Shown here: piece after piece, positions 1 through 64,000 of the stretch | How the letters are laid out: every line of letters starts with the position of its first letter | Position numbering within the stretch: position 1 is the first letter of the stretch | Position numbers and translations under genes: made by a program | Assembly (NCBI RefSeq): GCF_000218895.1 | Contig: NC_015703.1 | Location: 5,221,001 to 5,285,000, forward strand | Source: Runella slithyformis DSM 19594 | Lineage (GTDB): Bacteria > Bacteroidota > Bacteroidia > Cytophagales > Spirosomataceae | Direction of reading: 5' to 3' | Length of the DNA: 64,000 bases | The notes under the pieces: generated by a model | Told to the model about the DNA's origin: nothing | What the model saw: the letters and a program-made list of their open reading frames with translations, nothing else | Database searches by the model: none

Positions 1-312
1 ATCAGCGGACAGGAATTGAAAATGAAAGAAATCGTGGCAAGGCATTATGCCGGAACAGATCCTTTTGCTTCTCAAACTGTTGAACGCATGTTGGAATACT
101 TTGGCAAATCAGTATCGGTTCTGATGAATATCCTGGACCCCGACGCTATTGTTTTGGGAGGAGGAGTTGGGAATATAGACCTCCTTTATACCGAAGGAGT
201 AGAGCGGGCCAAAAAATACATATTCAACAGCGGTCGGGTAGAAACAAAAATTCTTCGACCGAAGTTAGGAGACAGTGCAGGAGTGTTCGGTGCGGCAATG
301 TTGTCGATATAA
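1..312 (+). CDS. ROK family sugar kinase, C-terminal part (cut by window start)
   Basis: The first 103 codons are the C-terminal end of a ROK (repressor/ORF/kinase) family protein, usually a cytoplasmic glucokinase or fructokinase using ATP. The frame is open from base 1. The first residues (ISGQEL) fit the segment just after the family's Cys-rich zinc site, and residues 45-60 (NILDPDAIVLGGGVGN) are the typical late ROK motif followed by the GAxxL-type end (GVFGAAMLSI). The ATP and sugar sites lie outside the window, so substrate cannot be judged. No second Cys-rich or DNA-binding part is visible. Confidence 0.85.
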   Translation: MSGQELKMKEIVARHYAGTDPFASQTVERMLEYFGKSVSVLMNILDPDAIVLGGGVGNIDLLYTEGVERAKKYIFNSGRVETKILRPKLGDSAGVFGAAMLSI

Positions 313-388
313 TAAAGTGCAAAGTTAAAAGGGAAGAGTGTAAGCATCGTTAGGATGCAGCATCAGCCTTCGAAATGAAAAAATAAGA

Positions 389-805
389 ATGAATCATTGG
401 TTAGTAAAGTCGGAGCCTTTTGTGTATAGTTGGGAGGATTTTGAAAAAGCGGGAAGAAGCGTATGGGACGGTGTACGAAATTATCAGGCGCGCAATAACC
501 TGAAAGCGATGCAAAAAGGCGATTGGGTGTTTTTTTACCACAGCAACGAAGGACTCGCCATCGTTGGGATAGCACGGGTTGACCGTGAGGCCTATCCCGA
601 CCCAACCACCGACGACCCCCGTTGGGTAGTGGTAGAGCTGGTCCCGATTGAGAAGTTAAAACGACCTGTTACATTGCAGGAAATTAAGTCAGATAATAGA
701 TTGCAGGAAATAGCGTTAATTAGGCAATCTCGTTTGTCGGTCATGCCGATCAAACGGGAAGAGTTTGACCTAATCTTAAGTTTTAGCAACGATGAAAACA
801 CATAA
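389..805 (+). CDS. EVE domain protein
   Basis: This 138-residue protein is a single EVE domain (PUA-like fold, family of human THYN1). The N-terminus MNHWLVKSEP, then W-x-GVRNYQARN near residue 30 and the DWVFFYHSN segment near 45-55, are diagnostic. EVE proteins are thought to bind modified bases in DNA or RNA; the exact ligand here is unknown. The size is normal for the stand-alone bacterial form. It lies 76 bp after the ROK gene, and its last 14 bp overlap the next gene, which suggests co-transcription with that secreted protein although no shared function is obvious. Confidence 0.88.
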   Translation: MNHWLVKSEPFVYSWEDFEKAGRSVWDGVRNYQARNNLKAMQKGDWVFFYHSNEGLAIVGIARVDREAYPDPTTDDPRWVVVELVPIEKLKRPVTLQEIKSDNRLQEIALIRQSRLSVMPIKREEFDLILSFSNDENT

Positions 806-2462
806 TGAATCAATTGTGCATAGCCCTCAGCAGCAAGATCACTCTTTTGCCGTACTATGGGCTCGTGCTTTACGGCGCATCTATTCAACCTCTTTTTTGT
901 ATTGCCTTTTAGTGACCGGTTTCGGCTTGTTCACTACTGAATTGAAGGCGCAGACCGTGAAACGGGTAGAGTTACCGACTCCGGGAGCCAATGAATCGTA
1001 CCATACGATCTCTTTGGGAGCCAAAGGGGTGGTATTGGTATCGCAGCTTTCCAAAAATACGTTTAACATTCAGAAACTCAATGTGGATCTGGACCGGGAC
1101 TGGTCGATCAACGGAACTATTGAAGATAACCTGGACTTTATTAAATCTTCGTACGATGGACAATCGATTTATCTTTTGTTTTCCCGCAGTCGTACGGACT
1201 TTTATCAGGTAGTAAAGGTCGGTATTGCCGGTTTTATGGAGACCTTTTACCTCACTTCAGTTGATCGTTTTCAAATCACGGATTTTCAGACGATCGGCTA
1301 TTCCGTTTTTATGGCGGGCACGGTACGGGATGAACCTATGTTGCTTTATACCAATCTGGCCTCCAAACAAAGTAAGATATTGCCCGGGGTAACCCAAGCC
1401 AACACCGTGATTCAGTCGGTAGATATTGATACTGTCCATCATTTAGTGAATGTTTGTTATGCCGCCCGCAAAGGACGTGAAATAAAGCTTATCTCGCGTA
1501 CCTATGATGAGTACGGGCAATCGGTAGGGCAGGTGATGGTATCGCCCGATCCTGATTATTCCCTACTCAACGGACGCCTCTTTATGCTCAATGATTCGAC
1601 CAAACTCATGATCGGGACATACGGTTTTCGCAATATGCAGGGAAACAACAACAGTGCGTCACAGGGATTGTTTTTGAGTAAGATCGTGTACGATGAAGTG
1701 GAATTTACCCAATACCACAGTTTTACGGATTTTAAGAACTTCTTCAATTTTATGAGCGAACGTGAACTTGAACGTATGCAGCGTAAGATTGAGCGTAAAA
1801 AAGAAAACGGCGATGATGTAAAACTCAATTATCGTTTACTGGTCCATGATATTATTGAGCAAAACGGTAATTATTTGATTTCCGGGGAGGTATTTTACCC
1901 TGAATACCGAAACAATACAAATGGAATGTATGGGATGAACTCATGGTGGGGCTCGCCGTTCATGTCGCCTTGGGGTATGGGAGGCATGGGAATGTTTCCT
2001 TCGTATGGCCTTTGGAATCCGTACTATTGGGATCCTTGGTTCGGAGCGCGCCGAATGAATAATGGACAGCAGTTCAACGGCTTCATTTACACACATGCCA
2101 TCGTGGCCGGATTTAATCCTAAGGGGGATTTACTTTGGGATAATTCGCTGCCGTTTGAGAATGTGCGAAGCATGGAATTAAAAGAAAAAGTAAGGGTGAA
2201 AACCAATGAAGATCAGACGGTTTCCATGTTTTACAGCAATAAAGGTGCGATCAAAGCAAAGGTGTTTGACAAAGACCGGGTGCTGAATGATCGTCACCCG
2301 ATTCCTATCATGACTGCTGATGCCGGTGATAAAGTTCGACAAACGAGCACCGATGAAGTGCTGTATTGGTTTGATAATTATTACTTAGCCTTTGGCTATC
2401 AGCGTATTACGGGTGACGACGGACGTCGCAATGTTTTTTACCTTAATAAAATATCTTTTTAA
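792..2462 (+). CDS. Secreted protein of unknown function
   Basis: A 556-residue protein that I do not recognise. After about 27 polar residues there is a positively charged stretch (RALRR), a hydrophobic core and an Ala-Gln cleavage-like site near residue 54, so it is probably exported to the periplasm or outer membrane. The body has repeated beta-rich segments such as YDGQSIYLLFSRS that could form a propeller, which is only an inference. Around residues 376-415 there is an unusual low-complexity stretch rich in Gly, Met, Trp, Tyr and Pro. The ATG overlaps the EVE gene; a GTG about 9 codons downstream would give a more ordinary signal peptide. Confidence 0.7.
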   Translation: MKTHNESIVHSPQQQDHSFAVLWARALRRIYSTSFLYCLLVTGFGLFTTELKAQTVKRVELPTPGANESYHTISLGAKGVVLVSQLSKNTFNIQKLNVDLDRDWSINGTIEDNLDFIKSSYDGQSIYLLFSRSRTDFYQVVKVGIAGFMETFYLTSVDRFQITDFQTIGYSVFMAGTVRDEPMLLYTNLASKQSKILPGVTQANTVIQSVDIDTVHHLVNVCYAARKGREIKLISRTYDEYGQSVGQVMVSPDPDYSLLNGRLFMLNDSTKLMIGTYGFRNMQGNNNSASQGLFLSKIVYDEVEFTQYHSFTDFKNFFNFMSERELERMQRKIERKKENGDDVKLNYRLLVHDIIEQNGNYLISGEVFYPEYRNNTNGMYGMNSWWGSPFMSPWGMGGMGMFPSYGLWNPYYWDPWFGARRMNNGQQFNGFIYTHAIVAGFNPKGDLLWDNSLPFENVRSMELKEKVRVKTNEDQTVSMFYSNKGAIKAKVFDKDRVLNDRHPIPIMTADAGDKVRQTSTDEVLYWFDNYYLAFGYQRITGDDGRRNVFYLNKISF

Positions 2463-2524
2463 TATAACAGGCAGACCGTCAGTCGTTTTAGCTCAATTGC
2501 TGACGGTCACTGTTTATCGGACAA

Positions 2525-3406
2525 ATGCAACTTCTCACTCCTTTACACTGGCAAGACTACGAACTGATTGATAGCGGTAATTTCGAAAAGTTAGAACGAT
2601 TTGGTGATTATATCTTAGCCCGCCCCGAACCCCAAGCTATTTGGGACAAATCCCTTCCCGATGTCGACTGGAAAAGAAAGGCACATGCTACCTTCATGCG
2701 CGACAGGCAGGCCACCGAGCGCGGAGAATGGCAATTAACCAAAGGTATGCCTGAAAAATGGTGGATCAGTTATCGACATGCCGGGCTTTCCCTGCGTTTA
2801 AAATGCTCCCTTACTGCCTTCAAACACGTAGGGATTTTTCCTGAACAGGCGGCTAACTGGGATTATCTGGATGTAAAGCTTCGTGCGCTGCCCGTTGAAA
2901 AACCCACCGTTTTGAACCTGTTTGCGTATACCGGAGCTGCCTCTGTTGCGGCCAAACAGGCCGGAGCAGAGGTGACGCACGTTGATTCGATCAAACCCGT
3001 TGTGACTTGGGCTCGTGAAAATATGGAAGCCAGCAACGCCGATAATATCAGATGGATGGTGGAAGATGCCTTCAAATTTGTACAGCGGGAAGTGCGTCGC
3101 GGCAAAAAATACAATTGTATCATTCTTGACCCACCTGCGTATGGTCGTGGGCCGGCGGGCGAAAAATGGATTTTAGAAGAGCAGTTGAATGATCTCCTTA
3201 AATCCTGTGCTGAATTATTGGATCCGGTCCACCATGTTTTTATTTTAAATCTTTATTCCCTGGGATTTTCGGCATTAATGGCCGAAAACCTGATCATGGA
3301 TCGGTTTGGAAAACCTGCTAATCCGGAATGCGGAGAACTGTATCTGGCGGATCAAAAACATCGAAAGCTGCCTTTGGGCATCTTTTACCGCTTTGCAGGC
3401 GTCTAA
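2525..3406 (+). CDS. Class I SAM-dependent methyltransferase, RlmI/RlmK-like
   Basis: A 293-residue Rossmann methyltransferase of the Methyltrans_SAM (PF10672) type, related to 23S rRNA cytosine-C5 methyltransferases of the RlmI/RlmK group. The SAM-binding motif I is NLFAYTGAASVAA (residues 131-143), an acidic residue follows in VTHVDSIK (150-157), and the catalytic-type motif LDPPAYGRG is at 201-209. It lacks an N-terminal PUA domain, so it is shorter than RlmI, and the actual RNA target is unproven. It stands alone 62 bp after the secreted protein. Confidence 0.82.
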   Translation: MQLLTPLHWQDYELIDSGNFEKLERFGDYILARPEPQAIWDKSLPDVDWKRKAHATFMRDRQATERGEWQLTKGMPEKWWISYRHAGLSLRLKCSLTAFKHVGIFPEQAANWDYLDVKLRALPVEKPTVLNLFAYTGAASVAAKQAGAEVTHVDSIKPVVTWARENMEASNADNIRWMVEDAFKFVQREVRRGKKYNCIILDPPAYGRGPAGEKWILEEQLNDLLKSCAELLDPVHHVFILNLYSLGFSALMAENLIMDRFGKPANPECGELYLADQKHRKLPLGIFYRFAGV

Positions 3407-3486
3407 TGAGCGTAATCATGGTGCATTTCCTCAAAACTTTCCCGTACTTTGCATCAAAAAAGTGGTTTTAATTTGTCTCAATTAAC

Positions 3487-4704
3487 TTGAAAGCCTTTAC
3501 GTATATTGTAAGTATTTGTTTGGCACTATCGTGGGCGGGATGCGACGGTGACGAACGTCAAAGTACCCGTATTCCGCCGCCACCTTCTGAAGATGCGCTG
3601 AAACGTGCCAAAATCGGTGTTGAATACCTGAGTGCCATCATTCAACGCAGCCCGCGCAATTCGCTGAATTATCAGAAAAGAGCCGAGTTATACATTGAGC
3701 TTCGTAATTTGTCGGGTGCGTTGGAAGATATTAATGAGGCCCTTGATATCAGTCCGAGCAATGGGCTGTACCTGCTCACAAAAGCACGTATTCTTCGTCA
3801 GCTCAAGCGCTACGACGAAGCTCTCGCCGCAGCAAGACGGGCGGAAGTACTCCAACAGGATACCCCGGAATTATACATTTTACTCGGTGACCTGACACAG
3901 CAGAAAAAGCAGTACCGTCAGGCAAAACTGTATTTGTCAAAAGCCCTGCAAATGGCTCCTTACGAAGGAGAAGCTTACTTTTACACCGGATTGTTGGATG
4001 TCCGTCAGGGCGATACCCTTTCCGGAATTGCAATGATGCAGCGGGCCTTGGAGCTGAGGCCCCGATTTGTGCCCGCGTATGTGGAATTGACTGCCATACA
4101 TACCCGACTGCGGGATTACATTCAGGCAAAAGATATCAATAATCAAGGGCTGCGGTATTTTCCCAAAGAGTCGGCATTGCACTATACGCGGGGACTGATG
4201 TATCATACCCAAAAAAGACTTGACAGTGCGCTGATCTCGTACCGGGCCGCTATACGATTTGATTCAACCAACTATGCAGCGGATTTTCAGGCAGGAATTA
4301 TTTACCTGAAATGGAACAGCCTGCCGTTGGCCATCCAATGTTTCCAAAAAGTGATGCGCTTTAATCCGAAATATCCGCAGATCAATTTTTTATTGGGAAC
4401 CGCCTATGATAAACACGGGAATCTGGAAGGTGCCATTGAACAGTACAGTCTGGCAGCGCAGGCAGATGCCGCCGACTGGCGTTCCAGAGGACGGCTTTAC
4501 CGCGCTCAGCAACGAAAATATTACCTTGATACGTACGGTACCTTACCGCCGGCTTCTCCCGAAATAGCTGCTGAAGCCGATGAAGACAAAGAACTCTCCT
4601 CCAATGCACCCGACCGGGAAAGGGTGCAAATCAACATATTGACTCCCAGACTTGAGCTGAAAACAAAAAGTGACAGCCTGCGAAGCCTGAAAATCAGACA
4701 ATAG
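3487..4704 (+). CDS. TPR-repeat lipoprotein
   Basis: A 405-residue lipoprotein built from tandem tetratricopeptide repeats. The chosen start is TTG, which directly gives a signal peptide with lipobox SWAGC (Cys19); no ATG fits. From about residue 45 to 330 there are at least eight TPR units with the usual spaced A/G/Y/P pattern (for example YDEALAAARRAEVLQQ and GALEDINEALDISPSN). The last 75 residues are charged and probably disordered. TPR lipoproteins usually scaffold protein complexes at the envelope; the partner is unknown. Single gene upstream of thrS. Confidence 0.85.
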   Translation: MKAFTYIVSICLALSWAGCDGDERQSTRIPPPPSEDALKRAKIGVEYLSAIIQRSPRNSLNYQKRAELYIELRNLSGALEDINEALDISPSNGLYLLTKARILRQLKRYDEALAAARRAEVLQQDTPELYILLGDLTQQKKQYRQAKLYLSKALQMAPYEGEAYFYTGLLDVRQGDTLSGIAMMQRALELRPRFVPAYVELTAIHTRLRDYIQAKDINNQGLRYFPKESALHYTRGLMYHTQKRLDSALISYRAAIRFDSTNYAADFQAGIIYLKWNSLPLAIQCFQKVMRFNPKYPQINFLLGTAYDKHGNLEGAIEQYSLAAQADAADWRSRGRLYRAQQRKYYLDTYGTLPPASPEIAAEADEDKELSSNAPDRERVQINILTPRLELKTKSDSLRSLKIRQ

Positions 4705-4815
4705 TTGGCAGTAACGTTTAAAAAAACCATTTTTGCAAAAAAATTTATCGACGATTCATGCTAGTTTGTAATAGCGGGAAGTCGATGAAGCGTGACTAAA
4801 CATAATTTTTTTAAC

Positions 4816-6768
4816 ATGAGTAACATCAACATCACCCTGCCTGACGGCAGTGTGCGCGAGTACCCCCAAGGTTCGTCAAGTATGGATATCGCGCTGAGTA
4901 TCAGCGAAGGATTGGCGAGAAATGTCTTAGCTGCCAAAGTCAACGGTCAAGTGTGGGATGCCACACGCCCCATTGATACGGATGCCACCCTCCAACTCCT
5001 GACCTGGAATGATACGGATGGTAAAGCGACCTTTTGGCATTCCTCGGCTCACTTATTGGCCGAGGCAATCGAAGCTTTGTATCCCGGAACAAAGTTTGGG
5101 ATTGGGCCCGCCATCGAAACGGGTTTTTATTATGACATTGATTTAGGGGGCAAGCCTTTTTCACAGGAAGATTTTAAAAAAGTAGAAGATAAAATGCTGG
5201 AGCTCGCCCGTCAAAAAAATGAGTTTAAGCGAACGTCGGTCAGTAAAGCCGATGCCATTGAGTACTTTACGGAAAAAGACGATGAGTATAAACTCGAATT
5301 GATCGACGGTTTGCAGGATGGACAGATAACTTTCTATTCGCAGGGTAACTTCACGGACCTGTGCCGTGGACCGCATATTCCCAATACCGGTTTTGTCAAA
5401 GCAGTCAAGCTCATGAATGTAGCAGGAGCCTATTGGCGCGGCGATGAAAAACGGCCTATGCTGACGCGCGTCTATGCCGTGACGTTTCCGAAACAAAAAG
5501 AACTCGACGACTACCTGCACGTATTGGAAGAGGCCAAACGTCGTGACCACCGCAAACTTGGAAAAGAACTGGAGTTATTTACGTTTTCGGAAAAAGTAGG
5601 TCAGGGCTTGCCGCTTTGGTTGCCCAAAGGAGCACTGTTGCGCGAGCGGCTCGAAAGCTTTCTGCGCCGGGCGCAGGTACGCGCAGGCTATTCGCCCGTG
5701 GTGACCCCGCACATTGGCAGTAAGCAACTGTACGTTACGTCCGGGCACTGGGAAAAATACGGGAAAGATTCGTTTCAACCGATTCATACTCCCGAGGAAG
5801 GGGAGGAGTTTATGCTGAAACCCATGAACTGCCCGCACCACTGTGAAATTTACAAAGCCCGTCCGCGTTCGTATCGTGAATTGCCTTTGCGATTGGCGGA
5901 ATTTGGAACCGTATACCGGTATGAGCAAAGCGGAGAATTGCATGGCTTAACAAGGGTTCGGGGTTTTACGCAGGATGATGCGCATATTTTCTGCCGCAAC
6001 GACCAGGTGAAAGATGAATTTAAGCGAGTCATTGATCTGGTACAATACGTATTCCGTTCGTTAGGATTTGATAATTACAGCGCGCAGATATCCCTCCGTG
6101 ACCCGGCAAAACCTGAAAAATATTTTGGTAGTGACGAAGACTGGAACCGTGCCGAATCGGCCATTATCGAAGCCTCGGCCGAAAAAGGATTAAATACCGT
6201 TACAGAATTGGGCGAAGCTGCCTTCTATGGTCCAAAGCTCGACTTTATGGTAAGGGATGCGTTGGGTCGTAAATGGCAGTTGGGAACGATCCAGGTAGAT
6301 TATCAACTACCGCAGCGATTTGAACTCGAATACATGGGCAGCGACGGCAGCAAGCATCGCCCTGTGATGATCCACCGCGCACCATTTGGCTCGTTGGAGC
6401 GTTTTATTGCGATTTTGATAGAGAATACCGCCGGTAATTTCCCCTTGTGGCTTTCACCGGACCAAATTGCGGTACTGCCCATTTCGGAAAAATACATGGA
6501 CTATGCCAACGATGTTTTCCTTCAATTGCAGGAAGCTGATGTACGCGGCTATGTAGACCATCGCGATGAAAAAATCGGCCGTAAGATCCGTGATGCGGAA
6601 GTGAATAAATTGCCTTACATGTTGATCGTAGGAGAAAAAGAACAGGCAGACGGTACGATTTCGGTACGTCGCAAAGGACATCCCGATATGGGGGCCATGA
6701 CGCTGGAAGACTTTGTAGTCTCCTTTAAATCAGAGATTCAGAGTGGTATTGCCACGTTCGGGGCCTGA
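4816..6768 (+). CDS. thrS: Threonine--tRNA ligase
   Basis: ThrRS charges tRNA-Thr with threonine in the cytoplasm. The 650-residue protein has the full domain order: TGS domain ([15 protein letters not shown]), editing domain with HxxxH (HSSAH) and the CRGPH zinc/editing motif, class II catalytic core ([25 protein letters not shown], and motif 3 [11 protein letters not shown]), and an anticodon-binding domain ending near KGHPDMGAM. Length is normal. I chose ATG at 4816 because the TGS domain begins immediately; an upstream in-frame GTG at 4792 would add only an unconserved 8-residue leader. A strong terminator follows. Confidence 0.97.
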
Positions 6769-6785
6769 TTACCCTACATAATTCC

Positions 6786-6819
6786 AAAAAATCCCGCCCT
6801 TTTCATCGCGGGATTTTTT
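6786..6819 (+). terminator. Rho-independent terminator of thrS
   Basis: A perfect 12-bp stem (aaaaaatcccgc with gcgggatttttt) around a 10-nt loop, ending in a T run, 17 bp after the thrS stop. Confidence 0.92.
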
Positions 6820-6909
6820 GTTTAGTGAATGGATAACAATGATAGTTTTCCTGAAAGAGATGGGGTTGTGAGCAACCCGATGTACGGTGTATTTTACCGG
6901 CAAAATTTT

Positions 6910-6917
6910 TACTTTTG
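6910..6917 (+). promoter_or_regulatory. -7 element upstream of aroB
   Basis: TACTTTTG matches the Bacteroidota -7 consensus TAnnTTTG, 23 bp before the aroB ATG. A clear TTTG at -33 is not seen. Confidence 0.5.
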
Positions 6918-6940
6918 ATTTTCTAATTTAACACTCACGT

Positions 6941-7969
6941 ATGTCTGTACACATTGCGCCCATTCAGGATGGGCTCAGGGCCTTCTTAGCCTCCAAAGAG
7001 TATTCAAAATATGTGGTTATCGCCGATACCAACACCCGCAAACGTTGTTATCCGCTCCTTAAATCTTATTTGCCCAAGCATCATCTTATTGTAGTGCCGG
7101 CAGGAGAACAGCATAAAAATCTGGCTACCTGCGAAAAGATATGGAACGAAATGACCCGACTGGAACTGGACCGCCACGCCTTGGTTTTTAACCTTGGCGG
7201 TGGGGTGATCGGTGATATGGGCGGTTTTTGTGCGGCCACCTATAAACGCGGGATAGACTTTGTGCAAGTTCCCACCACCCTGCTGTCGCAGGTAGATGCG
7301 AGTGTAGGGGGGAAGTTAGGCATAGACTTTCAGGGCTTCAAAAATCATTTGGGGGTATTTACTCAACCGAAAATAGTTTTGATTGACGCATCCTTTTTGC
7401 AAACGCTTTCGTATGTAGAATTAAGGTCGGGATTTGCCGAGATCGTAAAACATTGTCTGATTGCCGATTCCGTCAAATGGGAGGAGATTCGTAAGAAAGA
7501 TTTTGAAGAACAAAATTGGCCGGATCTGATCGCCCATTCCGTCGAAATAAAAAAAGGAGTCGTGGCAGAAGATCCGACGGAAAAAGGGTTGCGGAAGATC
7601 CTGAATTTCGGGCATACAATAGGCCACGCAGTAGAGACGTACTTTCTAAGCAAGCCCCCCAAAGAACGTCTCCTGCACGGAGAAGCCATTGCAGCGGGTA
7701 TGATTATGGAAGCTTACATAGCGTATCGAAAAAAGATGATCAATTTGCAAACATTGGAGCAGATAGAGGAGTTTATCTTTTCAGTATACGGAAAAGTGAA
7801 TTTACAAATTACGGATGTGCCTACACTTATTCAGTTGGCACAGCAGGACAAGAAGAACAAAGGAGGAGAATTGCGCTTTTCATTGTTGACAGGCCTGGGC
7901 AGTTGTGGGTTTGATATAAAGGTAAGCCCGGGGGAAATTCAGCAGGCGGCGGCGTATTATGCAGGATAA
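6941..7969 (+). CDS. aroB: 3-dehydroquinate synthase
   Basis: AroB converts DAHP to 3-dehydroquinate, the second step of the shikimate pathway, using NAD+ and a divalent metal. Of 342 residues, the NAD-binding LGGGVIGDMGGF is at 85-96, followed by VPTTLLSQVDASVGGKLGID (110-129). The metal-binding residues are in GFAEIVKH, FGHTIGHAVE and LHGEAIAAGM. Length is normal for the family. It is a single gene between the thrS terminator and a lipoprotein gene with its own promoter; no other aro gene is adjacent. Confidence 0.96.
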   Translation: MSVHIAPIQDGLRAFLASKEYSKYVVIADTNTRKRCYPLLKSYLPKHHLIVVPAGEQHKNLATCEKIWNEMTRLELDRHALVFNLGGGVIGDMGGFCAATYKRGIDFVQVPTTLLSQVDASVGGKLGIDFQGFKNHLGVFTQPKIVLIDASFLQTLSYVELRSGFAEIVKHCLIADSVKWEEIRKKDFEEQNWPDLIAHSVEIKKGVVAEDPTEKGLRKILNFGHTIGHAVETYFLSKPPKERLLHGEAIAAGMIMEAYIAYRKKMINLQTLEQIEEFIFSVYGKVNLQITDVPTLIQLAQQDKKNKGGELRFSLLTGLGSCGFDIKVSPGEIQQAAAYYAG

Positions 7970-7999
7970 TTCTTAAAACATAAGTTTTACGATAATAAA

Positions 8000-8029
8000 T
8001 TTGCTTTCGCAGAAAATTTCGTATTTTTA
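8000..8029 (+). promoter_or_regulatory. Bacteroidota-type promoter of the DUF4136 gene
   Basis: TTTG at 8000-8003 and TATTTTTA at 8022-8029 (one mismatch to TAnnTTTG) are separated by 18 bp, 41 bp before the ATG. Confidence 0.5.
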
Positions 8030-8070
8030 TCCAAATAAAATCGGTATAACACCAAACTCTAACATCCATC

Positions 8071-8640
8071 ATGAAGCTTGCTAAATTTCTACCTTTTGTA
8101 TGCGTCGTTGTGTGGGCGGCGGGTTGCAATACTAATCGCCGGATTTTTGTAGAGCACGACTACAGCTATGAAACCAATTTCAAAGCTTACAGTACGTACG
8201 CCTTTTTAGAATGCGAACGCGATACCGGTAACGTATGTACGGAAGTATACAATGCCATCCACCGCCAAATGCAGGCACGTGGCTACCGACTGAGTACAAG
8301 CAAGCCAACACTGTTGGTGAATTACGGAATTTTCTACGACAACTTGCGCTACCAGGGCTATATGCAGCCCGTTATTAAAAACTGGGTAGATACCGAAGAT
8401 GACTCGTTTAAATATGAGCCGATTCGCTACTCTCTCGATAAGGGAACCATTATCATTTCGCTCATTGATGCGGACACCGACCAAGTGGTTTGGAGAGGCT
8501 ATGCTGCGGGTATTTTCAAAAACCCCAACGCCGCCAACAGTTATTATCGAAATGTAGTGCGGTCTATTTTTGACCAATATCCGCTCTTTGCTTCAGGCTA
8601 TGACCCTCGCGGGGGCGGCCCGCAGGAAAGCGGAAGATAG
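8071..8640 (+). CDS. DUF4136 lipoprotein
   Basis: A 189-residue lipoprotein with signal peptide and lipobox WAAGC (Cys19). The mature part matches the DUF4136 family: a D-Y-x-x-x-x-N-F-K-AY-x-T-YAF start, a central region on reading a short-lived variable, and a closing segment around VVWRGYAAGIFKN. Function of the family is unknown; members are common, often duplicated envelope lipoproteins in Bacteroidota. A second member lies at 18826-19371. It has its own promoter and ends at a long bidirectional terminator, so it is monocistronic. The last 15 residues are Gly-rich and probably disordered. Confidence 0.85.
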   Translation: MKLAKFLPFVCVVVWAAGCNTNRRIFVEHDYSYETNFKAYSTYAFLECERDTGNVCTEVYNAIHRQMQARGYRLSTSKPTLLVNYGIFYDNLRYQGYMQPVIKNWVDTEDDSFKYEPIRYSLDKGTIIISLIDADTDQVVWRGYAAGIFKNPNAANSYYRNVVRSIFDQYPLFASGYDPRGGGPQESGR

Positions 8641-8670
8641 TGCCGATCTTTATTCGCCGGTTCATGTATC

Positions 8671-8717
8671 AATAACGAAAAGTCCGCCTGCAACTCGCAG
8701 GCGGACTTTTCGTTATT
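8671..8717. terminator. Bidirectional terminator
   Basis: Perfect 21-bp inverted repeat (8671-8691 with 8697-8717) with a 5-nt loop, placed between the convergent DUF4136 and GroES-like genes; both ends carry A/T runs. Confidence 0.9.
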
Positions 8718-8749
8718 GGCCTCATTGAAAAACGAATAATGTATTGTTC

Positions 8750-9130
8750 CTAATGAAATAAATCTTCGACACGTTCCAGCATCAGTATAGCAGATTGAGG
8801 CACAATGACGTATTGTTCATTGTTATACATGACCTCAATGGCATTGCGCTGAACATAAATGGCTACATCGCCTTCCTGTGCCTGTAGGGGCATATACTTA
8901 ACTTTTTCTTCTGTTTCCTTCCAAGATTCATCTTCTATGGGAGCAGGAATGGGAAAGCCCGGGCCTACTTTGATCACGTAGCCGCTCTGTACCTGTTCTT
9001 TTTCGGTTACTGTCGGTGGGAGATAAAGGCCCGTAGGCGTTTGATCTACGGGATTTTTGGGTTTGATGAGCACTCGGTCACCTACCACGATGAGGCGCTT
9101 AAGCTTATTGTCGGGGGTTACTTCTAACAT
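8750..9130 (-). CDS. GroES-like co-chaperonin paralogue
   Basis: A 126-residue protein with the Cpn10 fold pattern: GDRVLIKPKNP near residue 17, a mobile-loop-like TPTGLYLPP segment near 30-40, SGYVIKVGPG near 49-58, and a closing GDVAIYVQRNAIEVMYNNEQYVIV. It is about 30 residues longer than GroES because of an insertion near 60-82 (APIEDESWKETEEK). No groEL is adjacent, so this is a stand-alone paralogue rather than the operon copy. It may modulate a chaperonin or act separately; that is inference. Confidence 0.75.
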   Translation of the reverse strand: MLEVTPDNKLKRLIVVGDRVLIKPKNPVDQTPTGLYLPPTVTEKEQVQSGYVIKVGPGFPIPAPIEDESWKETEEKVKYMPLQAQEGDVAIYVQRNAIEVMYNNEQYVIVPQSAILMLERVEDLFH

Positions 9131-9211
9131 ATTTTAACGGATTATTGATGATAAACCAATGTAGAGGGTTTGCCATCATCTAACAAAAAAGGCGAAAAAA
9201 AAGTTGAAGAA

Positions 9212-9760
9212 TTACAAAATCACTTTTCGGCTGAACGGAGGTTGACTTAATAAATAAGCCGCACTTTCATCGCCGAGTTCAACGGCTTTGGAAAGGTCTT
9301 TTTCTGCCTGCGAATGTTGGTGCAACTTGAGGCGGGCAAGGGCGCGCCACCTGAGTGATTCGCAATCCTCACCGCGCGAAAACCACACGGCCTTGTCAAA
9401 GGATAAAAAGGCTGTTTCGTATTCTTTTAAGGAATAATGCGCAATGCCTTTTTGTAAATGTACGTCGGGAAGAGTATTGTCAAAACTCAGGGCCTGTGCA
9501 AAGTCATACAAGGCCGAGTAGAGGTTTTGGTCTTTAAGATTGCATTTGCCACGATAGGCATACGCGATAGACGATTTGCGGTACTCTTTTATTTTTTGGT
9601 CAAAATACACAAAGGCCTCGGTGTAGTCACCCTTATTAAAGAGATCAATACCTTCCGCAAACCGTTTCCGTTCTTTATCGGTCGGTGTATCGTGATCGGT
9701 AAGATAATACCGAAGCATGAGGTAAGGAATCAATAAAAAAATCAACAAAAACGTTTCCAC
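9212..9760 (-). CDS. Membrane-anchored TPR protein
   Basis: A 182-residue protein with one N-terminal hydrophobic segment (residues 3-18, FLLIFLLIPYLMLRYY) followed by at least three TPR units between residues 30 and 165 (for example GDYTEAFVYFDQKIKEYRKS and KEYETAFLSFDKAVW). The short hydrophobic N-terminus has no lipobox or clear cleavage site, so it is probably an inner-membrane anchor. Function unknown; TPRs usually bind partner proteins. It lies 81 bp upstream of the GroES-like gene on the same strand and may share its transcript. Confidence 0.75.
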   Translation of the reverse strand: METFLLIFLLIPYLMLRYYLTDHDTPTDKERKRFAEGIDLFNKGDYTEAFVYFDQKIKEYRKSSIAYAYRGKCNLKDQNLYSALYDFAQALSFDNTLPDVHLQKGIAHYSLKEYETAFLSFDKAVWFSRGEDCESLRWRALARLKLHQHSQAEKDLSKAVELGDESAAYLLSQPPFSRKVIL

Positions 9761-9843
9761 GATAATTCGGTGATAGCGGTTCTATTTAAAGATATAGCCA
9801 TTTAACGTTTTGACAACGGCTTTGGTTACAGGATTTTATGATT

Positions 9844-9877
9844 TTTGTGATTTTAGGTGGATTTTGTGGTAATTTTG
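9844..9877 (+). promoter_or_regulatory. Promoter of the acyl-CoA dehydrogenase gene
   Basis: TTTG (9844-9847) and TAATTTTG (9870-9877) with 22 bp between them; the -7 box matches TAnnTTTG exactly and the ATG follows 49 bp later. Confidence 0.55.
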
Positions 9878-9926
9878 ATGCCATTATTAGGGATAATACG
9901 ACTTACTTCAACACACTCCAAAAATC

Positions 9927-11114
9927 ATGAGCAGTACTTTATCAACAAACCTCACCCAAACCGATTTCTATCAACTGAATGACCTGCTGACTGAAGAGCA
10001 TAAGATGGTCCGGGATGCGGTTCAGCAAATGATCAACCGCGACGTGCGGCCTATTATTGAAGAATATGCCCAACGGGCGGAGTTTCCGGCACACCTGATT
10101 AAAAAATTTGCCGAAATTGGTGCTTTCGGGCCTACGCTGCCGCCTGAATATGGCGGTGGAGGCTTAGATTATATTTCCTACGGCCTGATGACGCAGGAGA
10201 TCGAACGCTGTGATTCGGGCATGCGCTCCACCGTATCGGTGCAGAGCTCGCTGGTCATGTGGCCCATCTATGCGTACGGCTCCGAAGAACAGCGTCAAAA
10301 GTACCTGCCGAAATTGGCTTCCGGCGAAATGGTGGGCTGTTTTGGCCTGACCGAGCCTAACCACGGGTCCAATCCTGCCGGCATGCTGACCTCCTTCAAA
10401 GACGCAGGCGACCATGTGGTGCTGAATGGTGCCAAGTTATGGATCACTAATTCTCCCGTGGCTGATATCGCCGTTGTTTGGGCAAAGAACGAGCAGGGAC
10501 GTATTCAGGGATTGATCGTGGAACGGGGAATGGAAGGATTTTCGACGCCGGAAATTCATAATAAGTGGTCGCTCCGGGCGAGTGTTACGGGTGAATTGGT
10601 CTTTGACAATGTCAGGGTTCCGAAAGAAAATATTTTACCCAATATTGAAGGCCTGCGCGGACCGCTCGGCTGCCTCGACAATGCCCGCTATGGAATCGCG
10701 TGGGGAGCCATTGGCGCGGCCATTGATTGTTACGAAACGGCCCTTCGGTATTCGCTTGAACGGGAACAGTTCGGGAAGCCCATCGCAGGCTTTCAGTTAC
10801 AGCAGAAAAAATTGGCTGAAATGCTGACCGAGATCACTAAGGCACAGTTGCTGGCATGGCGCTTGGGCACCCTTAAAAATAATGGCAAAGCCACGACCGC
10901 GCAGATATCAATGGCCAAACGCAACAACGTAGACATGGCGTTGCACGTCGCCCGTGAGGCCCGTCAAATGCTCGGAGGCATGGGTATCACCGGCGATTAT
11001 CCCATCATGCGCCACATGATGAATCTGGAGTCGGTTATCACTTATGAAGGAACTCATGATATTCACCTGCTGATTTTAGGGTATGAAATCACAGGCCTGC
11101 AAGCGTTTAAATAA
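9927..11114 (+). CDS. Acyl-CoA dehydrogenase, glutaryl-CoA dehydrogenase type
   Basis: A 395-residue FAD enzyme of the acyl-CoA dehydrogenase family, closest in motifs to glutaryl-CoA dehydrogenase, which oxidises and decarboxylates glutaryl-CoA to crotonyl-CoA in lysine and tryptophan breakdown. The key features I see are Arg100 in CDSGMRSTVSVQSSLV, equivalent to the substrate-carboxylate-binding Arg of GCDH, the FAD motif CFGLTEPNHGSNP, WITNSP, and catalytic Glu374 in TYEGTHDIH. Length is normal. It is a single gene with its own promoter. Glutaryl-CoA as substrate is inferred from these motifs, not from neighbours. Confidence 0.88.
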   Translation: MSSTLSTNLTQTDFYQLNDLLTEEHKMVRDAVQQMINRDVRPIIEEYAQRAEFPAHLIKKFAEIGAFGPTLPPEYGGGGLDYISYGLMTQEIERCDSGMRSTVSVQSSLVMWPIYAYGSEEQRQKYLPKLASGEMVGCFGLTEPNHGSNPAGMLTSFKDAGDHVVLNGAKLWITNSPVADIAVVWAKNEQGRIQGLIVERGMEGFSTPEIHNKWSLRASVTGELVFDNVRVPKENILPNIEGLRGPLGCLDNARYGIAWGAIGAAIDCYETALRYSLEREQFGKPIAGFQLQQKKLAEMLTEITKAQLLAWRLGTLKNNGKATTAQISMAKRNNVDMALHVAREARQMLGGMGITGDYPIMRHMMNLESVITYEGTHDIHLLILGYEITGLQAFK

Positions 11115-11185
11115 ATGTTAAGATTCCGAAAAGAATTTGTTAATTAGATATTTTAGGCAAATATTTGTCGATTAAAAACCCCACT

Positions 11186-12847
11186 ATGCGTTGGAACAAC
11201 AAGTATTTGCCTTTTTTGGGCTTGCTCATCGTTTATGTTATTGGAGCCGTTAAGATAGATATTATGGATATTGATGCGGCCCAATATGCTTCTATTGGAA
11301 GTGAAATGGCTGACAATAACCGATTTTTAGATGTTCAGTTTCGCGGCAAAGACTATTACCTCGACAAACCCCCCTTACTTTTCTGGATATCTGCCCTTAT
11401 TTTTAAGATTTTTGGGGTTTCCAATCTTACGTATCGGTTGGTACCCATTCTTTCGACGATGGTGGGAATGTTTGCGCTTTATCGCTTTTGTAAATTGTAT
11501 TATTCAGAGCGGACGGCTTACATTGCGGCTTTGGTAATGGGCAGTTGCCAAGCTTTTTTTCTGATGAATCATGATGTTCGGTGCGACACCCTGTTGACCA
11601 ACTGTGTCATTCTCTCGATTTGGCAGATCGCAGAGTACCTGAAAAGCCGTGATTGGAAACCCTTTACCCTTGGCTTTGTGTTTGCCGGGTTGGCCATGTT
11701 AGCCAAAGGCCCCATTAGTTTGATTGTGATCGGCTCGGCTTTTTTTGTGGATTTTGTCTTAAAAAGACAATGGAAGAACCTGTTTGATGGACGGTGGCTG
11801 CTTGGCATTCTCATTATTGGGCTTGTGCTATTGCCTTATTGCATTGGATTATATCGCCAATACGGTTCAGAAGGTTTATATTTTTATTTTTGGGCACAAA
11901 GTTTCGGACGCATTACGGGGGAAAGCGAATGGGACAACAGTCCCGGGTTGTTTTTTCAGGCTCACAATTTTCTTTGGAGTTTCCTTCCGTGGGTATTAGC
12001 ATTTATTCCTGCCCTGTATATGCGGATTCGAGAGGTCGTAAAAAATAGATTTGTTATTACGGAGACGGAGGAGGCCCTTTGTCTGGGCGGGTTCGTACTT
12101 CCTTTTGTGGCTCTTTCCACGGCACACTACCAATTGCCCCATTATACGTTTGTGGTGTTTCCGTTGGCGGCAGCGCTCACAGGACGTTTTTTGGATAACC
12201 TTATCGACCAACGGGAAGCAGCCTCTTTTCGATGGGTACGTATTGGGTTGATCGTTACTTCGTCGGTCATGCTCGTTGCCATTGTTGGTCTTTGTTTCTG
12301 GGCTTTTCCCCTTCAAAATATTCTCTTGTTAGCTATTGCGGGTTTAATGACCGTACTGGTTGTACAATTATATAACGACAAGAGGCCTGCATTTTCACAA
12401 TTGGTTTTTGCACCGTTTTTAACCGGTCTTGGTATTAATTTGTTGATGAACACACATTTTTACCCCACCTTAATGACCTATCAATCGGGTTCGGTTATTG
12501 GAAAGAAGGTGTTCAGAGAATATAAACAAAATCTTGACTCTTTTTATATTTATGATATGACCCCCGTCAATGAGTACAATATTTTTCACAGCGCGTTGGA
12601 TTATTATACCCAACGTACTACTCCCGTCTTACGCTCATTGCCTGAATTAAAGCAGAAGTTTGTGTCGAATACCACCCTGATCTACACCGATGAGCTGGGC
12701 TTGGCCTCAATAAATTCATCGGGGCTTCGGTATAAAGTGGTACATACCTGCCAAAATTTTCATGTCACGGGCCTAACGCTCCCTTTTTTGAACCCTGCTC
12801 TGCGGTCTACTGAGACCAAACCTCGCTATTTATTGCTGGCAAATTAA
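11186..12847 (+). CDS. Glycosyltransferase family 39-like membrane protein
   Basis: A ~553-residue integral membrane protein of the ArnT/PMT (GT39/GT83, GT-C fold) type, which transfers sugars from polyprenyl-phosphate carriers to envelope acceptors on the outer side of the inner membrane. The first periplasmic loop carries the family's acidic motif DIDAAQYASIGSEM followed by KDYYLDKPPLLFW, which are hallmarks. About 11 hydrophobic segments follow, then a C-terminal soluble part of about 110 residues. I chose ATG 11186; an in-frame TTG at 11165 would add 7 residues. Acceptor and sugar are unknown. Confidence 0.82.
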   Translation: MRWNNKYLPFLGLLIVYVIGAVKIDIMDIDAAQYASIGSEMADNNRFLDVQFRGKDYYLDKPPLLFWISALIFKIFGVSNLTYRLVPILSTMVGMFALYRFCKLYYSERTAYIAALVMGSCQAFFLMNHDVRCDTLLTNCVILSIWQIAEYLKSRDWKPFTLGFVFAGLAMLAKGPISLIVIGSAFFVDFVLKRQWKNLFDGRWLLGILIIGLVLLPYCIGLYRQYGSEGLYFYFWAQSFGRITGESEWDNSPGLFFQAHNFLWSFLPWVLAFIPALYMRIREVVKNRFVITETEEALCLGGFVLPFVALSTAHYQLPHYTFVVFPLAAALTGRFLDNLIDQREAASFRWVRIGLIVTSSVMLVAIVGLCFWAFPLQNILLLAIAGLMTVLVVQLYNDKRPAFSQLVFAPFLTGLGINLLMNTHFYPTLMTYQSGSVIGKKVFREYKQNLDSFYIYDMTPVNEYNIFHSALDYYTQRTTPVLRSLPELKQKFVSNTTLIYTDELGLASINSSGLRYKVVHTCQNFHVTGLTLPFLNPALRSTETKPRYLLLAN

Positions 12848-12849
12848 AT

Positions 12850-13223
12850 TTTTTAAGTAATTAAATACTTTATTGTCAGGTAGTTGTAGTATGGATGAGT
12901 ATTTTTGAGTACCTCTTTCCGGAAGCAGATTAAAATCAGGGTAACTGTTTTTGGACGGACTGCCGTATAAAAAAAGCCTCCTAAGTTTGCAGTGGCGTTA
13001 TCCCGTTCCATTTCCGGGAAATGGTCGGAGTATTTTCCGTTCACACTGACACCAATTCCATGTTCCGGGAATTTTTAGGCTCCCTCTGAGGGTTGAGCCT
13101 GTATGTGATTCGACGAATCGCCGTTAGAATGCTTCTGTTTACGCTTACCCGCCTTCTTTCCCTTTGGGGCAATTACAGTGAATGATCACCGGCGCTTATG
13201 GTGAGGTGTGTAAATTCTTTTAA
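12850..13223 (-). pseudogene. Decayed coding relics (two fragments)
   Basis: Read on the minus strand, 13223-13075 encodes a C-terminal-looking piece (LTISAGDHSL, then after a 1-nt shift VIAPKGKKAGKRKQK) that ends in a normal stop. The GDHSL step resembles the catalytic-His segment of small alpha/beta hydrolases. Directly after it, 13074 to about 12850 encodes a second protein-like piece (VNGKYSDHFPEMERD, then after a 1-nt loss in a T7 run LYGSPSKNSYPDFN). Neither has a start codon in a sensible place. The family assignment is tentative and the second fragment is unrecognised. Confidence 0.35.
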
Positions 13224-13493
13224 TTACCCATAAATGGGCCCAAATCAAAAAATACGTTTTAGCGCAACCATCGAAAGATAGGGTGATAAAACACGGGGGT
13301 TATTTAAAAAGTACCCCTTGGCACGAAGTTTTTATGAAACTTTGTCATACACAAACCAAAAGGAATACATTGGTTGGATCGAATCGGCATAAAACAGGAA
13401 ACGCAGAAAAAAAGCTTGCGCTACTGAATGATTGAAAAACTCATCAATAAGAAAAAAAAAGCTTGATTCCTGAAGGTAATTCATTGTATCATC
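13224..13493. other. Non-coding stretch before a lipoprotein gene
   Basis: No convincing gene, RNA or repeat found here on either strand; it continues the gene-poor patch that holds the relics to its left. Confidence 0.4.
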
Positions 13494-13961
13494 ATGAAAA
13501 TACAACATATCGTAACCCTACTCATTGGCAGTATTTTAGGCGCTTGCTCATCTCAAAACAGTCATGAATCGACAAGTGTCGCTGCCGATAATATAGCAAA
13601 AGAGATGACAGCCAATTGTTATACCTACGTCAATAACCGAGACACCGTTGAGCTGAATTTAATGCAGCTCGGAACTAAAGTCAGTGGAGAGCTGACCTAT
13701 AAATTGTATGAAAAGGACGCCAACAGAGGAACCATTGAAGGTGAAATTAAGGGGGATACTTTACTCGCCAATTATACGTTTAAATCAGAAGGGATTTCTT
13801 CATTACGTCAGGTTGCCTTTCTGAAAAAAGGAGAGGACTGGGTAGAAGGGATTGGGGATGTGGTAGGAATTGATGGAAGAGTGAACTTTAAAGACCCCAA
13901 AGCGTTACATTTCCACAATTCCTTAGTATTAAAAAAAGGCACTTGTAAATCCTTAAAATGA
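13494..13961 (+). CDS. Small lipoprotein of unknown function
   Basis: A 155-residue lipoprotein: signal peptide with lipobox ILGAC (Cys18) followed by a Ser-rich linker. The mature domain (about residues 35-153) is beta-rich and reads like a small domain with repeated strands (CYTYVNNRDTVELNLMQLGTKVSGELTYK, shortened here to its core CYTYVNNRDTVELNL), as seen in several Bacteroidota lipoproteins of unknown role. There is no operon partner within 100 bp. The name 'hypothetical lipoprotein' is as far as the sequence allows. Confidence 0.78.
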   Translation: MKIQHIVTLLIGSILGACSSQNSHESTSVAADNIAKEMTANCYTYVNNRDTVELNLMQLGTKVSGELTYKLYEKDANRGTIEGEIKGDTLLANYTFKSEGISSLRQVAFLKKGEDWVEGIGDVVGIDGRVNFKDPKALHFHNSLVLKKGTCKSLK

Positions 13962-14064
13962 CTCGGCGTATTTTTGTAAGTCTAAAGACAAAGTCGATTT
14001 GCCGTGCCTAAGAGAACAATTATCGAAAAAGCGTATCGTTCATTACCAAAATTTATAAACATCT

Positions 14065-14796
14065 ATGGATCGTTTTCGGGGATTTTTGATTGTTTTTGCC
14101 GTTTTATCATTCACAACATCCATTGCACAGGATGATGATGAGTACGATCGTTTCTCACTAAATATAGCCGGCGGCAAAAGCCTGTCGGTTCGGGAGCTGG
14201 CCACCAAGGTATTTGGAGAAACCAGAGGCGAGTTGGCCGATGATGGAATCGGGGGACAAATCATCTTCGCTTATTATCCAACCCGTCGTTTGGGTTTGGC
14301 CACCCGTTTTTCATACAATCAAAATCGAACCCGGGAAGAGGGAATAAAATTGATTGCTTCAGGACAATACGGGGTGGTGAATCCCGTCGTGGAATCGACC
14401 GAAGATTGGAATGCGCTTAGCGCCATGATCGGACCTTCGCTGCGGTTGGGTGGCCGAAGACTGGGACTGGAAGGTCGATTGCTGTTTGGATATGCGAGTG
14501 TGAACAGTCCCACGTTTGTGACAAAAGGAACTTTTCAAAACTATGATATTCGGGTTAGTACTCAATCCCAAAATGCGCGCGATTGGGCCTATGGTGCAGG
14601 CACTACCCTTAACCTGGGACTTATCGGTGGCCTGTCGTTGGTGGTCAATGCCGACGCTACGCTGATCAGTACTACGTTTAAGAGCGTAAATAATCAAATC
14701 ACCACGGCGGCTTTTCCTCCTGTTAGTCAATTGGTTGATATTGAACAAAACGTAGGGGTGCTCAACGTGACCGGCGGACTTCGATTTGCTTTCTGA
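14065..14796 (+). CDS. Outer membrane beta-barrel protein, PorT-like size class
   Basis: A 243-residue protein with a signal peptide ending in SIAQ (residue ~22) and an acidic DDDE start of the mature form. The remainder alternates short amphipathic strands with Gly turns and ends in a C-terminal phenylalanine (GGLRFAF), the hallmark of outer membrane barrels assembled by BAM. Eight to ten strands are likely, consistent with the OMP_b-brl families. No ligand or partner can be inferred. It lies between a lipoprotein and mfd. Confidence 0.78.
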   Translation: MDRFRGFLIVFAVLSFTTSIAQDDDEYDRFSLNIAGGKSLSVRELATKVFGETRGELADDGIGGQIIFAYYPTRRLGLATRFSYNQNRTREEGIKLIASGQYGVVNPVVESTEDWNALSAMIGPSLRLGGRRLGLEGRLLFGYASVNSPTFVTKGTFQNYDIRVSTQSQNARDWAYGAGTTLNLGLIGGLSLVVNADATLISTTFKSVNNQITTAAFPPVSQLVDIEQNVGVLNVTGGLRFAF

Positions 14797-14837
14797 TTTT
14801 TTAAATCTTTTTTGTCCTACATTTGTTATTCCTAAGA

Positions 14838-14868
14838 GCCGATGAGAGAAACCCCTCGTCGGCCTTTT
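14838..14868 (+). terminator. Possible terminator after the barrel gene
   Basis: A 9-bp stem (gccgatgag with ctcgtcggc, one G-T pair) followed by a short CTTTT tail. Weak T run, so termination strength is uncertain. Confidence 0.45.
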
Positions 14869-14973
14869 GCTGTTTACTGCGAAGTACATTTTTGTACAGT
14901 TCAGCAACCGGAAAACGCTAATTAAGCTATTAACTTTTAACCGCGCGGCCGCCTTTTGCGCCTAGGTACGTAA

Positions 14974-17900
14974 ATGCTTACAACTCAGGATTTTCTTAAA
15001 TTATACGCCGACGACAGTCTCGTTCAATTGATCATTAATCAGATTTCGGGCCCACAACCGCACGTTCAGGTCAAAGGGCTGGCGGGAAGTTTGGATGCCG
15101 TGCTGCCCGCCGTGGTGTATCAACATCTTCCGCGTCTGTGTCTTTTGGTAGCCAATGACCGCGAAGAAGCCTCTTACTTTCAGAATGATCTCCAAAACCT
15201 GTTGGGCAGGGAGGTGCTGTATTATCCGACTTCCTACAAACGACCGTACCATTACGAAGAAATCGAGAATGCAAACGTATTGATGCGGGCCGAAATCCTG
15301 AATAAACTTAACGTGAGTGCGCCGCACGACCTGATGATCGTGACGTATCCGGAAGCATTGTTTGAAAAAGTGATCAATAAGCGTTCGCTGTTGTCCAATA
15401 CCTTTTCCGTTAAAGTCGGGGAGCGGTTGGATGCGCAGTTTTTGCGGGAATTTTTGTTGGGCTATGACTTTGAGATCACGGATTTTGTGTACGAAGCGGG
15501 GCAGTTTTCGGTGCGCGGCGGCATCATTGACGTGTTTTCGTATGCGAGTGAATATCCCTACCGGATCGAGCTGTTTGGCGATGAAGTGGAAAGCATTCGT
15601 TCGTTCAATCCCGAAACCCAACTTTCAGTCGAAACTGTCAACCAGGTCAATATCATTCCGGATATTCAGAATAAACTGACGCTCGAAACCCGCGAGTCAT
15701 TTCTTAACTTTTTGCCTTCCAATGCTTTACTTTGGTTTAAAGACGTAGAGCTGACGCTGGAAGTCATTGAAGAATGTTATGAAAAAGCGGAAAAAGCATT
15801 TGAAACGGTTAAAGGCGGAGACATACAGTTGGTGGCCGACCCCAACACGATCTTTGAGACCCGGCGCGGTTTTCTCAATCATATCAAGTCGTTTAAAACG
15901 ATAGAGTTCGGAAAACGATTTTACAGCCCCTTTACCCCCAAAGGGGAAAATAACCTTCCCCTTCGGGGGGTATGGGGGGCTAAACCCCAGCCTTCGTTTA
16001 ACAAAGATTACAAACGCCTGATCGATGATCTATCCGAGCATCAGCATCAGGGATTTACCAACGTCATCGCGGCTGAATCATCCAAGCAGTTGGAGCTGTT
16101 GGAGCGTATCTTTGAAGAACTGGACCCCTATGTACGTTTTCGGCCCATGAATATTTCCCTGCGCGAAGGGTACATTGATGAACAGTTGAAGATCGTTTGC
16201 TATACCGATCACCAAATTTTTGCGCGTTTTCACAAATACCACGTCAAAGAAAAGTTCAGTAAGTCAAAAGCGCTGACCCTCAAAGAATTAAAGTCATTGA
16301 AGTCGGGCGATTACGTTACGCACGTAGACTATGGCATTGGACGTTTTGCGGGGATGGAAAAAGTGGATGTGGGCGGCCGGGAGCAGGAGGCGATTCGTCT
16401 CATTTACCGCGATAATGACATTCTGTTTGTGAGTATTCACAGCCTGCATAAAATTGCAAAATATACGGGCAAAGAAGGCACAGCTGTTACCATGAGCAAA
16501 TTGGGCTCACCGGAATGGGAGAATAAGAAATCGAAGGTAAAACGCCAACTGAAAGACATTGCGCAGGAATTGATCGCGCTGTATGCCAAACGTCGCTCGG
16601 CCAATGGATTTGCCTTTTCCCGCGATACATATTTACAGGCCGAGTTGGAGTCCTCGTTTTTGTACGAAGATACGCCCGATCAGGCCAAATCGACCCAAGA
16701 TGTCAAGGAAGACATGGAAAAACCGCACCCGATGGACCGTTTGGTGTGTGGAGATGTGGGTTTTGGGAAAACAGAGGTCGCCATTCGCGCGGCATTTAAG
16801 GCCGTCACCGACAGCAAACAGGTGGCAGTACTGGTACCGACGACCATTTTGGCCATGCAGCATTATAAAACCTTCAGCGAGCGTTTGACCGATTTCCCGG
16901 CGCGGGTCGAATACATCAACCGTTTCAAAACCGACAAACAGATCAAAGAAATTCTGAAAGAGGTAGAAGCGGGGAGGATCGATATTCTTATCGGCACACA
17001 CCGCATTGTCAATAAAGACATTAAATTTAAGGATTTAGGATTATTGGTGATCGATGAAGAACAAAAGTTTGGCGTAAAGGTCAAAGACCGCCTGAAAGAA
17101 TTGCGTGTCAATATCGACGTACTGACCCTGACGGCCACGCCCATTCCGCGCACCCTGCATTTCTCGCTCATGGGCGCACGCGACCTGTCGGTGATCGGTA
17201 CACCGCCGCCTAACCGTCAGCCGGTGACGACAGAGGTACACGTCTTCAATGAAGTTTTTATCAGGGATGCCGTCAGCTATGAACTCAACCGGGGCGGCCA
17301 GGTATTTTTTGTGCATAATAGAGTCAATGACATTGATACCATCGGAAATATTATCATGCGATTGGTACCTGAAGCCCGTATCGGGGTAGCGCACGGCCAG
17401 ATGGAAGGCGATAAGTTGGAAAAAGTCATGATGAAATTCATTGAAGGAGAGTACGATGTGCTTGTGAGTACCAATATTATTGAATCGGGCATTGACATTC
17501 CAAACGCCAACACCATCATTATCAACTCGGCGCATTATTTCGGCATGTCGGACCTGCACCAGATGCGGGGTCGGGTAGGGCGCAGCAACCGCAAAGCGTT
17601 CTGTTATTTATTGACCCCGCAGATTTCTCATTTGACCTCCGATGCCCGTAAGCGATTGCAGACGTTGGAAGAGTTTTCGGAGCTTGGCGACGGCTTTAAA
17701 GTAGCCATGCGCGACTTGGACATTCGTGGAGCCGGAAACCTGCTGGGGGCCGAACAAAGCGGTTTTGTCAATGACCTTGGGTATGAGATGTACCATAAGA
17801 TTTTGGACGAAGCAGTGCAGGAACTGAAACAGACAACCTTCAAGGACCTGTTTGATTTGAAAGAGATCGCGGAGCTGGTCAGAACCGATTGCCAGATCGA

Positions 17901-18336
17901 AACCGACTTAGCCATTTTGATTCCGGATCATTACGTGAAAAATATTTCGGAGCGTTTGTCGTTATATACCCGTCTGGACAACATCAGTAGTGAAGATGAG
18001 TTAAGTGCGTTTGGTGATGAGGTGACAGACCGCTTCGGCCCGCTCCCTGAGGAAGTGAAAGGGTTAATAGAGATGGTAAGAATCAGGTGGATGGCCGAAG
18101 CGCTTTTTATGGAAAAATTGACCTTAAAGAATAGTACACTGAAAGGATACTTCCTGACCTCGGGCAACGATGCTTTCTTTCAGTCTGATAAATTCGGGCA
18201 CATCATCGGCCACATCCAGCGAAATCCGCGCCGCTTTGCGCTGAAAGATCTCAAAAATAAACTGTTGGTTACCTGTACAGACGTGAAAAACGTCCCCGAA
18301 ATGCGGAGGATTTTGGAAGAATTGTCCATCGTATAG
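14974..18336 (+). CDS. mfd: Transcription-repair coupling factor Mfd
   Basis: Mfd is an ATP-driven DNA translocase that removes RNA polymerase stalled at lesions and recruits UvrA. The 1120-residue protein has the UvrB-like N-terminal domains, an RNA-polymerase-interacting domain (VDYGIGRFAGMEKV near residue 450), a RecG-type motor with Walker A GDVGFGKTE (~592), DEEQ box (~695), TATPIPRT (~720) and QMRGRVGRSN (~863), and the C-terminal TRCF domain. Oddity: residues ~319-336 (SPFTPKGENNLPLRGVWG) are encoded by a GC-rich palindromic repeat inserted in frame just before the conserved KPQPSFNKD segment. The rest is intact, so the gene is probably functional. Confidence 0.96.
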   Translation: MLTTQDFLKLYADDSLVQLIINQISGPQPHVQVKGLAGSLDAVLPAVVYQHLPRLCLLVANDREEASYFQNDLQNLLGREVLYYPTSYKRPYHYEEIENANVLMRAEILNKLNVSAPHDLMIVTYPEALFEKVINKRSLLSNTFSVKVGERLDAQFLREFLLGYDFEITDFVYEAGQFSVRGGIIDVFSYASEYPYRIELFGDEVESIRSFNPETQLSVETVNQVNIIPDIQNKLTLETRESFLNFLPSNALLWFKDVELTLEVIEECYEKAEKAFETVKGGDIQLVADPNTIFETRRGFLNHIKSFKTIEFGKRFYSPFTPKGENNLPLRGVWGAKPQPSFNKDYKRLIDDLSEHQHQGFTNVIAAESSKQLELLERIFEELDPYVRFRPMNISLREGYIDEQLKIVCYTDHQIFARFHKYHVKEKFSKSKALTLKELKSLKSGDYVTHVDYGIGRFAGMEKVDVGGREQEAIRLIYRDNDILFVSIHSLHKIAKYTGKEGTAVTMSKLGSPEWENKKSKVKRQLKDIAQELIALYAKRRSANGFAFSRDTYLQAELESSFLYEDTPDQAKSTQDVKEDMEKPHPMDRLVCGDVGFGKTEVAIRAAFKAVTDSKQVAVLVPTTILAMQHYKTFSERLTDFPARVEYINRFKTDKQIKEILKEVEAGRIDILIGTHRIVNKDIKFKDLGLLVIDEEQKFGVKVKDRLKELRVNIDVLTLTATPIPRTLHFSLMGARDLSVIGTPPPNRQPVTTEVHVFNEVFIRDAVSYELNRGGQVFFVHNRVNDIDTIGNIIMRLVPEARIGVAHGQMEGDKLEKVMMKFIEGEYDVLVSTNIIESGIDIPNANTIIINSAHYFGMSDLHQMRGRVGRSNRKAFCYLLTPQISHLTSDARKRLQTLEEFSELGDGFKVAMRDLDIRGAGNLLGAEQSGFVNDLGYEMYHKILDEAVQELKQTTFKDLFDLKEIAELVRTDCQIETDLAILIPDHYVKNISERLSLYTRLDNISSEDELSAFGDEVTDRFGPLPEEVKGLIEMVRIRWMAEALFMEKLTLKNSTLKGYFLTSGNDAFFQSDKFGHIIGHIQRNPRRFALKDLKNKLLVTCTDVKNVPEMRRILEELSIV
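15925..15981. repeat. Palindromic repeat inserted in frame in mfd
   Basis: Left arm 15925-15948 and right arm 15956-15981 are imperfect reverse complements (AGCCCC...AAAGGGGAA against TTCCCC...GGGGGGCT) with a 7-nt centre. The element is C/G-run rich, unlike surrounding mfd sequence, and its length keeps the reading frame. It looks like a mobile intergenic palindrome (MITE/REP-like) captured in a coding gene. Confidence 0.75.
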
Positions 18337-18372
18337 CTCGGGTTGCAAACATATTTAACTCAATTTTATCCC

Positions 18373-18417
18373 CCTGTAAACGAGGTTTTTATTGCCTCAG
18401 ATTTACAGGTTTTTTTT
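18373..18417 (+). terminator. Terminator of mfd
   Basis: Stem cctgtaaa/tttacagg (18373-18380, 18402-18409) with an inner partial stem, followed by eight T; 36 bp after the mfd stop. Confidence 0.85.
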
Positions 18418-18766
18418 GGGAAGTTAGGAACCAAACACGGCAGCACGGGGACATGATTGGCCGATATTATCAATTGCTGAAAGGAGACATAACGGAGGTG
18501 ATGAGTAAGGACATTATTTTCCTTCTTATGGCCTTAAGTTCGTACCGGATAGCGGCCTTTCGTCAATTCCGCATCGAAACGACCGTCAATAACCTGGTCG
18601 ATACAGACTGCTTTACCCGGCAAGCGACCGGTTAACCCGAACCGGGTATTTTGCCTTCCGACTGGCGCAGTTTGTATGTAACCTTGCAGGATAAGTTTTG
18701 AGTAACAATTCGTTAATGGTTATCTGTTGATCATAAGCAGGTTTTGTTATTCCAATTTTTCAATTA
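18418..18766. other. Intergenic stretch without a recognised gene
   Basis: Between the mfd terminator and the next terminator. A 60-codon open frame at 18453-18635 (plus) has no recognisable features. A small hairpin (accggttaacccgaaccgggt region, 18619-18640) is the only structure seen. Confidence 0.4.
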
Positions 18767-18820
18767 CAAAAGCAGAAACCCCGTTTCCAATAATTACCGG
18801 AAACGGGGTTTCTGCTTTTG
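18767..18820 (-). terminator. Terminator of the second DUF4136 gene
   Basis: Perfect 22-bp stem (18767-18788 with 18799-18820) and a 10-nt loop, 6 bp beyond the stop of the minus-strand gene. Confidence 0.88.
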
Positions 18821-18825
18821 AACGA

Positions 18826-19371
18826 TTAGCCCGGGTATTTTTCCAAAATTTTGTCTACCTCTTTCGGGAGGCGGTCAGTGATGTTGGAAGGACTGGTGAC
18901 GGCATTTTCGATGGAACCTCGCCATACCAGTTTCTTGGATCGGGCATCTACTATATCTACTACCAACGTACCATCCTGATAGGTTTCGGTGCGGGTGCGT
19001 CCCCATCCCCAATACCCGGGAGCCCAGCCGCGCCAGCCCCAGCGCCCCCATCCCATATAAGGACCGTACATTGGAGGATCCGTGACGGTTCTGGTTTTCT
19101 GTTCTACAAAAAAATGGTAACCTATCAGCATATCGGGATCCGACTCGTCTTTTCTGAGTCCTTTGTTCAGGAGTGCGTTGTCAACAACTGCTTCCACATT
19201 TTGGGTGGCGATGTCATTGTAGTACAACGGATTTTTCCCCGCTTTCACATCCGGGTCCATAAAAGCGTACGACGTATACTTGGCCAAATTAGCACTTGAC
19301 TGATTGACCTTTACGGTGGTACAACCTGCAAAGGCAATGGCCAATGCGGTTGCGAATATGATTTTTTTCAT
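18826..19371 (-). CDS. DUF4136 lipoprotein (second copy)
   Basis: A 181-residue lipoprotein: lipobox AFAGC (Cys17), then a DUF4136 domain with the opening LAKYTSYAFMDPD, central DPDMLIGYHFFVEQKT and closing DIVDARSKKLVWRGSIEN. A Trp/Gly/Tyr-rich insert near residues 103-124 (MGWGRWGWRGWAPGYWGWG) is typical of the family in Bacteroidota. Function is unknown. It shares only family-level similarity with the copy at 8071-8640, so it is not a recent duplicate. Monocistronic, with its own terminator. Confidence 0.88.
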   Translation of the reverse strand: MKKIIFATALAIAFAGCTTVKVNQSSANLAKYTSYAFMDPDVKAGKNPLYYNDIATQNVEAVVDNALLNKGLRKDESDPDMLIGYHFFVEQKTRTVTDPPMYGPYMGWGRWGWRGWAPGYWGWGRTRTETYQDGTLVVDIVDARSKKLVWRGSIENAVTSPSNITDRLPKEVDKILEKYPG

Positions 19372-19493
19372 GGCGTATTACAGTTTAATCTTTTGCATGT
19401 TCCTGTGTGCAAAAGATTATGCCGGTAAGCTTGCCGGGGAATGATGAGGAAAAACGGTCCGGTCCGGGGTAGAAATTCTCATCATTTCAGGGT

Positions 19494-20285
19494 TTATTCT
19501 ACTTTTGATACCAATACATAATTATCCGTGCGCGTAATGCCGTACAAAATAAAAGTATTTTTGACACTGTGGTCGATGGAAAAACCCTGACCTTCGCTCA
19601 CCGTCGGGATGGTTTTGACGTATTGCAGCACGGCTCCACGCTCGGGCAATCGAAGCACGTACAATTCGGGTTTGTCGTGCCCGGTGCAGTACAGCAATCC
19701 GTCGTTCCCCCACGCACCGCCGGAGGTACTTTTGGGCGAAAAGGCTTCCAATACCTGCGCCGGAAAAGCCCACGCTTCCACTTGCTGCCATTGGGGGGTA
19801 AATTTTACCAACGTGGTCCGGCGATTATCGCGCCCCCCATCCGAATTTTTATCGGAGTAGTTGGCAAACGCTACCCACCAATGTCCCTGTCGAAAGTCAA
19901 GCCAGGTGGCTGAACCAGGGAATAGCCCAAAACTATGCGTATCAATGTGTTTAAGGGTAGCGGCATCGAAAATTTCAATGGAACTCGCCATGGGTTTGTC
20001 GGGATAATTGGAATGAGCGCAGTAGAGTTTGTTGCCCAGCACCACGCCGCTGTTGAGGTGTTTCAGGACGCCCGTAGTATCTTTCCAGACGGCCACTTGT
20101 TTAGCATTCGATTTGGTATGCTTGGTAATGGAGAAATTATTAATGACGTAAAAATGCGCTGCATCCACCGCAACGCCCTGTTTTACTTCCTTCAATTGAA
20201 AACGTTTCAGCTCTTTGGCCTGTTGGGCGTGCACTGAAATTGAAATGACAGTAATAAAGGAAGAATAATAAATGGCCTTATGCAT
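19494..20285 (-). CDS. Secreted beta-propeller-like protein of unknown function
   Basis: A 263-residue exported protein (signal peptide to about AQQA, residue 22). It has repeated blade-like segments with small hydrophobic strands and W/G turns (AVDAAHFYVINNFSI, GVVLGNKLYCAHSNYPD, GQHWWVAFANY-like, GAWGNDGLLYCTGHDKPELYVL), fitting a six-bladed propeller that reads or binds something outside the cytoplasm. No catalytic motif or cofactor site is evident. It precedes the DUF4136 gene by 122 bp on the same strand. I do not recognise a named family. Confidence 0.68.
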   Translation of the reverse strand: MHKAIYYSSFITVISISVHAQQAKELKRFQLKEVKQGVAVDAAHFYVINNFSITKHTKSNAKQVAVWKDTTGVLKHLNSGVVLGNKLYCAHSNYPDKPMASSIEIFDAATLKHIDTHSFGLFPGSATWLDFRQGHWWVAFANYSDKNSDGGRDNRRTTLVKFTPQWQQVEAWAFPAQVLEAFSPKSTSGGAWGNDGLLYCTGHDKPELYVLRLPERGAVLQYVKTIPTVSEGQGFSIDHSVKNTFILYGITRTDNYVLVSKVE

Positions 20286-20535
20286 AAAGTATTAGGTGTA
20301 ATGTCATTTAACAAAAGCGGCTCTTTTTTCAGCTTGAAATTGCGGTGCGGTGCCGAGGTGCGGTTTTACATTTTTCTGTTAGTTACTCCTTCTTCGGTTG
20401 TGAGCAACCGAAGGCACCGTGGGTTTTTCATTTTTCGGTTTATAAAACCCCTCCGCTTTTGTAAAGGTAAAAGTAATTTTCAGGCTTGTCAGCCTTATAG
20501 ATTCAATTTAACATTTAAAAATGTATCCCGTTATA
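20286..20535. other. Divergent intergenic region with nested hairpins
   Basis: A 250-bp region between divergent genes. The hairpin ttcggttg/caaccgaa (20393-20400, 20405-20412) sits inside a longer CGGTGCC/GGCACCG pairing. Could be a terminator or 5' UTR structure; no clear promoter. Confidence 0.35.
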
Positions 20536-21042
20536 ATGAATCTTTCTACACGCTTCCGTTCGTTCATTTTCCTGTTGTCTTTCCTACTTACCGGCTTGGC
20601 CGGGTATTCACAATCCAAAACGGCCACGCTGCAAGACGTGGCTTTTATGCAGGGGCATTGGCTCGGAACTTTCAACGGTGGGCCCATTGAAGCTTTTTGG
20701 GCGGCTCCCGCCGGCGACAATCTCACCGGATTCATGCGGATGATGAAAGAAGAAAAAGTGACCATGTACGAAATGCTGGTCTTTGAGCAGACGGTCGATG
20801 GCCCCATCGTTTTGGTGAAACATTTCAAGCCCGGCCTCATTGCGGTGGAAGAAAAGGAGATCTCTGATCGCTATAAATTTATCGAAGCCAAAAAAGGACA
20901 GGCTCTTTTTGAAAAACAGGACGGCTCAGTGCGCATTATTTACGAAAAACGCAGTGAAAACCAATTGGTTATCCAACGCGGCAACCAAAAAGACGGAAAA
21001 TGGGTCTTTGCCGATCTGTTTGTGTTTAATCGGGTGAAGTAA
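20536..21042 (+). CDS. DUF6265 family secreted protein
   Basis: A 168-residue exported protein with signal peptide ending near YSQS. The mature domain begins LQDVAFMQGHWLGTFNGGPIEAFW and continues GDNLTGFMRMMKEEKVTMYEMLVFEQ, matching DUF6265, a lipocalin-like single-domain family of unknown role that is widespread in Bacteroidota. I prefer the ATG at 20536 because the signal peptide then begins MNLSTRFRSF; an ATG at 20521 adds five residues. No operon partner. Confidence 0.78.
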   Translation: MNLSTRFRSFIFLLSFLLTGLAGYSQSKTATLQDVAFMQGHWLGTFNGGPIEAFWAAPAGDNLTGFMRMMKEEKVTMYEMLVFEQTVDGPIVLVKHFKPGLIAVEEKEISDRYKFIEAKKGQALFEKQDGSVRIIYEKRSENQLVIQRGNQKDGKWVFADLFVFNRVK

Positions 21043-21116
21043 GGGATTGAGGGTATTTGTAAGAATACCCTCGCAAAATAGGTTTTATCAAATAATAATG
21101 AGTGATGACTCAACTG

Positions 21117-21775
21117 TCAACAATAAGTGTCAAACTTTTTGTCGGCGGAAATTTTTTGCTTTACGCTTTTTACAAAATCCATAGAAGTTAAGCTAAATTT
21201 AGCACTATCCGCGTCAGATAGTTGCCCACTTAAAAGTATTTGCTCAACACTCTCGGTTTTTATTGCCAAACTATCTGCTGCCTTTACTTCCTCAATCTTC
21301 GCTTTGGTGTCTAACTCTTGAATAGCTATGTTTAACCAATCTTCGTCCCAAAACTTGGGAAATTGGATGGCTTCGGTGATGGTATAAAATTTTTTTGTAA
21401 ATGTCAGTTTTTCTAAATCAGTTTCACATTCGTTTTGAACTGATTTGAATTTTTCTAACTCTACTGCTACAAACGACATTTGGTCGTTTATAAGTTCTCC
21501 TTTTCGTTTCTCAAAACAATGTTGTGATAATCAGCAATATTTAAAAAAATGTTGTTCGCCAAAACACTAATGCACTAGATTTTGGGTAAATTCTCAAAAG
21601 TGTATTTCCCTTTTTTAACGAAAGTGTTGAAACGGTACAAAGCATAGAATTTCATGCGTTGGATAAACTCAGGATACCCACGCAACTGCATCTCTACAAT
21701 GAATTGGTTGTTGTTTTTATCTGTACAGACAATGTCATAAATGCCACTTCTACTTTCAATGGTAAGCCCTTTCAT
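21117..21775 (-). pseudogene. Broken Rpn-type PD-(D/E)XK nuclease/transposase-like gene
   Basis: Minus-strand remnant of an Rpn family protein (recombination-promoting nuclease, formerly called transposase). Positions 21775-21578 encode the nuclease core RSGIYDIVCTDKNNNQFIVEMQ ending LPKI, then a TAG stop where family members have a Tyr. Beyond the stop the same frame continues with ADYHNIVLRNEK; a 1-nt loss in an A run then moves the reading into GELINDQMSFVAVELEKF, which runs to 21117. The N-terminal ~60 residues are absent. With one stop, one frameshift and a missing start it cannot make a full enzyme. Confidence 0.75.
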
Positions 21776-21914
21776 TTTGGATAAAAGTAACCTTACTACA
21801 CAGAAGCAGGTTTTTTTAAAACCTGACCTAAGGAGTTTGGAAGGCGATCAGGCAGATGGATGGGTACTTACCGTGTTGCAAACTCTCTATTTATCATTGG
21901 TTTGGGGTTGCCTT

Positions 21915-22208
21915 TCAGAACACCCCAAGCAACGGGGAATTTAGCCGCTGATGCGGCGGATTGAGATACCGATTGATTTCTTCGACGGTTGCTTGTTGCC
22001 TATACTGAGGTATGATTGCAGGTGAAAATGTACAGTTTTCGTTTTCCTATTTTAAACATACCTTCGGGGTATTGGGCACTATCCAACACCTGCGAGAGAA
22101 ACTCCAACGACGGCCCGGCATTTGCTCAATGAACGGATTGACAGACATGTCACTGAAAATCGAGCATAATAAATCGGAGTTGCGGTCGTCTATTGAAATG
22201 CGTATCAT
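21915..22208 (-). pseudogene. N-terminal remnant of a tyrosine-type site-specific recombinase
   Basis: From ATG 22208 the minus strand reads MIRISIDDRNSDLLC, then EQMPGRRWSFSRRCWIVPNTP and stops at 22047. P-G-R-R/K-W...K/R-x-W-x-V-P-N is the recognisable N-terminal segment of a class of Bacteroidota tyrosine recombinases (integron-integrase-like N-domain). A further piece, ATVEEINRYLNPPHQRL, down to 21917, fits the start of the SAM-like core-binding domain after a frameshift. The catalytic R-H-R-Y domain is missing. It neighbours the broken Rpn gene. Confidence 0.55.
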
Positions 22209-22264
22209 TTTACCTTTTTGTCCTTTTTAAAAAAACAGTAAAAGGAACAAACTCATCACGGATT

Positions 22265-23143
22265 TCACTTCCGCTTCACCACCAGTACATTACTCACGGC
22301 CCGTTCGCCTTCGTGGTCAAACTTTTTGTTGTCGCTGGGATAATTTACTACGCCCTTGTTTTCGATCCATAACGTGGTCGAACCGCCGCCGTCGAGGTTA
22401 AGGGCATCGCGGCAACCGAGTTGGCGGGCCAAAAAGGTTAATTCGGCCAAATTCATTCCGTAGGATTCGGCCGATCGGCCGTCTACCGTAATAAGTAGCA
22501 CTTTTTTAGTGTTGGTAATACAGACGCAGCTTCGCGGGTGACGATTGTCGTTGAAGGCAGTTTTGGGCAGCACTTCAGGCGTGCCGTTCAAAAGTAGCAG
22601 CGGTCCCGCAAGCATCACATCAGGGTAGGATAGTGCGTATTCCCAGCCTACCGTGGGTTGCCCTTTCAGAATGCGTAACCGATGGCGTTGGACCACCACG
22701 GCGGCTTGACCGTGAAAAGCGGCTTTTTGGCCTTTGTTGATTCGGGTCGTATCGGTGACCTTTCCCTGCACTTTGATAAAGTCGACCGAGCCGCCGTTTT
22801 TAACGTCAAAAAAACCGGCGTTGATGGCCGCCAACGCGTTGTGTTCCTTCGCCAGGGTGCTTGTGGGGCGCAGTTGTCCTTTGGTCTTGTCTGTCTTCGC
22901 CAATGAGTCGGCCGTCACCACCGCCCAGCGGTAGCGGCGGCTTTTGACGGGGAGCTCCAACAGGTTGATGCTTTGGTTGGCATGGAAAAGTTCTTTTTGT
23001 TGAAAATGGACTTTTCGCCATTGAATCCCTTTGGCGATTTCTTCCACGGTCCATTTTGCCTGTTTTATCGTAATGGAATCGGCCGGGGTTTGGGCGCAAA
23101 CAGCGGTTAAGTTTAGTAACAATAAAAAGGCAAGGTGTTTCAT
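22265..23143 (-). CDS. Phosphodiester glycosidase (NAGPA) domain protein
   Basis: A 292-residue exported protein with a signal peptide (to about VCAQ) and a NAGPA domain (PF09992), the fold of the enzyme that removes GlcNAc from phosphodiester-linked mannose. Motifs seen are the N-terminal NALAAINAGFFDV, the NDNRHPRSCVCI basic segment, LLITVDGRSAESYGMNLAEL and the signature NLDGGGSTTLW with VSNVLVV at the end. Bacterial members act on envelope or capsule-type phosphodiesters; the substrate here is unknown. Single gene. Confidence 0.85.
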   Translation of the reverse strand: MKHLAFLLLLNLTAVCAQTPADSITIKQAKWTVEEIAKGIQWRKVHFQQKELFHANQSINLLELPVKSRRYRWAVVTADSLAKTDKTKGQLRPTSTLAKEHNALAAINAGFFDVKNGGSVDFIKVQGKVTDTTRINKGQKAAFHGQAAVVVQRHRLRILKGQPTVGWEYALSYPDVMLAGPLLLLNGTPEVLPKTAFNDNRHPRSCVCITNTKKVLLITVDGRSAESYGMNLAELTFLARQLGCRDALNLDGGGSTTLWIENKGVVNYPSDNKKFDHEGERAVSNVLVVKRK

Positions 23144-23305
23144 TTTATTTTCTAATTTTGTGGACTGAATTGGCCGGGATCAATTTGTCGTTTGTACTTT
23201 TCGGTAAGAAAGCAAAGTTCGAAATAAAAGCGAGAAATTGTGCGTCAATGAACAAAGGTCGCTGCGGCGGCACTCATTTAAAAAAACAGTTAACATAAAA
23301 CATCA

Positions 23306-23875
23306 ATGGCAAAAGTTCCGGTAAACAAACACCAACCTGTCTATCAAATGCCGACTTCCCCTTTGGCGGTGAAGACCAAAAAATTTGCGTTAGATAAAAA
23401 AAAGTACGTCAACATTGCCATGGGCCAATTGTGGGAGCAGCAAAAAATGTGGACGCTGGTTCCTTTGGGCTTACTTCTGGTAAATGCCATTTTGGGAATT
23501 ACGGGCGTGTATCCCAATATCTGGGCCTACATTGTCATCATTTTGGGCGCGCTGCTGTATGTTGGGTTTTGGTGGGTACAATTTACGGGTGTAACGCAGT
23601 TGGAACAATACAAACAACTGTTTGATAAGTATTTGTACGAAATCGACAGCCGTCAGATTTTGGTAAAAACCAATCCGAAAGAAGGCGGCATCATGCAGTG
23701 GGAGCAAATCAAAAGTGCGTACCGCACCAAAGATGCCTATGTGTTGATGATGGCACGCGGGCAATTCCTGCATTTTCCTCATTCTGTTTTTAACTCAGAA
23801 CATGATCTTCGTCTGTTTGAGCGAATTTTAAAGCAGAAAAACCTACTGTCGGAGCCGAAGGAAATCGCAAAATAA
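23306..23875 (+). CDS. YcxB-like two-TM membrane protein
   Basis: A 189-residue protein with a polar N-terminus, two adjacent hydrophobic helices (about residues 49-88; LVPLGLLLVNAILGI and AYIVIILGALLYVGFW) and a C-terminal cytoplasmic domain (about 95-180) that resembles the YcxB/PH-like segment: MQWEQIKSAYRTKDAYVLMMARGQFLHFP. The pairing WEQI..YLL..FP is typical of the family. Function unknown. Plus-strand single gene, divergent from the NAGPA gene. Confidence 0.7.
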   Translation: MAKVPVNKHQPVYQMPTSPLAVKTKKFALDKKKYVNIAMGQLWEQQKMWTLVPLGLLLVNAILGITGVYPNIWAYIVIILGALLYVGFWWVQFTGVTQLEQYKQLFDKYLYEIDSRQILVKTNPKEGGIMQWEQIKSAYRTKDAYVLMMARGQFLHFPHSVFNSEHDLRLFERILKQKNLLSEPKEIAK

Positions 23876-24267
23876 ACGGACGTTCAAACGAATATCTTTG
23901 AAGTGGCGGTGGAGACATCGTCACTTTTTTGTTTTTGGTACATTTATGCCTCATGTCTTACCGGGATATCACCATTATCCGGTGCGAGATGAAATGATTA
24001 AAGTGGTCGTGAATCATCATGGCTGTGAAGTCGATGGTATGGATATCAACTTTTAAATGGTCTATAATTCTGTAAATAAGATAGATAAAAGAAATCAATG
24101 CCTCATTGAATCAAAAAAGTACAATTTTGGTATGTTTGCATACAGATTGATTATTTTCTTTAAAGGCTTTATTTACAAACGATTGTGGAATTTGACTTTC
24201 GTTTAGAAAGTGTGGTACTATTTCCTGTTTATCGAAAAGTTTATATAAAGGTTAAATCGAATTTTAC
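23876..24267. other. Intergenic stretch without a recognised gene
   Basis: AT-rich, nearly 400 bp. A 36-codon frame at 23946-24056 (plus, MPHVLPGYHHYPVRDEM...) is open and follows a short hairpin, but has no family match I recognise; it may be a gene remnant. Confidence 0.35.
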
Positions 24268-24275
24268 TATATTTG
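24268..24275 (+). promoter_or_regulatory. -7 element upstream of the alpha/beta hydrolase gene
   Basis: TATATTTG matches TAnnTTTG exactly; no TTTG at the expected -33 distance. The chosen ATG is 82 bp downstream. Confidence 0.45.
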
Positions 24276-24357
24276 TACGTAGGGAGTGCCAAATGAGCCC
24301 AAAAACTTTAACTTTCCCTTTGATTTATCCCATATTTACGAAACATATTCCTTGATT

Positions 24358-25131
24358 ATGAGCTACTTGATAAAAGAATCTAATGGCTACCGGTACATTG
24401 ATGAGGGGCAGGGAGAGGTATTATTATTGTTGCATGGTCTGTTTGGGGCGCTGAGCAATTGGGACGGTGTAATCAATTATTTTAAGAAAGATTACCGCAT
24501 TCTGATTCCGATGCTCCCTATTTATGAGATGAATCCCCGGGAGGCCGGCTTGGAAGCATTGGTTACGTTTACGGAAGGATTTGTAGCGTCGCATGAATTG
24601 AAAGACATGACCCTGATCGGTAATTCATTGGGAGGGCATATTGCCATCCTGTATACCCTTACGCATCCTGAACAGATAAAGCGATTGGTGTTGACGGGAA
24701 GTTCCGGGTTGTTTGAAAACGGCATGGGCGGCTCGTATCCCAAACGCGGAAGTTATGAATATATAGCGGAGCGGGTTGCCTATACATTTTACGATCCCAA
24801 AGTGGCCACCAAAGAACTCATCGACGAAGTATTTGAAACTACCTCAAGCATTCCTAAATGCATGAGCATTGTCGGTATAGCCAAGTCAGCGCAGCGGAAT
24901 AATGTTGCCAAAGATTTACATAAGATCGAAGCGCCTACTTTATTGGTGTGGGGATTGAATGATACGATCACCCCGCCACATGTCGGTCATGAGTTTAACA
25001 GGCTGATTTCCAATTCCGAATTACACTTCATTGATCAATGTTGCCACGCGCCCATGATGGAGCATCCTGAGCGCTTTAATGAATTGCTTGATCATTTTTT
25101 AGTTAAAAATGCTATTCCTGAATTAGCGTAG
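24358..25131 (+). CDS. Alpha/beta hydrolase
   Basis: A 257-residue cytoplasmic alpha/beta hydrolase of the MhpC/BphD-like group. The oxyanion HGLFGALSNWDGV is near residues 26-38, the nucleophile is Ser90 in GNSLGG, the acid is Asp in WGLNDTITP and the base His in CCHAPMMEHP, so the triad is complete. Substrate cannot be predicted. I chose ATG 24358 because the conserved fold starts at once; an upstream GTG at 24286 would prefix 24 unconserved residues. The next gene (acyltransferase) follows by 139 bp. Confidence 0.85.
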   Translation: MSYLIKESNGYRYIDEGQGEVLLLLHGLFGALSNWDGVINYFKKDYRILIPMLPIYEMNPREAGLEALVTFTEGFVASHELKDMTLIGNSLGGHIAILYTLTHPEQIKRLVLTGSSGLFENGMGGSYPKRGSYEYIAERVAYTFYDPKVATKELIDEVFETTSSIPKCMSIVGIAKSAQRNNVAKDLHKIEAPTLLVWGLNDTITPPHVGHEFNRLISNSELHFIDQCCHAPMMEHPERFNELLDHFLVKNAIPELA

Positions 25132-25270
25132 ATGAGTGCCGAAGGTCGATATTCGGTATCTTTCTTTCAAAACCGAAGTTCGGCACTTGGCCTTGAAAAC
25201 AGGCAATTTCTTGCAATTTTACGGGCTTCTATTACTTTTACGGAGTTGAAAGTATTCCAACCCCGAAATT

Positions 25271-26095
25271 ATGACCACCAACCGACCCCTTACTCGGTTC
25301 AGTTATCTTCCTAAATGGCTCGCTTGGCTGGATTTTTTAGGCCTGCTTGAGCGAGACCCCTTTGGTAATTCTCTGTTTATCAAACGAATAATGATCTCCG
25401 TGATCGGATGGTTTACGTATTGGCGGTTTACCGTTGTCAATAAAACCACCATTGAAGGAATTGAATACCTGGAAGATCTGCCCGAAAACGGTGTGTTGTT
25501 TCTATCCAATCACCAGACCTATTTTGCCGATGTCATTTCCTTCTACCATATTTTTTCAAGTGTGAAATGGGGATTCAAAAGTACCATTGTGCCTCCGCTG
25601 TACCTCTTAGCTCCCCGCGCGCGCAGTTATTACGTGGCAGCGAGCGAAACCATGAAGGCGGGGCTTGTTCCCAAGTTATTCGGTTTGGGCGGGGCATTGA
25701 CCGTTGAACGCTCGTGGCGGGCTGAAGGACAAAATGTAAAGCGTGAAAGAGATACTTCTGCGGCCAACAAAGTAGCGCAGGCACTCGACCACGGTTGGGT
25801 GGTGAGCTTTCCGCAGGGAACCACAAGCCCGTATGCGCCGATCCGTAAAGGAACCGCCCATTTGGTGTTGGAAAACAAACCCATTGTCGTGCCCGTGGTC
25901 ATCAACGGGTTTCGTCGGGCGTTCGATAAAAAAGGATTGAAGTTTAAAAAACGCAATACCACCCTGAGTGTTCGCTTCAAAGCGCCCATTCAGTTCGATG
26001 ATTCAATGAGTGTAGAAGAAATTGTAGAATGGGTTCGCAAAGCTATCGAACAGGACGTTCCCGAAAAAATGGTGTGGATGAAGAAAGAAGAATAA
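25271..26095 (+). CDS. PlsC-type acyltransferase
   Basis: A 274-residue member of the 1-acyl-glycerol-3-phosphate acyltransferase (PlsC) superfamily, acting at the inner membrane in lipid synthesis or remodelling. Motif I is NHQTYFAD, with five instead of four residues between His and Asp, motif II-like region GALTVERSW, motif III FPQGTTSPYAP where FPEGT is usual, and motif IV IVVPVVINGF. A hydrophobic segment near residues 38-52 may dip into the membrane. The variant motifs suggest a lineage-specific subfamily rather than true PlsC; acceptor unknown. Confidence 0.8.
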   Translation: MTTNRPLTRFSYLPKWLAWLDFLGLLERDPFGNSLFIKRIMISVIGWFTYWRFTVVNKTTIEGIEYLEDLPENGVLFLSNHQTYFADVISFYHIFSSVKWGFKSTIVPPLYLLAPRARSYYVAASETMKAGLVPKLFGLGGALTVERSWRAEGQNVKRERDTSAANKVAQALDHGWVVSFPQGTTSPYAPIRKGTAHLVLENKPIVVPVVINGFRRAFDKKGLKFKKRNTTLSVRFKAPIQFDDSMSVEEIVEWVRKAIEQDVPEKMVWMKKEE

Positions 26096-26114
26096 GCGTC
26101 GGCACCTGACTTCT

Positions 26115-26678
26115 CTAATTGATCGTTCCCTTGACCGAAAAGGTCTTTCTATCAGTAATTGACAAATGCTGAAAACCGCTGATTTCGTAAGTCTTCACAA
26201 GCCAGACCCCTTCCGGACGCAATGTGCAGGTGAGTTGCAGCCTTTTTTCGGAGTCGTATAATCTATTTTGTTCTTCCATCAGTGCCTCGATCAGCTTTGG
26301 TTGTTTAGAAATTTCGTCTACCTCAATTTTCAAGGTTTTGACCGGCAAATTCTCTCCGCTTTTCAGTACGTAAAGGTAGGTTGTGGCGTTTGGTTGAGAA
26401 ATGGTATAACTGAGTTGGTATGCCTGCTTGTTGAGATCAGCCTGATTGAACAGTTCAAGTTCGCGTTGCCAATCTATGTCATTGGTTTGCGTCTTCTCGT
26501 TCTGATCTCCCAAGGTCATTTCTTTGTTCACCAAGGGCCGGCGTTTGTTCAATTCGGTGGTTTGTTTTTCAATAAAACCTTTTAGGTCAAAGTAGGAATG
26601 AGCCGTTGTTGTATCAGCGGGATTGGTACAGTTTATTAAAAGTAAACTGCCGAACAGGAACAAAAATAAATACTTCAT
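26115..26678 (-). CDS. Small lipoprotein of unknown function
   Basis: A 187-residue lipoprotein: start MKYLFLFLF with lipobox LLINC (Cys16). The mature part has no recognised domain; it alternates helical charged segments (FIEKQTTELNKRRPLVNKEM) with beta segments (AYQLSYTISQPNATTYLYVL). I place the start at 26678, not the longer 26708, because the extra ten codons lie inside the terminator hairpin. The gene therefore starts only 7 bp beyond the gpmI terminator stem, which implies read-through or an internal promoter. Confidence 0.7.
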   Translation of the reverse strand: MKYLFLFLFGSLLLINCTNPADTTTAHSYFDLKGFIEKQTTELNKRRPLVNKEMTLGDQNEKTQTNDIDWQRELELFNQADLNKQAYQLSYTISQPNATTYLYVLKSGENLPVKTLKIEVDEISKQPKLIEALMEEQNRLYDSEKRLQLTCTLRPEGVWLVKTYEISGFQHLSITDRKTFSVKGTIN

Positions 26679-26684
26679 AAAGAA

Positions 26685-26717
26685 AAATGCTTCTTGGAGG
26701 TAACCCAAGAAGCATTT
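26685..26717 (-). terminator. Terminator after gpmI, abutting the lipoprotein start
   Basis: Perfect 13-bp stem (26685-26697 with 26705-26717) followed on the minus strand by TTTTTCTTT just before the lipoprotein ATG. Confidence 0.82.
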
Positions 26718-26747
26718 AAAAAGTTCTGTATTCTGAGCAGGGCAAAT

Positions 26748-28286
26748 TTACAGCAGGCTTACACCCGTCATTTCGGCAGGCTGTGGAATGTCCATCAGTG
26801 CCAAAATGGTCGGGGCGATGTCTGCCAATTTGCCGTCTTTAGGATCTCCTTTATATTCATTTCCTACAAATATACACGGAACTAAGTTGGTGCTGTGGGC
26901 GGTATTGGGAGTGCCGTCGTCGTTGCGCATATAATCGGAGTTCCCGTGGTCGGCAATAATGATGGAGGTATATCCGTGTGCCATACCCGCCGTTGCCACT
27001 GCTTCGGTGCATTGATCTACGGTTTCGCAGGCTTTGACCACCGCTTCAAATACCCCCGTATGGCCAACCATGTCAGGGTTGGCGAAGTTGAGGCAGATAA
27101 AATCGGCGGTTTCGGCTTCTATTTCCGGAATGATGGCGTTACGAATGTCAAAAGCGGCCATTTCGGGTTTCAGATCGTAGGTTTTTACGTCTTTGGGAGA
27201 AGGACACAGCAGTCTTTTTTCACCGTCAAAGGGAATTTCCCGCCCTCCCGAAAAGAAGAACGTAACGTGAGGATATTTTTCGGTTTCGGCAATGCGGATC
27301 TGCGTTCTCCCCGCTTTGGCGATTACTTCCCCGAGTGTATTTTCCAGATTATCTTTATCGTAGATTACTTTTACACCCACAAATGCGTCATCGTAGTTGG
27401 TCAGGGTCAGATAATACAAACTCAGTTTCTGCGTGCCTTGCTCCGGAAAATCCTGCTGGGTCAGCATTTCGGTGATCTCACGACCCCGGTCGGTACGGAA
27501 GTTAAAGCAAAGTACCACATCTCCTTCGGCAATCGTAGCCACGGGAGAGCCGTCTTCTTTGACCGAGATGATAGGCTCGATAAATTCATCGGTAATGTTG
27601 GCATCATACGATGCCTGTATCAATGAAAGAAGGGCTTCGTAGTCTTTGGCAGCCTGACCGATGCCATGCACCATGCCATTGTATGCTTTTGCGACGCGTT
27701 CCCAGCGTTTATCCCGGTCCATGGCGTAAAAACGGCCCGTTACACTCGCAATTTTACCCGTTGTTTGGGACAAGTGATTTTCCAGATCGGCCAAAAAGCC
27801 AAGTCCGCTTTTAGGATCGCAGTCGCGGCCGTCTGTAAACGCGTGTACGTATACTTCTTCCAGTCCGAATTGATGGGCGGTAGTACAAAGTCCCTTTAAA
27901 TGATTGATGTGGGAGTGGACGCCTCCATCCGATACCAAACCGATGAAATGTACTTTTTTACCGTTGTTTTTGGCGTAATTGAATGCTTCTACCAGTGTTG
28001 GTTCCTGAGCTAATGTCCCGGTTTCAACGGCTAAATTGATTTTTACCAAGTCCTGATAGACCACCCGACCTGCACCGAGATTGGTATGTCCTACTTCTGA
28101 GTTTCCCATTTGTCCATCGGGTAACCCTACGGCTAATCCGCTGGCTTCCAGTTTACTATGAGGATATTGTTCTGTAATGCGATCGTAAAAGGGAGTATTG
28201 GCAGCGATAACGGCAGAACGGTTTTCCTCACCGATCTTGGCGATGCCCCAACCGTCCATGATGATTAAAATGACTTTTTGACTCAT
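26748..28286 (-). CDS. gpmI: 2,3-bisphosphoglycerate-independent phosphoglycerate mutase
   Basis: GpmI interconverts 3- and 2-phosphoglycerate in glycolysis using two metal ions, usually Mn2+, and a phosphoserine intermediate. In the 512-residue protein the metal/phosphatase core begins IIMDGWG (Asp11) and the catalytic serine is Ser63 in QMGNSEVGHTNLGAG. HSHINHLKG, FTDGRDCDPKSG, NFRTDRGREI and the late DHGNSDYM/NTAHSTNLVP motifs complete the site. Length is normal. It overlaps no gene but lies 16 bp after the LMW phosphatase gene, which it probably shares a transcript with; eno is nearby on the same strand. Confidence 0.96.
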   Translation of the reverse strand: MSQKVILIIMDGWGIAKIGEENRSAVIAANTPFYDRITEQYPHSKLEASGLAVGLPDGQMGNSEVGHTNLGAGRVVYQDLVKINLAVETGTLAQEPTLVEAFNYAKNNGKKVHFIGLVSDGGVHSHINHLKGLCTTAHQFGLEEVYVHAFTDGRDCDPKSGLGFLADLENHLSQTTGKIASVTGRFYAMDRDKRWERVAKAYNGMVHGIGQAAKDYEALLSLIQASYDANITDEFIEPIISVKEDGSPVATIAEGDVVLCFNFRTDRGREITEMLTQQDFPEQGTQKLSLYYLTLTNYDDAFVGVKVIYDKDNLENTLGEVIAKAGRTQIRIAETEKYPHVTFFFSGGREIPFDGEKRLLCPSPKDVKTYDLKPEMAAFDIRNAIIPEIEAETADFICLNFANPDMVGHTGVFEAVVKACETVDQCTEAVATAGMAHGYTSIIIADHGNSDYMRNDDGTPNTAHSTNLVPCIFVGNEYKGDPKDGKLADIAPTILALMDIPQPAEMTGVSLL

Positions 28287-28302
28287 TGTTGTGGGTTGAA
28301 AT

Positions 28303-28794
28303 TTATACTAATTTATGTTCTTTGACCAAGTATTCCAAAAAACGTTCTCCACAGCGCGACACGATCTGATACACATTTTCAAAGGCGGCCATATCCTCAT
28401 AGTAAGGATCAGGCACGTCGGTTCCATCCGCTTCATCGTCAAAATCACGAAAACGGAAGATTCGACCTTCTTCGGGATAAAAGCCGGTAGAACGATAGCT
28501 TTGGGTTTGAATATGCTCCAAATTGGATTCATCCATGGCCACGATGTAGTCAAAATTGGCAAAGTCGTCGCTGGATAGTTTACGGGCACAATGTGTAAGC
28601 TGAATGCCGTAATCGGCCGCAACGCGTCGGGCGCGTCGGTCGGGGAGTGCACCGATATGGTAGCCGTGCGTACCGGCCGAATCGCAGGAAATTGTATCGG
28701 TAAGTCCCTGTTGCGCAACTAATTCTCTGAAAACTCCTTCGGCAAGCGGAGAACGGCAGATATTGCCGAGGCAAACAAATAAAACGTTAATCAT
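28303..28794 (-). CDS. Low-molecular-weight protein-tyrosine phosphatase
   Basis: A 163-residue LMW-PTP, a cytoplasmic phosphatase using a cysteinyl-phosphate. The P-loop VCLGNICRSPLAEG gives Cys8 and Arg14, the family's C-x5-R-S, and the general acid is Asp129 in VPDPYYED. The length is standard. Members dephosphorylate tyrosine kinases of capsule/exopolysaccharide systems or small molecules; no such kinase is adjacent, so the target is unknown. It lies just upstream of gpmI with a 16-bp gap. Confidence 0.9.
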   Translation of the reverse strand: MINVLFVCLGNICRSPLAEGVFRELVAQQGLTDTISCDSAGTHGYHIGALPDRRARRVAADYGIQLTHCARKLSSDDFANFDYIVAMDESNLEHIQTQSYRSTGFYPEEGRIFRFRDFDDEADGTDVPDPYYEDMAAFENVYQIVSRCGERFLEYLVKEHKLV

Positions 28795-28940
28795 AAAATG
28801 CAGGAGTGAGTATTCCGCAGCGTGTCAGGGCCTGCAAAGGGAGAGACGGTTCGCTGCGGCAACGCCCGAGCGGGACTGTGGGCAGTGGATTTAATTCTCA
28901 CTTCTGCCGTGTCGCTTTCGGCCACATGGGCGGTACCGTT

Positions 28941-29255
28941 CTATTTTTCAAAAGGCTCTCCTTTTTCATCTACCAACACAAATACTTCTTCGCTGTCTTT
29001 TTTCATGAAGTACTTCTCACGGGCGTATTTTTCCATGAGTTTATCACTGCCGAGGGTAGTGGCCTGTTCTTTCTTCAATAATTCAATTTGCTCTACGTAG
29101 TATTCTTTTTGATCTTCCAATCGCTGCAATTTCCACCAGTTTTTGATTTGGTCAGGAATACTGTTCAACTCAAAAAAAAGCAACCAGGCCAATAATCCGA
29201 CAGAACCGGCAACGTAGAAGTTTTTGAGGAATCGGAAGCGTGATAGGAAATTCAT
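28941..29255 (-). CDS. Septum formation initiator family protein (FtsB/DivIC-like)
   Basis: A 104-residue bitopic membrane protein: a cytoplasmic basic N-terminus (MNFLSRFRFLKNF), one hydrophobic helix (residues 13-27), then a coiled coil with heptad-like QRLEDQKEYYVEQIELLKKEQA and the conserved LEKYAREKYFMKKDSEEVFV-type end (LMEKYAREKYFMKKDSEEVF). This is the FtsB/DivIC architecture; these proteins form a complex with FtsQ/FtsL and activate septal cell-wall synthesis. Here it lies directly downstream of eno, a common order in bacteria, including E. coli's eno-ftsB region. Confidence 0.88.
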   Translation of the reverse strand: MNFLSRFRFLKNFYVAGSVGLLAWLLFFELNSIPDQIKNWWKLQRLEDQKEYYVEQIELLKKEQATTLGSDKLMEKYAREKYFMKKDSEEVFVLVDEKGEPFEK

Positions 29256-29326
29256 TTGTGCGTGAGCTGTTTAGTGATTTAGTGAATGATGATGAAATCA
29301 ACACTCACTAAATCACAATTCACCGA

Positions 29327-30941
<1,615 letters not shown>

Positions 30942-32096
30942 TTAACCGAGTCGTTGAACGGCTTGCCAAATTCGCTCGGCCGGCATGCACAGCGATAAAC
31001 GGATATAACGTTGGCCTTTCGGGCCGAAAATAAACCCGGGGGCAATAAAAATGTATTTTTGATACAGCAACTCATCGACCAATTGTTCGGCGGAAAGTAC
31101 GTTTTCGGGTAGTTTGGCCCATAAAAACATTCCTTCCTGACTTTCGTCGTAGGTGCAGTGCAGTGCCTTTAAAAAGGCTTTGGCCGCATCCAGCCGACTG
31201 CGGTAAATATCATTCTGAGCCTGATGCCATTGATCGGTATTTTGAAGGGCAGCCACGGCAGCTTGCTGAATTCCCAGAAACATCCCCGAGTCTACGTTGC
31301 TTTTTATGGTCAGAACTGCGTCAATATAGGCCTTCGCGCCCGACATCCAACCTACCCGCCAGCCTGCCATGTTGTGGGATTTAGACATGGAATTGAGCTC
31401 AATGGCCACTTCTTTGGCTCCTTCAACGGAAAGAAGGCTGATGGGAGGCTTTTGATTGAGAATCAGGCTGTATGGGTTGTCATGACAGAGTAATATTTTG
31501 TGTTTTTTGGCAAATTGAACCGCATTTTCAAAAAGCTCACGTGTAGCAGGGGCTCCCGTTGGCATGTGTGGATAATTCAGCCACAAGAGTTTTGTTTTGG
31601 AATTGACCAGCGATTGCATGGCCTCCCAGTCCGGTTGCCAACCCTGATCTTCGAGCAGGGGATATTCCACTACATTGGCTCCCACCATCTGACTTACTGC
31701 CCGGTACGCAGGATAGCCGAGTTCAGGCACCAGTACCTCATCGTCGGCGTCCAAAAATGTCAGGCTGATGTGTGTAATGCCTTCTTTGGAACCGATCAAC
31801 GGCAAAATTTCGGTTTCAGGGTCAAGCGAAACGCCATAGACCCTCTTATACCATTGAACGATGCTCTGTCGAAAGCCAGGAATTCCTTTATAGGCCTGAT
31901 ATCCGTGACTGTTGGCTTGGGAAGCGGAATGTGATAGCGCTGCAATGGTAGCTTCTGAAGGGGATTGATCAGGATTACCGATGCCCATATTAATGACATC
32001 GTGGCCGGCGGCCATGAGTTTACGTACTTCGGCAAGTTTAACGGAGAAATAGTATTCCTGCGCTTGGGTGGCGCGTTGGGCGAGTGAAATAATCAT
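30942..32096 (-). CDS. PLP-dependent class I/II aminotransferase
   Basis: A 384-residue fold-type I aminotransferase. The lysine forming the PLP Schiff base is Lys239 in NSMSKSHNMAGWRVGW; LNYPHMPTGAPA (Asn174), HDNPYS (Asp206) and a C-terminal RYIRLSL arginine complete the site. The PLP-ring and phosphate contacts follow the AspAT/DapL-like pattern (IGSKEGITHISL). The amino-acid substrate cannot be fixed from motifs; LL-diaminopimelate- or aspartate-type reactions are both plausible. dapD lies 30 kb away, so no operon link is available. Confidence 0.85.
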   Translation of the reverse strand: MIISLAQRATQAQEYYFSVKLAEVRKLMAAGHDVINMGIGNPDQSPSEATIAALSHSASQANSHGYQAYKGIPGFRQSIVQWYKRVYGVSLDPETEILPLIGSKEGITHISLTFLDADDEVLVPELGYPAYRAVSQMVGANVVEYPLLEDQGWQPDWEAMQSLVNSKTKLLWLNYPHMPTGAPATRELFENAVQFAKKHKILLCHDNPYSLILNQKPPISLLSVEGAKEVAIELNSMSKSHNMAGWRVGWMSGAKAYIDAVLTIKSNVDSGMFLGIQQAAVAALQNTDQWHQAQNDIYRSRLDAAKAFLKALHCTYDESQEGMFLWAKLPENVLSAEQLVDELLYQKYIFIAPGFIFGPKGQRYIRLSLCMPAERIWQAVQRLG

Positions 32097-32172
32097 TGGA
32101 GGTGACGTTGAACGTCAGACGTTGCGCATTGGAAAAGTCTATGTTCCAACGTCCAACGTCTACGAGTCCATT

Positions 32173-33330
32173 TTACAATATTATGAACGGCTTGGGACTG
32201 AAACAAAGCACAAAGATAAGCAAAGTCAGCCAACCTAAGATTTGTCGGTTACGATTTAACGGTTGGTTATCTTCGGTGGGAGGGTGATGTACTCCTAAAA
32301 TGCGGCCTAATAAAAATCCGAATACCAAAAATCCCGAATACCCTTCCACTGCCGGAAAAAACAATGAGATACCAAATTGAAGGGCCACAGAAAGCAGTGC
32401 TAACATCCAGCTTGTCAGGGGATTCTCATCAGTGATACGGCTGAAACAAATCTGTAAGAATAACGTATAAAGGCCTAAAGAGCCTATTTTATGCCAAAAA
32501 GCACCGTTATCGGCAATGGCAAACTCATTGGGACGATACGATCCTAAGCCGGCATAGGTGATAAAAATAAAAAAGAGAATCGGTGCAATGATTTTGAATT
32601 TTTTGCTGCCGATAAGCCCGTACAGTACGTGCCCGCCATCCAGTTGTCCAATCGGTATCAGATTCAATGACGTAAAGAATAACGCCAGATAACCCGCCAA
32701 AAGGAGTGGATAGTGCATGATTTCCTGCGGGGGAGGCAGGCGGGCAGGGTCAGCGACGTAATTTTTGAAGAACGAAAACAGCAGATTGTCACCCAACAGA
32801 ATATTTCCCGTCTTGCTTTGATTTGCATAAACAACCCGGGCAAATCCCATTCCGAATTTTCGGTATTCCGGGTGAATTTTGAAAATATAGTCGAGTGTGG
32901 GAAGAGTGGCAAAGCCATACCATAATACACCAAGGGCTACCACAAAGCCGGCCAATGGGCCGGCGATGCCGATATCAAAGTATTTTACCCGGGAACGAAT
33001 GAATTCCTTGATACGAATAAAAGCACCCAGGGTGCCGATGGTTTGGCCAAAACCCAACCATAAAGGAATGTAGTAGGGGAGAGTCACCTTGATGTTGTGA
33101 CGCTTTGCCGCAAAATAATGCCCGAATTCATGGACCGTCAGGATGCCAAGAAAGGGAATGGAAAATTGAAAGCCCTGCCAAAATTCATTCCAGCCGAGCG
33201 GATTCTCTATCTTAAAAAAAGGAAGATCAAACGGGCGCCCAAACATCCATTCTGCCCCTGACAATGAAGTGGTTGCCAAGGTAACAATGAATAGGAAAAG
33301 TTGGAGGATGATGGTGCGTTGATTCTTCAT
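32173..33330 (-). CDS. Site-2 protease family membrane metalloprotease
   Basis: A 385-residue zinc metalloprotease of the M50/site-2 protease family, embedded in the inner membrane. HEFGH (residues 67-71) lies in the first long hydrophobic segment and the second ligand motif NLIPIGQLDGGHVLYGL is in a later one; Asp in LDGG completes the zinc site. About seven hydrophobic helices. Such enzymes release membrane-bound regulators; no anti-sigma factor is adjacent, so the substrate is unknown. Start 33330 is chosen because the signal-anchor begins directly (MKNQRTIILQLFLF); the longer frame adds 8 residues. Confidence 0.85.
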   Translation of the reverse strand: MKNQRTIILQLFLFIVTLATTSLSGAEWMFGRPFDLPFFKIENPLGWNEFWQGFQFSIPFLGILTVHEFGHYFAAKRHNIKVTLPYYIPLWLGFGQTIGTLGAFIRIKEFIRSRVKYFDIGIAGPLAGFVVALGVLWYGFATLPTLDYIFKIHPEYRKFGMGFARVVYANQSKTGNILLGDNLLFSFFKNYVADPARLPPPQEIMHYPLLLAGYLALFFTSLNLIPIGQLDGGHVLYGLIGSKKFKIIAPILFFIFITYAGLGSYRPNEFAIADNGAFWHKIGSLGLYTLFLQICFSRITDENPLTSWMLALLSVALQFGISLFFPAVEGYSGFLVFGFLLGRILGVHHPPTEDNQPLNRNRQILGWLTLLIFVLCFSPKPFIIL

Positions 33331-33366
33331 AAAGTGCTTAATGGTAAAAAACAAAAGGGCAACGCA

Positions 33367-33987
33367 TTAGTAGTCCCGCAAATAATCCACGATCGATAAG
33401 GGTTTTTGAACGTGAATCGTGTGAATGCCGCATTTTGCGGCGGCCCGAATGTTGTCGAGGTTATCGTCTAGAAATAATGTTTCGTCAGCGTCAATTCCGG
33501 CACTTTCCAATACATTTTTGTAAATGTCAGGACTCGGTTTCATGACCCCCATTTCATACGAAAGAAAAAGTTTCTCAAAAAGATGTCCCAAGTGTTCTAT
33601 TTCAAAGGTGCGAAAAAGAATAGCGTTGACTTCATCAATGTGAATGGAGCTGGTATTGCTCAGAAGGAACAAACGGTAACCTTTCTGCGACAGCTCCTGA
33701 ATTTTTTTTATTCGGTCAGGAGGAATGTCCAGCAACAGGGAGTTCCAGGAAGCATCAATGACGTCGTCGGTCCACTCAGGTGTTTTGAATACTTCACGGA
33801 TGAGGCTTCGAAAGGCGAGAGGGGTTAAGTGCCCTGTTTCAAATTTCTTGAAGACTTCATTTTGGTGAATAAGCAGATGAACGTCCTCCGGGGTTTGATT
33901 GCTCAGCTCCGCAAAGGACCGGGCCGCCCTTGGCACATCAATATTGATGATAACGTCTCCTAAATCGAATATGATGTTTTTGATCAT
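33367..33987 (-). CDS. HAD family hydrolase, YihX-like
   Basis: A 206-residue HAD-superfamily phosphatase with an alpha-helical cap. Motif I IIFDLGDVIINID holds the nucleophile Asp8; the second Asp of DxD is replaced by Gly, as in YihX-type alpha-glucose-1-phosphatases. Motif II is LLSNTSSIH, the lysine motif MKPSPDIYKNVL, and motif IV FLDDNLDNIRAA. A nearby helical cap occupies residues 15-85. Substrate is probably a small sugar phosphate, by analogy only. It lies 36 bp from the site-2 protease gene. Confidence 0.85.
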   Translation of the reverse strand: MIKNIIFDLGDVIINIDVPRAARSFAELSNQTPEDVHLLIHQNEVFKKFETGHLTPLAFRSLIREVFKTPEWTDDVIDASWNSLLLDIPPDRIKKIQELSQKGYRLFLLSNTSSIHIDEVNAILFRTFEIEHLGHLFEKLFLSYEMGVMKPSPDIYKNVLESAGIDADETLFLDDNLDNIRAAAKCGIHTIHVQKPLSIVDYLRDY

Positions 33988-34062
33988 AACGCCTGCTTCT
34001 TTTTGAGTCTACTTAAGAAGCCAAGTAGTTGGTTAAAGGTGTTGGGTTGGGTCCAAGAGTCA

Positions 34063-35016
34063 TTATTCAGTGAATACACCCATGGCACAGAATTTATCAA
34101 TTCGTTGATTGATACGTTCTTCGGGTGAAAGTTGCCGGAGCTCCCGGATATGTCCCAAAATCGTTGTTTTGAGGGTTTGGGCCATTGCGCTGTGATTCAA
34201 GTGGGCACCACCAAGGGGTTCTTCAACGATTCCATCGACCAGACGGGCCATTTGCATATCTTTGGCCGTGATTTTCATGGCTTCGGCGGCCTGCTCTTTA
34301 AAATTCCAGCTGCGCCACAAAATGGTGGAGCAGTTTTCGGGAGAGATCACCGAGTACCAGGTATTTTCGAGCATCAACACCCGGTCGCCAATGGCGATTC
34401 CGAGGGCTCCTCCCGAGGCTCCCTCACCGATGACGACACAGACCACGGGAACTTTGAGCATGAACATTTCTTTTAGGTTGCGGGCAATGGCTTCTCCCTG
34501 ACCGCGTTCTTCAGCCTCAAGGCCGGGATAAGCACCCGGTGTATCGATCAGCGTCACGATGGGTTTGTTGAATTTTTCGGCCAATTGCATGAGTCGAAGG
34601 GCTTTGCGGTAGCCTTCAGGATTGGCCATTCCGAAGTTACGTTGTTGACGCTGTTTGGTATTGCGCCCTTTTTGCTGACCAATAACCATCACCGTTTGTC
34701 CATCCATATTGCAGAATCCGCCCACCATGGCCGGGTCATCACGAACCGTACGATCTCCGTGCAATTCAATAAACTCTTCACACATGAGCTCGATATAATC
34801 AAGTGTGTACGGGCGGTCCGGGTGGCGTGAGAGTTGAACGCGCTGCCACCGGGTGAGGTTTTGGGCAGTATCCTGCCTTAGCTGTATAATGCTGGTTTCG
34901 AGTCTGGCCACGGCTTCCGAAACGTCCACCTGGGTGGTTTCGGCTAATTTTTTGAGCTCAATAAGCTTTGATTCAAGGTCAGACACCGGTTTTTCAAAAT
35001 CTAAATAAGTTGGCAT
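34063..35016 (-). CDS. accA: Acetyl-CoA carboxylase carboxyltransferase subunit alpha
   Basis: AccA, with AccD, transfers the carboxyl group from carboxybiotin to acetyl-CoA, making malonyl-CoA for fatty-acid synthesis. The 317-residue protein has the N-terminal helical segment typical of AccA ([19 protein letters not shown]), then the crotonase-like core with [59 protein letters not shown] and [15 protein letters not shown], which build the CoA and oxyanion sites. Length is normal. accD and the biotin subunits are not in the window. Confidence 0.96.
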
Positions 35017-35024
35017 AGAGTTGC

Positions 35025-36467
35025 TTACAATTCAAAAGTTTGTCCCTTTTGGGGAATCTCGATGTTTTTGTAACCGACGGATTCCAGCGTTTCCTTAAAC
35101 GCCAGCATACTTGGCGTTTCTCCATGTACAAGGAATACTGTTTTCAATTGGTCGGGCGATTGTTTTTGGACAAATTCGACCAAGTCATCGCGGTCTCCGT
35201 GGCCGCTAAATACGTCAATTTTTTCGATATTGGCCAATACTTGTTCGTCTTTCCCTCTTATGCGCAGCGTTGTTTGTCCATTCATAAGACGCCAGCCAAG
35301 GGTTCCTTCGGCACAATATCCAATTAATAAAATCGTACAGTACGGATTGCTAATGTTCTGAGCCACATGGTATTCGACGCGCCCTCCCTGTATCATTCCT
35401 GACGAAGAAATGATGATGCACGGCTCTGTATGATTGGAGATGGCACGGCTCGCTTCGGTTTTTTCGAGGTAGATTAAATTTTCGAAATCAAACAATGATT
35501 CGTTCTCTTCCTGAAACTCACGTGCCTCCCGATTAAGCATACGGATGTTGCGTTGGTACACGCGCGAGCTTTCATAAGCCAGCGGACTGTCGGCAAAAAC
35601 TTTGATCGGCGGCAGGTTATGATCATTATACAGTTTATTGAGCGTATAAAGTAAAGCCTGTGTTCGGCCTATGCTGAAAGAGGGAATAATAAGTCGTCCG
35701 GGAATATCTACGCAGGTACGCTGAATCACATCGGCCAAAGCGGCTTCCGGGTTGGCATTTTTTTCGTGCAAACGATTTCCGTACGTGGATTCACACACCA
35801 GATAATCTACCGGTGGAAGAACACCCGGGTCAATTAATAAAGGATAGCCTTTCCGCCCGATGTCTCCGGAAAATCCAATGGTCTTTTTCTGCCCGTTTTC
35901 CCAAACTTCTACCAAAATATGGGCCGCCCCCAGTAAATGCCCGGCGGGAATAAAAGTAACATAGCATTGGTCCGCTACTTTGAACCGACGGTTGAAAGAC
36001 AACGGAACAAAATTTTCAAGAGCATCGCGGACCTGTTTCTCAAGGTACAGGTCTTTGGGAAATTCCTTCTTTTTGCGTCCTTTTCGGAATTTCTTTTGAC
36101 TGTCAGCGCTGTTTATCTCGTTGATGCGTTTTTGGTTGAGCATGGCTGCATCTTTCAGTAGGATGCCCGTCAATCCAAAGGTAGGTTCTGTACATAATAT
36201 CTGCCCTTCGTAGCCGTCTCGGTACAGGTTCGGAATATTGCCCGAATGATCTATGTGAGCGTGTGTGAGTAATACTAAATTGATAATGGAAGCATCAAAT
36301 GGAAAAAGAGCATTGGGGAATGGGGTGGTTTCTTTAGTGTTACGTTTACGGTCACCGCTTTCAAAATCGGACCCACAATCAATCAGTATCCGGTAATCAT
36401 CATCTAATTCGAGGAGGTACATGCTGCCTGTAACTTGTTGAGCAGCCCCCCAAAACGTTAATTTCAT
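35025..36467 (-). CDS. MBL-fold beta-CASP ribonuclease family protein
   Basis: A ~480-residue metallo-beta-lactamase-fold enzyme with an inserted beta-CASP domain, as in CPSF73- and RNase J-like RNA nucleases. The metal motif HxHxDH is [11 protein letters not shown] (near residue 71), with GFSGDIGR and VCESTYGNR; the beta-CASP motifs [30 protein letters not shown] and the final [14 protein letters not shown] His motif are present. Specific RNA substrate and whether it is exo- or endonucleolytic are unknown. I chose ATG 36467 so that the MBL fold starts at once; the longer start adds 17 unconserved residues. It is 8 bp from accA. Confidence 0.9.
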
Positions 36468-36651
36468 ATATGTCAGATGCCCCGGTCCCTTGGGGAGTTT
36501 TGTTGCATTCTTCAACAAATCGGGACAAGCCTATCGTTGCAGGCATTGAAGAATGGTTTACGCAAATGTATCAAAAACTACTTAATTTCGGTATTCTGCC
36601 TAGCGGATGGTAAGCAGATTTTTATAAACCAAACAATGAAGTATGTCGTAT

Positions 36652-37140
36652 TTAGGTCCCCTGAGGCTCATCTAACGGAATTGATCGGGCAATGCGTTCT
36701 TCGAGAGAAATGAAGGTTTCGGTGCGTTGAATGCCGCCTACTTTTTGGATCTTATCGTGAAGAACCTGACGCAGGTGTTGGGTGTCTCGGCAAACTATCT
36801 TTGCAAAAATGCTGTAGATACCCGTCGTATAGTGGATGTTGACCACTTCGGGGATTTTTTCGAGTTGTACCGCTACTTCTTCATAAAGGGAGCTTTTGTC
36901 GAGGTAAATTCCTAAAAATGCGCTGATATCCCAACCTAATTTTGTTAGGTCTACCAGAAGCTGAGCTCCTTTAACGATTCCCAAATGCTCTAATTTTTTC
37001 ATTCGGACGTGTACGGTTCCGCCCGAAACATGAACACGTTTGCCTATTTCTGTATAGGGGAGATGAGCATCGTCCAATAAAATGGAAAGAATTTTAAGGT
37101 CAGTAGCATCAATTTTATCAATTTCTAAATTTTTGTCCAT
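36652..37140 (-). CDS. Lrp/AsnC family transcriptional regulator
   Basis: A 162-residue Lrp/AsnC regulator. The N-terminal winged HTH has ILDDAHLPYTEIGKRVHVSGGTVHVRMKKLEHLGIVKG (shown here as its core TEIGKRVHVSGGTVHVRMKK), and the C-terminal ligand-binding RAM domain spans about residues 75-155 (LGIYLDKSSLYEEVAVQL). Such proteins form octamers and respond to amino acids. The ATG at 37140 gives the conserved start; the 20 residues before it lie inside a palindrome. A perfect 25-bp inverted repeat begins 11 bp upstream of the start codon, a likely autoregulatory operator or hairpin leader. No aa-metabolism gene is adjacent. Confidence 0.9.
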   Translation of the reverse strand: MDKNLEIDKIDATDLKILSILLDDAHLPYTEIGKRVHVSGGTVHVRMKKLEHLGIVKGAQLLVDLTKLGWDISAFLGIYLDKSSLYEEVAVQLEKIPEVVNIHYTTGIYSIFAKIVCRDTQHLRQVLHDKIQKVGGIQRTETFISLEERIARSIPLDEPQGT

Positions 37141-37151
37141 GATGAAGTGGT

Positions 37152-37205
37152 AAATTTTGATTTCTTTCAACAAAAATGCCTTTTTGTTGAAAGAAATCAA
37201 AATTT
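37152..37205. promoter_or_regulatory. Perfect 25-bp inverted repeat in front of the Lrp-type gene
   Basis: Left arm 37152-37176 and right arm 37181-37205 are exact reverse complements with the 4-nt loop TGCC. It lies in the leader of the regulator and may be a binding palindrome, an attenuator-like hairpin, or both. Confidence 0.7.
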
Positions 37206-37225
37206 TTAAAAAAAAATATGGAAAA

Positions 37226-37257
37226 TTTGTAATGAATGAGAAACTTTGTTAATTTTG
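37226..37257 (+). promoter_or_regulatory. Promoter directed into the tRNA-like RNA
   Basis: TTTG (37226-37229), 20 bp, then TAATTTTG (37250-37257), an exact Bacteroidota -33/-7 pair. Transcription should begin near 37263-37265. Confidence 0.65.
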
Positions 37258-37263
37258 CATTGT

Positions 37264-37691
37264 CAATTTACTGAAAGACACAGTTCATCAAGTAAATTCC
37301 AAAAGTAACGCTCTTTTATACTGTAGGATGATGAAACTTGGCAGCCATGCCCTCCTGTCTCGGGGGTGGTGACCACAGGATAAACACGATATAATGCCGG
37401 CACTCTAGTCGACTGGGGTAGACCACCAAACTTTGTATCGCGGCTAACTGCACCGTGGGCGGTTCGAATCCCCCTCCTACAGCAAGCAAACTCAGTCGGT
37501 AGAAACCGACTGAATCGAAATGAAGGATAGCTTGTTGGATAATTTATACTTCCACTTGTTATCCTTTTCAAATATAAGGTAAAGTGTCTTTTTGACACGT
37601 AATGCCTCAAAAGATACTATTTGGTTTTTAGTTTGTTGATGAAGTGTAATTGCGACACGCAGGCTCAACTTGAGGCCTGTGTGTTTTTTTT
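37264..37691 (+). ncRNA. Candidate structured RNA with tRNA-like ends
   Basis: No protein is encoded, but a promoter (37226-37257) and strong terminator (37655-37691) frame a ~430-nt transcript. It opens with a 7-bp hairpin (37266-37272/37291-37297). The core 37321-37482 has an 8-bp acceptor-like helix (CTGTAGGA/TCCTACAG), a class II-type D-arm with GG at 37340-37341, a 5-bp/7-nt anticodon-like arm (37350-37366), and a T-arm with loop TTCGAAT (37463-37469). Between anticodon-like and T-arm lie ~90 nt with an 8-bp helix (37387-37394/37433-37440). There is no CCA end or purine at loop position 37, so it is probably not a decoding tRNA. A hairpin follows at 37492-37513. Confidence 0.55.
37655..37691 (+). 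terminator. Terminator of the structured RNA
   Basis: Stem acacgcaggc/gcctgtgtgt (one G-U pair) with inner pairing TCAA/TTGA and a run of seven T. Confidence 0.88.
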
Positions 37692-37799
37692 ATGGCTAAC
37701 GTAATCACCAAAAATTGGCATGTCGGTAAATGATTGCGTTGATTGGTATTTGGTTAACCTAAACCGCCTTTCGTATGATTCATTCATACGCAGCAGTGC

Positions 37800-38146
37800 T
37801 TGTTTTATACAGCTTCCCTCAAACATCCTTTTTGGCTAAAGTTTTACGGTATTGTGCTGCCATTATTACTATGCTATTTTATGCCGGGATTGTTTAACAC
37901 CTTTAGGATAATTTGGGGCAAGGAATCCAAACTGTATCCCGTTGTATCGCAGTATCTATTGCCGGCGTGTCTGGTGTTAATTTACGTTAGGAATGGAATT
38001 TAAGGCGGTTGCCGTGTAATTTAGTGGGAGTTGCCGATAACCCCGGTCTATTCACCGCGGGAATAATTTGGATGGCAGTGCATGTAGCAGCAATTTGCGG
38101 GTACATGATCGGTCTGATGCTGCATTGCGGGGGCTGTCTGAAGTAA
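37800..38146 (+). pseudogene. Relic of a DUF819 family membrane protein
   Basis: Two pieces of a DUF819 (YjcL-like, multi-pass membrane) gene remain. 37800-38003 encodes a hydrophobic N-terminal piece (LLLCYFMPGLFNTF, LYPVVSQYLLPACLVL). After a gap equal to about 50 missing residues, another frame at 38021-38146 reads LVGVADNPGLFTAGIIWMAVH and then runs into unrelated sequence with a stop. Both segments match consecutive family motifs, but intervening and downstream parts are lost. A family protein has about 380 residues, so this is a non-functional remnant. Confidence 0.6.
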
Positions 38147-38182
38147 GAAAGAAATGGTATGGTATGTGGGTTAAAAGAATCT

Positions 38183-38356
38183 TTACCAATCAAATAAATA
38201 AAAACGGCGTTGGCAACGGTCACAGCGATAATACTTTAGAGGCAGGAAGAACAACCCTGTTCTGACGATGAACGGCCGTCGCCGTCGATCTATGGCAATA
38301 GATTTACAATAAGGGCATTTCTGCTCTTTGGAGATGGTTATTACAGAGGGGTTCAT
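38183..38356 (-). CDS. Small zinc-ribbon protein (57 residues)
   Basis: A 57-codon gene with ATG at 38356 and stop at 38183. Two CxxC pairs stand in the right spacing for a zinc ribbon: CPYC (residues 14-17) and CDRC (45-48), separated by a basic stretch (DRRRRPF) and a hydrophobic GLFFLPL. Similar ~50-60-residue ribbon proteins are common in Bacteroidota and cyanobacteria; function unknown, possibly nucleic acid or protein binding. The reading is intact and unusual amid decayed neighbours. The DUF819 relic ends 36 bp away. Confidence 0.6.
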   Translation of the reverse strand: MNPSVITISKEQKCPYCKSIAIDRRRRPFIVRTGLFFLPLKYYRCDRCQRRFYLFDW

Positions 38357-39170
38357 AAAAAGTTGAGTAGGTTTATAGATACTGTTACTTAAGGAACGAA
38401 AACTGATTGTTACGTATATTCCAGTTTAGAATACTATTCTGAAGGGCTCTTTATCTGTTATTAATTGGTTAAGCATGGCTTTATTATATGATTTATTAAT
38501 AAATATAGTGCAATATAAAATAGAAAATGTACAATAAATAAGTGGGTAATATTACCAAATATAAGCTACTTGGCTGGGAAAAAAGTCCCATTTTTGGTGC
38601 TATCCCTTACGAAATATCAATGTCTTGCGAATCATGTCAGGTAACAAAACATGTAAGTATTCTCAAAATAGATAAAGGTAAAAGCGCTATCCATGACCGA
38701 ATGATTGCCGGTGTAAACCGGAAGTCATCTAAAAATACTTTTTTTAATTAATCAAAATCCTGTTAAAAATACTTTCGGTGAGACAAGTTTAATTAACTAA
38801 AAATTATTAGGGGAAGTGTTATGCAAAGCTACCATAAAAGATTCTTTTACAATGGCCTTTTTTCTTTTTAACAACTATTTAATCTCTATGAAGGCAATTT
38901 GATTTTTACTGAAAATATTCTAATTATTTTTATTGAGCTTTTCAAGGCAAAAAAGGTCAATAGTATTAAGTTTTTTTTGTAACAGTTTACCGGTATGGAG
39001 GCAGTCATATATTTAATTGAATATTTATATGAAATAGGTTATCTCATACTATAAATTTATATAACTATTTCTTCTAAGCCCCCAATCATTAAAAGCGGAT
39101 GCCAGTACATGGATGAACATCGTTTTCTAACCAGCCACTTTTTAAGAGTAATCCGAATTTTATACCAATC
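38357..39170. other. AT-rich gene-poor stretch
   Basis: About 800 bp without a convincing gene. A 69-codon GTG frame (38542-38751, plus) and a short hydrophobic minus-strand frame were examined; neither shows conserved motifs. Base composition is clearly more AT-rich than the flanks. Confidence 0.45.
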
Positions 39171-39220
39171 GTTTTAGTCATGACGTAGCTTAGGAAGAGA
39201 AGCAATTTCATGACTAAAAC
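39171..39220. repeat. Long hairpin element (13-bp perfect arms)
   Basis: GTTTTAGTCATGA (39171-39183) is the exact reverse complement of TCATGACTAAAAC (39208-39220). Inside, GCTT/AAGC can pair as well. No poly-T, so it is more like a REP/MITE end or a regulatory structure than a simple terminator. Confidence 0.5.
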
Positions 39221-39324
39221 AAGGAGCGATACCTAACGTTATAACTGACCCGGGAATTGCTGACGGGTAATTTAAAGATAACCTGAACCAAAGAGAGGTT
39301 AGAAGAAATGACTTCAAAACCAGT

Positions 39325-39714
39325 TTATGCCCTGAGAGATTGTTGACAGGAAAACTTTGTTGATTTCCAATATTCAGCAATCTCATTACACAGTTCTTTG
39401 AACGCATTCTTGGTACTGTCATCTTTTGAATACAGCCAGATGGATTCTTTCATTGTTCCCGGGGCAAACTTAGCATTCCCGGTCTTGTAATAGCAAGCGA
39501 TTTCAATCGTACTCTTTTCAAAAGGTTGCCCGATGTTGACATAGACACGTACTTCTCCCAAACCGCTTTTCCACACTCTGATCCAAAGATCTAAATCCCC
39601 AAGGATAGAAAGCATCTTTTCAGAGTGGATTTTCTGCATTTTTTGGTCTATTTTGTTACTCGTCAATGTGTTAGTAATGCGAGTACGGGCCTTATCCGGT
39701 TGTTTGAGTCCCAT
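39325..39714 (-). CDS. Protein of unknown function
   Basis: A 129-residue protein starting MGLKQPDKARTRIT. The N-terminal third is basic and helical, and the rest mixes strands with helices (DLDLWIRVWKSGLGEVRVYVNIG, then FEKSTIEIACYYKTG, GTMKESIWLYSKD). No signal peptide, TM segment or motif is evident, so it is probably cytoplasmic. I do not recognise the family. Codon use and open length favour a real gene; it stands alone in the gene-poor island. Confidence 0.5.
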   Translation of the reverse strand: MGLKQPDKARTRITNTLTSNKIDQKMQKIHSEKMLSILGDLDLWIRVWKSGLGEVRVYVNIGQPFEKSTIEIACYYKTGNAKFAPGTMKESIWLYSKDDSTKNAFKELCNEIAEYWKSTKFSCQQSLRA

Positions 39715-39854
39715 AATTTTTATGGATTGGTGCTGTCAAAGAATAAAAGCTATAAATATCGTGGAATATTTTGCTATTTTTGGTATATCAAGCTCTTTTT
39801 TTGTGTTTTTTGGGTTATTTATGCATCGATAAAGACTAAAATAGAATTATTTTT

Positions 39855-39983
39855 TTGATTTTGTATTTAGCAACATTTATGCTGTTGTCAGACTGTCGAC
39901 AGTTCGATCGGCTTCATAATGATGGAAATAAATCTACGACAGAGGGAGAGAGTACAGCTTCTAAGCAGTCAGACTGGGGCTAA
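39855..39983 (+). CDS. Possible small lipoprotein (42 residues)
   Basis: From a TTG at 39855 the plus strand reads MILYLATFMLLSDCRQFDRLH and then a Ser/Thr/Gly/Glu-rich tail, stopping at 39983. LLSDC looks like a lipobox, but the leader has no N-terminal positive charge. A TAnnTTTG box (TATTTTTG, 39775-39782) lies 73 bp upstream. The 3' end overlaps the opposite-strand gene by 15 bp. Weak; could be chance. Confidence 0.25.
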   Translation: MILYLATFMLLSDCRQFDRLHNDGNKSTTEGESTASKQSDWG

Positions 39984-40244
39984 GTATAAATTCATTGACC
40001 GTAAATGGATAAGAAGCAAGTGTTTGTCAACAAATGTGCCGGTGTGTGGGTCGAGGCTATTCAGTTTTTCCAAAAAAGACTGGGTTGCCATAAGTCCTTC
40101 CAGGTCTCGGTTTTCAGTAAAAACAAGACGATGGGTCAAGGTTATAATTTTTAGGCGTTGCTCTGATAAAACGTCGATAGACCAATCAAGGGAAATTTCA
40201 TCTGTCAATCGCCTGATTTCCTGATATAATTGACTGTTGTTCAT
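39969..40244 (-). CDS. Small protein of unknown function
   Basis: A 91-residue protein, start MNNSQLYQEIRRLTDEISLD. It is predicted mostly helical, slightly acidic at the start, without signal, TM segment or cysteine motif. I do not recognise it. An exact -7 box (TACATTTG, complement of 40291-40298) sits about 47 bp upstream of the ATG on the same strand, which supports it as a real gene over the overlapping plus-strand frame. Confidence 0.5.
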   Translation of the reverse strand: MNNSQLYQEIRRLTDEISLDWSIDVLSEQRLKIITLTHRLVFTENRDLEGLMATQSFLEKLNSLDPHTGTFVDKHLLLIHLRSMNLYLAPV

Positions 40245-40290
40245 TTAAATGTTCCATTATACCCCCCCTGTTCTGTATTAAGAGGATATG

Positions 40291-40298
40291 CAAATGTA
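40291..40298 (-). promoter_or_regulatory. -7 element for the 91-residue gene
   Basis: On the minus strand TACATTTG, an exact TAnnTTTG match; the -33 position has no clear TTTG. Confidence 0.4.
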
Positions 40299-40751
40299 CA
40301 AAAAGTGCCTTTTTAAATGGTTAATTGCATTTTTTTCATCATGTAAAAAGCTCCGTAAAGACTTTTTGGGTTAAACTCCATTTAATTGTTTCATCATTTA
40401 TTTAAACTTAAGACGGGCAAGAATACCTAAGTTACTGCCTGAGTGCCCGAAAAGCGGCGATAAACTGGGTGAGACTATTTTTCCGGATAGGCTCTGCGTG
40501 TCCATTGGCACTTTGCCTTAATCGGAGGCTACATAGATATTTGATCCGGAATCTCTTTGAGATTAATTGAGATTTCCGTATCCGACTCAAACGTATCTTG
40601 GTATTCCACCGGTAGCGGAGTCTAGAGTGATTGCAGGGTACAGGACGGAACGGTGAAAAGGTCGATTTTTGGGAGATAGGGTCGCATTTGACTAATGCAT
40701 TAGGCAACCGGTAGAGAAGTAAACTATTACTTTACCTATAGTTATAAAATC
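40299..40751. other. Unassigned stretch before tRNA-Arg
   Basis: About 450 bp. A minus-strand 91-codon frame (40432-40707) is open but basic, low in acidic residues and unlike a protein family I know; it may be a relic. The 13-mer AAAAAGTGCCTTT occurs at its left edge and again in the tRNA terminator. Confidence 0.4.
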
Positions 40752-40787
40752 AAAAAGTGCCTTTAAAGTCAATTAAAGGCACTTTTT
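40752..40787 (-). terminator. Terminator of tRNA-Arg
   Basis: Perfect 13-bp stem aaaaagtgccttt/aaaggcacttttt with a 10-nt loop, 33 bp downstream of the tRNA on the minus strand. Confidence 0.85.
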
Positions 40788-40820
40788 TAAATCGTAATGA
40801 AGCGTAACGCATCAGAAAAG

Positions 40821-40894
40821 TGATCCCATTTGGACTCGAACCAAAGACCGACAGATTAGAAATCTGTTGCTCTATCCAACTGAGCTATGGGACC
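40821..40894 (-). tRNA. tRNA-Arg (anticodon TCT)
   Basis: A 74-nt class I tRNA. Acceptor GGTCCCA pairs with TGGGATC (one G-T), the D-arm carries the usual AGTTGGATAGAG, the anticodon arm ACAGA-TTTCTAA-TCTGT places TCT at 34-36 with T33 and A37, and the T-loop is TTCGAGT. A73 is the discriminator; the CCA end is not encoded. It reads AGA (Arg) codons. It marks the right edge of the gene-poor island. Confidence 0.95.
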
Positions 40895-41020
40895 GTTTTT
40901 TAATCTGCCCGCAAAAGTAAACCTTTTATGGGTTTTTGACAACATTCCTCTGAAAAATTGTAAATCACGTGACAAACTTTCTATTTTTGTAGCCGCAACA
41001 TTCCCTTAAAAAATACCTCT

Positions 41021-42196
41021 GTGCTTGCAAACACCTACCCCGAGAAGATTACCGACGCTTTTGTACATGTATTTGGTAAAAATCCCTCTTTTGCTGTTCG
41101 TGCCCCCGGGCGTATCAATTTGATCGGTGAACATACCGATTATAACAATGGATTCGTATTGCCTGCTGCGATCGACAAAGCAATTTATCTGGCCATTGCC
41201 CCTCGTACCGATCGTTTGTGTAAGCTCTATGCGGTTGATTTGGACGATGCGTATGAGTTTTCGGTGGATAAACTTGAAAAATCTCCCAAAAGCTGGGCCA
41301 ATTACCTGATCGGGATTATCAGTGAATTGGCCGGCGACGGGCATTTGGTGGGGAATGGCTTTGAAGTGGCTTTTGGCGGTGATGTTCCTAATGGTGCAGG
41401 ACTTTCGTCTTCGGCGGCGGTGGAGAGCGGGATGGGTTTTGGATTGAGTCACTTGTTTGATTGGAAGGTGAATCGTTTGGAGCTTGCCCTCGCGGCGCAG
41501 CGCACTGAGCACAATTTTGCGGGTGTAAAATGCGGAATCATGGATATGTTTGCGTCCATTCACGGCAAGGCCGGGTCCGTCATTCGGTTGGATTGCCGCG
41601 ATCTGAGTTATGAGTACTTCCCGTTTGATTTGACCCATTATAAAATAGTATTGTCGAACTCAGGGGTAAAACATACTCTGGCCGATTCGTCCTATAACAC
41701 CCGGCGGCAGGAATGCGAGCAGGGGGTAGAGGTATTGAAGTCGTTTTACCCGGGTATTGAAAGCCTACGAGATGTAAGCCCCGTGCAGGTAGAAACCCAC
41801 CGCGCCGATCTGCCCGACAATGTATATCGCCGATGTAGGTACGTGACCGGAGAAATTGAGCGCGTGCTGGCCGCCTGCGAAGATCTTGATAAGGGTGATC
41901 TGGCGGCATTCGGACAAAAAATGTATGCTACTCACGACGGATTGAGCAAAGACTACGAAGTGAGTTGTGAGGAATTAGATTTTCTGGTAGATTTTGCCCG
42001 GCAGTTACCGACCGAAGAGGTTTTGGGTTCACGACTGATGGGGGGGGGCTTCGGAGGATGTACCATTTCCATCGTAAAAGTGGAGGCGATCGACCGATTT
42101 ATTAAAGCCATGGAATCAGCATACTTTGGTAGATACCAACGAAAATTAGCGACGTATGTGGTTACTATCACAAACGGTGTGGAAATTGCAGTGTAG
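41021..42196 (+). CDS. galK: Galactokinase
   Basis: GalK phosphorylates galactose to galactose-1-phosphate with ATP, the first committed Leloir step. The 391-residue protein has the signature RAPGRINLIGEHTDYNNG (residues 27-44), the GHMP ATP motif GDVPNGAGLSSSAAVE, the catalytic acid in KCGIMDMFAS and the third GHMP motif GSRLMGGGFGGC. The start is GTG 41021 (MLANTYPEKI), at the usual distance before the signature. A run of nine G (42040-42048) encodes part of the third motif. No other gal gene is adjacent; glpD follows. Confidence 0.95.
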   Translation: MLANTYPEKITDAFVHVFGKNPSFAVRAPGRINLIGEHTDYNNGFVLPAAIDKAIYLAIAPRTDRLCKLYAVDLDDAYEFSVDKLEKSPKSWANYLIGIISELAGDGHLVGNGFEVAFGGDVPNGAGLSSSAAVESGMGFGLSHLFDWKVNRLELALAAQRTEHNFAGVKCGIMDMFASIHGKAGSVIRLDCRDLSYEYFPFDLTHYKIVLSNSGVKHTLADSSYNTRRQECEQGVEVLKSFYPGIESLRDVSPVQVETHRADLPDNVYRRCRYVTGEIERVLAACEDLDKGDLAAFGQKMYATHDGLSKDYEVSCEELDFLVDFARQLPTEEVLGSRLMGGGFGGCTISIVKVEAIDRFIKAMESAYFGRYQRKLATYVVTITNGVEIAV

Positions 42197-42266
42197 GTAT
42201 AACCGGTAAAGTATCTCTTTTATAATTCTCATTTCAAACGACTGATCATTCAGTTTATACTTTCTT

Positions 42267-43919
42267 ATGAATCGTACCCAGGGCCTGCAACGACTGCAAA
42301 AAGAAACATTTGACATTTGTATCATCGGAGGTGGGGCGAGTGGTGCAGGGTGTGCGTTAGACGCCGCGTTACGGGGGTTTAAGGTTGCTCTTATCGAAAA
42401 AAACGATTTTGCTGCCGAAACGTCCTCAAAATCCACAAAATTAATCCATGGTGGCGTTCGCTATCTGGAGCAGGCATTTAAAAATTTGGATTTTGCTCAG
42501 CTTAAGCAGGTTAAACATGGATTGGAAGAGCGGCAGATCGTGTTACAAAATGCCCCGCATCTGGCGCGTCCGCTGCCTCTGCTTACGCCCGTGTTCAGTT
42601 GGTGGGAAGGGCTTTACTTCAGCATTGGCCTGCGCATGTATGATTTTTTTGCCAAAGGCGACTCATTGCCCAAAAGCCGATGGCTGAGCAAAAAAGAGAC
42701 CCTTTTGAGGATGCCGTCGCTGGATGCCAAAAAACTGCACAGTGCCGTTCTTTATTTTGACGGTCAACTCGACGACGCCCGTTATTGCCTTGCTCTGGCC
42801 CACGCGGCTTCCGAGGCGGGTGTAGCCGTTGCCAATCATCTGCAATTGATTGATTTTGAAAAAGACGGCTCCGGAAAACTAACGGGTGCGCAGGTGGCAT
42901 CTACGCTTGAAGAAAACGCAGCAGCTTTCACCATACAGGCATCATTGTTTATCAACTGTACAGGGGCAACGGCAGATACGCTTCGGCTAAAAGCCAATCC
43001 CGCCCTTCGGCATCGGATTCGCCCCAGCAAGGGCGTCCATGTGGTGTTGCCGTATGAAGTGCTTAAAAGTGATGATGCGATGCTCATCCCTAAAACCAGC
43101 GACGGTCGGGTAGTGTTTGCGATTCCTTTCGAAGGACAATTGCTTTTGGGTACTACAGATACCGATTATACGGAGTTGGATCTTGAACCCGTGCTGGAAG
43201 AAAAAGAAGTAGACTTTCTGTTGGATACACTGGCTCCGTACCTGGCCAAGCGTCCGGATAAAAGCCAGGTAAAAGCGGGATTTGGCGGTTTACGTCCCCT
43301 ATTGGCCGCAGACGCCTCTGACTCAACTAAAAAACTCGTGCGTGACCACGAAGTGGAACACGATGCTGTTTCCAATTTGGTCAGCCTGTTGGGCGGAAAA
43401 TGGACTACGTATCGTCACATGGCAGAGGAGACTATCGACAAAGCCTGCGTATTGCTGGGCACCGAGCGGGCCTGTCAAACCGCCGATCATGTATTGGTGG
43501 GCGGAGAAGACTTTGCTTTTGAAGATTGGAAAATCATTCAGACTGTGTACCGTCTCGCCAAAGACATCGCCAAACACTTGATACGAAAATACGGAAGTCG
43601 TGCCCACAAGGTCGCCCGGCTGACGCAGGAGAACGTCGCTTGGGCGCAACGCCTCGTAGATAAATTTCCGTTCATTCAAGCGGAAGTCGTTTATCAGGTT
43701 CGGGAAGAAATGGCCTGCACCCTCCGCGATGTACTCGCCCGACGCATGCGTTTGGAAATCATGGATTGGGAAGCTGCCCGGGAAGCCGCACCGGTTGTTG
43801 CAAATCTGATGGCACAGGAGTTGGGCTGGACTCAAGCGCAAAAGCAGCAGCAGACCGACAAGTACCTGCAACTTCTGCACTCCTTTATTCAATCGGCGGA
43901 AAAAGGAGGCTTGCGTTAA
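42267..43919 (+). CDS. glpD: Aerobic glycerol-3-phosphate dehydrogenase
   Basis: GlpD is a membrane-associated FAD enzyme that oxidises glycerol-3-phosphate to dihydroxyacetone phosphate, feeding electrons to quinones. The 550-residue protein has the dinucleotide motif FDICIIGGGASGAGCALDAA (15-34), the ETSSKSTKLIHGGVRYLEQ signature, the DGRVVFAIPFEGQLLLGTTDTDY region, GFGGLRPLL, VSLLGGKWTTYRHMAEE and a C-terminal helical domain with REEMACTLRDVLARRMRL. Length matches the family. It stands 70 bp after galK but has no regulatory link in the sequence. No glpK or glpF is present. Confidence 0.95.
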   Translation: MNRTQGLQRLQKETFDICIIGGGASGAGCALDAALRGFKVALIEKNDFAAETSSKSTKLIHGGVRYLEQAFKNLDFAQLKQVKHGLEERQIVLQNAPHLARPLPLLTPVFSWWEGLYFSIGLRMYDFFAKGDSLPKSRWLSKKETLLRMPSLDAKKLHSAVLYFDGQLDDARYCLALAHAASEAGVAVANHLQLIDFEKDGSGKLTGAQVASTLEENAAAFTIQASLFINCTGATADTLRLKANPALRHRIRPSKGVHVVLPYEVLKSDDAMLIPKTSDGRVVFAIPFEGQLLLGTTDTDYTELDLEPVLEEKEVDFLLDTLAPYLAKRPDKSQVKAGFGGLRPLLAADASDSTKKLVRDHEVEHDAVSNLVSLLGGKWTTYRHMAEETIDKACVLLGTERACQTADHVLVGGEDFAFEDWKIIQTVYRLAKDIAKHLIRKYGSRAHKVARLTQENVAWAQRLVDKFPFIQAEVVYQVREEMACTLRDVLARRMRLEIMDWEAAREAAPVVANLMAQELGWTQAQKQQQTDKYLQLLHSFIQSAEKGGLR

Positions 43920-44129
43920 AATTCCCCTTTCAAAAAAGCAAAACTCCGAGGCGCCTGCGTATCAGAGTATCAAGACTCGTCGTCAGCTCCAATTACAAGA
44001 ATCCCTTCAAGTTCATGGATAAATCGAGGCGTTAATACTGAAGTAAGACCGTTGTTCCTGTTTTCTATCATAACAGTCTTTCATTATGACGTATATTGCA
44101 CTCACTTTTAACCATTCTACGTAACATCA

Positions 44130-44465
44130 ATGCTCATTACTACTACAAACAACATTGAAGGGAAGACAATCGCCAAGTACATTGGTCTTGTCAACGGGGA
44201 AGCTATTATCGGAGCGAACCTTGTCAAGGATTTTTTTGCCGGAATCAGCGATATTGTGGGTGGCCGCTCCGGGGCGTATGAACAGGGCCTGCGCGAAGCA
44301 AAAAGTATTGCCCTGAAAGAAATGATTGACCAGGCACAACGGTTGGGGGCGAATGCTATCATTGGAGTAGATCTTGACTTTCAGACAATTGGTGGAAACG
44401 GCTCCATGCTCATGGTTAGTGCCAATGGGACCGCAATTGTTTTTGAAGAAGGGCAAAAAAAATGA
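44130..44465 (+). CDS. YbjQ family protein
   Basis: A 111-residue YbjQ (DUF74) family protein, forming a pentameric ring in known structures and sometimes called heavy-metal-binding. The pattern I see is [32 protein letters not shown], shortened to its core [19 protein letters not shown], followed by [44 protein letters not shown] and a final [14 protein letters not shown] strand. No cysteine metal site is evident. Function unknown. Single gene on the plus strand. Confidence 0.88.
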
Positions 44466-44515
44466 CTTTCTCTACTTTTGGGAAGCACGAGATCCTTCCC
44501 GAAAGGAATAGACCG

Positions 44516-45013
44516 TTAACTTAAATAGACTCCGATATCCTCCCCCGATAGTTTGACCTGTATGTGCTCATTTAAGGTAGTACTGAGGGCGTAGCCTACA
44601 TAGTCTGCGGAAATGGGAAAGGAATGGTGTGCACGATTGACCATGACGGCTACCTGAAGGCGTTTAAGAGATATCCCCAGAAAAGGTGAAAGGCTATAGG
44701 CTAAGGTACGTCCGGTATTGAGAACATCATCGACCACGATGATTACTTTACGGATTAACAGTTCTTTATCGGTATCAAATTGGATGGGGCTCGTGTGCGG
44801 ATGATCTTTATTGAGATCAATGCGCATGAGCTGAACGCTCAATTGAGAGATTTCCTTTAGAAACACTTCCAGTAAACGGGCCATTTCGTAGCCTTCCCCG
44901 GTGATTCCCGCCAACACAATACCATCCTCTTCAAAATTCTTTTCATAGATCTCAAAGGCGATCCGTTTGATTTTTTGCAGGGTCTGATCGGACGAAAGGA
45001 TGGTTTTTTGCAT
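44516..45013 (-). CDS. Phosphoribosyltransferase (PyrR-like)
   Basis: A 165-residue type I phosphoribosyltransferase with the PRPP-binding loop VIIVVDDVLNTGRTLAYSL near residues 89-107 and an upstream flexible-loop region HPHTSPIQFDTDKE. The overall length, the ILSSDQTLQKIKRIAFEIYE start and LAGITGEGYEMARLL match PyrR-type proteins, which act as uracil phosphoribosyltransferase and/or pyrimidine operon attenuator. No pyr genes or attenuator are adjacent, so the regulatory role is not supported here. Divergent from the DUF4783 gene. Confidence 0.85.
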   Translation of the reverse strand: MQKTILSSDQTLQKIKRIAFEIYEKNFEEDGIVLAGITGEGYEMARLLEVFLKEISQLSVQLMRIDLNKDHPHTSPIQFDTDKELLIRKVIIVVDDVLNTGRTLAYSLSPFLGISLKRLQVAVMVNRAHHSFPISADYVGYALSTTLNEHIQVKLSGEDIGVYLS

Positions 45014-45111
45014 GGCTATTTTGAATTGATGCTTTTTTTGTTTCTACAGGTAACTTTGGCACAATTTTAGCCAACAACTTGTAGAAATCAAACTCAAATG
45101 ACTCAATCATT

Positions 45112-45531
45112 ATGAAAAACAGTAAAAATATCTTTTTCACACTTTTTGTACTTTGTACATTATGTGGTTTTATGTCGGGAGCAAACTCCCGAGAGGCAGA
45201 AATTGCTGAAATCATCAGGGGTTCCATTAAAACCGGTAACGCGCATACATTGGCCGGTCATTTCGAGCGTCATCTTGAATTGGTGATCGATGCAGAGCAG
45301 GTGGATTTTCGTCATGTAGGAGAAGGGCAAGCTGAATTGATCCTGAAGAATTTCTTTAAAAAATATCCTCCGAAAGATTTTAAATACGGTTTTCAGGGAA
45401 TGGCCTCAAAGGTCCGTTACTGTACCGCTACTTATCAGGTGGCCAATGGCAGTAATTTTCAGGTATATATCCTGATGCGGGTGACCGATAAGGACTACCG
45501 AATCAATACACTGCATTTTAAAAAAGAGTAG
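45112..45531 (+). CDS. DUF4783 domain exported protein
   Basis: A 139-residue protein with a signal peptide (MKNSKNIFFTLFVLCTLC...) whose cleavage is near residue 24-26. The mature domain matches DUF4783, a small NTF2-like fold of Bacteroidota: EIIRGSIKTGNAHTLAGHFERHLEL, GEGQAELILKNFFKKYPPKDF and YILMRVTDKDYRINTLHFKKE. Likely periplasmic with unknown ligand. It is divergent from the PyrR-like gene and ends in a long hairpin shared with the convergent next gene. Confidence 0.85.
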   Translation: MKNSKNIFFTLFVLCTLCGFMSGANSREAEIAEIIRGSIKTGNAHTLAGHFERHLELVIDAEQVDFRHVGEGQAELILKNFFKKYPPKDFKYGFQGMASKVRYCTATYQVANGSNFQVYILMRVTDKDYRINTLHFKKE

Positions 45532-45537
45532 CAGTCG

Positions 45538-45600
45538 TCTGAAATAAAAAACGATGGACGCTGAAAATTTGATTCCAACGTCCATCGTTCTATTTTCAGA
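45538..45600. terminator. Bidirectional terminator
   Basis: Inverted repeat 45538-45560 with 45579-45600; the inner arms aacgatggacg/cgtccatcgtt pair exactly and the outer parts nearly so. It separates convergent genes. Confidence 0.8.
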
Positions 45601-45609
45601 CCTTCGATG

Positions 45610-46446
45610 TTATTTAATCACAAAGTTACTTTCTTTAATGCCTTTGTTGATTTTTACAGATTGCACTTCGGCTTTCGAGGAGAACTGTCCGTTACCCTGT
45701 TCACGGGTGTAAGGAATTTTTACTCCGTTACCGTCTTTGATTTCTTTATAGTTGCCAAAAACGACGTTCATCATTCCACCGCCCATACCCATTCCGCCGC
45801 GTTGCCCGCCGCCCGGACGTTGATTGTCTCCCTGTCCTGTACCCTGTGCTGCGCCCCCGGGCTGACCACCCTGGCGCTGCCCGCCGGCACCGCCTCTCAT
45901 TCCTTCCATGCTGGCCATTCGTTTAACTTTCAGACCGCTCTCTACGTCAAAGAATTCGCTCCATTTTCTGCCGTCCGGAATGGCAAAATCAATTTTCCAG
46001 GCATCTTTCCCATTGACTGCTTCTTTTCCGACAACCGTTTTTTCGACGCTGTATTCGGCATATAGTAATTCAGGAAAAGGTACATTTTGCAATATTTGCG
46101 CAATGGCGTCTTTGCCCTCCGCCACCCTATTGTTGGTATTGCCGCCAAAACCGGAAACCGTTTCTACCTTTGTGCCATCGCTGGTTGCACGCATCACTTC
46201 GTTTCCCATCATGTACATTACCGATGAGAATTTGTTTGGCTTCTTGACCTTGATTTCGGATTCCATACTTCCGCGTTGAGTTTCGGCTGAGGTGGCTATG
46301 GTCAGGTCTTCGATTTTTGCAATGGCGTCTTTGCCTCCGATGGCCGCCAAATATTTGTCAATAATGGCATCTGCGGTAGGGATATCCTGCGCTGAAGCAT
46401 TCATGGCTACCCCAAAAACGAATAGGATTGAAAGTATTTTTTTCAT
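45610..46446 (-). CDS. LolA-like exported protein with Gly/Gln-rich linker
   Basis: A 278-residue exported protein; signal peptide MKKILSILFVFGVAMNASAQ. After it, DIPTADAIIDKYLAAIGGKDAIAKI and the following beta-rich region fit the LolA/outer-membrane lipoprotein-sorting fold often annotated in Bacteroidota. Residues about 183-225 are a Gly/Gln/Met-rich linker (GGAGGQRQGGQPGGA), unlike its neighbours, then a C-terminal segment YTREQGNGQFSSKAEVQSVK. Role unproven. ATG 46446 is chosen because a normal signal peptide starts there; the longer frame upstream has no coding features. Confidence 0.72.
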   Translation of the reverse strand: MKKILSILFVFGVAMNASAQDIPTADAIIDKYLAAIGGKDAIAKIEDLTIATSAETQRGSMESEIKVKKPNKFSSVMYMMGNEVMRATSDGTKVETVSGFGGNTNNRVAEGKDAIAQILQNVPFPELLYAEYSVEKTVVGKEAVNGKDAWKIDFAIPDGRKWSEFFDVESGLKVKRMASMEGMRGGAGGQRQGGQPGGAAQGTGQGDNQRPGGGQRGGMGMGGGMMNVVFGNYKEIKDGNGVKIPYTREQGNGQFSSKAEVQSVKINKGIKESNFVIK

Positions 46447-46498
46447 GATTGTAAAATGATAAGTGAAAAGTGGTAAAACTTGCGTTTGAAACGAACAA

Positions 46499-47416
46499 AT
46501 GTACATAAAACCAAATGTTATTGTGAGTAGAGTAGATAGATTTTGGGAGAATGCCGCCCAATCCCCCCTCCAAATCGTTAAAATGCCGTTATTTGCCGAG
46601 CACGGTGTTAGGGTATATTTCAAGAGAGATGATTTGTTGCATCCTTTTGTATCCGGAAACAAGTGGCGAAAACTGAAATATAACCTGTTGGAAGCCGAAA
46701 GGTCAGGCTTTACGCGCCTGTTGACGTTTGGCGGTGCGTATTCAAATCACATTGCCGCTGTGGCGGCGGCAGGGCAGGCAACCGGCTTTAAGACGACCGG
46801 TATCATACGGGGCGAGGAATTGACTGAGGTTTCCAATAAAACCCTTCAATACGCTTCCCAATGCGGAATGAAATTGCAGTTTGTGACCCGTGAGGCGTAT
46901 CGTGACAAAATAGCGCTGGCCGCGGATTTTGGTACCGACTGTTATGTTATTCCCGAGGGCGGCTCAAATGCCTTAGCCGTAAAAGGAGTACAAGAAGTAA
47001 TGGGAGAGCTTCAATCCCAATTAAACGCCTCTTTCGATTATTTATGTACCGCTTTTGGAACCGGTGGAACGGCATCAGGGTTGATCTCCGCCCCAGCGGA
47101 CACAAAGGTGCTCGTTTTTCCGGCTCTAAACATTCAAAAAGCGGAGGTGCTGCAACACATTGAGACATTTGTAGAGTTACAGGGGAAGAAGATAGAGGTG
47201 TTGATTGACTATCATTTTGGGGGTTACGGCAAAGAAACCGAAGAACTTACCCGATTCATCGCCGATTTCGAACAACAAACACTTATTCCGTTGGAGCAGG
47301 TCTATACCGGGAAAATGATGTACGGCCTTGTTGATCTGATCAGAAAAGGATATTTTCGGAGGGGGGAGGTGATTGTGGTACTTCACACGGGGGGATTGCA
47401 GGGAAAAAGAAAATAG
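46499..47416 (+). CDS. 1-aminocyclopropane-1-carboxylate deaminase/D-cysteine desulfhydrase family
   Basis: A 305-residue fold-type II PLP enzyme of the ACC deaminase/D-cysteine desulfhydrase family. The PLP lysine is in VSGNKWRKLKYNL (about residue 56); GGAYSNHIAAVAAAG follows, and the phosphate-binding Gly-rich loop is CTAFGTGGTASGLI. Members release ammonia from ACC or from D-Cys, and motifs do not separate the two. Size is slightly short of ~330. It is divergent (53 bp) from the LolA-like gene. Confidence 0.88.
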   Translation: MYIKPNVIVSRVDRFWENAAQSPLQIVKMPLFAEHGVRVYFKRDDLLHPFVSGNKWRKLKYNLLEAERSGFTRLLTFGGAYSNHIAAVAAAGQATGFKTTGIIRGEELTEVSNKTLQYASQCGMKLQFVTREAYRDKIALAADFGTDCYVIPEGGSNALAVKGVQEVMGELQSQLNASFDYLCTAFGTGGTASGLISAPADTKVLVFPALNIQKAEVLQHIETFVELQGKKIEVLIDYHFGGYGKETEELTRFIADFEQQTLIPLEQVYTGKMMYGLVDLIRKGYFRRGEVIVVLHTGGLQGKRK

Positions 47417-47437
47417 CTCCGAAAATCGGAGCTATTT
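47411..47437 (+). terminator. Terminator of the deaminase gene
   Basis: Perfect 12-bp stem aaatagctccga/tcggagctattt with a 3-nt loop, overlapping the stop codon. Confidence 0.85.
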
Positions 47438-47471
47438 GTCTACCTATTAACAGCCATGAAAACAAATATTT

Positions 47472-48011
47472 TTATGCCACGGTGGGCTTGAAAGCAATTT
47501 TTTCAATTGAATAATAAGCACCGAACAATAGGGTGTTGTAAAAAAGATCGCCCATGACGGTGTTTAAAAACAGGTTACCAAAGAATGTTTGTTGATAGAA
47601 GGCCAGACCTGCGGTGTAGCAGCCAATCAATCCCTGCCACGTTTGAGGATACATTGTTCCACCAAACCAAACAAAAAAGTTTGTTATTATAAAAAACACA
47701 ACGGAAGCAGCTATACTTGCTGTGAGTAGACGTCCCGCATTTAATTTTTTTAAATAAACTACACCAAAGCCTGCAATAAGTGCAAAAGAAAAATAAGTCG
47801 GGAAAGAAGGATTACCAATAAGGGCGTCGCTTAAAAGCATCGCCACGACAGGAATCATGAATGCAAAAATCTTGCGATTAAATTGTGCAGCACCGAACAA
47901 AGCCATTGCTCCAATAGGAGTGAAATTGAATGGATGGGGTACTACCCGAGAAAGTGCAGCAACTATGATTAGTATGACTACTGTACTAAATCTCGACAAA
48001 CCTAAATTCAT
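47472..48011 (-). CDS. DUF6580 family membrane protein
   Basis: A 179-residue membrane protein of the DUF6580 family, similar in organisation to ECF-transporter S components: about six hydrophobic segments, a first one at residues 7-22 and conserved PHPFNFTPIGAMALFGAAQF, TNFFVWFGGTMYPQT, QTFFGNLFLNTVMGDLFYNTLLFG. Such genes are often linked to cofactor uptake, but none is adjacent and no riboswitch was found upstream. Start 48011 is chosen over 48035 because the first helix follows at once. Confidence 0.78.
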   Translation of the reverse strand: MNLGLSRFSTVVILIIVAALSRVVPHPFNFTPIGAMALFGAAQFNRKIFAFMIPVVAMLLSDALIGNPSFPTYFSFALIAGFGVVYLKKLNAGRLLTASIAASVVFFIITNFFVWFGGTMYPQTWQGLIGCYTAGLAFYQQTFFGNLFLNTVMGDLFYNTLLFGAYYSIEKIAFKPTVA

Positions 48012-48246
48012 GACTGTAGTAAAGCGTTCTCTCAATATTACTTGATTTAATTTCTTTTGTTCACTTTTATCCTGAACTTGGCTGTAAAGATAAAATGATA
48101 TTTTTTAAAAATGCAAGAAGTGTGTAAAAAAAACACTAAAAAAACGCAAATAATACTTATTGAACCCTGATATTGTCTCAAAAAGAGACTTTGGGTCATA
48201 TCGAGTATAAATGTGTGACAGGAATTATCAGAGGTAAATGATTCAT

Positions 48247-49086
48247 TTATTTATTGCTCCTGTTTTCCGCGTTGGAAAGCAGTTTCTTGATTATCAGCGT
48301 CATGTTTGGTTCTGCTTTAAATGCAGCAGTGAGTATTTTCTGTATTTCGGCTTTTTCCAGTTGTTCGGGAATACACATATCTGTGATGACCGAGATACCC
48401 ACGACTGGTAAATCCATGTGGCGGGCAACAATGACTTCGGGCACAGTGCTCATTCCTACAGCATCAGCACCCAAAAGGCGCAGCATTCGATACTCCGCTT
48501 TGGTCTCCAGTTGGGGGCCCGTCACGCTTGCATACACTCCGGCATGGGCGCGGATTCCATTGGCTTTTGCAATGTCGAGGGCTGTACTGACCAGAGATGC
48601 ATCGTAGGGTTCACTCATATCCGGGAAGCGGTCACCAAGTGTAGAAAGATTGGTGCCAATGAGCGCATTCTCCGGCAAAAACAGCCCGATATGGTCGCTG
48701 ATAATCATCAGGTCGCTCACCTGATAGTGTTCATTTAAACCACCTGCCGCGTTGGAGACGATGAGTTGTTCAATGCCTAACAATTTCATTACCCGAACGG
48801 GGAAGGTTACCTGTTGCATGGTATAGCCTTCATAGTAATGAAAGCGTCCCTGCATACAGACCACTTTTTTGTCGGATAATGTTCCGAAAAGTAATCTTCC
48901 CTTGTGGGATTCGACCGTTGAGAGCGGAAAATGCGGTATACCTGCGTAATCAATCGTAAACTCAATAGAAATATCCTGCACCAACGCCCCCAGGCCTGTG
49001 CCCAGAATGATGCCCGCCTGTGGGACGAATCCATTGGTTTGTTGTTGAATAAATTCGGCTGCTTCCTGTATCTGTTGTAGAGTCAT
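48247..49086 (-). CDS. Purine-nucleoside phosphorylase (class I)
   Basis: A 279-residue trimeric-type purine nucleoside phosphorylase, which splits inosine and guanosine with phosphate into base plus ribose-1-phosphate. [11 protein letters not shown] opens the phosphate loop, [37 protein letters not shown] carries the base/ribose site (core [10 protein letters not shown]), and [31 protein letters not shown] is the family signature. Length fits class I. I chose ATG 49086. Position on the minus strand downstream of the beta-propeller gene, separated by a terminator. Confidence 0.93.
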
Positions 49087-49120
49087 GAGGAGTGATGCGT
49101 CATGGAATGAAACAAAAGTA

Positions 49121-49161
49121 AAAAAGGGAAGCTGCTTCTTCAAGAAACGGCTTCCCTTTTT
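49121..49161 (-). terminator. Terminator after the beta-propeller gene
   Basis: Stem aaaaagggaagc/gcttcccttttt (12 bp) with an inner loop, 20 bp beyond the stop of the minus-strand gene at 49181. Confidence 0.85.
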
Positions 49162-49180
49162 GTGAACCTGAATTCCTTGG

Positions 49181-50443
49181 TTATGGAATGATTTTAACAG
49201 TGTAGCAGCCTTTTGGAGCGCTGATTTTGGCGAGTTGTTTGGTCAGGGCAGGAGTACCGCCTTTCGTTACTTTAAAAAACTCAATACCTCCGTCACGGTT
49301 GCCATAATCAAAATATTCGTACACAGATACGGCCAGATTGTCGCCGGTTTTATCAAAAACAACACTTTCAGGTGCAATACCATCCAAGTCGTAATCAGCT
49401 ACTTTGGTAATCTTTCCGTCTTTCGCCAGCGTCAGCAACGATAGCGTTGCCTTACCTACGCTGCCTTCCCAGGGTTGAGCCGATGCGTTTTTGTTGGCCG
49501 CAACGATGGCGGAACCATCCGGGCTGATGGCAAAGCTTTCTGCGCCAATACCGACGGCAGTTGAACTGAGTACTTTATGTTCTGCGGTTTTTGGATCAGT
49601 AGCGGTGGTATTGAATTGAACTACGGTAAGCTCACTTACACCGGCACCGTCTTTCAGATCAGACACAATAAATAAGTTGCCGTCGGGTGTAAAAGCTCCC
49701 GGACCCGGTTTACCTGTTATTTTGGCAGGAGTACCGAATGCTTCAAATGTTGCGATTTTATTTTGAGCATTACGCTTTGCTTTAAAAAGCCATATTTCTT
49801 TGGTCTCTTCTACTGTGATGGCGACAAATTCACCGTCAGGATGCCAAACAACATCCGTTGCACGGGCATTTTGCAGGTTTAAGGCGATAGGAACGTTACG
49901 GGTAGGAAGTCCCCCGGCACCGATTTCAAATAAACGAAGTTCTTTACCGGCCTCTTCTGAAGTAATCAGGAGGTTGTTTCCTAACATATCGACGGCAGTA
50001 GGGTTTTTACCAATGGGTACTTTCCGGGCCGAGGGTTTGCCCATGTTGGAAATGTCAACGATATACATGGTACTTCCGGCGGGTAATTCAGCGATACTTT
50101 TCACACTTTTCAAACTGTCAGACGTTTGAGCGCGGGACTCAATAACGTAAGCATACCGACCGTCTGCAGTAATGGTTGCGTTGCGGGTCCAGCCAAACGC
50201 AGAGTTGGGAACGGGTGATGATCCTACTTCCTGACCTAATTTGAGGGGAAGGGGATAGACTGTCAATGCGTCTTTTACCCCTGCTTGTTTTAAAAGTTTT
50301 CCGTCTACACTTGCCGACGCAGCCATGTCTCCGTCAGAAAGAGCAAGGATGCCTCGGGCATTGAATTCAATGGTGGGTTTTTGGGCCGGAACGACAGTTG
50401 CACTTAACAAAGCCATTCCCAATGTTGCACTCAATTTTTTCAT
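49181..50443 (-). CDS. Exported beta-propeller protein (lactonase/YVTN-like)
   Basis: A 420-residue exported protein with a signal peptide ([21 protein letters not shown]). The mature part is made of propeller-type repeats with [79 protein letters not shown] and [17 protein letters not shown] segments, the pattern of YVTN/6-phosphogluconolactonase-type propellers. Enzymatic function is not evident and periplasmic location argues against 6-phosphogluconolactonase itself. Single gene. Confidence 0.78.
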
Positions 50444-50507
50444 GGAATTTTGCGATGGTTTCAGGTTATTAAACGATTTGGTACATTGTTAATTTTGCAT
50501 AAATACA

Positions 50508-50544
50508 AAAAAACCTTCAAAACTACTTGTTTTGAAGGTTTTTT
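50508..50544 (-). terminator. Terminator of rpsT
   Basis: Perfect 16-bp stem (50508-50523/50529-50544) with a 5-nt loop and A/T run, 16 bp past the rpsT stop. Confidence 0.9.
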
Positions 50545-50560
50545 ATAAAATAAAAATTAA

Positions 50561-50824
50561 CTAAGCAGCAGCGGCAAGACCGTTTACGTATCTTGCCAGC
50601 TTCGACTTGAGGTTTCCTGCTTTGTTTTTATGAATAATGTTCTTCTTTGCTAATTTATCCAACATTGAAGATACTGTTTTGTAAAGTTCAGAGGCTACAA
50701 CTTGGTCTTTGGTATCGCGCAGTTTACGAACCATAGTCCGGGTTGTCTTGTGCTGGTAACGGTTTCTAAGGCGTTTTGTTTCGTTGGCCCGAATTCTTTT
50801 TAATGCTGACTTGTGATTTGCCAT
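50561..50824 (-). CDS. rpsT: 30S ribosomal protein S20
   Basis: S20 binds 16S rRNA early in 30S assembly. The 87-residue protein is highly basic and helical, with the family pattern [21 protein letters not shown], then [31 protein letters not shown] (core [17 protein letters not shown]). Length is normal. It is a single gene with its own -33/-7 promoter and terminator, convergent relative to nothing nearby. Autogenous control, known elsewhere, leaves no visible sign here. Confidence 0.96.
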
Positions 50825-50868
50825 TGGTTTATTATGTATAAATAGTATCTGTTTTTACAAAAGAAGTG

Positions 50869-50899
50869 CAAAAATACAGCCTATCAACTAAAAAAACAA
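50869..50899 (-). promoter_or_regulatory. Promoter of rpsT
   Basis: On the minus strand TTG (50897-50899), 20 bp, then TATTTTTG (50869-50876), an exact TAnnTTTG box; the ATG follows ~45 bp downstream. Confidence 0.65.
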
Positions 50900-51192
50900 G
50901 TTTTTAATGAAATTTATGGGGGGCTTACAGAATAGGTTTTGAATGGTAGCGGCGTATTATTTTCGGCCGATGTCGAACTATAACGTGGAGTAAAAGGACT
51001 TGAATGATATCCCTTGTAAATTTAAAAAGGTCGTCTGATGGATGAAAACCACGAATAGCTCTAAAATAAAGGGAATATCGGGAACATAAAAAAGGCTGAT
51101 ATATACGTTTTACGCGTGCTTTTTCGTTCTTTCGCAAAATTATCAGAATTACTTATTAGTATTGCGTAACTGAAGAAACCCAATTTCCCATC

Positions 51193-54100
51193 ATGCTTTT
51201 AAGACGCATCGTTCTTCCCCTTTCTATTTGTTTCCTATTATTTATCCGGGTATATGCACAAAATACCCTCGGGTACACAGAGGCAGATGTGCATTTCCGA
51301 AACGGCATAGAGCTGTTTGAAAAATCTAATTATTCCGCAGCCAGGCAGGAGTTTAGGTATTATTTAGAAAAACGCCCTGCGTTGCTCAATACCAACGATT
51401 ATACGGCCGTCACGGCAGAATATTATACGACACTCTGTGCGTTGTATGCGGATGCCCCCGAGGCGGAACTGGCTGTAGATCGTTTTGTGCGCAATCACCC
51501 GGAGCACCCCAAAGCCGCCGTAATTTACAGCGATTTAGGCAAGTATTATTTTGATCGGGGCGATTACGCCAATGCCGTTACTTATCTGACAAAGGCGTTG
51601 GAACGAAGTGCCAATTACTACGCTGCCGCTGAAACCCGTTATAAGCTGGGTTTATCGTATTACAGTTTAAAACAATACAATTCAGCACTGAAATACTTTG
51701 CAGAAGTTCAGCGTGATCCAACGAGTGATTATTTTGCGCCTTCTGCCTATTACGCCGGCGTGATCCAATACCAAAACGGGAAGTATATGGATGCTTTTCG
51801 AAGTTTCAGAAGCATTGAAACCAATCCGCAGTATAAGGCTGATATTCCCAATTGGATCGTGGCGTCACTTTACCAAGCGGAGCGTTATGATGAGCTTATT
51901 GCCTATGCAGAGCCGTTGCTTCGCCGTCAGCAGGGGGGAGGTGTTAAACTGAACGATGTGGCACTGTATACCGCAGAGGTCTATTATGGCAAAGGGAATT
52001 ACACGGAAGCAGCTAAAAATTATGCGCTGTATACACAATTGAAAAGCCGTGAAACTGCCGCTCCCGCACCGATTCAGTTTCGGTACGGACATTCCCTGTT
52101 CAGAACCGGGAATTATACGGGAGCCATAGACCAGTTGAAAAGCGTTTCTGCCCGCAAAGATACAACGGGTCAGTTTGCTTCGTATGTCATCGGAATCAGT
52201 CACCTGCAAAACAAAAATCCACAGGCCGCTCTCACGGCCCTGGACAATGCTTCCAAATTGACCTTCAATAAAAATATTCAGGAGGAAGCCTCCTTCAATC
52301 ACGCTAAAGTGCAGTTAGAACTCAATAATCATTCGGCGGCTTTTACCGAATTACAGGAGTTTATTAAAAAATTTCCCGGCAGTACGTTCGAAGACGAAGC
52401 AACCAAGCTGTCTATTTTGTCATTGACCAAATCCAACAACAGTGCCGCTGCAGTGGCCTATATCGAAAAATTGAAGAAACTGGATGATGCCACTAAAGCG
52501 GCCTATCAACGGCAAACCATGAATTTGGGTATTGGCGATTTTAACGCTGAACGATATGCGCAAGCCATCGTAAACTTTGATAAATCGCTGAAATATCCTT
52601 TTGACAGGGAAATAGAACAGGCCGCGTATTTTCAAAAAGGGGAGGCTTTTTCGGCCATGAATCGCTACGGTGAGGCCATTCCCATCTATCAACAGTTGGT
52701 GCGCAGCAGTCCGGGCTCTTCTTATGGTATTCGCAGTCTGTATTCATTAGGATACGCCTATTATAATACCAAAGATTACAAGTCAGCTCTGAACAATTTT
52801 CAGCAATACGTCACCAAAGGGAAAAACATTGGAGAGCCCCAAACTATTGAAGATGCTACCATTCGTATTGCCGATTCGTACCTGACGGACAAAAATTACG
52901 CGCAGGCCATGGCTATGTATGATAAAGCTCTCAGTGAAGGTCGTTTAGACCGCGATTATGCGTTGTATCAGAAAGGGTTGATTCTTACCTATCAGGAAAA
53001 AGATGTGGAAGCCAAAGCCCAATTTGACAAGGTGATCGCTCAATTCCCTACGTCACGTTACGCCGACGATGCGCTCTTTCAATCCGCCAACATCGACTTG
53101 GAACGAGCCAATTATCAGGCCGCCATTCGTGCCTATACTCGGTTGATCAAAGACAAACCTCGCAGTTATCTGGTCCCTCCGGCGTTATTGAAGCGGGCTT
53201 TGGCCTATAATAACATTCAGGTGTACGAAGAAGCCGTACGTGATTACAAACGGATTTTGAGTGAGTATTCGGATGCCCCTGCCGCCAAAGAAGCTTTATT
53301 GGGCCTTCAGGCTACCCTCGAAAATGCCGGACGAACAGAAGAAATGTCGGATGTATTGTCGGAATATAAACGGAAAAACCCGCAAAGTTCGCAAACCGAA
53401 AAATTGGAATTTGAAACCGCCAAGGGGTTGTATGCGGATGCGAAATATCCGCAGGCACTCAAAGCATTGCAAAGTTTTATCCGCGACTATCCTAACAGCG
53501 CTTCCGCCACGGAAGCTCGCTATTTGGCCGGGGAAAGTTTTTATCGCTCCAATGATTATTCCAATGCGATTAAATTATTTAATATCGTGATTGGGGAAGC
53601 CAACCTGAAATTCAGTCCTAAAGCAGCTCTAAGAGCCGGAGATATTGAAAATCAACAGGGGAATTACCCGAATGCGGTGCGTAATTATTATATCATGTAT
53701 GCCCAATCAGACAGCAAGGCTGACCGGGTAACGGGATTGATGCGGTTGATGGACACCTATTTCGTGATGAAAAAATACGATTCTACGCTGTATTTTGCCC
53801 GTGAAGTGTCCAATGCCGGCGACGTGATTCCGGGCTCTACGAAAAAAGCCCAGATGCAGACCGCCAAAGTGTACATCGAAAAAGGAGATTACAAAACCGC
53901 TGATGCTGAATTGAAGAAAATTTTGGCTGTATCGAAAGATGAATTCGGTGCCGAGGCTAAGTACTGGGCGTCAGAAGCGCTGTTCCGTCAGGAAAAGTTT
54001 AGGGAAGCACAGGCTTCGATCATGGAATTGAACAGGCAGTTCGCCGATTATGAAAAGTGGCGGGTTCGGGCCTTTATCTTATTGGCCGATGTTTATGTTG

Positions 54101-54210
54101 GGTTAAAAGATCCTGATCAGGCCAGAGCAACGCTTCAGTCGGTGATAGAAAACACGGACGATAAAGACGCGCTGGAATTGGCAAAAACTAAACTGTCGGC
54201 GCTTAAATAA
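51193..54210 (+). CDS. Large exported TPR-repeat protein
   Basis: A 1005-residue protein with a signal peptide ending near VYAQ (residue ~23). The mature chain is almost entirely TPR/Sel1-like helical hairpins, at least twenty-five units, for example YSAARQEFRYYLEKRP, GDYANAVTYLTKALERSANY and NYAQAMAMYDKALSEG. It is probably periplasmic. Similar ~1000-residue TPR proteins occur in Bacteroidota next to an outer-membrane barrel, as here. The gene starts a plus-strand series with the barrel gene 54 bp downstream; likely a complex partner. Confidence 0.85.
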   Translation: MLLRRIVLPLSICFLLFIRVYAQNTLGYTEADVHFRNGIELFEKSNYSAARQEFRYYLEKRPALLNTNDYTAVTAEYYTTLCALYADAPEAELAVDRFVRNHPEHPKAAVIYSDLGKYYFDRGDYANAVTYLTKALERSANYYAAAETRYKLGLSYYSLKQYNSALKYFAEVQRDPTSDYFAPSAYYAGVIQYQNGKYMDAFRSFRSIETNPQYKADIPNWIVASLYQAERYDELIAYAEPLLRRQQGGGVKLNDVALYTAEVYYGKGNYTEAAKNYALYTQLKSRETAAPAPIQFRYGHSLFRTGNYTGAIDQLKSVSARKDTTGQFASYVIGISHLQNKNPQAALTALDNASKLTFNKNIQEEASFNHAKVQLELNNHSAAFTELQEFIKKFPGSTFEDEATKLSILSLTKSNNSAAAVAYIEKLKKLDDATKAAYQRQTMNLGIGDFNAERYAQAIVNFDKSLKYPFDREIEQAAYFQKGEAFSAMNRYGEAIPIYQQLVRSSPGSSYGIRSLYSLGYAYYNTKDYKSALNNFQQYVTKGKNIGEPQTIEDATIRIADSYLTDKNYAQAMAMYDKALSEGRLDRDYALYQKGLILTYQEKDVEAKAQFDKVIAQFPTSRYADDALFQSANIDLERANYQAAIRAYTRLIKDKPRSYLVPPALLKRALAYNNIQVYEEAVRDYKRILSEYSDAPAAKEALLGLQATLENAGRTEEMSDVLSEYKRKNPQSSQTEKLEFETAKGLYADAKYPQALKALQSFIRDYPNSASATEARYLAGESFYRSNDYSNAIKLFNIVIGEANLKFSPKAALRAGDIENQQGNYPNAVRNYYIMYAQSDSKADRVTGLMRLMDTYFVMKKYDSTLYFAREVSNAGDVIPGSTKKAQMQTAKVYIEKGDYKTADAELKKILAVSKDEFGAEAKYWASEALFRQEKFREAQASIMELNRQFADYEKWRVRAFILLADVYVGLKDPDQARATLQSVIENTDDKDALELAKTKLSALK

Positions 54211-54264
54211 GCCTCACAGCTCATACATTAAACGGATAATCAACCCCATTGAAACGTTCAAACG

Positions 54265-55923
54265 ATGAAAAAAATACTCGTATCTCTCTTCTTGATTCAG
54301 TTTATATTTTATTCTCAAAACGCTCTGGCCCAAAAGCCAACGGGAGAGATTGACAGCCAAACGTTTGAAGTCGAAAAAAAGAAAAAGATCGAACTTCCTC
54401 CCGCCAACCGGCTGTATAATAAGTTGCAGCCTTTTATCAATGACGACGACGACCGGAAGCTGAATTATGAATTCAGAGCTCCCAAATTAACCTTAGGAGC
54501 TCCTAAAATGACTCCCAACGTGCTTCCGGTCAACGGAAATGAAAAAATAGAAGACGACGGCAACCTGCAAAATTATGTAAAGTTGGGGGGAGGGAACTAC
54601 GGCAAGATTTACGGTGAGGGATTTATGGGCGGTCAGACTGAGAATTTGGGGTACGATATTCATTTTAAACATCTGTCTAATCAAACGGGACCCGTTGACG
54701 GAAAAAACTCGGCTAACAGTGAAAACAGGTTAAAAGTCAACGGTCAGTACCTGGCCGGAACGTTTAAATTGGGAGGTACACTGTTTTACGACCGGGACAA
54801 TTATTACTTCTATGCCAATCGCAGTCAACCCAATGCCGAAGTCCTCAAAGGGAATATTCGCCAAACCCTAAATACCGTAGGGCTTCAGGTAGGCTTTGAA
54901 AATACGGACAATAATAAATTTATTGATTACGCCCTTAAAACGTCTTTGTATCGTCTGAGTGATCGCTATAGTGCGAGCGAAACGGACTGGGGAACGAATT
55001 TTTCGGGTTCGATTCCCATCACAAAAAATATTTTTGCTTTATTAAACGCCGATGCATTTGTATCGCAGCGCGTGGATGCCGAGACCTTTAAACGTAATTT
55101 GTTCAGCATTAAGCCGGCTTTCAAATTTGCCTATAATGCCTTGACTGTGACGGCCGCCTTCAAAGCCGTTAATGAAATCGACGACCGCCTGAAGATCAAC
55201 CGTACAGTTGGATTCCCGCAATTGGAAGTAGATGCCGTCCCTTTCAGCGGAGTACATCTTTTTGCGGGATATGGGGGAGATATGACCCGTAATACCCTGC
55301 GCTCATTGTTAGGTGAAAACCGTTGGCTGGGTCCTAATGTTACTGTTGCAAACACGGAAAGAAGTCGTGATATCTACGGCGGATTAAAAGGCGAAGCCGG
55401 TCCATCCTTTCAGTTTGAAGGGAAAGTGTCGTATGCATTGTTTAAGAATTTTTACGGATTTAATAACGATTGGCTGGATACTACCAAATTTGCCGTGGTA
55501 TACGACGCCGACTACATCAATGTCTTAACGGTTTCGGCTCAGGTAGGGTACCAATACAAAAACATCCTTCGGTCTACCCTGCGCGGAGATTTTTATGATT
55601 ACAGTATCAAACGGTTGGAACAGCCCTGGGGACGTCCGACCACAACAGTTACGTGGAACAACTCCTTCGTTTTCAGTAAAAAAATGTTTGCTACCATTGA
55701 TGCCTATTACCTCGGAGGGATGAAAAACAGAAATTTCTTAACGGGAAAGACCGTTAATCTGAAGTCCATTATCGACTTGAATTTGAAAGTGGACTACCTG
55801 CTGACCCGTAACTTTTCCATTTTTGCTTCCGTTAACAACTTATTGGGTAAAAGCTACGAACGCTATCTCTATTATCCTCAGCAGGGGCTTAACTTTCTGG
55901 CCGGATTATCACTGCAATTCTAA
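54265..55923 (+). CDS. Outer membrane beta-barrel, TonB-receptor-like
   Basis: A 552-residue outer-membrane protein. Signal peptide to about ALAQ, then a proline/Lys-rich periplasmic segment (EVEKKKKIELPP...), and from about residue 90 a barrel with many alternating amphipathic strands. It ends in a C-terminal Phe (LAGLSLQF), the BAM signal. It resembles a TonB-dependent receptor barrel but lacks the plug and TonB-box start. With the TPR protein immediately upstream it may form an outer membrane complex. Cargo is unknown. A terminator follows. Confidence 0.82.
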   Translation: MKKILVSLFLIQFIFYSQNALAQKPTGEIDSQTFEVEKKKKIELPPANRLYNKLQPFINDDDDRKLNYEFRAPKLTLGAPKMTPNVLPVNGNEKIEDDGNLQNYVKLGGGNYGKIYGEGFMGGQTENLGYDIHFKHLSNQTGPVDGKNSANSENRLKVNGQYLAGTFKLGGTLFYDRDNYYFYANRSQPNAEVLKGNIRQTLNTVGLQVGFENTDNNKFIDYALKTSLYRLSDRYSASETDWGTNFSGSIPITKNIFALLNADAFVSQRVDAETFKRNLFSIKPAFKFAYNALTVTAAFKAVNEIDDRLKINRTVGFPQLEVDAVPFSGVHLFAGYGGDMTRNTLRSLLGENRWLGPNVTVANTERSRDIYGGLKGEAGPSFQFEGKVSYALFKNFYGFNNDWLDTTKFAVVYDADYINVLTVSAQVGYQYKNILRSTLRGDFYDYSIKRLEQPWGRPTTTVTWNNSFVFSKKMFATIDAYYLGGMKNRNFLTGKTVNLKSIIDLNLKVDYLLTRNFSIFASVNNLLGKSYERYLYYPQQGLNFLAGLSLQF

Positions 55924-56001
55924 GCTGAAAAAAGTTTATAACAAAGCAAACTTGTCATAGGGTTCTATCAGAAGCATTTAGCCTTTCAGAGGTTATCTTT
56001 T

Positions 56002-56038
56002 AAAAAGCAATAGTCCGATGACTATTGCTTTTTTTTTT
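56002..56038 (+). terminator. Terminator after the barrel gene
   Basis: Perfect 14-bp stem (56002-56015/56020-56033) with a 4-nt loop and ten T; it ends 5 bp before an upstream ATG of the next gene. Confidence 0.9.
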
Positions 56039-56081
56039 GTGAATGTGTACCTTAGTACCCGATTCCCCTATAAACTGTTTG

Positions 56082-57203
56082 ATGAAAGATATGATATCGG
56101 TATTAGATTATACCCGGAAATTACTTTTCGAACACGACTGTGTTGTTCTGCCTGATTTAGGTGGGTTCTTAGTGTATTTCAGCCATGCCTTTTACAGTGA
56201 GCAAAATGCGCTATACCACGCCCCCCAAAAACGGGTAGCTTTTAATGAGGCCCTGAAATTGGATGACGGACTTCTGGCACACTACCTGACAATCAATGAG
56301 CAAATTTCTCGCGAGGAGGCACAGAAACGAATCCGTCAATTCGTAGAAGATATCAAACAATCCATTCAGGAAAAGGGAAGTTTTCTTCTGGAAGGTATTG
56401 GGAGTCTGTCCGTCAATGAAGAAGCAAAACTTCAGTTTGAGCCTTTACCTTTTGTGAATTTTTATGCAGAAAGTTATGGCTTAAAATCCATTCACGTCGC
56501 CAGGGTAGAGCCTGTCATGGAAATTGAGGAAACGGAGAAGGCTTACGACTGGACTCGGTCCGATCGTACTGCCAATGAGTTAACCTATGAACTTCCCCGT
56601 CGACGCCGTTCACGCGTGGGTATATATGTAGGAGGACTTTTGATTGTCGGCTGTGCGTTAGTGGCCGGTATTACACAACTTCCTTCCGAAAGTCTTAAGT
56701 CCAGTCTCAATCCTTTTGAATTGTTCTCCACTGTGAGGGCCTGGGTTTTGCCTGATATAAAATCTAACACTGTTAATATTCAGCCTAAAGCTCCTGTACA
56801 GGCCGTTGCATTGCGTGTTGAAAATGAGACTGTTAAGGTAACGCCAACGGCTCCTGAAACACCTGCCGTTGTTGAAGTTGTAAAAGCACCGGTTTCGGAG
56901 CCAAAACAAACCGTATCTGAAAACCCTTCTTTGGAGACAGCAAAGATTTCCTATAAGTCAGATGCAAAAATGGATTTTTTGGTCATTGCCGGAGGATTTT
57001 CAAACGTTGACAATGCCCGTAAACTCGAGCGTAAACTTCAACGTAACGGATATGAAAACGCTCACATTTTGAATCCGGAGCCTGCGGATGGTAAACTCAT
57101 CATTGTAGCTGCTATCGGATGTGACAATTCAAAAAAAGCAAAATCACAATTGGCCCGCGTCAGTTTCCTGTCAGGAGCTAATGCTTACGTGCTTCGCCAA
57201 TAA
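56082..57203 (+). CDS. HU-CCDC81 and SPOR domain membrane protein
   Basis: A ~373-residue protein. The N-terminal ~110 residues form the HU-CCDC81 pattern (DYTRKLLFEHDCVVLPDLGGFLVYF, shortened to LLFEHDCVVLPDLGGFLV), an HU-like fold found with SPOR in Bacteroidota. There is one TM helix at about residues 175-191 (GIYVGGLLIVGCALVAGI), a variable linker, and a C-terminal SPOR domain (DFLVIAGGFSNVDNARKLERKLQRNGYENAHILN) that binds denuded glycan strands of peptidoglycan. Likely a division/cell-wall protein. ATG 56082 is chosen because the earlier ATG 56043 sits on the terminator T-run. Confidence 0.85.
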   Translation: MKDMISVLDYTRKLLFEHDCVVLPDLGGFLVYFSHAFYSEQNALYHAPQKRVAFNEALKLDDGLLAHYLTINEQISREEAQKRIRQFVEDIKQSIQEKGSFLLEGIGSLSVNEEAKLQFEPLPFVNFYAESYGLKSIHVARVEPVMEIEETEKAYDWTRSDRTANELTYELPRRRRSRVGIYVGGLLIVGCALVAGITQLPSESLKSSLNPFELFSTVRAWVLPDIKSNTVNIQPKAPVQAVALRVENETVKVTPTAPETPAVVEVVKAPVSEPKQTVSENPSLETAKISYKSDAKMDFLVIAGGFSNVDNARKLERKLQRNGYENAHILNPEPADGKLIIVAAIGCDNSKKAKSQLARVSFLSGANAYVLRQ

Positions 57204-57228
57204 AATATAATGCATTGGTATTACCGGG

Positions 57229-57257
57229 AAAAAGGGGCATTATGCCCCTTTTTTTTT
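57229..57257 (+). terminator. Terminator after the HU/SPOR gene
   Basis: Stem aaaaaggggca/tgccccttttt with a 3-nt loop and a long T run. Confidence 0.88.
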
Positions 57258-57317
57258 GTGTATATACAAATTCCCTTTATTTTGCGTTAATTAGACAAAA
57301 TCAATAAAGCATTGCCA

Positions 57318-58244
57318 ATGTTAGTGACAAGTCCACAGGATCGCGAACACCAAATGATCGCTTTTGCCGGCTCAACCATCATCACTTCGATACTGCTGGT
57401 TACCTTATTTTTTGTAAAATTATACCAAACTCTGCCTAAAGCAGAGCCCATTGAATATGTGGAAGTCAACTTCGGGACTGATGCCGCCGGCTATGGTAAA
57501 GTGCAGACCTACAATAAAGCCAGTGATTCTCCCCGGGCCGAAGATGTCAAAAAATCGGATGATACTCCAAAGGTAAAAGCGACACCTACCCCTAAAGTGA
57601 CGCCTCCTCCGGTTCCGAAGGTCGAAACGCCTAAGCCCGTAAAAACAGCACCCGTGAAACCGCCCGTCACGAGCAAGGCTGAAAGTCCGGTGGAAGTAAA
57701 AGAAGATACCAAACCTACGAAATCGGAATCTAAAACAACGACTCCTACGCCCGTTGCACCCGCTAAACCCGCCCCTGAACCCAAAAAGGTAGACGAGAAT
57801 GCCTTATTTAAAAAGTCATCAGGGAGTAATAAAGGCAGCAATGGTACGACCGGAACGGCTTCCGGTACGGGTGGAAACAATAACGGCGACAAACCCGGTG
57901 CGGTAGGAGACCAGGGAAATCCTAACGGTAAAATTGATGCCAAAAGTTTATATGGCAAACCGGGCGGTTCAGCCACCGGATTAGCTCTGAATGTTTCGGG
58001 CTGGGGAATGGGGGCACGGCCACAGGTAAATGATGATTCTGATGAATCAGGACGTATAGTATTTGAAATTACCGTAGATGACACCGGGGATATTATCAAT
58101 GTTCGGGTCAAAGAATCAACGGTGAGTCAATCCATAGTTGATCTCTATAAGCGTGCGGTAAGCCGCATGAAACTGGTTCCTAAATCAGAGAATGTTCCGA
58201 CCACTTCCAAAGGAACGATTACGTTTAACATAAAATCCAGGTAA
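57318..58244 (+). CDS. TonB-like energy transducer
   Basis: A ~308-residue inner-membrane protein. One TM helix near residues 14-34 (MIAFAGSTIITSILLVTLFFV), a long Pro/Lys-rich stretch (about 75-150) that can span the periplasm, a Gly/Asn/Ser-rich linker (about 165-200), and a C-terminal TonB-type domain with GRIVFEITVDDTGDIINVRVKEST and YKRAVSRMKLVPKSEN. Such proteins couple proton motive force via ExbB/ExbD to outer membrane receptors; the exb genes are not adjacent in this window. Start ATG 57318; an in-frame TTG lies two codons upstream. Confidence 0.85.
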   Translation: MLVTSPQDREHQMIAFAGSTIITSILLVTLFFVKLYQTLPKAEPIEYVEVNFGTDAAGYGKVQTYNKASDSPRAEDVKKSDDTPKVKATPTPKVTPPPVPKVETPKPVKTAPVKPPVTSKAESPVEVKEDTKPTKSESKTTTPTPVAPAKPAPEPKKVDENALFKKSSGSNKGSNGTTGTASGTGGNNNGDKPGAVGDQGNPNGKIDAKSLYGKPGGSATGLALNVSGWGMGARPQVNDDSDESGRIVFEITVDDTGDIINVRVKESTVSQSIVDLYKRAVSRMKLVPKSENVPTTSKGTITFNIKSR

Positions 58245-58272
58245 GTTCTGATTAAAAATCTTATATAGATAG

Positions 58273-58309
58273 AATAAAGCGTCAGGAAGTTTATTCCCGA
58301 CGCTTTATT
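58273..58309 (+). terminator. Terminator before folC
   Basis: Stem aataaagcgtc/gacgctttatt (11 bp), with T-rich sequence after it. Confidence 0.82.
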
Positions 58310-58340
58310 TTTGTTTTTTTTCAACAGACTCGTAACTCGT

Positions 58341-59639
58341 ATGAATTATCAGCAAACCATTGCCTATTTATATGAAAAACTGCCCGTTTTTCACCGCGTT
58401 GGAGCCGTTGCGTTAAAGCCCGGCCTAGAAAACATCACTGCGTTGTGTGATGCCTTAGGGAGCCCGCAAACGCAGTTTAAAAGCATTCATGTAGGCGGTA
58501 CAAATGGCAAGGGCAGTACTTCTCATTTGCTGTCAGCTATCCTTCAATCTGCCGGATATAAAGTGGGATTGCATACATCACCCCATTTAAAATCGTATAC
58601 CGAGCGCTTTAAAATCAACGGGAAACCCTGTGAGGAGCGGGTGGTGGTCGATTTTGTGGCAGCGCACAAATCATTGATTGAAAAAATTCAGCCGTCTTTT
58701 TTTGAAATCAGTGTGGCATTGGCGTTTGATTTTTTTGCGCAACAAAACGTAGATATTGCCATCATCGAAGTAGGATTAGGAGGTCGGTTGGATTCTACCA
58801 ACATCATAAACCCCGTTTTATCCATAATAACGAATATCAGTTTTGACCATATGGATTTATTGGGTGATACACTTGCCCAAATTTCATTTGAAAAAGCGGG
58901 GATTGTTAAAGCCCATACCCCTGTGGTTATTTCTGAAACACACCCCGAAACCGCACCTGTCTTTCTTCGAAAAGCAGAAGAATCAGAGGCTCCTATTTTT
59001 TTTGCGGATCAAATCTATTCGGTCCATTCTCTCGCATTGGAGGATGGAAAGCGTCGGTTGAAGGTAGAAAGTAATCTTGACTTAATTCCGATCAACGAGG
59101 AGGTTGAAATTGATTTGGTGGGTAGCTACCAAATCAAAAATGTAGTCGGAATATGGCAAAGTGTTAAGGTGTTAAATCAACTCGGTTTCCATATCTCTCG
59201 TCAAGCTGTTGAGATCGGGATGGCCAATTGTGCAAAGCTCACGGCTTTTAAAGGGCGTTGGCAGGTGCTGAGTGAAACTCCCATGACTGTTGCTGATGTA
59301 GCCCATAACTATGGAGGACTCTGTGAAACTATTGAGCAAATCAACAGCTATGATTTTGACCGATTACATTTGGTCTTAGGCTTTGTCAAGGATAAAGACG
59401 TACAGGGAATTTTACCCCTTTTCCCGAAGAACGCAACTTTTTATTTCTGTACCTTTGACTCGCCTCGCGCGCTTTCAGTTCAGGAATTAGTCTACATAGT
59501 TGATAATTTTGATTTAACATGTAGTTTTTATCGTGATGTAACATCCGCACTGGAGGCAGCACGACAAAATGCAACATTAAAGGATTTTATTTACGTTGGA
59601 GGCAGTACTTTTGTGGTTTCTGAATTGCCTGAGATTTGA
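58341..59639 (+). CDS. folC: Bifunctional folylpolyglutamate/dihydrofolate synthase
   Basis: FolC adds glutamate to dihydropteroate or folates with ATP. The 432-residue Mur-ligase-family protein has the P-loop VGGTNGKGSTSHLLSAIL (near residue 47), SPHLKSYTERFKING, the EVGLGGRLDSTNII Mg/ATP motif, ITNISFDHMDLLGDTL and the C-terminal AHNYGGLCETIEQI glutamate-ligase domain with KDKDVQGIL. Length fits. I chose ATG 58341; an in-frame TTG upstream adds ten residues. trmB follows with overlap of the apparent long trmB frame, so its TTG start is preferred. Confidence 0.94.
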   Translation: MNYQQTIAYLYEKLPVFHRVGAVALKPGLENITALCDALGSPQTQFKSIHVGGTNGKGSTSHLLSAILQSAGYKVGLHTSPHLKSYTERFKINGKPCEERVVVDFVAAHKSLIEKIQPSFFEISVALAFDFFAQQNVDIAIIEVGLGGRLDSTNIINPVLSIITNISFDHMDLLGDTLAQISFEKAGIVKAHTPVVISETHPETAPVFLRKAEESEAPIFFADQIYSVHSLALEDGKRRLKVESNLDLIPINEEVEIDLVGSYQIKNVVGIWQSVKVLNQLGFHISRQAVEIGMANCAKLTAFKGRWQVLSETPMTVADVAHNYGGLCETIEQINSYDFDRLHLVLGFVKDKDVQGILPLFPKNATFYFCTFDSPRALSVQELVYIVDNFDLTCSFYRDVTSALEAARQNATLKDFIYVGGSTFVVSELPEI

Positions 59640-59682
59640 ATATACTGTACCTAACTGTTGTCTTATTAAAATTATTAAAACC

Positions 59683-60339
59683 TTGAGCCGTAAGAAACTT
59701 ATCAAATTTGCTAATAATGCACTGGCTAACAATGTGTTGGAGCTTGGAAAGCCACTCTATGAAACTATAAGGGGAAAGTGGAACGAAAGCTATTTTTTGA
59801 ACACTAATCCCATTGTACTTGAGTTAGCCTGTGGAAGAGGCGAATATTCGGTTGGATTGGCTAAGCTTTATCCCGAAATGAATTTTATCGGTATTGATGT
59901 CAAGGGCGACCGACTGGCTGCCGGCAGTAAGCAGGCAACAGATCTTGGTTTGGTTAATGTAGCCTTTTTGCGAACCAATATCGAATTTCTTCAAAATTTC
60001 TTTGAAGAAGGAGAGGTGGCCGAAATCTGGATTACATTCCCGGATCCCTTTAATCTAAAAAAACGCATTCGGCGTCGATTGACACATCCTCACTTCCTCG
60101 AAAAATACCGTGCCGTGATGCAGAAAGACGGCTTATTTCACTTGAAGACCGACAATCGTGAGTTGTTTGATTTTACGATGGAAGAGCTTTTTCAGTTTGG
60201 AGTCAGGGATTTAGAAGCTACTTTTGACCTCTATCAATCTCAAATGCATGATGATCATCACGGAATTAAAACTCGTTTCGAACAAATATTTACTGAAAAA
60301 GGCTTCCCCGTGCACTATTTAAGAGGACGATTCTTATAA
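59683..60339 (+). CDS. trmB: tRNA (guanine-N7)-methyltransferase
   Basis: TrmB methylates G46 of tRNA with SAM. The 218-residue protein starts at TTG 59683 (MSRKKLIKFANN), the conserved N-terminus; a start at 59596 would overlap folC and add unconserved sequence. SAM-site motifs are PIVLELACGRGEYSVGLA and FIGIDVKGDRLAAGSK, followed by AEIWITFPDPFNLKKRIRRRL-type RNA-binding loop (core WITFPDPFNLKKRI), HLKTDNRELFDF and a C-terminal HGIKTRFEQIF. Placed 43 bp after folC and probably transcribed with it. Confidence 0.93.
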   Translation: MSRKKLIKFANNALANNVLELGKPLYETIRGKWNESYFLNTNPIVLELACGRGEYSVGLAKLYPEMNFIGIDVKGDRLAAGSKQATDLGLVNVAFLRTNIEFLQNFFEEGEVAEIWITFPDPFNLKKRIRRRLTHPHFLEKYRAVMQKDGLFHLKTDNRELFDFTMEELFQFGVRDLEATFDLYQSQMHDDHHGIKTRFEQIFTEKGFPVHYLRGRFL

Positions 60340-60456
60340 ATCACAAGACATAATGAATAAATATTCATAAATGAATTGTTTTTCATTATAATATTAAGTG
60401 ACTAACTATCAATACATTGTTGATTTGAAAAGTGATTGCTGGAATAGGAGCGAGGC

Positions 60457-60492
60457 AAAAAAAGAGGGTCTGTCACCGGATCCTCTTTTTTT
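60457..60492. terminator. Bidirectional terminator between trmB and gap
   Basis: Stem aaaaaaagagg/cctcttttttt (11 bp) between convergent genes. Confidence 0.85.
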
Positions 60493-60537
60493 ATTTTTAT
60501 GTATGTAGTTTGTTTCCTCTGGTAGAGGGGTACTGTA

Positions 60538-61551
60538 CTATTTTGAAATCAATTGCGCAAAGTATTTTACCGTACGGACTAATTGACTTACGTAGCTCAT
60601 TTCGTTATCGTACCAACTTACTGTTTTCACTAATTGTTTGTCGCCAACGTTGATTACTTTTGTTTGAGTTGCATCAAACAGGCTTCCGAAAGAAGTACCA
60701 ACGATATCGCTGCTTACGATTTCATCCTCGTTATAGCCAAAGCTTTCATTGCTGGCTGCTTTCATTGTTGCATTTACTTCTTCTGCCGTCACTTTTTTGT
60801 TTAAAATAACGGTCAATTCGGTTAAGCTTCCTGTAATTACAGGAATGCGTTGAGCACCCCCATCCAGTTTACCTTTTAGTTCCGGCAGTACTAATCCGAT
60901 TGCTTTAGCAGCACCTGTACTATTAGGAACAATGTTAGAGGCAGCAGCTCTTGCGCGTCTTAAATCGCCTTTAGGGTGAGGTGCATCAAGTGTATTTTGA
61001 TCGTTTGTATAAGCATGTACAGTCGTCATACTTCCAATTTCGATTCCGAAGGCATCGTTTAGAGCCTTTGCCATAGGAGCCAGACAGTTAGTAGTACAGC
61101 TTGCACAGCTTATAATGGTCTCGCTGCCATCCAATATACCGTGGTTTACGTTAAAAACGACTGTTTTTAAATCACCGGTAGCGGGAGCACTGATAACAAC
61201 TCTTTTGGCACCAGCAGTAATGTGTGCAGTAGCTTTATCTTTGTCGGTAAAAAACCCTGTACATTCAAGTACTACATCTACTTCATGAGCTCCCCAGGGG
61301 ATTTCTGCGGGGTTCTTTTGTGCATATATACGTACTTCATCTCCATTTACTATAATGCTGTTATCGGTAGAAGTTACATCCTCGTTAAATCTGCCTTGTG
61401 CAGTATCATATTTTAAGAGATGGGCCAATACAGACGGACTGGTAAGATCATTGATTGCTACAACATCAATATCCGGCATGTTATAAATTTGTCGATAGGC
61501 CAGTCTGCCGATACGTCCGAATCCATTGATGGCTACTTTAACTTTTGTCAT
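60538..61551 (-). CDS. gap: Glyceraldehyde-3-phosphate dehydrogenase
   Basis: GAPDH oxidises glyceraldehyde-3-phosphate to 1,3-bisphosphoglycerate in glycolysis. The 337-residue protein has the Rossmann start [15 protein letters not shown], an NAD-type acidic residue in AINDLTS (Asp35), the active-site [12 protein letters not shown] with Cys152, and the phosphate site [27 protein letters not shown] (core [18 protein letters not shown]). Asp after the second strand and lack of NADP-type replacement suggest NAD use. It is a single gene with a -7 box and a clustered TTAG motif array upstream. Confidence 0.96.
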
Positions 61552-61595
61552 GGGTATTTTTTTGGTGGTTTAATGGAACATCATTAATTCAATGG

Positions 61596-61603
61596 CAAAG
61601 ATA
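61596..61603 (-). promoter_or_regulatory. -7 element of gap
   Basis: On the minus strand TATCTTTG, an exact TAnnTTTG match, 44 bp before the ATG. The TTAG motif array begins about 30 bp further upstream. Confidence 0.55.
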
Positions 61604-61634
61604 CTGTATATTTTTTATTTCTGTCAGATGTTTT

Positions 61635-61811
61635 TTAGCATTAACTTTTAGCAAATAACTTAGTACCGCTTAGCACTTATTTAGTCAATTAGACTATTTC
61701 TAGCACTAATTATTAGGAATATTGGTATTATTTAGTAAATTTAGCAATTAAAGACTATGAAAATTAGTTATTATGTAGTTAGAATGCTAAATAACCACTA
61801 AAAAGACTAAA
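61635..61811. promoter_or_regulatory. Array of TTAG-type hexamers upstream of gap
   Basis: Plus-strand TTAGCA-like motifs at about 61635, 61648, 61660, 61670, 61681, 61689, 61700, 61713, 61732 and 61741 (TTAGCA, TTAGTA, TTAGTC, TTAGAC, CTAGCA), mostly 8-13 bp apart, then inverted copies (TGCTAAA 61785, ACTAAAA 61797, GACTAAA 61805). This looks like a multi-site operator; the binding protein is unknown. Confidence 0.5.
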
Positions 61812-62194
61812 CACAGTGTAAAATGATTATACTAACTATGTTACATAGAATATACCATACTAAAGAAGTTCAAATCGTCTTTAAACGAAAAAATAACAGG
61901 CTAATCATAATATATCACATACAAATCCATACTCATTTCCCTAAAAATTATTAATATTACATATAAAAGACTTACAGATACCCCAAACAAAAAAAGAGAG
62001 TAGGGGAAAATAGAAAAAATAAACTTACCCTTTAACAGTAAAACATGAATAACATTCCATATCACAGGCAAAACATTTATACAGCTTACAATATTACATT
62101 TTTCATAAAAAAATAATAGTATCAATTATGAGTCATAAGTATCTATTTATCAAGATTCTATAATAAAATAAATCAAGTTTTACTTTAATAACAA
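61812..62194. other. AT-rich leader region of dapD
   Basis: About 380 bp with very low GC and no convincing gene; a 74-codon minus-strand frame is just low-complexity. No clear promoter for dapD seen. Confidence 0.4.
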
Positions 62195-63007
62195 ATGAAC
62201 GAAAAAGTACAAATAGAGGCTGCTTGGAATAACAGAGAATTGGCAAAAGAGCCATCAGTAATTCAGGCGATTGAGAACGTCATTGACGCACTTAATGCAG
62301 GTAGCATTCGCGTTGCAGAACCGACAGAAGAAGGTTGGGTTGTAAATGACTGGATAAAAAAAGCCATTCTCCTTTATTTCCCTATAAGACAAATGGAACT
62401 AAAGGAAATAGGTATCTTTGAATACCACGACAAAATGAAACTAAAGACGGGGTACAAAGCCTCGGGAGTGCGGGTAGTGCCGCCTGCAGTAGCAAGACAC
62501 GGTGCGTACTTAGCAAAAGGAGTGATACTCATGCCATCCTATGTCAACATAGGAGCTTACGTAGACGAGGGAACAATGGTCGATACCTGGGCTACAGTGG
62601 GAAGCTGCGCACAAATAGGAAAACATGTACACTTAAGTGGAGGCGTTGGAATAGGAGGGGTTCTGGAGCCGCCACAGGCAGCTCCGGTCATCATCGAAGA
62701 CGGAGCCTTCATAGGTTCACGCTGCATTGTAGTCGAAGGGGCTCACATTGGAAAACGAGCAGTACTGGGAGCGGGGGTCACTATAACAGGAAGTTCAAAA
62801 ATCCTGGACGTTACGGGTGACGAAGTAATCGAATATAAAGGATACGTTCCCGACGACTGTGTTGTTATTCCCGGAAGTTATCCAAAATCTTTTCCGGCAG
62901 GCACTTTTCACGTTCCATGCGCTTTGATCATAGGAAAAAGAAAACCAAGTACTGATCTAAAGACATCACTTAATGATGCCCTCCGAGAGAACAATGTAGC
63001 TGTCTAA
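62195..63007 (+). CDS. dapD: Tetrahydrodipicolinate N-succinyltransferase
   Basis: DapD transfers succinyl from succinyl-CoA to tetrahydrodipicolinate on the lysine/diaminopimelate path. The 270-residue protein has the N-terminal helical half (IQAIENVIDALNAGSIRVAEP) and a left-handed beta-helix made of hexapeptide repeats in its second half (YVNIGAYVDEGTMVDTWATVGSCAQIGKHVHLSGG, shortened to VNIGAYVDEGTMVDTWATVG), with GVLEPPQAAPVIIEDGAFIGSRCIVVEG (core VLEPPQAAPVIIEDGAFIG). Length fits. It has an unusual AT-rich upstream region and a strong terminator. Confidence 0.95.
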   Translation: MNEKVQIEAAWNNRELAKEPSVIQAIENVIDALNAGSIRVAEPTEEGWVVNDWIKKAILLYFPIRQMELKEIGIFEYHDKMKLKTGYKASGVRVVPPAVARHGAYLAKGVILMPSYVNIGAYVDEGTMVDTWATVGSCAQIGKHVHLSGGVGIGGVLEPPQAAPVIIEDGAFIGSRCIVVEGAHIGKRAVLGAGVTITGSSKILDVTGDEVIEYKGYVPDDCVVIPGSYPKSFPAGTFHVPCALIIGKRKPSTDLKTSLNDALRENNVAV

Positions 63008-63030
63008 GCATAACACACATAATACGAAAC

Positions 63031-63061
63031 AAAAAAGCCACTTTAAATAAGTGGCTTTTTT
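63031..63061 (+). terminator. Terminator of dapD
   Basis: Perfect 13-bp stem aaaaaagccactt/aagtggctttttt with a 5-nt loop, 23 bp past the stop. Confidence 0.9.
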
Positions 63062-63120
63062 ACGTGCTTAACTTTACCCCATAAAATTACTGTCTTATCG
63101 GAAAAACCGACTTCAGCAAA

Positions 63121-63249
63121 TCACAAATCCTCGAACAAGGCTCGGCTTACATACTCCGCAAGCTGTCTGTTATAATTTTGGTCAATTCTTTGTGCTTCTC
63201 TGTTTGACTGATACAAAGGTAATGCAGAGTTACTGTAAACTCCAAACAA
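63121..63249 (-). CDS. Possible small secreted peptide gene
   Basis: Read from TTG 63249 the minus strand gives a 42-residue peptide with a short hydrophobic start (FGVYSNSALPLYQ) and a coherent polar end (REAQRIDQNYNRQLAEYV). A TACCTTTG box (-7 type) and TTTG lie within it, so the same DNA could instead be a promoter. It overlaps one GTTTACA motif. Weak; could be a gene remnant or chance. Confidence 0.25.
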   Translation of the reverse strand: MFGVYSNSALPLYQSNREAQRIDQNYNRQLAEYVSRALFEDL

Positions 63250-63534
63250 AAAGACAATTATTTACAAATAATTACATAATACAATTTACAGACAAACTAT
63301 AGGTGACAATTTATAAAAAAGGACCGTTTAAATGCTTAAAGTCCAGATAATCAACAAATAATAGCGTTTACAATGTTTACAAATAGACTATAATTTGTTA
63401 CAAATGTAAATAATAACCATAAACACAACTGTTTACTTAAGTTATTTATGTAAACTATAAAAATTTACATTGTGAATAAATTTTTTAATTATGTAAACAT
63501 TTGTATGTTTGCACAATTAAATTCACCGTTTACA
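63234..63534. promoter_or_regulatory. GTTTACA/TGTAAAC motif array upstream of an HTH gene
   Basis: At least a dozen copies of GTTTACA, its complement TGTAAAC, or near forms (ATTTACA, TGTAAAT) in 300 bp: 63234, 63260, 63284, 63366, 63375, 63405, 63431, 63449, 63463, 63492 and 63528. The last ends 2 bp before the HTH gene's ATG. Probably operator sites, perhaps for the HTH protein itself. Confidence 0.6.
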
Positions 63535-63536
63535 AC

Positions 63537-64000
63537 ATGGCAACCTTTTCAGATTTTACAGACCTTCGATACTTAAAGAATAATAAGATTCGCGTCATTC
63601 TTCATCAGAATAACATGAATGCTTCCCAGTTTGCTGATGCCATCAAGGTTCAGCGTTCCACTATTTCACATATCTTAGCCTATCGTAATCGACCCAGTCA
63701 TGACATATTGGAAAAGATTGTCGCCTGGAATGAAAAATACAATTTGGATTGGTTTCGTACTCAATCGCCTGAAGAGGCTCAAATAATAACACAACTAATT
63801 GAAAATCAGGGATACGGAGGGGCCAAAGTCAGTAATGTAACGACGCCTGAATTGCGCGAAAAAAATTACTCCCACAAGCTATCCGGTTCATCCGATTCTA
63901 GAGCGGTTCAAATTAAGCCTGAGGTAAGCAGTCCCAATCATTCCCAGGAACCTTTGAAACCGCGTCGTGCAGTACTCATAACAATTGTTTATGACGATGG
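63537..64000 (+). CDS. HTH domain protein, N-terminal part (cut by window end)
   Basis: The first 154 codons of a gene starting ATG 63537. Residues about 17-64 form an XRE-type helix-turn-helix (RVILHQNNMNASQFADAIK, then VQRSTISHILAYRNRPSHDIL). A polar, probably disordered linker follows, and the visible end RRAVLITIVYDDG begins a short strand motif found at the C-terminus of many Bacteroidota HTH proteins of this type. It is likely a DNA-binding regulator. The upstream GTTTACA array, ending at the start codon, suggests autoregulation. Confidence 0.75.
   Translation, partial: MATFSDFTDLRYLKNNKIRVILHQNNMNASQFADAIKVQRSTISHILAYRNRPSHDILEKIVAWNEKYNLDWFRTQSPEEAQIITQLIENQGYGGAKVSNVTTPELREKNYSHKLSGSSDSRAVQIKPEVSSPNHSQEPLKPRRAVLITIVYDD

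Follow-up and report, generated by a model that had tools for sequence, protein, structure and literature searches.

The window analysed here is a stretch of 64,000 nucleotides from Runella slithyformis DSM 19594 (NC_015703.1, positions 5,221,001 to 5,285,000), and all coordinates below count from its first letter. On its plus strand lies an RNA gene (37264-37691) that had been proposed from the letters of the window (hereafter, the sequence-only reading). The promoter described in that reading is of the Bacteroidota type and consists of TTTG (37226-37229) and TAATTTTG (37250-37257) on the plus strand; it was read by eye, and the same columns are kept in relatives in a 30-locus alignment. The strong terminator of the gene was recovered by computation at 37654-37691 (plus strand), and in most of 42 loci inspected by eye a terminator directly follows the tRNA-like element on its 3' side. 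Upstream of the terminator, the segment 37484-37620 folds well (z -6.75). A conserved 31-nt block (37620-37650, plus strand), read as part of the same transcription unit, stands before the terminator. An exact 24-mer of it occurs in 29 of the 30 aligned family loci; beyond the window's family the block is present in L064 and G040, and no copy was found near the RNA in the remaining loci examined outside that family.

Divergent from the RNA gene, the minus strand encodes an AsnC-like regulator of 162 amino acids (36652-37140) with Lrp/AsnC Pfam domains. Two genes away from the RNA is a beta-CASP metallo-hydrolase of the RNA-processing type (35025-36518). On the other side, a 67-amino-acid piece (37800-38003) matches the start of DUF819 and is perhaps a gene remnant; a DUF819 match is also present among the right neighbours of the relatives.

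The sequence-only reading had described a class II-like, tRNA-derived RNA with a large insert in its variable arm, and this architecture is borne out by covariation. The core (37321-37483, plus strand throughout) has acceptor, D, anticodon and T arms. The 5' strand of the acceptor stem (37322-37328) begins U1 G2 U3 and pairs and covaries with 37475-37481, where 37481 is A72; the 3' strand (37475-37483) continues into G73 (37482) and C74 (37483). The D arm (37331-37348) has a 3-bp stem that covaries and a loop with GG, and the anticodon-like arm (37350-37366) holds the loop CUGUCUC (37355-37361). The variable arm opens with a stem whose 5' strand (37368-37371) pairs and covaries with 37451-37454. 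A 3-bp helix follows (37376-37378/37448-37450, the 5' strand being part of 37376-37384), and then an internal loop with RAUAAA on the 5' side (within 37376-37384) and CUAA on the 3' side (37444-37447). Above it is an inserted domain (37385-37442) with a helix (37385-37391/37436-37442), a hairpin (37398-37401/37408-37411) and the conserved GGGGTAGACCACCA (37415-37428). The T arm (37457-37474) has the loop TTCGAAT and covaries.

When a single core sequence was folded, the result was no better than that of shuffled sequences (z -0.87; 40 of 200 as good), and the proof of the structure is therefore comparative. A DNA search of 59 genomes yielded at least 30 loci with the whole core, the window's own included. 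A cloverleaf written by hand and scored on 22 of these loci formed 96.2% of its pair cells, compared with 44-63% when slid out of register. Changes on both sides were seen at 13 pairs, against 6.3 in shuffles, and none of 500 shuffles was as high. Covariation above that of shuffles was seen for the acceptor, D, variable and T stems, both over 190 parsed sequences and over 88 clusters, and the anticodon stem hardly varied (6 double-changed cells). The extra 3-bp stem, anchored on the motifs AxAAA and CUAA alone, was paired in 90.2% of cells in 174 sequences, against 67.6% when shuffled and 24-35% when slid by one. Thus, the compensatory changes on which the sequence-only reading had staked its RNA were found in the comparative alignments.

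Two details of that reading did not hold. The acceptor stem is 7 bp, not 8 bp: the supposed eighth pair, -1/73, is C-G in 101, U-G in 60 and A-G in 29 of the 190 sequences. In the 22-sequence alignment, 5 of 132 cells of the proposed crossing helix (37365-37370/37422-37427) fail to pair, and only 21 of the 127 long forms can make its full set of six pairs; the partner with which 37368-37371 pair and covary is 37451-37454, in the stem of the variable arm. Pairing of the loop's UCUC with the internal loop and mimicry of an anti-Shine-Dalgarno sequence by CCUCCU were also weighed by eye and dropped, as the flanking bases covary with other positions and the anticodon stem is not constant.

As the sequence-only reading had supposed, the RNA belongs to no Rfam family: there were no matches to Rfam release 15 at gathering level, and at E up to 10 there were four chance-level matches, none of them a tRNA. 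ARAGORN called neither a tRNA nor a tmRNA at the locus. An ordinary tRNA or tmRNA was set aside as an identity for the core, which is seen by neither Rfam RF00005 nor ARAGORN. We recognised no prior description of the RNA family in the open-access literature.

To judge from sequence comparison, the RNA gene is real and is a member of a large family (201 distinct sequences parsed). A covariance model, R1, trained on the window's family found relatives across the order and the class. R1 matches of about 85 nt at E near 1e-9 to 1e-12 resemble ordinary tRNA-Leu, and one that was examined is tRNA-Leu(GAG); the RNA was therefore counted at E up to 1e-15. In a pattern scan of named genomes, all 80 titles among the matches listed were Bacteroidota, including Chitinophaga, Niabella, Terrimonas, Pedobacter, Algoriphagus, Cyclobacterium, Belliella, Echinicola, Neolewinella and Phaeodactylibacter. 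Altogether 206 distinct sequences were collected, of which 190 were parsed for the structure counts. The 16 parser failures were five phage tRNA-Leu shells, two cut or broken sequences (L165 and L142:914-1053), a T-stem variant (L066) and eight with loops outside those that the parser allows. GGRUNGACCAC stands within a longer insert in 127 of the 190, and the total length is 142-212 nt; 44 of the 63 sequences without this motif are 110-129 nt long. Tandem arrays of three to five tRNA-likes were observed in L142:311-1053 (five), L272, L273 and L287, and up to nine R1 matches lie within one genome (G096). In L078, two additional partial copies (973-1043 and 1291-1361, minus strand), which comprise the inner domain and T arm and lack the 5' half, sit in a tandem repeat of about 318 bases.

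The RNA is also found in phage. Twelve viral contigs match its pattern; the ten distinct copies among them invariably have U1-A72 and G73. The stretch with the RNA includes three or more tRNAs, up to 14, in eight of the twelve contigs; tRNA-Ser(GCT) adjoins the RNA in six, and one contig (L218) also has an ordinary tRNA-Asp. This tRNA-array setting suits an RNA whose processing and demand resemble those of a tRNA. None of the 12 viral contigs contained the exact 27-nt 3' block, and a DNA search of phage and plasmid records gave no match to the RNA. The phage arrays contain further RNAs with a tRNA-Leu-like shell of the TAGTCAGGTGG...CCTGACTAC type (L216:7682-7831, L218:4906-5050, L218:5865-5974, L222:5064-5186 and L222:5269-5413), in which unrelated inserts of various lengths replace the anticodon and variable arms.

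The letters of the anticodon-like loop and the acceptor end point to particular enzymes. The window's loop, CUGUCUC, differs from that of the host tRNA-Asp, CUGUCAC, only at position 37, where U replaces A. Among 201 sequences (the 206 minus the five phage tRNA-Leu shells), of which 105 stem from loci retrieved with a pattern in which GTCTC is fixed, U35, C36 and C38 were constant (201/201), G34 was kept in 191 and replaced in 10, position 37 was U in 193, C in 6 and G in 2, and U33 was kept in 175. The other 96, counted separately, are covariance-model finds or belong to the training set of a model trained on the window's family; U35, C36, C38, G73, G2-C71 and U1-A72 were present in 96/96 of them and G34 in 87/96, and position 37 was never A. 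A37 occurred in one further pattern match (G791, class sample). Overall, U1-A72 was present in 199 of 200 full-length sequences, and the D loop read GG and then CA in all 190 parsed sequences. By eye numbering the RNA has A20a and no U at 20a, and the host tRNA-Asp and tRNA-Asn both seem, also by eye, to carry U20a. Pair 1-72 is G-C in the host tRNA-Asp and U-A in the host tRNA-Asn. A stand-in for a missing tRNA-Leu(UAA) was considered as a further possible role of the RNA: scoring 150 of 319 candidates in the host genome, G000, recovered neither tRNA-Leu(UAA) nor tRNA-Ile(GAU).

According to a published review, G73, G34, U35, C36 and C38 are strong determinants of Asp identity, and G1-C72 and G2-C71 are also important (PMC9976931). 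The same review attributes the amidation of Asp-tRNA-Asn by GatCAB to its U1-A72 pair and names G1-C72 and U20a as bars to it (PMC9976931). In the RNA, G2-C71 is present and the AspRS mark G1-C72 is absent, replaced by U-A. The RNA, in its predicted determinants, combines the marks for charging found in tRNA-Asp with the mark for amidation found in tRNA-Asn. The sequence-only reading had judged decoding unlikely, and the pyrimidine at position 37 in 199 of the 201 sequences, together with U33 in only 175, agrees with that judgement; the RNA probably does not read codons.

The neighbouring gene suggests a link to asparagine. The closest solved structure to the window's regulator is E. coli AsnC (2cg4, 5.6e-31; the next, 2.7e-20), a comparison made after the idea of asparagine had arisen, although membership of the Lrp/AsnC family was known before it. 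The NCBIfam AsnC model is the protein's best NCBIfam match, at 156.6 bits, below the cut-off of 227. A divergent left ORF of 140-185 amino acids, 80-260 bp away, was found in 78 of 120 loci, and the AsnC-like left neighbour was absent in 42, where the 120 include repeated contigs (e.g., L084/L154, L073/L134, L088/L113 and L089/L126) and are not independent. The 78 ORFs and the window's protein make up 79 Lrp/AsnC proteins, 52-79% identical to the window's one, and their profile matched E. coli AsnC 2cg4 at 8.3e-50 (next structure, 2.7e-30). In E. coli K-12, the divergent genes asnC and asnA are separated by 151 bp, and AsnC regulates asnA by asparagine. The most frequent Pfam family was a pseudouridine synthase among the other left neighbours (6 of 37) and a TrmB-type methyltransferase among the right neighbours (8 of 72).

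GatB was sought in three overlapping genome samples, of the phylum (148), the class (295) and the order (201). In the phylum sample, 14 of the 16 GatB-bearing genomes of the RNA's own class or nearer carry the RNA (not G047 and G309), and the RNA was found in none of the 20 genomes listed without GatB. In the class sample, GatB was present in 41 of 41 RNA-bearing genomes and 177 of 254 others (Fisher 1.7e-6, a value that, like those below, overstates the link because the genomes are related). In the order sample, where RNA presence was taken as R1 at E up to 1e-15, genomes with and without GatB numbered 137 and 5 among RNA carriers and 35 and 24 among others (Fisher 1.2e-10), 9 of the 29 GatB-negative genomes having been identified by elimination; good genomes only gave 128/1 and 31/7 (Fisher 1.3e-4). 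With the cut at 1e-14, the counts became 137/6 and 35/23 for all order genomes and 128/2 and 31/6 for good ones (p 0.0016), and G169 joined the set with the RNA and without GatB. That set otherwise comprised five order genomes, four of them identified by elimination: G128 (7% contamination), G176, G188 and G200 (68-89% complete) and G207 (91%). The two traits also go together within genera: in g69, G091 and G118 have both and G131 and G144 neither, and in g96 one genome has both and the other neither (G160, G215). Genus g80 runs the opposite way, since its members G200 and G207 carry the RNA and lack a GatB match. The association holds in one direction, as GatB without the RNA is common (177/254 and 35/59), also outside the class.

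In the class sample, AsnB-type proteins were found in 40 of 41 genomes with the RNA and in 230 of 254 of the rest, which indicates that the GatB link is not a mere effect of genome quality. The same 40 of 41 speak against the RNA as a plain replacement of AsnB across the class. To judge from E-values and the tally, the AsnB-type matches of the three sampled genomes of the window's family (G000, G012 and G016) appear to lie below the curated cut-off.

The sequence-only reading had suggested a tRNA-derived regulatory or recruiter RNA. The AspRS marks, U1-A72, the AsnC-like neighbour and the GatB link point instead to an aminoacyl acceptor that works with AspRS and GatCAB. From these signals, we consider it fairly probable that the RNA is a non-decoding tRNA which AspRS charges and GatCAB amidates: a carrier for making asparagine, with control of the AsnC type. 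AspRS would load the RNA with aspartate, and GatCAB would amidate the bound aspartate to asparagine. The charged RNA would have to be kept off the ribosome, where asparagine on a GUC anticodon would misread Asp codons; the absence of a purine at 37 and of an invariant U33 would fit selection against such decoding. Asparagine would then leave the RNA by hydrolysis or transfer, and the AsnC-like protein would adjust the amount of RNA to asparagine, in the way that AsnC controls asnA in E. coli. Possible roles of the variable arm are to bind a partner or to keep the ribosome away; against the carrier reading, an arm of such length may hinder a class II synthetase. The AsnB-type proteins in 40 of 41 carriers count against the carrier role, since most carriers may make asparagine otherwise. 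With somewhat less conviction, just short of an even balance, we propose that the RNA is a dedicated cofactor: a former decoding tRNA, combining Asp marks with the Asn pair, which stands in the place of asnA, provides asparagine as a metabolite and is carried in copy by phages.

The same AspRS and GatCAB marks, AsnC-like neighbour and GatB link would be expected of a sensor or decoy that binds AspRS and/or GatCAB, charged or not, and reports or limits Asp/Asn supply without metabolic flux, its level being set by the AsnC-like protein. A role in flux is less needed given the AsnB-type proteins of the carriers, but the tandem copies (nine matches in G096, five in L142) better fit a carrier needed in quantity, and we regard the sensor or decoy as unlikely. 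Considerably less probable is that the RNA donates its amino acid to another reaction, such as one that modifies lipids, wall peptides or natural products. The RNA appears to be non-decoding and probably charged, and there is no known enzyme partner for asparagine release, as such a donor would have it; however, no transferase recurs beside the RNA among 72 right and 37 other left neighbours.

A decoding tRNA of unusual form that reads Asp or Glu codons would account for the GUC-like loop, the intact elbow and a C74 like that of the host tRNAs. It is nonetheless very improbable given the pyrimidine 37 in 199/201, the U33 that is not fixed, the length of 110-212 nt and the replacement of G1-C72 by U1-A72; further, ordinary genes for tRNA-Asp and tRNA-Glu are present in the host. 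Mimicry of tRNA is known from bacterial Y RNAs and would be shared by a Y RNA-like partner of Ro60, but this reading was already disfavoured and is scarcely credible: TROVE (PF05731) had no match in the host G000 and was present in only 8 of the 59 genomes, most of which have the RNA itself.

Whatever its function, this is a widespread, covarying RNA family, found also in phage contigs, that gave no match in the searches of Rfam 15 and is not called by ARAGORN. If the carrier for asparagine synthesis is real, a tRNA can give up decoding and persist as a carrier in biosynthesis; this would help to explain why many Bacteroidota retain GatCAB, and how a charged RNA stays off the ribosome would become directly testable.

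Several known systems resemble the RNA in part. The bacterial Y RNA YrlA and tmRNA are likewise noncoding RNAs that mimic tRNA; in contrast to these, the RNA has no Rfam match, its host has no Ro60, and ARAGORN made no tmRNA call at the locus. In E. coli asnC-asnA, an AsnC-type regulator is likewise divergent from its neighbour across a similar gap, but the second gene here is an RNA and not asparagine synthetase A. With tRNA-Asp the RNA shares G34 (in most sequences), U35, C36, C38, G73 and G2-C71; it differs in U1-A72, the absence of purine 37, a class II body and the inserted domain. The nearest known system is tRNA-dependent asparagine synthesis on tRNA-Asn. One report describes this synthesis, by a non-discriminating AspRS and GatCAB, in Bdellovibrio, Deinococcus and Thermus, and states that the route can support asparagine prototrophy in an E. 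coli asnA asnB strain (PMC4206432). The two enzyme steps are the same as those proposed here, as is the selection of U1-A72 by GatCAB. However, the carrier in that route is the decoding tRNA-Asn (GUU), whereas the carrier here would be a separate, probably non-decoding RNA with an Asp-type loop, a long variable-arm domain and an AsnC-like neighbour.
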